From positions 1 through 21,371 of the IMG/VR virus record IMGVR_UViG_3300030107_004651: a stretch of DNA of 21,371 bases. One strand, written 5' to 3'. This DNA is from a virus. Position 1 is the stretch's first letter. Each line of letters opens with the position of its first letter. The notes beneath the pieces were generated by a model. The model was not told the DNA's origin, ran no database searches, and worked only from the letters and a program-made list of their open reading frames with translations. Both the position numbers and the translations under genes were made by a program. Shown here piece after piece: positions 1 through 21,371 of this stretch.

Positions 1-1443
1 CGAATTATCTACGGATGAGTCAATTAATATGTGACCATTCACTCTTACTGCTTTAAGCCAATTATAATTACTAGCGTCAGTTGTAGGTAAAGCAATACTA
101 GTTAATGGCCAAGTAATCCCAGTAATCTCACTCCATACATTACTAGTGACTTGACTATGTACATTAGTTCCATTGACAAGAATATTTCCAGGAGATCCAG
201 ATTTTGTTATATAAAGTTCAACTGTATCTGCTGCAACTGATCCTGTCCAAGTTACTGTATTACCAGCAGATGCATGAGTTCCAGTGTTTAAAGCTCCATC
301 AAAAGCTTTAGTATAAGCATAATCACCACTCCAAACAGTACCTGAAAAACCATCGGAGTATACTGTCCCATTATTCGGGTTCGATCTAGTCGTTGGGTCT
401 GTTTTTCCGTCAACTAGGATTACACCATCTACCCTTATTGCAGCAATCGCTGGTGTTCCTGTTCCTCCAGCATCTTTGAATTCAACTTTAGTTATTGGTG
501 AAGTTAAGTCAGAAGAAAAGTCTTTCCAGGAATTTCCACCAAAATGTCCAGTCCAGGTAAAGATTCCACCTGCATGGTGAAACTTATAATTTTGATCATA
601 TGATGAACTTCCATATAATTCAAAAGTTGAAAAAGCAATACTTCCTAAATCAATTTCTATCCAATCACTACTATTAGTAGTTGAAAGGTTTGTTGTAAGA
701 GAACCGTCAAATAGATTTGCAGCACTACCGCTTTCACCAGATCCTGTAAGAGTTACTCCATTACTCCAAGTAGTTCCATCGTTGGGAGCTGGTAAAGCAA
801 ACTCTTTTGGATTCCAGTTTCCAGCGTCATCAAACGACCCAAACGCTGCTGGGGACAATTGCAATCCGTCAATTAAATGGACATCTGCAAGATAACCACT
901 AAAATAATAATTATTTCTAGCGTCTTCAAAACCTATATTATGATTATAAGAAGAGTTGTTTACCTGTAGTTCAGCATTTTGACTAGGGTAATCTGCATTA
1001 GAAAAAGAAGTTTCTTGTTTACCATTAATATATATTTTAATCCTTTCTGATGCAGTACTTTGAGTTGTATCAAGAGCTACAACAAGATGCATCCAAGCTC
1101 CAGGGTCTCTAAATTTTCTATTAGTCTTCAAATCACTAGCACCAGAACCGCTAGTGTTATTACCTACAGCAAGGCAATCATCATCTTCGATTCTTAGATA
1201 AAACCAATTATCAGTGCTACTTCCGTTATCTGCATTTAAAAGAAGATACTCATCACTAAGTTTAGAGTTCTTGAACCAAGTTGCATAAGTCCAAGTCCTT
1301 TTGTTTCCATTAGAACTTAAACCTCGTGACAAATAGCTTGTATCTCCTGCATCAAATCGGAGACTCTTAGAAATTTGATAGGCATCGCTACCAGTTGATT
1401 GTCCTGAGGCACCAGCAAGGGCGTTGTTATGAAAGAAGCTCAT
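1..1443 (-). CDS. LamG-type tail adhesin, 3' end cut by the window edge
   Basis: The frame is open from an ATG at 1443 through base 1 with no stop (481 codons seen), so the C-terminus lies outside the window. The start overlaps the previous stop as TAATG, which suggests translational coupling. Residues about 25-210 look like a concanavalin A/LamG-type jelly roll: the strand RIKIYINGK (134-142) and the closing signature FSGYLADVHLIDG (181-193) followed by FGSFDDAGNW are typical of phage tail proteins with this fold. Residues about 219-350 and 355-481 form a duplicated module, each copy opening with NDGTTWSNG or NNGTVYSDG, passing through LFDGSL or AFDGAL, and ending with IRVDGVILVDG or VRVNGHILIDS. 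Its place after the tail fibre and the carbohydrate-binding fold suggest a host-surface adhesin. The fold assignment is fairly firm; the binding role is inferred. Confidence 0.85.
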   Translation of the reverse strand, partial: MSFFHNNALAGASGQSTGSDAYQISKSLRFDAGDTSYLSRGLSSNGNKRTWTYATWFKNSKLSDEYLLLNADNGSSTDNWFYLRIEDDDCLAVGNNTSGSGASDLKTNRKFRDPGAWMHLVVALDTTQSTASERIKIYINGKQETSFSNADYPSQNAELQVNNSSYNHNIGFEDARNNYYFSGYLADVHLIDGLQLSPAAFGSFDDAGNWNPKEFALPAPNDGTTWSNGVTLTGSGESGSAANLFDGSLTTNLSTTNSSDWIEIDLGSIAFSTFELYGSSSYDQNYKFHHAGGIFTWTGHFGGNSWKDFSSDLTSPITKVEFKDAGGTGTPAIAAIRVDGVILVDGKTDPTTRSNPNNGTVYSDGFSGTVWSGDYAYTKAFDGALNTGTHASAGNTVTWTGSVAADTVELYITKSGSPGNILVNGTNVHSQVTSNVWSEITGITWPLTSIALPTTDASNYNWLKAVRVNGHILIDSSVDNS

Positions 1444-2159
1444 TAGGAAACGTCGTAGTTAGTGGTTCCGACAACTAAAATGTGAGTGCTATCGAGCACC
1501 CGATAATCCAAAACATCAGCTTTTCCACTGGTTGCTGTATAAGTTGGGCCCGTACCTCCAGGGAATTTCCAATAGCTTCCGTACCCACTAAATCCAGCTC
1601 CAGTAATAAATATCGTTCCTGTTTGTCCAGCTACGCAGTTAGTTGGATTACCTAATGTACGTGCTGTTGATGCATCAGTAGTGATATTAAAGTTTGTACT
1701 TGTTGCCAGGTCTAAAGTAATAGTCGATGCATCTGAAATTGCATCTATTTCTGCTATTGCTGCTTTCTGAGCAGTAACAACTCCACTGAAAGAAGCACCT
1801 GCAAGTGGTGCATAACCAGGAACTGTTGGTGTTCCAGTGAGTGTTGGACTGGCTAATGTTGCGTAACCAGGAACAGTTGGTGTTCCTGTAAATGTTGGAG
1901 ATGCTAGTGGCGCAAATCCAGAGATACTTGCACCCGCAGGAATAGTGACAGTTCCTGTAAAAGTGGGAGACGCAAGAGGAGCTTTGCCGGAAACATCAGC
2001 CTGCGTATCAACTAATGAACTGCCCTCCTTTATATATATGCGGTTCTGATCAGTGGCGTAACAAGGCTCGCCTTCCTGAATGTCAGAAACACTAGAGTTG
2101 AGGTTTGAATAAGTTCCTCGAGCTAAACGAAGAACTGTGCGATTAGAAGGAGTTGGCAT
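1443..2159 (-). CDS. Accessory tail fibre protein with Mtd_N-like head and LASPTFTG repeats
   Basis: A 238-aa protein. Its N-terminus (VLRLARGTYSNL..., GEPCYATDQNRIYIKEG, about residues 9-47) resembles the short N-terminal domain found in phage tropism determinant and fibre proteins (Mtd_N type). Residues about 60-125 carry LASPTFTGT-type repeats separated by PGYA, a common fibre shaft motif. The C-terminal part (from about 130) is Thr/Ser/Gly rich with NPTNCVAGQTGTIFI and YGSYWKFPGGTGP, a beta-rich domain I recognise from marine phage structural proteins but cannot name. There is no transmembrane segment. The gene starts 5 nt after the gp17-like stop with no clear Shine-Dalgarno, so translation probably depends on coupling. 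It is likely a second fibre or a fibre tip subunit. The structural role is well supported; its receptor is unknown. Confidence 0.88.
   Translation of the reverse strand: MPTPSNRTVLRLARGTYSNLNSSVSDIQEGEPCYATDQNRIYIKEGSSLVDTQADVSGKAPLASPTFTGTVTIPAGASISGFAPLASPTFTGTPTVPGYATLASPTLTGTPTVPGYAPLAGASFSGVVTAQKAAIAEIDAISDASTITLDLATSTNFNITTDASTARTLGNPTNCVAGQTGTIFITGAGFSGYGSYWKFPGGTGPTYTATSGKADVLDYRVLDSTHILVVGTTNYDVS
1810..1911 (-). repeat. Two adjacent 51-nt units in the fibre shaft
   Basis: Positions 1810-1860 and 1861-1911 are two direct 51-nt units that differ at scattered, often third-codon, bases. Each encodes 17 residues of the form PGYA-LASPT-TGTPTV. A more divergent unit with an inserted AGASISGFA spacer continues at 1912-1980. 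Such in-frame units can expand or contract by recombination and change shaft length. Confidence 0.85.
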
Positions 2160-2164
2160 GAGAG

Positions 2165-3622
2165 TTAATCGAAGGACTTCCCATCGAAGGTTTGGGAACT
2201 AGATACGAGGCTGCCTCCAGTAGCGAAGTTTCCCCCGTCAATCGTGGGTTGGGCAACGTCTCCAAATGAGAGGTTCCCCGATCCATCACTGACAATGGCT
2301 TGCCCATCACTTCCATCCGCTGCAGGGAGTACCCAGATAACATTGGAAGCAACAGAAGCTGGTGCTTTGAATCCAACAGTGTTAGATCCATTCGCAGTCG
2401 CCTCACCAAACAACAGGTTTCGTTGATTAGTGATTGATCCCCCAGCCGGACCGATATAACGATCCTCTGGGTTATTGGCGAAATACGACATGTAATTCCA
2501 TGTCGATCCGCTAGTTGTGTAATTAAGTCGTACTGTTAATCCACTATCTCCAGCAAATCCAGCAGGCAAGCTTGCTAACGGAGTAAAGCTTTCAATGCCC
2601 GTTGAATTCGTAACTTCGATGTAGTCACCATCGCTCGGAGAGCCTGGGATACTTGCAACATTAGTAATGATCGTAAATAGAACAGCATTAGAGACTGCTG
2701 TTGACGCATTGTTAGCGACTGTCTGTGCATTTTGAGCTATCGAAATTGCTGAGTCATAACCACCTGATCCGTCGGATGTTCGAGAATTATTTAAAGCAGT
2801 CGTCGCATTCGTGGAAGCAGTCGAGGCCGTACTGGAAGCTGACGTCGCGGTAGAGGAAGCTGAGTCCGCAGTCGATTTCGCTGTGTTTGCTATCGAGATT
2901 GCTGATGTATATCCACCAGATCCATCTGATTCACGACTGTTATTTAAAGCTGTTGTGGCATTCGTGTTCGCAGTCGCTGCAGTCGTATTCGCTGAGGATG
3001 ATTGAGTGACGGCATAAGCCAATCCTTGAGGATTTCCGCCAATACCATCTCCCTTTAAATTCGTTCCATCGTGGACATAAGTCTCGACTCTGGTGGTAGC
3101 TGTGTTGGCCGCAGCCGTCGCAGCATTGCTAGCCGTTGTCGAAGCCGCCGCAGTTGAGGTCGCAGTAGCCGCAGCGGATGTCGCGGAATTTGCGGCGGTC
3201 GTCGAAGCGGTCGCTGCGGTCGTGGCGGCTGTCGCAGCGGTTTCGGCTGCTATCGCTTTCGTTGCTCCTACTGAATTGCTATCAGTTTGTTCTTGAACAA
3301 CATATAAATTCTGTAAGTCAGCATTATTTAATGCTTCTGCTGTCAGGTTCGATCCATCTGACCAAGCAACTAATTGGTTGTCACCTGGAGTTTGTCTTTC
3401 AATTGTAAGAGTGACACCGCTAGCAGGAGCTGTGGTGATTTGCACCTGTGTTCCGCTAGTCCAACTGAAGTCAGTTCCATCGACCAACGTTGATGTTTGA
3501 GTCCCTGCTAGACGGTCTCTTCCATAAAAAAGCTTTACATGGCTTTTAAGTATGTAAGAGAAGGGAACGCTAAAAGTTGTAGTGCTTCCGTCACCACTGT
3601 ATTCGGCATAGGAGACCGGCAC
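2165..3622 (-). CDS. 17: Tail fibre protein, T7 gp17-type attachment domain
   Basis: A 485-aa protein starting with GTG at 3622. GGAGAG at 3628-3633 is a good Shine-Dalgarno, and the nearby ATG at 3636 is out of frame. Residues 1-113 match the T7 gp17 N-terminal tail-attachment domain: YAEYSGDGSTTTFSVPFSYI, HVKLFY, TLVDGTDFSW, IERQTPGDN, GSNLTAEALNNADLQNLYVVQEQ. Residues about 114-313 form an Ala/Thr/Ser/Asn-rich stalk, probably a trimeric helical shaft, containing a 51-aa direct repeat. Residues about 316-485 form a separate C-terminal head with AYIG-like DRYIGPAGGSITNQRNLLFGEA. It directly follows the ejection-protein genes, as gp17 does in T7, behind its own promoter-like motif. By family knowledge the N-terminus docks on the gp11/gp12 tail and the C-terminus contacts the host. 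The stalk DNA is clearly more GC-rich than its surroundings. Confidence 0.95.
   Translation of the reverse strand: MPVSYAEYSGDGSTTTFSVPFSYILKSHVKLFYGRDRLAGTQTSTLVDGTDFSWTSGTQVQITTAPASGVTLTIERQTPGDNQLVAWSDGSNLTAEALNNADLQNLYVVQEQTDSNSVGATKAIAAETAATAATTAATASTTAANSATSAAATATSTAAASTTASNAATAAANTATTRVETYVHDGTNLKGDGIGGNPQGLAYAVTQSSSANTTAATANTNATTALNNSRESDGSGGYTSAISIANTAKSTADSASSTATSASSTASTASTNATTALNNSRTSDGSGGYDSAISIAQNAQTVANNASTAVSNAVLFTIITNVASIPGSPSDGDYIEVTNSTGIESFTPLASLPAGFAGDSGLTVRLNYTTSGSTWNYMSYFANNPEDRYIGPAGGSITNQRNLLFGEATANGSNTVGFKAPASVASNVIWVLPAADGSDGQAIVSDGSGNLSFGDVAQPTIDGGNFATGGSLVSSSQTFDGKSFD
2732..2962 (-). repeat. Duplicated 51-aa (153-nt period) stalk module in the tail fibre
   Basis: Residues 221-246 and 272-297 of the fibre are nearly the same, both reading NATTALNNSR-SDGSGGY-SAISIA, placed 51 residues apart and separated by Ser/Thr/Ala-rich sequence. 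At DNA level the two copies start near 2962 and 2809 and differ at several silent positions, so the duplication is not fresh. Confidence 0.85.
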
Positions 3623-3630
3623 CGCTTACT

Positions 3631-3664
3631 CTCCATGTGTGCAGCCCTTATAGTAATAGATTTA
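3631..3664 (-). promoter_or_regulatory. Phage promoter-like motif plus imperfect stem-loop before the tail fibre gene
   Basis: On the minus strand the 42-nt gap between the gp16-like stop and the fibre start reads ATCTATTACTATAAGGG (3661-3645) and then CTGCACACATGGAG (3644-3631). ACTATAAGGG resembles the -7 to +3 part of T7-family single-subunit RNA polymerase promoters (T7 CACTATAGGG, T3 CACTAAAGGG). The 13-mer ATAAGGGCTGCAC (3651-3639) recurs exactly before the tail tube A gene. The following CTGCA and TGGAG arms can form an imperfect stem (one mismatch) around CACA, and the 3' arm overlaps the fibre Shine-Dalgarno. The position equals that of phi17 in T7. Promoter function is inferred from motif and position. 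Confidence 0.6.
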
Positions 3665-6600
3665 CTATTGTCGTCCAACTCCTTGTACTGATTGTTCAAG
3701 CCCTTGCTTTATAGAATTGACTTCTTGTCTCGTAACAGCATTTGCTCTTTCCATGAATTCAGGATGTGCTTTCATCATTTGGAAAATCGCTAGCCTGTCG
3801 TAATAAGAGATAATCGCGTTAATAGGTTTTATTAATTGATTTGGATCATTAAGGGTTCCAACTGTTCTTTGTGTAATTGATTCTCCTGGTTTTTTAGTCA
3901 AGCTTGGACCTGCTGGCAAAGTTAGTAATGAGTTGTACTCTTCGTCGAGACTTAAAGCTCTTAATGCATCGCGTAGATCCCTTCCTTTGATAAATCTATC
4001 TATATTCCCCATGACAGTATTTGCACCATTTTTTCCAAGAACCATTGAAGCGGAAAGGTCTCCAACGATTGAAGACATTGCCCTTCTATAAGTCTTTTCT
4101 TGATCGTTAGTCATCTGAATTCTCCACGCCCTTAAACCTGACATATCCGACACATAGCCTTCTGGTCTTGGCTTGTTTCCAAATCCATGTTTCGTCAGCC
4201 AATCATATAGAGGGTCTTGTGACTTCAGTACTGGCATGAAAGGAATTGTTTGATCAAGAGGCAAGCCGAGAGGTCGCTCAATAATGCTTCCCAGCCAATC
4301 TCTTTGCGTCGTTGGCTTCTTTAATATTTGATTAGCAACGGGATAGTTGGAAAAAGAGTCTTCCGCAATTCTTTGTAGTGCATTTAATGCTGGTCGAATA
4401 ATTGGGAAAATATCGTCTTGCTCTAAGGCTGTTCTTTCTTCTGCAGTCAGAAAACGCCTTTTAGTTCCTATCTCCTTAGGATCTCGGAATCCTCTTACTA
4501 CATTTCCTAGAAGACCAGACATAGGGAGAATTCCATTGAATTGGCGAGAAAGTGTTCTTACTGGATCATTTCTTGTGGGATCAGTCATCATGTCAAGAAT
4601 TGAAGTAAGACCTTCCAGGGAAGATTTTCTCTCAAGAAGCCTTGCATAGGCTTTTTGGATCATGGCTAGGGATTCGTCTAGTTGTTTTTTTGAAAAGACA
4701 CCATCATGAAAAGCTCTAAGAAGATCAGCTTGCACACCCATTAAGTCAATAAAGTCAATACTTTTCCCAGAGAGTTTTGCAGCTGCAATGACTCCTGTGG
4801 CTCCTAGAGAGAATGAGTAAGGTTGATTTTTTCTTAACCACCTTTCCTTTTGTTCTGGGTCATCATCAAAAGGTCCTCCGTCAGTAAAGAGTCCTGCTTG
4901 CCATAACGAATATGTTCCGGCAGAAAGGAATCCTGCGGTTATGGCTTGTGCTCTTGCAAGGTTTAAGGCTTCTAAGGGAACATCTCCTCCTCTGTATCCT
5001 GTCTCTTTTGTTATCCAATTAACAGTACTTACAAAAACATCTCTTCTTAGCGTCCAAGCGATTGAATTAGCCGCTGTTCTCCAAACAGGAACTACCCAGG
5101 AAGCAAGAGGGTTCTTTCTTATTATCTCCATTCCAATCATTACTTGGTTCTGTGGTTTCTGCGTGAAAGTAATTCGGTCAGCTCTTTCCTTTCCAATCCT
5201 TCCAAGTTCGTCAGCAACATTTGGAACTCCATTTAAGTTGTTAAATAAGTGAAGTCGGAGATCGTCATTGCTTAATCCTTCTCCTGCAGGCATTCCAACT
5301 TCTCTAAGTCTGAATTTTGCAAGATCGTCGTCGGTCATCATTCCGTTAAACAAAGCTTTATCTGTCATTTCTTCTGTTCTTCTTAGAGCAAAGTCGTCTA
5401 GTTCATTAGCCTTTAAGGTGCCTTCCTTGATTAGTCCTTTGCCTTCTTCTATTGCTCGTAAATATCCTTCGTGCTGTGTCTTCCAGGCGAAAGAAGCAGT
5501 TCTTAGTCCTTCGTCAAAAGCGTTTAAGGCTCTAAAGCTAGGCATATAGCCAGCTGTACTCCCTGTTACATTTTCAATGAGATTTCCTAAGACTTTTCTG
5601 TAAGAAGAATTCAATAAGTTAAAAAAGACAATAGGAGACTTTGCAGGGTTCTTGATGAGTTCGTCGCTAGTAAAGTATGTCCATGATTTGTCGAAACTTG
5701 TTTCAACAAATTGCTTGGTTTCTTCAAGTACTTCTGGTGATATTTCCTTAAGATTGCGACCTCCCATTCTTGTCTTTCCTTGCGTAAAAGCTTCTTTGGC
5801 GTTTCTCATCATTGTCGTTTGGGCTTGCCATAGCATTTTGCTGGCATGACCCAAGGCTTTTAGTTCTTCTTTTGCTCCTACTCTTAAGGCTCCTTCTGCA
5901 ATATCTATAAGTCCATAATCAAAACCAACAAGGACGCTGCCTGGATTCCTAACACCCCAAGAAGCAAATGAACTGAAGAGGTTGTCTTTCCTATAAGTAT
6001 TAAGTATTTCGAGTTGAGTTAACCAATCAGGCCTGTTGATAGGGGCGGCTGTTAGCCCAGCTATTCTTTTAGAAGTTGCTAATTTTTTTAATTCGAGAAC
6101 ATCTCCTTTTTTGACATGATCAAGTGTTTGAGCAAGTAGGCTTCCTCCTGTTATATCGTCATAAGACAAAGTAGATAAATCTTTATCGAAATCTAAAAGT
6201 GATATTGATTCGTCAAGCCCTCCAAACTGAAGTGATCTCAAGGCTTGTCCAACTTTTCGTCTAGCTTGAGCGTCAAGCTGTTCATAGAAATATGCCCACT
6301 GTGCCACGTTGCTTAGACGCATTTTCATTGCATCATTGACAGCTCCTAGAGGAATTGCATCGGCCACTTCGTCGAGCATGTCTGCATAGGCCTGTGCTGA
6401 CTGCCATCGCATCGTTGCTGTGCTGTAAACATTAATAGGAAGTCTGTCTATCCCTCTCAATCTTGATGAAAGTAATTTTGCTATTTCCCTAGGGTCTCCT
6501 CCACGGAGTCTTGCCAATTCAATAACACCTTGAGTCGCGGCTTGTTGAGTAAAGGGCCGCATTAATTCAATTCCTTTTTTACTTGCTGTTCTTTTAAGCG

Positions 6601-6967
6601 CCAGCACCTCAAGCATGGTCGCTATGTTTTCTTCAGTTACAGGTATTTGTGAAAAATTTATCATTCGTCCCGTCGATCCCATGGGCTTACTTCTTGATGC
6701 AAAGCCGTCTTTAACTAGATCTTTGATTTCGTCAGATGAATTAAAAGCGACGTTATCTGCTTCGACTTTCGCCCACCAAGCAGACGATTCAATTCCAATT
6801 TCATCGCCACTCATTGTCTTTAATTTATTTTTCTTTCCTGAGCTTTTTTTGGGCTTTGGTGTGAGCGCATTAATCTCTGCGTCTAACTTGGCTTCTGCTT
6901 CATTAAGAAGGCGTTCTTCCTCCTCAATTTCGTCAAGTCTTTTGTTGATGTCATTGCAATCAGTCAT
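3665..6967 (-). CDS. gp16-like internal virion (ejection) protein, distal part
   Basis: A 1100-aa protein. I start it at the ATG at 6967, which overlaps the upstream stop as TAATG with AAGGAG about 10 nt upstream; the open frame could begin two codons earlier at TTG. Residues 1-40 are a charged coiled coil (RLDEIEEEERLLNEAEAKLDAEI). Most of the rest is long helical sequence without a signal peptide. A region around 615-700 (KNPLASWVVPVWRTAANSIAWTLRR, then AQAITAGFLSAGTYSLW) looks like the conserved amphipathic or membrane-active segment of large phage ejection proteins (LPD38-like in my reading). No catalytic motif was seen. It lies where the 3' part of T7 gp16 lies, directly before the fibre. 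It probably sits in the internal core and is ejected into the cell envelope. The structural role is likely; the exact gp16 equivalence is inferred from position and size. Confidence 0.85.
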   Translation of the reverse strand: MTDCNDINKRLDEIEEEERLLNEAEAKLDAEINALTPKPKKSSGKKNKLKTMSGDEIGIESSAWWAKVEADNVAFNSSDEIKDLVKDGFASRSKPMGSTGRMINFSQIPVTEENIATMLEVLALKRTASKKGIELMRPFTQQAATQGVIELARLRGGDPREIAKLLSSRLRGIDRLPINVYSTATMRWQSAQAYADMLDEVADAIPLGAVNDAMKMRLSNVAQWAYFYEQLDAQARRKVGQALRSLQFGGLDESISLLDFDKDLSTLSYDDITGGSLLAQTLDHVKKGDVLELKKLATSKRIAGLTAAPINRPDWLTQLEILNTYRKDNLFSSFASWGVRNPGSVLVGFDYGLIDIAEGALRVGAKEELKALGHASKMLWQAQTTMMRNAKEAFTQGKTRMGGRNLKEISPEVLEETKQFVETSFDKSWTYFTSDELIKNPAKSPIVFFNLLNSSYRKVLGNLIENVTGSTAGYMPSFRALNAFDEGLRTASFAWKTQHEGYLRAIEEGKGLIKEGTLKANELDDFALRRTEEMTDKALFNGMMTDDDLAKFRLREVGMPAGEGLSNDDLRLHLFNNLNGVPNVADELGRIGKERADRITFTQKPQNQVMIGMEIIRKNPLASWVVPVWRTAANSIAWTLRRDVFVSTVNWITKETGYRGGDVPLEALNLARAQAITAGFLSAGTYSLWQAGLFTDGGPFDDDPEQKERWLRKNQPYSFSLGATGVIAAAKLSGKSIDFIDLMGVQADLLRAFHDGVFSKKQLDESLAMIQKAYARLLERKSSLEGLTSILDMMTDPTRNDPVRTLSRQFNGILPMSGLLGNVVRGFRDPKEIGTKRRFLTAEERTALEQDDIFPIIRPALNALQRIAEDSFSNYPVANQILKKPTTQRDWLGSIIERPLGLPLDQTIPFMPVLKSQDPLYDWLTKHGFGNKPRPEGYVSDMSGLRAWRIQMTNDQEKTYRRAMSSIVGDLSASMVLGKNGANTVMGNIDRFIKGRDLRDALRALSLDEEYNSLLTLPAGPSLTKKPGESITQRTVGTLNDPNQLIKPINAIISYYDRLAIFQMMKAHPEFMERANAVTRQEVNSIKQGLEQSVQGVGRQ

Positions 6968-9900
6968 TAGCAAGAGGCTCCTTGTGAATCGTCAGCGAGG
7001 CGCTGTTTTTTCTTTGCAAGCTCTTCACGTCTCAATTGCAGGTCGCGCTTGAGTTGCTTTTTGGCTTGCAGCTCTTTTGAGGTAGCAGATTTCTCTACTT
7101 TTTTTACCTCTGGAGGAATCGGTTTTTTGGCAACCTCCTCAGGAACAACTCCTTTGTCTGGAGTCCATTCATAAGTTTGAGGCTTCCTTGGTGGAGTTGG
7201 CGTAAGTTCAGCCTTGAACTCAGTTGTTCCATAAGCATTGCTTTCTCTATAGGTTTTAGGTGTACGTTGTGGAATTGATCTTTTTTGAGGAGTAAACAAC
7301 TCCTGACCAAAACCTGCTCTTTTCTTTGTTTCCCAGCTCATTTTGTCCCAGTTTTGATCTAAGTATTCGGCATTGTTTAATGCATTCCCATAAGCTGCAT
7401 CTCTTAACTGGTAGTCATATCTCAGTCTTAATTCTTCTATTAATCCTCCTGCGTTTTTATTCCCTGCCTTATATGTAGGGAATTGATCTGTTGCATATTG
7501 AAGAGGAAGTTGACCTGTTTCATCTGCAAATAATTCGTCAATGAAATCTGATTGATTGAATTTCGTGTCTGGTCTGCCAGGAAGATTAGAGAAAGGAGCT
7601 TGAACTTCTCCGTTATTAATTGCTTCCTCAAGTATCCGTTTCTTAATTCTTTCTCGTAAAACCATGTCCATTCCCCGTGGTTTGTAATCAACCATTGGGA
7701 CAACGCTTTCTACTCCCTCAGGGTCAGTAATCCTGCCCATTCTTGAGGTGGTAGGAGCAGATGGAAGATCTAATTCACCTTGAGGCTTGGGAACATTTAA
7801 TTCAGGTGCTTCATCTAAAGCATCAATAACTCCTCCCCATCTCCCTGTTGTTTCGTAATACTCAACAAAGGCTTCGACAATATCTTCTTTCTTTGCTCTC
7901 CAAACTCTTCGACCTGTTCTTGCTTTGACTATTGCAGCGATCTCAGGAGCATTTGTAGGTGCTGCGAATTTTCTTAAATCATCCCTGTTTAAAGCAAGGA
8001 GACTATTTCTGTATTCATCAACGGTAGGAGGAATACTTGGGTCGAGAAATGTATTCGGAGGTTCTACTTCGTCTACCGTCCCTGGAAGTGTTTTGTTAAT
8101 GTCATCTCTTAATACTCTTGCTTGATCTAATAACCAATTACCTCCTGGGATTTGTTCGGCGGTTGTTAGCCTTCTCCCTGAAGGAGAAGTTGTGGCTTTG
8201 TTTATATCTCTAACACCTTTTTGAACGGTTTCTTCAATAGCAACTCTGCCAATATTTAAAAGACTAATGCCGTTATCTAATGCCGCTAAAGGTCCAACGC
8301 CAAATGCACCGCTTTTCCATGGCTTGCCAAATGCTCTGTCAACAGCATTAATCATTCTTTGAACGCCTTTTCTGCCTGCTTCTCTTCTCGCTAGTTCAAT
8401 TGCTTCGTTTGGTTGCGTCCAATTGAAATCAAGAACTTCGACAGGGGGAGCCTTTACTAACTCTCCTTTGACGGCAAGTTCAAGTTGGTCTCCTACTAGT
8501 GTCCTTATTGGTTTAATTCCTTCTCTAAGAACATCAAGACCTTCTTGTGCTGCAACTAAATCTTTTTGTGCTTTATTTATTAATCGCTTGGCTCCTCTAT
8601 CTGTTAGTTTCCCGTTTTCTCTTCTTGTTTCAATATCTGTAATTTTTGCTTCTATATTTGATATTTCAGCTTCTGCTGTCTCTAATTTTATCTGCCTCTC
8701 TGCTTCTCTCGACGGTGCATCTACCTCGTCAAAAATAGCTCTTAAGTCGTTGTCACTTAGTTCGTCAAGCGCTGCAAGATATGAATCCGCTTCTGGTCTC
8801 GGATCAGGAATATCTAGTTGAACAGGAGGTCTTGCATCAAGAAGGTCTTGGTTGCTTCTTCCTCCTAAACCTGTTTCAAGTATTTGGTTTTGCCATTTGT
8901 CTAGCTCGTCAAGTTGTGCAGATAGGTCTTGTCCTGTTTGGTTTGCTTGTCGTATTAAGCCACCTCTTTGCTCTCTGATTGCAGTTATCCATTGTTGGAT
9001 TTCAGGGTTTAAATCTCCTTTAAAAGTGAAGCCCAACTGACCATCTGGGCCTTCTTCCACTAGGCCCATATCTTTTAGTCTTTGACGCTGATACTCGACC
9101 TGGGCGATTTGTAGATTTTCGTCAAGACTTCTACTTATTGCAGAGTCATATGAAGCAAGAGAACTATCAAGAGGTTCAAATGCTTTGATTTCTCCACCAG
9201 GAGAAGCAACAACATCTCCGCGAGGGGAAGGAACAACGTCCCCACCAGGAGAAGGAGTGATATTTGTGCCTGGAGTAGAGGTAAGTTCACCTCCTTTTCT
9301 TATGGGAGGTAGATAAAGGTTGCTGTCAGGTTGTAAAGCATAGGGAATATATGGTCCGATTTCTGCTTCGGCAAGCTCGTCTAACGACCTAATACTTCCA
9401 CTCGTTATATATCTTCTAACAGGACCAATTAAAGATCCTGCTCCAACGAGGGTTAAAGGTAAAAGGACACCTTCGGCAAAGATACTTTTCCCTACTCCTG
9501 TTAAGTAGTTGTCTGTTTCTTCTTTTCTGCCAGGGACTTCAAAATAATTATCAAAAATATTAAGAATATTTCCTTGTTCTTGATCTAGAAATGGTGCAGC
9601 AAATGAAGCTTCAAATAAAAATTCTCCTGTAAACTTTGAAGCATTTACCGTTTTTCTAACCTTCTCACTTCCTTTATAAGCAACAGCAAATTTTTTAGCC
9701 AGTTCAGCCTTTTTTAAATTCTTTGCAAAAGATACTAAGAATCCAAGTTTTTTAATCTTATTAAGAACAGAAGTACCTGTATAGAAACCAATTATTTCTC
9801 CTCCTATTTCTCCTCCTAAATCAAGACCTGCTTCGTCTGCGGGATTTACTCCTTGGTCAAGGCCTAATCGAAATGGGTTGTATTTTCTTGCTGTCTCATC

Positions 9901-10185
9901 TGAAATTGTCCAAGCATCTGATACGTCTATTTCTTTCTTTTGCGCTAAATCACCAAGAGCATTTCCTAGTTTGCTAACTGCATTAACTGGCCCAACAACT
10001 AATCCTGCCTTTGTATCAGGAGAGCTAAGAGCATTAAAAAACTGAACAAATGGTTTTAAGTCTCCCGCGTCTTCTTCTCTATTTTCAATGCCTTTTGCTT
10101 TTTCTTCAGCGAAAGTTGGCTGATAAGGCGAGCGATTCCTAAGGGTTTCTTTCTCAAGTTCTGGAAGAGTAAAAGTTGATGACAT
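6967..10185 (-). CDS. gp16-like internal virion (ejection) protein, proximal part
   Basis: A 1072-aa protein with ATG at 10185 and an excellent AGGAGG 8 nt upstream. Residues 119-141 are a Gly-zipper-like stretch (DLGGEIGGEIIGFYTGTSVL), and 236-256 form a second hydrophobic segment (AEGVLLPLTLVGAGSLIGPV); both could insert into membrane. Residues 303-334 are four 8-aa SPGGDVV-type units, a flexible linker. Residues about 493-556 form a strong charged coiled coil (AEAEISNIEAKITDIETRREN...). Residues about 728-785 (LNRDDLRKFA...RRVWRAKKEDIVEAFVEYY) resemble a small SAP/LEM-like helical domain. The Lys/Arg-rich C-terminus (1015-1072) is again helical. I see no muralytic motif. Its place between the gp15-like gene and the second large protein makes it part of the ejected core. 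I do not recognise the family with confidence. Confidence 0.82.
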   Translation of the reverse strand: MSSTFTLPELEKETLRNRSPYQPTFAEEKAKGIENREEDAGDLKPFVQFFNALSSPDTKAGLVVGPVNAVSKLGNALGDLAQKKEIDVSDAWTISDETARKYNPFRLGLDQGVNPADEAGLDLGGEIGGEIIGFYTGTSVLNKIKKLGFLVSFAKNLKKAELAKKFAVAYKGSEKVRKTVNASKFTGEFLFEASFAAPFLDQEQGNILNIFDNYFEVPGRKEETDNYLTGVGKSIFAEGVLLPLTLVGAGSLIGPVRRYITSGSIRSLDELAEAEIGPYIPYALQPDSNLYLPPIRKGGELTSTPGTNITPSPGGDVVPSPRGDVVASPGGEIKAFEPLDSSLASYDSAISRSLDENLQIAQVEYQRQRLKDMGLVEEGPDGQLGFTFKGDLNPEIQQWITAIREQRGGLIRQANQTGQDLSAQLDELDKWQNQILETGLGGRSNQDLLDARPPVQLDIPDPRPEADSYLAALDELSDNDLRAIFDEVDAPSREAERQIKLETAEAEISNIEAKITDIETRRENGKLTDRGAKRLINKAQKDLVAAQEGLDVLREGIKPIRTLVGDQLELAVKGELVKAPPVEVLDFNWTQPNEAIELARREAGRKGVQRMINAVDRAFGKPWKSGAFGVGPLAALDNGISLLNIGRVAIEETVQKGVRDINKATTSPSGRRLTTAEQIPGGNWLLDQARVLRDDINKTLPGTVDEVEPPNTFLDPSIPPTVDEYRNSLLALNRDDLRKFAAPTNAPEIAAIVKARTGRRVWRAKKEDIVEAFVEYYETTGRWGGVIDALDEAPELNVPKPQGELDLPSAPTTSRMGRITDPEGVESVVPMVDYKPRGMDMVLRERIKKRILEEAINNGEVQAPFSNLPGRPDTKFNQSDFIDELFADETGQLPLQYATDQFPTYKAGNKNAGGLIEELRLRYDYQLRDAAYGNALNNAEYLDQNWDKMSWETKKRAGFGQELFTPQKRSIPQRTPKTYRESNAYGTTEFKAELTPTPPRKPQTYEWTPDKGVVPEEVAKKPIPPEVKKVEKSATSKELQAKKQLKRDLQLRREELAKKKQRLADDSQGASC
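9184..9279 (-). repeat. Four 24-nt units encoding SPGGDVV-type octapeptides
   Basis: Residues 303-334 of the 1072-aa protein read as four consecutive octapeptides: STPGTNIT, PSPGGDVV, PSPRGDVV, ASPGGEIK. The last three are close to one another at DNA level. The Pro/Gly content suggests an extended hinge between the membrane-associating N-terminal third and the helical remainder. Confidence 0.8.
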
Positions 10186-10187
10186 GA

Positions 10188-13091
10188 TTAGCGCCTCCTG
10201 CGGGTAGTGACTATGGGTGCTGTCAAGTTGGAGTACTCCCCAACTAGAACTTGCAAGGCTTTTGCATAACCTTTATCAGTGGAATAGCCCTGTTCTTGCA
10301 GCAATTCTGTAACTCTTACCATGCTTCCTCCAGACTCAACCCCCGTATAACCTTTCCAATCTTTATGCCATCTATTGATTACATACTTGAATGAATCTTC
10401 TGGTGTTTTGAAGTTAAGAAATTCATCCTTTACTTTTGAGGCCTTTCCTGTTATTGGGTCATCCTCTTCTGTTAAGACTTTTGTCCCTCCGCCTGGCAAC
10501 GCTTTTAATCCAAAGTAGTTATGAGTTCCGCTTGGCTTTCTCCCAAAGGTAGATTCCTTGACGAACTGAGCCGCTACTACTTCTGGGTATAACGCACCTA
10601 AGGATTTAGCGAGATTGTAAGCAGCAAGGAATCTTTGTTCATTCGTTCCAACAAGAACATCAGCTCCTGCAGGTGGGCCTTCCGAGGCATGGGCAGCTCC
10701 TCCAAAAAGAACATTGGCGACCCAGCCAGCAGCACCAAGATTAGATGCTTGGTTGAGGTTTAAATTGCGGATCTTACGGATTTGTATTTCAGCGGCTGCA
10801 GCGGCTTCGTTCTCTCTTCTTACCTTGATTCTGTTTTGGAGGAATTTCCCAACTTCGCCTGTTGGATCGAATAAAGACTCTCCATTGTCATTCTTCCAAA
10901 ACCTCAATTGTTCTAAAAGAACTCGGTCAGGGTGAACCTTTGCTCTTTTGGCTAAACCTTCTAGTTGAGAGCTGATGTTTTTTCCTTCTTGTACGTTTTT
11001 AAGTTCTTCGTATAGCCATGTCGAACTCATGATGGGCATCATTCTGTAACTCTTGATTTGGTAATTAGTTAAAGTAGGAGAAGAAAGCCGCCCCAAGGGT
11101 TCTTCTATCCCTTTTGATAATTCTCTTGGGCCAGGAAAAATCCTCTCAGGAGGTGGGCTTGTTTGTTTATTTGGGATGGGTTCGTTGACTGGGACGGAAC
11201 CATCTGTTGTTTCAGAAATACCTAAAGCTCGGTTTTTGAAATTCTTGTATTCGTCTGTCTTTCTGAATTCACTGATTGCATTTCTAATAAGCTTCCATGC
11301 CTCAGCCTGAGGGATTACTGATGCTTCTGGATTCTTTTCAAACCAATCACTAGCAGCATCATCTGCAATTTGTTTGTAGACATTTTGCAATTCGTTTCCA
11401 AATTCAACTAATTTTTGATTTCCAGAAAGAGAGACTGCACCTAATAAATTCCCTCCAGTCGCTTGCATTAATTGGGCGAAATTATTCTTATCAGGCATCA
11501 ACTCTTCAATATCTGGGTCGGCCAAGTCAAAGGCCAACTCTTTCTGAATTAAGTTCTCTGTTCCTTGTGGGAGTTTTCCTAGGAATTTTTCTCTCTCTCT
11601 TGCTACTCTTTTTAACTCTTCACGCTTTTGTCTTTGTAACTCTGGAGTTGGTTGACTCGTTGCTATTCGATCTATTAATGCATAGGTCTCTTTTATGTTT
11701 TCTGCGCTGAAAGCACTTGGAGGAAGAGTGTATATTTCATCTTCTAACTTTTGAAGTTCTAACGGGTCTGAAATTATTTCTGCAAAAGATTCAGCTGATC
11801 GGTTCCTGTCTTCAATATATTTATCTATATCTCTGTAGCCAAGTTCTTGGCCCATTTCTCGAAATGTTTTAAGTGCTGCTTTATAGCCTTCACTTCCAAC
11901 TTCAAAATCACCTGGACCACCTTCGCTATCCCATAAGAAATCAAGGCCTTGTTCGGCTTGTTGTTGGTTTAAATCGTAATTAGTTTGTCTTCCTTGTAAT
12001 CCTTCGTTCTTCATATCTAACAGCTTTACTGGCATTGAGTCCGCTACTGTTGGCCTTGTTGCGTAATCATCTCCTGCACTTCCGAGTCTGATATTTTCAA
12101 TTAAACTTTGCACCCCAGGATTACTTTGAAACCCTCCAAAGATCTCTCTCTTAATAGCTTCTAAAGTATTTACTTTTGCTTTTCCAGCAAGAACTGATAA
12201 TGATCTATCTATTTCAGCCGTTAAAATTGCACTTCCAATAGGAATAAATTCCGGGTCGCCAATTGTTATTTTTCTCCCATCGTCAGGATGGACGAATCCA
12301 TTCTCTTGTAAATCTTGGATCTTGGTTGCTATTGAAGCAACCGTTGCATGTTGAGTGTTAATTGCTAATTCTTCTCTGTACCATGTGTCGTGTTTTTGTC
12401 TGTATTTATCCCAAGCTTTATTTAATTCTGGTATGACGTAATAGTGATATTCAGGCTCGTCTCCTGTAAGGCCATATCTTGAAGTTACTTGTTGAGCAAT
12501 TGTGACGCGACGTTGTTCAAGCTCTGGACTCCCTGGCTTAAGAGCACTTAACAAGCCAGCGTTGTTTGTTAAATCGTTTTCAAATGCATCGTTAATTTCT
12601 CCTGCAGCAAGTCGAGCTAACGCTCTTCTTCTTCCTACTAATTTCCAAGGATTAACTTCTTCTAGTAAGAGAGCAGCAACAGGATCTTTTGTTTTTAATT
12701 CATTGATCTGAGCACTAGCGTCAGCTGCGCCTTTTTCTGCTTGGATCTGTAGTGATAATGCTGCTTTTGCTGTTTGATTTTTGACAGCGTTATAAGCTTC
12801 TTCCTCTCCTGCTTCGATATTTCTTTGAGCATAATCTTGATAAGCGCTCGAACCGGCTTTGATTAAATTGTTAGTAAAAGGTCCTAGTGCTTGGGAAAGT
12901 TGTTCCCATTTGTTATACCCCTTAACGCTTCCTGCACTTCCCATTTGAAGCGTCACAATGCCTGACGGATTAGGCATTCCTGGTGGACTGGCTGCACCTG
13001 CTGTTTGTTGTTTGCCAGGCTGAATGAAAGCTCCTAAGGGCTTGGCTACAGGGGTGATTTGTCCGAATGGGAGTTGTTTTTTAGTAGCCAT
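10188..13091 (-). CDS. gp15-like internal core protein with C-terminal glucosaminidase domain
   Basis: A 967-aa protein starting at ATG 13091, 3 nt after the gp14-like stop, with no strong Shine-Dalgarno. Residues about 55-800 are largely helical; the segment after the Pro/Gly-rich N-terminus (LSQALGPFTNNLIKAGSSAYQDYAQRNIEAGEEEAY) parallels the start of T7 gp15. Residues about 820-955 match the glucosaminidase (FlgJ/LytG-type) fold: FLAAYNLAKSLGALYPEVVAAQFVKESTFG with likely catalytic Glu846, NYFGLKA, VLTEE, then FLNFKTPEDSFKYV and GYSTDKGYAKAL. By family knowledge this cuts the glycan strand of peptidoglycan. Residues 784-802 (NLGAAGWVANVLFGGAAHA) form a hydrophobic, signal-peptide-like segment immediately before the domain. 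In T7 the muralytic domain is on gp16 instead. It probably opens the cell wall during genome ejection. The domain call is strong; the gp15 equivalence rests on order and N-terminal pattern. Confidence 0.9.
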   Translation of the reverse strand: MATKKQLPFGQITPVAKPLGAFIQPGKQQTAGAASPPGMPNPSGIVTLQMGSAGSVKGYNKWEQLSQALGPFTNNLIKAGSSAYQDYAQRNIEAGEEEAYNAVKNQTAKAALSLQIQAEKGAADASAQINELKTKDPVAALLLEEVNPWKLVGRRRALARLAAGEINDAFENDLTNNAGLLSALKPGSPELEQRRVTIAQQVTSRYGLTGDEPEYHYYVIPELNKAWDKYRQKHDTWYREELAINTQHATVASIATKIQDLQENGFVHPDDGRKITIGDPEFIPIGSAILTAEIDRSLSVLAGKAKVNTLEAIKREIFGGFQSNPGVQSLIENIRLGSAGDDYATRPTVADSMPVKLLDMKNEGLQGRQTNYDLNQQQAEQGLDFLWDSEGGPGDFEVGSEGYKAALKTFREMGQELGYRDIDKYIEDRNRSAESFAEIISDPLELQKLEDEIYTLPPSAFSAENIKETYALIDRIATSQPTPELQRQKREELKRVAREREKFLGKLPQGTENLIQKELAFDLADPDIEELMPDKNNFAQLMQATGGNLLGAVSLSGNQKLVEFGNELQNVYKQIADDAASDWFEKNPEASVIPQAEAWKLIRNAISEFRKTDEYKNFKNRALGISETTDGSVPVNEPIPNKQTSPPPERIFPGPRELSKGIEEPLGRLSSPTLTNYQIKSYRMMPIMSSTWLYEELKNVQEGKNISSQLEGLAKRAKVHPDRVLLEQLRFWKNDNGESLFDPTGEVGKFLQNRIKVRRENEAAAAAEIQIRKIRNLNLNQASNLGAAGWVANVLFGGAAHASEGPPAGADVLVGTNEQRFLAAYNLAKSLGALYPEVVAAQFVKESTFGRKPSGTHNYFGLKALPGGGTKVLTEEDDPITGKASKVKDEFLNFKTPEDSFKYVINRWHKDWKGYTGVESGGSMVRVTELLQEQGYSTDKGYAKALQVLVGEYSNLTAPIVTTRRRR

Positions 13092-13094
13092 TAC

Positions 13095-13907
13095 TTAACT
13101 TGATTTTTTAGGGGATTTAAGAGCTTTTAAAGTTGCCTTGGTGTCGTAGTAAGTGCCGACTCCTCCTAGAACAGCACCGGCTGCGCCAAGGATTGCAGCT
13201 CCTTTAGAAGGGCCGCCGCCCCTCATTGTTGGAGGCGCTGGAGTGATTAATGTTGGTAACGGCGCGAATGGTGGAATTGGATCTATAAATGGTTGTTCTT
13301 CATAGAACTGTTGACTATTCCATCTGCTCAGATAATTCGCTACTTGTGCTGCTTGCGTCCTTGAGAACTGTCTTTTCCTTAAGGATGTATTTACTGATTG
13401 AAGGGCTTCGTAATCGCCTACTTGTCTTGAATAATCATTAACTATTCGGTCAACCGATTTACCTTCTCGACCCATCGCTTGAACAGAAGCTCTTGCCTGT
13501 AAAGCTCTCCATCTATATTGCTGTGTCGCAACAGCTTCTTGCATGGATTTCTCTTGATATTGCTGTGTTACTGCTTCACTGTCTTGAATGAAACCAGCGC
13601 CCGCTGCAGCTCTTGTTCTACCAACCGTCTCAGCCTGACGGATGGATTTCATTGTCTCTACATTTCTTAATGAATGGGTATAGGCAAGTTTATTGTTGTA
13701 GTCAACAGTTTGAGTCCAATAATTATATTGCTTATTTGCGTCGTTAATACGTGCATTAAACCCTGCTTGCCATTGTGCAAATTCGTTGTTGTAGTCATTA
13801 AAGACTGTTTGGTTTAAATGGTCTTGTGCTTGGGCGTTATATCCAAAGATGGATTGAGCAACCCCAAGGCCTGCTTGTGCAGCGCCAAGAACAACAGCAG
13901 CGCTCAT
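13095..13907 (-). CDS. 14: Internal virion protein B (gp14-like)
   Basis: A 270-aa protein with ATG at 13907, which overlaps the gp13-like stop as ATGA. GGAGGA about 8 nt upstream is a strong Shine-Dalgarno. The N-terminus (AAVVLGAAQAGLGVAQSIFGYNAQAQ) is an Ala/Gly-rich hydrophobic helix like that of T7 gp14. The middle is a long Gln-rich helix with RAAAGAGFIQDSEAV and EGKSVDRIVNDY, close in pattern to T7 gp14 RAAIGESMLEGSSMDRI. A Pro-rich stretch (about 206-227) leads to a second Gly/Ala hydrophobic segment near residues 236-253 (AAILGAAGAVLGGVGTYY) and a Lys-rich end. It is longer than T7 gp14 (196 aa) by this C-terminal extension. In T7, gp14 is ejected and enters the outer membrane; the two hydrophobic segments fit such a role. 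Confidence 0.9.
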   Translation of the reverse strand: MSAAVVLGAAQAGLGVAQSIFGYNAQAQDHLNQTVFNDYNNEFAQWQAGFNARINDANKQYNYWTQTVDYNNKLAYTHSLRNVETMKSIRQAETVGRTRAAAGAGFIQDSEAVTQQYQEKSMQEAVATQQYRWRALQARASVQAMGREGKSVDRIVNDYSRQVGDYEALQSVNTSLRKRQFSRTQAAQVANYLSRWNSQQFYEEQPFIDPIPPFAPLPTLITPAPPTMRGGGPSKGAAILGAAGAVLGGVGTYYDTKATLKALKSPKKSS

Positions 13908-14353
13908 TTGTTTTTCCTCCAGAAATGACGAAAGAGTTTTCCGTCTTCCCCTAGAGGTATGGGTTCGTCAATTGTGAATCCCAAATGTTTCAACCATCTA
14001 AATGTTGTGGAATTAGAAGCTAAAGCCCAGTTATGGAGGAAAGTATTTCCCTCGTTTATTAATTCATTGACCCATCTTTTCCCTCCTTTAATGAACTGTC
14101 TTCGATGACTAGAAGTTGACAGCAGATCGTCTGTGCCAAGAAGCCAAATCAAAGAATCATTTACTCCACAGAGACCTACAGGCATTCCATTGTCTCCATC
14201 TATGCAACGGCAGATGTTGCTATTCTCCCAGCTTTCCATCACCGCTTCAACACCTGTGACACCATGACTATAAAAAACTTCGAGTTCATCTTGCTTCCTT
14301 AGGTTGCGTGCAATGATCTCCACCTTTGCAAGCTTAGGTTCTGCCCAGTTCAT
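13904..14353 (-). CDS. 13: gp13-like protein (T7 internal protein A family, GNAT-like fold)
   Basis: I choose the ATG at 14353: it overlaps the tail tube B stop as ATGA and has AAGAGG 7 nt upstream, giving 149 aa. The open frame reaches an earlier ATG at 14392, which would add 13 residues but has no comparable ribosome site. The protein matches T7 gp13 in pattern: GMPVGLCGVNDSLIWLLGTDDLLS in the middle, then FLHNWALASNSTTFRWLKHLGFTID and a final GKLFRHFWRK, against LWNYVWVGNTSHIRFLKTIGAVF in T7. The layout is that of a small acetyltransferase-like fold, but I see no clear acetyl-CoA binding Q/RxxGxG/A loop, so enzyme activity is doubtful. In T7 gp13 is needed for infectious particles and is not a major virion component. 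Confidence 0.88.
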   Translation of the reverse strand: MNWAEPKLAKVEIIARNLRKQDELEVFYSHGVTGVEAVMESWENSNICRCIDGDNGMPVGLCGVNDSLIWLLGTDDLLSTSSHRRQFIKGGKRWVNELINEGNTFLHNWALASNSTTFRWLKHLGFTIDEPIPLGEDGKLFRHFWRKNK

Positions 14354-16860
14354 TGCATACCTCTTGCTTGGGCTGTTATTAATCCAACCCATTCACATGT
14401 GCTGAATTTGCATGGATGAACAGTGTCATTGTGTATTTCGACAATGCAGTTTTCTCCTTTACTTGCGATAGGTATTTGAAAGACTCCTTCGTGATAGCGA
14501 TCATCCTCTTGGTCATAACCTCCGCTAGGTAATGCACTTCCTAAAGTTGAATTTCTTACTCGAAGACTTGTGCTGTCATATTTGTAAACAGCCGTATCTC
14601 GGCGTTCTGCCATGACACGGGTTTCAAAATAATAGCTTTCGTGAAAGCGGAGTTTGGCGTGCCTGACTTGTGTTCTCTCTATATTTCCTGCAGCTTTTCC
14701 TCCTCCTATTTCTTTATAAACTTTAAAACGAGTAAATCTATATCTAAAATTATAAGATTCGCCAAAATAGATCGGAGAACTACTCCAATCACCATCAGCA
14801 ATAATCTGGTTACCAGACGTTGCTGAACCAAGCAATACACCACCGTTTGACGTGGTGGAGTAACCACTCCATGCTTCCGTCTTAGACGCAATCGTGTAGG
14901 GAAGCGTCCATGTCGTTTTCTTTGTAGTCGCGTCATATGTACCCGCTGAAACTCTCACCCCTACGGGAGTTTCAGTCGTGGTGCTTATACGGCGATCTAA
15001 AAGTAAAGGATATGGATTCGGGGTTACGTCACTGAGTCTGTCGGAAACAGCTACCTTCTCCAGCCAGATATCAGTTCCATATTGTGCAAGTAGGTATAAG
15101 GTTTCTTCTACGCAAAGAATCTGCAGGATCTTATCGGCCCCTCCTACTTCCCAATGCGACCAACTGCTTTGTGCTCTTTCAGAGCCTTGCCCTGTATTCC
15201 TATAGAAATATTTGTAGACATAGATCTGTTTGGTGTATCCCGTTTTGCTTGACAGGGCAAACCAGGCATTGCCTGTGTCGTTTGTCGTTAGCTTGTAAAC
15301 ATCAGAAGGAATGTAACTGCTGACATAGCTGGTGAGATCAGAGGCGTCAGCAACTAATGCGCTTCCTGCTCCCCTAACAGCGAACTCTCTAAACTGACTC
15401 CATTGGCCATTTGCTTGTGCAAAGATAATTGTTCCAGCTACAGGAACAGGCCTGCAATTAATATCTACTTCGTATTGAGTTAGAACAGTGATTACTGCAC
15501 TGGCTGGTGTAAGTATAGTTTCTGCAGCATTAAATCTAAACTGAATCTGGTCAGAAAAGATTATTAATTCGTCCTGATAAGGTATGGCATATCTTAGGAT
15601 AGATACCTTGTTGTTACTAGCTTGTAGGTCTATTGGATCTGAGTCAAGTATTGTCGTTACTGTCTCTGGAAAGAATTCAAAGAATGCTCTTGCTCGACTT
15701 AAAATAATATTTTCATCAGCCAGAAAACCTAACCTATTTTTATAGATAAATACATCTTGAATTGGATAGCCAATGAAGCTTGGGTCAGGAGCACTAATCC
15801 CATCGCCGGCTGTTCTCTTTCCCCATTTAGGAATAGTTGTCCCGCTATGAGTTGTTCCATCTGCAGGCCCAAAATAGAACTGACCGTTAGCAAGGCGAAC
15901 CAAAACCTGAGGCATAGTTGCTGCATCTATTTCATACTTCTCTCCAGGGGCTACGGTCTCTTGCCATGAACCTTCTCCAAATGTTCCCGCCCCTGTTCTT
16001 GGAACAAATTCAACGTAATAACCATCGAATGTATTACCAGGGTCTCCAACTATTTCTACTTGATATCCCGTTGGTGCAATTGTGGGTAACTCTGTAAACG
16101 TCTGAACTGAATTTGTAATTGCTGTTATATCAGCATTAGCTCTTGCATCTTTTGCAGCAACAGTTATCGCGCTTGAAGAAGTGAGATGAAGAACACTGCC
16201 ATGCCTTGTAATGCTGACGCCTGATACTCCTGACAGTCCCGACTTGATTGATTCAGCAATGTCAGCTGTGCTGATCCTGTTCTCTGTTGTAGTACTACCG
16301 CTAACAACAACAGGGGCTACAGCAGTTTGAATAGATGCGTTAGTTCCATTGACGTTGCATTCGTATGTGTTCCCATAATTTGCTGCCTTAACCCAAACCA
16401 ATGCTTCATGAGCTGCAGGCCTGGAGGTGGCAGGCGCCGTGCTGCTCGTCATCGCAGGCGAAACCTTGATTGACGAAATGAAGGTGTAGTCAGCAATAGT
16501 TGCTGCTCTTATATCTGTCTTGGCACTGACAACAGAAGAGAAATAATTGAAAGCATTTGTTGCTGGGTTAACTGTTTTCTCGTTCCCCTCTAGGTCATAG
16601 ACCTTGATGGCACTTGTCCCAATAACAACTAAATACTTTTCTCCTGAGTCACGAAGAATCTGGTGAAAGAAAACATCTCCATAACTGCTAGTGCTGACCT
16701 TGGCAATTACTTCTGTTCCTTCTCTTTTTCGCAGTCCTTCCGCAAGAGAACTCATTCCATTGACTTGAGTTTCTCCTTGAGTGGGATCTCTTGATGCGTC
16801 CGGCTGCATCGAAATCCCCTGTATTAAATTAGGAATTGTGTAACCAACAAGATTAGCCAC
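14350..16860 (-). CDS. 12: Tail tube protein B (gp12-like, tail nozzle)
   Basis: An 836-aa protein (T7 gp12 is 794). The first codon is GTG at 16860, inside the end of tail tube A (8-nt overlap), with AGGGGG about 8 nt upstream. Residues 10-48 (NLIQGISMQPDASRDPTQGETQVNGMSSLAEGLRKREG) are the diagnostic gp12 N-terminus. Further family marks are ETVTTILDSDPIDLQASNNKVSILRYAIPYQDELIIFSDQIQF near the centre and a beta-rich C-terminal third ending VEIHNDTVHPCKFSTCEWVG. By family knowledge six copies form the tubular nozzle of the short tail, below the gp11 gatekeeper ring. The N-terminal third has many Ala/Thr/Ser-rich beta strands typical of its propeller and insertion domains. Confidence 0.95.
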   Translation of the reverse strand: MANLVGYTIPNLIQGISMQPDASRDPTQGETQVNGMSSLAEGLRKREGTEVIAKVSTSSYGDVFFHQILRDSGEKYLVVIGTSAIKVYDLEGNEKTVNPATNAFNYFSSVVSAKTDIRAATIADYTFISSIKVSPAMTSSTAPATSRPAAHEALVWVKAANYGNTYECNVNGTNASIQTAVAPVVVSGSTTTENRISTADIAESIKSGLSGVSGVSITRHGSVLHLTSSSAITVAAKDARANADITAITNSVQTFTELPTIAPTGYQVEIVGDPGNTFDGYYVEFVPRTGAGTFGEGSWQETVAPGEKYEIDAATMPQVLVRLANGQFYFGPADGTTHSGTTIPKWGKRTAGDGISAPDPSFIGYPIQDVFIYKNRLGFLADENIILSRARAFFEFFPETVTTILDSDPIDLQASNNKVSILRYAIPYQDELIIFSDQIQFRFNAAETILTPASAVITVLTQYEVDINCRPVPVAGTIIFAQANGQWSQFREFAVRGAGSALVADASDLTSYVSSYIPSDVYKLTTNDTGNAWFALSSKTGYTKQIYVYKYFYRNTGQGSERAQSSWSHWEVGGADKILQILCVEETLYLLAQYGTDIWLEKVAVSDRLSDVTPNPYPLLLDRRISTTTETPVGVRVSAGTYDATTKKTTWTLPYTIASKTEAWSGYSTTSNGGVLLGSATSGNQIIADGDWSSSPIYFGESYNFRYRFTRFKVYKEIGGGKAAGNIERTQVRHAKLRFHESYYFETRVMAERRDTAVYKYDSTSLRVRNSTLGSALPSGGYDQEDDRYHEGVFQIPIASKGENCIVEIHNDTVHPCKFSTCEWVGLITAQARGMQ

Positions 16861-17512
16861 GGCTATACCCCCTGTTTCTTCCTAGGAGTCCAAGACCAGG
16901 AGAGTAGGTTCCAAACGGCTTAAGGCCTGGGCCTCCGGTCAGACTGTTTGCTTGTGCTTGCTCTAACTCAACTCTTTGAAGTTCAACCATCGCATCCTGT
17001 TCATCTAACTTTGTGTACTTAAAGATGGAGTCATCACTTAGAACTCGATCACTAAAAACTCTTGCTGATCGAATCGTTACCCATCTGTTGTAAGCCTCTG
17101 GACATTCATCCCAGGGGAGCAACCAAACAACGTCTGCTTTTAATGTCGTGAGTACATCATCGGCAATTGTGTAAGAGCGTGTTGTTCTGTCATAAACCTT
17201 TAATCCTCTTAGTTGAAATCTTTGTGCCCATTCATAATCATCAGCTGCAAATGAAACGACATTGGCCGGAACGACTATCTGATTGCTGCTGTTTTTTGCA
17301 AACTCATATTCATATTCTGTATTCCAACTCCATCCTCTTGTTTGTCCTTCCTTGAAGAACTCAAGGATTGTTCTTTGAGCCATTGCTGCTTCGACGAGCT
17401 GCTCGTTTTCAAGGCTGTTAACTGGCTGCTCGCCAATGTTTTGCAAGCAGATATTCACTGCATCTAAGAGGGTTGTCCTCCCTGGAGTTACAGATTGATT
17501 TGCTAGGCCCAT
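16853..17512 (-). CDS. 11: Tail tube protein A (gp11-like adaptor/gatekeeper)
   Basis: A 219-aa protein (T7 gp11 is 196). Family marks are LLDAVNICLQNIGEQPVNSLE near the N-terminus, TRGWSWNTEYEYEF (about 60-73), LKVYDRTTRSY, then DECPEAYNRWVTIRSARVFSDRVLS, matching T7 DEMPECFRYWIVTKASRQF. By family knowledge a 12-copy ring links the portal to the gp12 nozzle and carries the fibre docking sites. The Gly/Arg-rich C-terminus (GLGLLGRNRGYSRG) is an extension relative to T7. The ATG at 17512 has no classical Shine-Dalgarno; a stem-loop (17520-17533) sits 7 nt upstream instead. Confidence 0.95.
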   Translation of the reverse strand: MGLANQSVTPGRTTLLDAVNICLQNIGEQPVNSLENEQLVEAAMAQRTILEFFKEGQTRGWSWNTEYEYEFAKNSSNQIVVPANVVSFAADDYEWAQRFQLRGLKVYDRTTRSYTIADDVLTTLKADVVWLLPWDECPEAYNRWVTIRSARVFSDRVLSDDSIFKYTKLDEQDAMVELQRVELEQAQANSLTGGPGLKPFGTYSPGLGLLGRNRGYSRG

Positions 17513-17519
17513 AGATAAT

Positions 17520-17547
17520 CTGCACGGGTGCAGCCCTTATGTTATCG
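17520..17547 (-). promoter_or_regulatory. Promoter-like motif plus perfect stem-loop before tail tube A
   Basis: On the minus strand GATAACATAAGGG (17546-17534) runs into CTGCACCCGTGCAG (17533-17520). The 13-mer ATAAGGGCTGCAC (17540-17528) is identical to that before the tail fibre. The palindrome folds as a 5-bp stem CTGCA/TGCAG with loop CCCG (a sixth C-G pair would leave only two loop bases). It begins just after the GGG that would be the transcript start and ends 7 nt before the ATG. The element follows immediately after the intrinsic terminator, as expected for a transcription restart. Confidence 0.6.
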
Positions 17548-17588
17548 AAAAGCAAAAAGAAAGCCCCCCGTTAATTAAAACGGAGGGC
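17548..17588 (-). terminator. Intrinsic terminator after the capsid gene (T-phi position)
   Basis: Read on the minus strand, GCCCTCCGTT (17588-17579), loop TTAATT, and AACGGGGGGC (17572-17563) form a 10-bp GC-rich stem with one G-U pair. It is followed at once by TTTCTTTTTGCTTTT (17562-17548). It starts 23 nt downstream of the capsid stop, the same place as the T-phi terminator of T7. Partial termination here would keep capsid mRNA in excess over tail mRNA. Confidence 0.93.
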
Positions 17589-17611
17589 CCCACCAAACAA
17601 ATTAAGTGTAG

Positions 17612-18619
17612 TTAAGGAATCTCAATTACACCAGCACACTCAGCTCTTAGCACATTCATACCAATAGCCATGCGTGCCACCATGAGGGAAGCTTGGTACA
17701 TGACATTGAACGATGAGCCTGCGGGAGTGATCTGCAGACTTGGAGACTTGAGAGTTAAAGCACCGATTGCATCCTTATGGAATACAAAGCCTTTCGCTTT
17801 GGAAAGGTTCTGCTCGTAAGCGGTGTTCTTGTCATAGGTTCCATTTGTATATGCAGACTGAACAACATGGTTCGACTCATATACAGGAATACCTTTGACT
17901 CGCAAAATGCGGCCAGAAGCAAATGACCCATTCTCTCCGCCGCCACTATTGAAGTCGGCGTTGATCGCTCTTGTTGAATCCAATAGGTAATCGTATTCAT
18001 CAGGAGCTACGACGGCCACCAAGTTCTCTGTAGGAACATCAGCTTTCTTCATGTCAACTTTGATTGCACTGATCTTTTCGATCAGCTCATCGCCCTTGGC
18101 ATTTTTAGTAGCTGCGGCATAGCCAGCTGAAAGTTCCTGACTATGGCCAGTACGATTAGCGTTGACGGTTTTAGCTAGAGGCTCAGTAGTAGTCTTCGCC
18201 GCTGCATATAAAACACGGGCTGCACGTCGGTCCCATTCGTAGGCAAGTGCCTGCCCTAATTGATGAGTAACATCTTGCCTAGTTTGGTAGTAATTCATCA
18301 TCTCATCGATGTCATAAATTACCTCGTCCGCTATTAATAATCCATCAAGATTAATAATTTGTTCATTGCGGTCACCAGGAGAGTTTGTTGCCCCTAATAT
18401 AGGCTGGCCCGGAACATGATAGGCCGCTTCAGCCCGCCCTGAGACTGGGAATGCAGCACTTTTTCCACCCTTGATAGAGCGTTCCTTAATTTTACCTTTG
18501 AACACGCAATTGCGATCAAAAGATGATAACAATTCCGCAATTCCAAGTTTCAGAAACAGGGAGTCAACTGCACCCGTTCCCTTAATCTGACCTAAGCGGT
18601 CTAAACTGGCATTAGCCAT
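17612..18619 (-). CDS. 10: Major capsid protein (gp10-like)
   Basis: A 335-aa protein, close to T7 gp10A (345 aa), with the HK97-type fold known for the family. Diagnostic stretches are SIKGGKSAAFPVSGRAEAAYHVPG (48-71), IINLDGLLIADEVIYDIDEMMNYYQTRQDVTHQLG (88-122), VVAPDEYDYLL, GRILRVKGIPVYESNHV and HKDAIGALTLKSPSLQ. The stop is TAA with the terminator close behind; I see no slippery site or open extension that would yield a gp10B-like minor form. The ATG at 18619 is preceded by an AT-rich leader without a clear Shine-Dalgarno. Flanking scaffold and tail tube genes agree with the call. Confidence 0.97.
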   Translation of the reverse strand: MANASLDRLGQIKGTGAVDSLFLKLGIAELLSSFDRNCVFKGKIKERSIKGGKSAAFPVSGRAEAAYHVPGQPILGATNSPGDRNEQIINLDGLLIADEVIYDIDEMMNYYQTRQDVTHQLGQALAYEWDRRAARVLYAAAKTTTEPLAKTVNANRTGHSQELSAGYAAATKNAKGDELIEKISAIKVDMKKADVPTENLVAVVAPDEYDYLLDSTRAINADFNSGGGENGSFASGRILRVKGIPVYESNHVVQSAYTNGTYDKNTAYEQNLSKAKGFVFHKDAIGALTLKSPSLQITPAGSSFNVMYQASLMVARMAIGMNVLRAECAGVIEIP

Positions 18620-18725
18620 GAGATTTTATGTAAAGGCGAGTGTTATTTTCTGTCTCATTAACAAGGGTGTCTCCCGCAGGAGGCCTAATTAACTGCACAG
18701 ATGCAGAACAACTCGTAAAGATAGA
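18620..18725 (-). promoter_or_regulatory. Capsid gene leader with palindrome CTGCA-N4-TGCAG
   Basis: This 106-nt gap between scaffold and capsid is the longest non-coding stretch within the window. It contains the palindrome CTGCATCTGTGCAG (18706-18693 on the minus strand), with the same 5-bp arms as the stem before tail tube A but a different loop. A weaker stem CTCC-TGCG-GGAG lies at 18682-18671. A sequence ATCTAT (18725-18720 region) also occurs before the fibre copy, but the ATAAGGG block is missing here. The place is that of T7 phi10. Regulatory function is inferred from position and shared arms only. Confidence 0.45.
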
Positions 18726-19571
18726 TTAACCAAATACATCAGATCTGGCGAGAGTCCGTTCATACCAGGAGCGATACTTGGGATTTACTTCATACTCAAA
18801 GTTGCCATTTGCATCTCTTTTGTTGCGAGCATCTAAAGCTTGTCTATCGCTGTCAAAGACATCTCCAGGGGCTGCACTTCCTCCTGAAATAAGGGTAGGT
18901 TCCTTCGCCCCATCTGCTCTTGCTTTCATTTGCTGGAGGGCAAATTCAGCAACTTCTGGTGTTGAGTCAACTGCTTTGTTATATCCCTCTAGTTCTTTCT
19001 CACTTAAGTTCGATTCCATCCATTTGCTTAACTCTGTAAAAGCCTCCTCTCCTCCAATGGATTGTTTAAGAGTTGCAATGTCTGACTCTGTTAATCCTTT
19101 GATCGGTGCGTCTGGTGTAGCTGCTTTGTTGGCTGCTTGTGCGTTGGCAACATGGTTCTCGACCATCTTCCTGGTAACACCAAAGCCTTCTGCTAAAGCG
19201 TCAAAGTGTTCGCTAATGTCTTCGCCTTGATCTGCTTTGAACATGACATCAGCCAGGTTGACACCTTTCTCCGCTAAGGCATCTACAGCCTCTTGCCCGT
19301 AAAGCCCTGCAGCCTGTTCAGCTGTGTAACTCTCAGGTTCTGGAGCCTTCTCTTCCCCTCCTTTCTCTCCGAGCTTTCGTTGGAGTTCGAGATAAGCCTC
19401 TTCAAGCTTTTCTGTACTGTCGAACTTGTCGGCATACAGGCTCTTCTCCTCTTGTTGTGGCGTTTCTAAGCTCGCCTGCTCTTGTTCAACTTCTTCTAAA
19501 AAGTTGTCAATCAGATCTTCTTGGCCTGGGCCAACCATTTCTTTTAGATCAGGTCCTGGTGTGGTGCTCAT
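18726..19571 (-). CDS. 9: Scaffold/capsid assembly protein (gp9-like)
   Basis: A 281-aa acidic protein (T7 gp9 is 307). Its start codon overlaps the portal stop as ATGA. The N-terminus is rich in Glu/Gln (LIDNFLEEVEQEQASLETPQQEEKSL), followed by KFDSTEKLEEAYLELQRKLGE, a typical feature of podovirus scaffold proteins. The middle is helical with GLTESDIATLKQSIGGEEAFTELSKWME, and the end (KRDANGNFEYEVNPKYRSWYERTLARSDVFG) matches the conserved scaffold C-terminus that contacts the capsid. By family knowledge it directs procapsid assembly and leaves before DNA packaging is complete. Confidence 0.95.
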   Translation of the reverse strand: MSTTPGPDLKEMVGPGQEDLIDNFLEEVEQEQASLETPQQEEKSLYADKFDSTEKLEEAYLELQRKLGEKGGEEKAPEPESYTAEQAAGLYGQEAVDALAEKGVNLADVMFKADQGEDISEHFDALAEGFGVTRKMVENHVANAQAANKAATPDAPIKGLTESDIATLKQSIGGEEAFTELSKWMESNLSEKELEGYNKAVDSTPEVAEFALQQMKARADGAKEPTLISGGSAAPGDVFDSDRQALDARNKRDANGNFEYEVNPKYRSWYERTLARSDVFG

Positions 19572-21208
19572 TGTTGTTCTTCAGTGGGTTGAGGTTGTGC
19601 CAGCTCTTGAGTAGTGGCAGCGGCATTGGCTAATTTTTGAGGATCAGCCATGCCTGCCTGCATTGCTTGCTGGACTAATTGCGCTTGTTGCGCGGCTTGC
19701 TGTTCTTCTGCTATCTGTTCTTCTGTCTTAACAAGACCGTTAAGATCCATTCCCATTGCTGAGGCAAGACGACGAATTAATTCATTTGGTTGAACGTATG
19801 TTCCAATTCCTTCTGGCCCTATTGTTTGTTGCAATATTTGCATGAATCGTGCTGTCTTCTCTAAATCATTACCTCTTCCAATCGAAGATAATCCGACTGA
19901 AACAACAGGCTTAACCAATTCACTTGGTAGCTTGGGCAGCTTCCCTTTGCGAGTAAGAATTGCGAGCTTTCTTGAGACGTAAGGCTGAACAAATTCCGTG
20001 GTCAATATGGCATAAATAGAACCCAATGCGTTCTCTAATTGCAAGGCTTGTAGTCTTATTTCTTCTGCTGTAACTCTCTCTGCGTCTCTTGGGCTTTGTA
20101 ACATAAACGCCTGTGATAATCTCATCTCAATTGTTGATAAACTTTGCAGTGCAATGTTTAAATCAGCCGCCTTATTTACTTGAATTGTGAAAACATCGTC
20201 AGGATTGCCTGGAAGGTAGGCACCATTTGCCGCTTCTGCGAGTCTCTTGGGATTTGCTATTCCTGCAGGTTTAACTAAATGTTTTACCTGGGCTGAAACC
20301 AAGGCTCCTTCTGCTATTGCTTGAGATAATGCCTCGGCTGTTTGAAGGTCAGCCATACAAGCAGCCTCAATGTATCCAGGGGAATACGAATCACCGTCGA
20401 TGCGATACATGCGGAGAGGTAGCCAGGCTGACTCCTTTGCAGAACAACTCCCTTTAGACCCTGGCACTTCCTGACCATTAATTTCTTGATACCACTCGAC
20501 TGTTTTGTGTTGCCATTGAACATGTGTATAGACAGGAATACTTTGTTGATATTCAGGAGGCTTGTCTCCATCAACAATTCCATTCACATCTCCAGCTGTT
20601 TCATTGACTAATTCTTTGGCTGTTTCCGGTAATGCTTCTATCGAAATCTTTTCACAAACAATTGCTTCAAGGGGATTTCCTATTGGATCTCTACGAAGAA
20701 CATATTTTGAAAGATGAAAACATTTAAGACCTTCTTCAGAGACATATAACAATGCATTCCCTCCAACTATTAAATGCATCAACATCTCATGAACTGCTAG
20801 TCGATCATTAGATGTTTCGATGCTGTGCAACACAGCTCTCTCTAGTCTCGCTAGAGCCATGTCAAACTCAGTCTTTTGTCTCGCCACGTCTTCTGGGGAG
20901 GCTCCTCCTCCTAGTGCCTTCTCCTCATTCTTTGCCATCTCAATTTCATCAATCGTGAACCTGAAGAAGGTGTCAGTAGGAGGGAGAAGGCTAATAAGTA
21001 TTTTCGAAGTTAAGTTATGTGTACCTCTGGCTCCTATCCCATTCCAAGGCAAAGGGAAGTCGCTGTTTTGGTTGGCCGCTGGATCATCACTTTGAGAGAT
21101 GAGATAGGGCAGGGTTAAGCGCCCTGCATCTCTTGCTTTCTCAAGGCGATAGTTGCGCTCAGTTTCTAGTGAGCGATAACGCTTGGCGCATTGTCCGGTG
21201 TACTGCAT
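19568..21208 (-). CDS. 8: Portal protein (gp8-like head-tail connector)
   Basis: A 546-aa protein (T7 gp8 is 536). Diagnostic segments in order: RYRSLETERNYRLEKARDAGRLTLPYLI (10-37), FPLPWNGIGARGTHNLTSKILISLLPP (51-77), HEMLMHLIVGGNALLYV (140-156), LRMYRIDGDSYSPGYIEAACMADLQT (265-290), ERVTAEEIRLQALQLENALGSIYAILTTEFVQP (377-409) and SVGLSSIGRGNDLEK (437-451). The Gln/Ala-rich C-terminus (about 497-546) is a typical disordered tail. The ATG at 21208 lies 1 nt after the preceding stop, with AGGAG 8 nt upstream. Twelve copies form the DNA channel at one capsid vertex in this family, and the gp11 ring binds below it. Confidence 0.97.
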   Translation of the reverse strand: MQYTGQCAKRYRSLETERNYRLEKARDAGRLTLPYLISQSDDPAANQNSDFPLPWNGIGARGTHNLTSKILISLLPPTDTFFRFTIDEIEMAKNEEKALGGGASPEDVARQKTEFDMALARLERAVLHSIETSNDRLAVHEMLMHLIVGGNALLYVSEEGLKCFHLSKYVLRRDPIGNPLEAIVCEKISIEALPETAKELVNETAGDVNGIVDGDKPPEYQQSIPVYTHVQWQHKTVEWYQEINGQEVPGSKGSCSAKESAWLPLRMYRIDGDSYSPGYIEAACMADLQTAEALSQAIAEGALVSAQVKHLVKPAGIANPKRLAEAANGAYLPGNPDDVFTIQVNKAADLNIALQSLSTIEMRLSQAFMLQSPRDAERVTAEEIRLQALQLENALGSIYAILTTEFVQPYVSRKLAILTRKGKLPKLPSELVKPVVSVGLSSIGRGNDLEKTARFMQILQQTIGPEGIGTYVQPNELIRRLASAMGMDLNGLVKTEEQIAEEQQAAQQAQLVQQAMQAGMADPQKLANAAATTQELAQPQPTEEQQ

Positions 21209-21209
21209 T

Positions 21210-21356
21210 TTAGGCTCCTAGGTTGACGCCGCTGCCAGCACTCCTTCGAGAAGAGCCAACACGCAGACCTTGAGTTGGTGAGTTATATCTTGCTTGTTGT
21301 CCTCTCGGTTTCCTTCCTGCTACCTGAGCAGTTGGGGCTTGTTTCTTGTTGCCCAT
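21210..21356 (-). CDS. Small basic protein, gp7.3-like (tail assembly/host-specificity position)
   Basis: A 48-aa frame from ATG 21356 to TAA at 21210, next to the window end. It starts MGNKKQAPTAQVAGRKPRGQ and ends GLRVGSSRRSAGSGVNLGA. It is rich in Lys/Arg/Gly/Ser with no hydrophobic helix. T7 gp7.3, which lies directly before the portal gene, also starts MGKK and ends with a Ser/Arg/Gly tail (ARSSGGGINI), so position and both ends agree, although this protein is about half as long. AAGAG about 8 nt upstream is a modest ribosome site. The frame stays open upstream to the window edge, so a longer gene starting outside cannot be excluded. In T7, gp7.3 is a small virion tail component. Confidence 0.72.
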   Translation of the reverse strand: MGNKKQAPTAQVAGRKPRGQQARYNSPTQGLRVGSSRRSAGSGVNLGA

Positions 21357-21371
21357 AGCAAGAACTCTTAG

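Follow-up and report, generated by a model that had tools for sequence, protein, structure and literature searches.

Short symmetric dyads dispersed through a T7-like podovirus and its relatives as putative stoperator-like repressor sites

T7-like phages have long been regarded as strictly lytic, and the means by which some of them could be temperate is an open question. To our knowledge, MarR sites have been put at the RNA polymerase promoter and nowhere else in published models. In cluster A mycobacteriophages such as L5 and TipsytheTRex, which depend on the host RNA polymerase for transcription, a monomeric repressor binds stoperators, oriented and asymmetric sites of 13 bp (PMC9283540). 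In temperate T7-like phages, MarR sites around the RNA polymerase promoter were proposed by Boeckman 2022, as that work is cited in PMC10134795. The phage promoters of LUZ100 have been mapped by TSS sequencing (PMC10134795).

The window, meaning the whole 21,371-base stretch of DNA analyzed here, is a 21.4-kb IMG/VR fragment of a T7-like podovirus whose minus strand carries the late genes for portal, scaffold, capsid, both tail tubes (A and B), internal proteins, and fibre. It had no match to phage records at the DNA level, and the nearest isolate by protein identity was Synechococcus phage S-SRP02 (Table 1), which encodes a T7-like RNA polymerase matching T7 RNA polymerase structures, a MarR-type regulator, and an integrase. 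Two contigs from metagenome 3300030098 were close to the window. L001, whose tail tube A protein is identical, extends back as far as the end of the RNA polymerase gene, and the near-twin L157 carries terS, terL, p013, p019, MarR (6492-6809), integrase, a single-subunit RNA polymerase (8219-10630, 58% to that of S-SRP02), and the start of SSB. MarR, integrase, and RNA polymerase were present in this near-twin and in relatives, which bears out the premise of the preliminary description that the phage has an RNA polymerase of its own.

That description had pointed to an identical 13-mer, ATAAGGGCTGCAC, at two intergenic minus-strand sites. The coordinates were exact (3651-3639 and 17540-17528) and both copies lie in gaps, one of 42 nt before the fibre ORF, which runs down from 3622, and one of 99 nt before the tail tube A ORF, which runs down from 17512. 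There was no third exact copy within the whole 21,371-base record. Because gaps make up only ~410 of the 21,371 bases (roughly 2%), finding both copies in gaps is unexpected, at an estimated ~0.005. The word is real, but its symmetry had been overlooked, as it contains half of a 14-bp dyad. Relatives keep this dyad and an adjoining block, GATARCATRAGG, as separate elements, and ATAAGGGCTGCAC is thus their junction, the end of the block and the start of the dyad.

Table 1 Coordinates of dyads, blocks, structures, and genes. Positions are those of the window unless another record is named.
Feature	Sequence	Position	Strand	Remarks
Fibre dyad	CTGCACACATGGAG	3631..3644	(-)	8 nt upstream of fibre GTG at 3622; exact match to CTSCAYNNRTGSAG
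Fibre block	ATTACTATAAGGG	3645..3657	(-)	Adjoins fibre dyad upstream; weak copy of GATARCATRAGG block
Perfect dyad, tail tube A	CTGCACCCGTGCAG	17520..17533	(-)	7 nt upstream of tail tube A ATG (17512); 34 distinct upstreams compared
Tail-tube-A block	GATAACATAAGGG	17534..17546	(-)	Upstream of tail-tube-A dyad; candidate promoter part
Capsid dyad	CTGCATCTGTGCAG	18693..18706	(-)	73 nt upstream of major capsid start codon; third exact copy in window
Decayed dyad	TTGCAAAGGTGGAG	14318..14331	(-)	18 nt past tail tube B stop; 2 mismatches
Intrinsic terminator		17560..17591	(-)	3' of capsid gene, just upstream of tail-tube-A block and dyad; 13-pair stem, T run
Hairpin of capsid mRNA leader		18660..18692	(-)	Directly after capsid dyad; conserved
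Tail tube A gene		16853..17512	(-)	81% identity to S-SRP02 protein
Tail fibre gene		2165..3622	(-)	59% to S-SRP02; PHROG tail fibre matches
Major capsid gene		17612..18619	(-)	79% to S-SRP02 capsid
Second palindrome	ACTCCTAGGAGT	L009 13599, 18908, 18931, 10058, 10072; L157 6466, 10626, 10649		
T3-like repeat	TTACCCCTCCCTTAAG	L159 5020, 5072, 7791, 8349, 12117, 19687, 40689		RHEph01

The dyad has the two-fold symmetric 14-bp consensus CTSCAY-NN-RTGSAG. Exact copies numbered 65 in 25 records against 2.35 expected (0.02 expected in the window), and 45 of these (69%) fell in gaps, which account for 9.7% of the sequence. A second scan found the dyad in 21/21 records and the reversed control in none of the 21. 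Genomes of these temperate-type T7-like cyanophages contained about 4 to 12 dyads each, mostly in short gaps and near gene starts and stops. The dyads were syntenic at nine gene classes with 7 to 17 genomes per class: terS, RNA polymerase, SSB, post-exonuclease, capsid, tail tube A, fibre, MarR, and the early promoter. The fibre and capsid positions were each shared by 16 genomes. The copy after tail tube B, decayed in the window, was exact in several relatives, at a place like that of T7 phi13. Upstream of start codons the offsets were 8-9 nt for fibre, about 8 nt for tail tube A, 73-76 nt for capsid, 6 nt for SSB, and 35-64 nt for RNA polymerase, and past stop codons they were 8 nt for exonuclease and about 18-19 nt for tail tube B. 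Dyads also adjoined terS and preceded MarR, and in the early gap of six genomes a pair 41 bp apart flanked a -10-like element. A T7-style layout had been suggested for the two original sites, and the sites do occupy transcription-control positions of a T7-like phage; further sites recurred in near-identical contigs and relatives.

Other elements were seen nearby. Repeats of CAACCACCACC abut early-gene start codons, standing in for a Shine-Dalgarno sequence (L009 10873 and 12840; L157 ~3900), and a Fur-box-like GAGAATGATTCCCATTCTT lies upstream of early dyads (L009 ~10694; early gaps of G009, G013, and G017). The capsid-leader hairpin consists of two helices with compensatory changes, and had 91.7% of cells paired and a covariation of 0.462, versus 0.241 in shuffles.

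The tail-tube-A gap was compared in 76 loci representing 34 distinct sequences. Its order was kept: terminator, block GATARCATRAGG, dyad CTGCACNNNTGCAG, and start codon. The right arm TGSAG was retained in 31/34 distinct upstreams and GATARCATRAG (<=1 mismatch) in 25/34. In low-GC relatives the block reads AAACTAAGT and the dyad, CTGCATACGTGCAG, stands alone. The gap and its dyad were therefore conserved as had been anticipated, but the GGG was not: it occurred directly 5' of the dyad in only 6 of the 34, and a promoter defined from it is rejected as stated. The T7/T3-like TATAAGGG look was likewise not kept in relatives, with ATAAGGG in 1/34. The consensus that had been offered for the phage’s own RNA polymerase is not supported in that form, since the part common to all classes is a symmetric dyad, unlike the asymmetric T7-type promoters.

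Degeneracy was alike in both arms (position 3 G65/C20 and position 12 C61/G23; position 6 C56/T22 and position 9 G54/A20), in counts that are biased towards symmetry by the part of the sites scanned against gene direction. AT peaks flanked the dyad at -4 and +4. The dyad was symmetric overall, yet the outer right arm had decayed in the SSB, RNA polymerase, terS, and MarR classes, with the left arm and TG kept nearly everywhere. Upstream of MarR, most relatives had a half-decayed dyad, CTCCACCGGTGCCA, beside ACTCCTAGGAGT. S37 had the variant CTACR-N4-TGTAG in the same places, the same base being altered in each arm.

On balance, we lean towards the dyads being distributed, stoperator-like operators of a phage repressor, likeliest of MarR type, that would silence the prophage. 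A dimeric phage repressor would bind them, the likeliest being the MarR-type winged-helix protein encoded just 5' of integrase. Dyads in the early, RNA-polymerase, and MarR regions would serve as operators, those across middle and late genes would stop transcription from being initiated or elongated, in the manner of mycobacteriophage stoperators, and the prophage would be kept silent by their occupancy. Because the sites are dyads, we do not class them as mycobacteriophage-type stoperators and propose only that they would work alike. More tentatively, the symmetric operators of temperate T7-like phages could form a genome-wide network at which a bound MarR-type dimer blocks both the single-subunit phage RNA polymerase and the host enzyme, with site and recognition helix co-evolving into separate immunity types.

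The MarR-type protein appears to be the likeliest binder, judging from the match of its predicted fold to the DNA-bound E. coli MarR-operator complex 5h3r (TM 0.69) and from its recognition helix, NSTVSR, which was kept in dyad phages and altered in S37 and S31. The S37 helix is NASASR, so that site and helix differ together there, but RNA polymerase and other genes diverge too, and the variant dyad of S31 was weak. As a natural test we sought a MarR-free relative, and found none. Further winged-helix candidates for dyad binding were p019 and p013. Two MarR-like winged-helix genes stand in tandem ahead of the integrase, first p019 and then MarR (L009 13120-13494 and 13625-13942), p013 is a third winged-helix protein (L009 9650-10024 (-)), and the p019/MarR/p013 arrangement was found in most relatives having that region. 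We rejected p019 as the binder because its recognition helix varies widely and the dyad does not.

A second palindrome, ACTCCTAGGAGT, often paired, was located upstream of MarR, where the RNA polymerase and SSB genes meet, and within the early gap (Table 1). In Pasto, copies of GTCAC-N6-GTGAC are found in the early region and surround RNA polymerase, and by analogy with the placement of these operators ACTCCTAGGAGT could be the real MarR operator in place of the dyad. MarR may therefore not be the sole explanation.

Relatives outside the group, among them the temperate T7-like phages LUZ100 and RHEph01, provided the strongest test. The mapped phage promoter motif in the LUZ100 record is AATTACCACACAGGTATGGA, and the dispersed dyad-like element, TATCCACNAGCGCATA, differs from it. 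The LUZ100 elements lie inside the -35/-10 spacers of the mapped host promoters P1 and P2 (L140 378 and 579), on either side of RNA polymerase, upstream of SSB, and in the interval separating capsid from tail tube A. RHEph01 has 14 dyads, ATCCACNNGTGRAT (control count 1), lying upstream of MarR and of RNA polymerase as well as downstream of the genes for RNA polymerase, primase, post-exonuclease, and capsid. It also has a separate, unannotated T3-like repeat, TTACCCCTCCCTTAAG, which occurs seven times at promoter places, and this putative promoter motif is distinct in sequence from the dyads. Dispersed dyads are thus associated with the MarR-integrase-RNA polymerase module and are not promoters in LUZ100 nor, apparently, in RHEph01. 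Since they accompany this module and differ from the mapped promoters of LUZ100 and apparently from those of RHEph01, we favor distributed operators, and the shared site resembles repressor landing sites more than it does a start signal for the phage RNA polymerase.

A composite arrangement is a real possibility, to which we give a little less credence than not. Here tail tube A, fibre, and a few other genes would have a phage promoter ending in GATARCATRAGG(G), its +1 lying at the G run, and the dyad just downstream would be a repressor operator on it. The block may belong to the promoter of tail tube A and to that of fibre. Conservation of the tail-tube-A block, similar blocks before fibre and after exonuclease, leaders of ~25 nt, and the place of the tail-tube-A site after the capsid terminator all favor the arrangement, but the block is absent or weak at capsid, RNA polymerase, SSB, and terS, and the G run is not conserved. 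The composite falls within the operator reading as one form of it, so that the probabilities of the readings overlap. With GATARCATRAGG and the G run as promoter, the preliminary description would be right for tail tube A and fibre and wrong on the consensus.

It is doubtful that the dyad itself is the promoter core for the phage’s own T7-like RNA polymerase, with the start at or just past the right arm. The promoter idea was reasonable because the dyad places include those of T7 promoters, and they agree with T7 and LUZ100 at RNA polymerase, SSB, post-exonuclease, capsid, post-tail tube B, and fibre. The core, CAC-NN-GT-NN followed by +1, is like those of Syn5 (ATTGGGCACCCGTAA, then G; PMC3950665) and LUZ100 promoters, and the nearly constant left arm and TG, with the decay of the outer right arm in four classes, would suit directionality. 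No other motif was common to all classes, many of which were without any other recognized promoter motif, and the conserved capsid leader hairpin begins immediately 3' of the dyad. However, the site has two-fold symmetry and changed symmetrically in S37, the counterparts of T7 specificity-loop residues 748, 756, and 758 vary widely where the dyad is the same, and leaders would be only 0-10 nt for several genes. Dyads and promoter motifs are also separate in LUZ100 and RHEph01, and the early host-type promoter is flanked by paired dyads. Host sigma-70 promoters were rejected as well, as a consensus scan at the dyad sites gave hits no more than shuffles.

An RNA hairpin by ribosome-binding sites, controlling translation, is very improbable. 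Dyads stand 6-9 nt ahead of some start codons and the perfect copy could fold with a 5-bp stem, but positions 3/12 and 6/9 show no compensation (Fisher p 1.0 and 0.54), and other dyads are 35-76 nt away from starts or within divergent early gaps. The independent variation of the arms thus disfavors a hairpin. Chance can practically be dismissed as the origin of the ATAAGGGCTGCAC repeat, for although 14 repeated 13-mers exist in the window, so that repetition alone is weak evidence, the dyad is kept at matching places in relatives and its exact copies far exceed expectation.

If the operator reading is true, dispersed late-gene sites would constitute a genome-wide silencing device in the T7-like family, and the dyads give exact sequences that are testable in LUZ100, RHEph01, and S-SRP02. 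Gap motifs repeated in T7-like phages should not be called promoters from position alone.

Like mycobacteriophage stoperators (PMC9283540), the dyads are short sites repeated along a phage genome, in promoter regions and short gaps; unlike them, they are symmetric 14-bp dyads and putative repressor sites in a T7-like phage with its own RNA polymerase. They share a MarR-integrase-RNA polymerase module and palindromes near RNA polymerase with the proposal for temperate T7-like phages (Boeckman 2022, cited in PMC10134795) and with LUZ100 and Pasto, and differ from that proposal, in the form in which it is cited, by extending through the structural genes as far as those for capsid, tail tube A, and fibre. 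The promoters of T7, LUZ100, and Syn5 have similar gene positions, and those of Syn5 and LUZ100 resemble the CAC-NN-GT core of the dyads, whereas the dyads are symmetric with no conserved GGG, and in LUZ100 promoter and dyad are separate sequences. Operators of E. coli MarR and its relatives are likewise short palindromes for winged-helix dimers, and the phage model matches DNA-bound MarR. However, ordinary MarR operators serve one or a few promoters, and the dyads here are spread along the whole genome.
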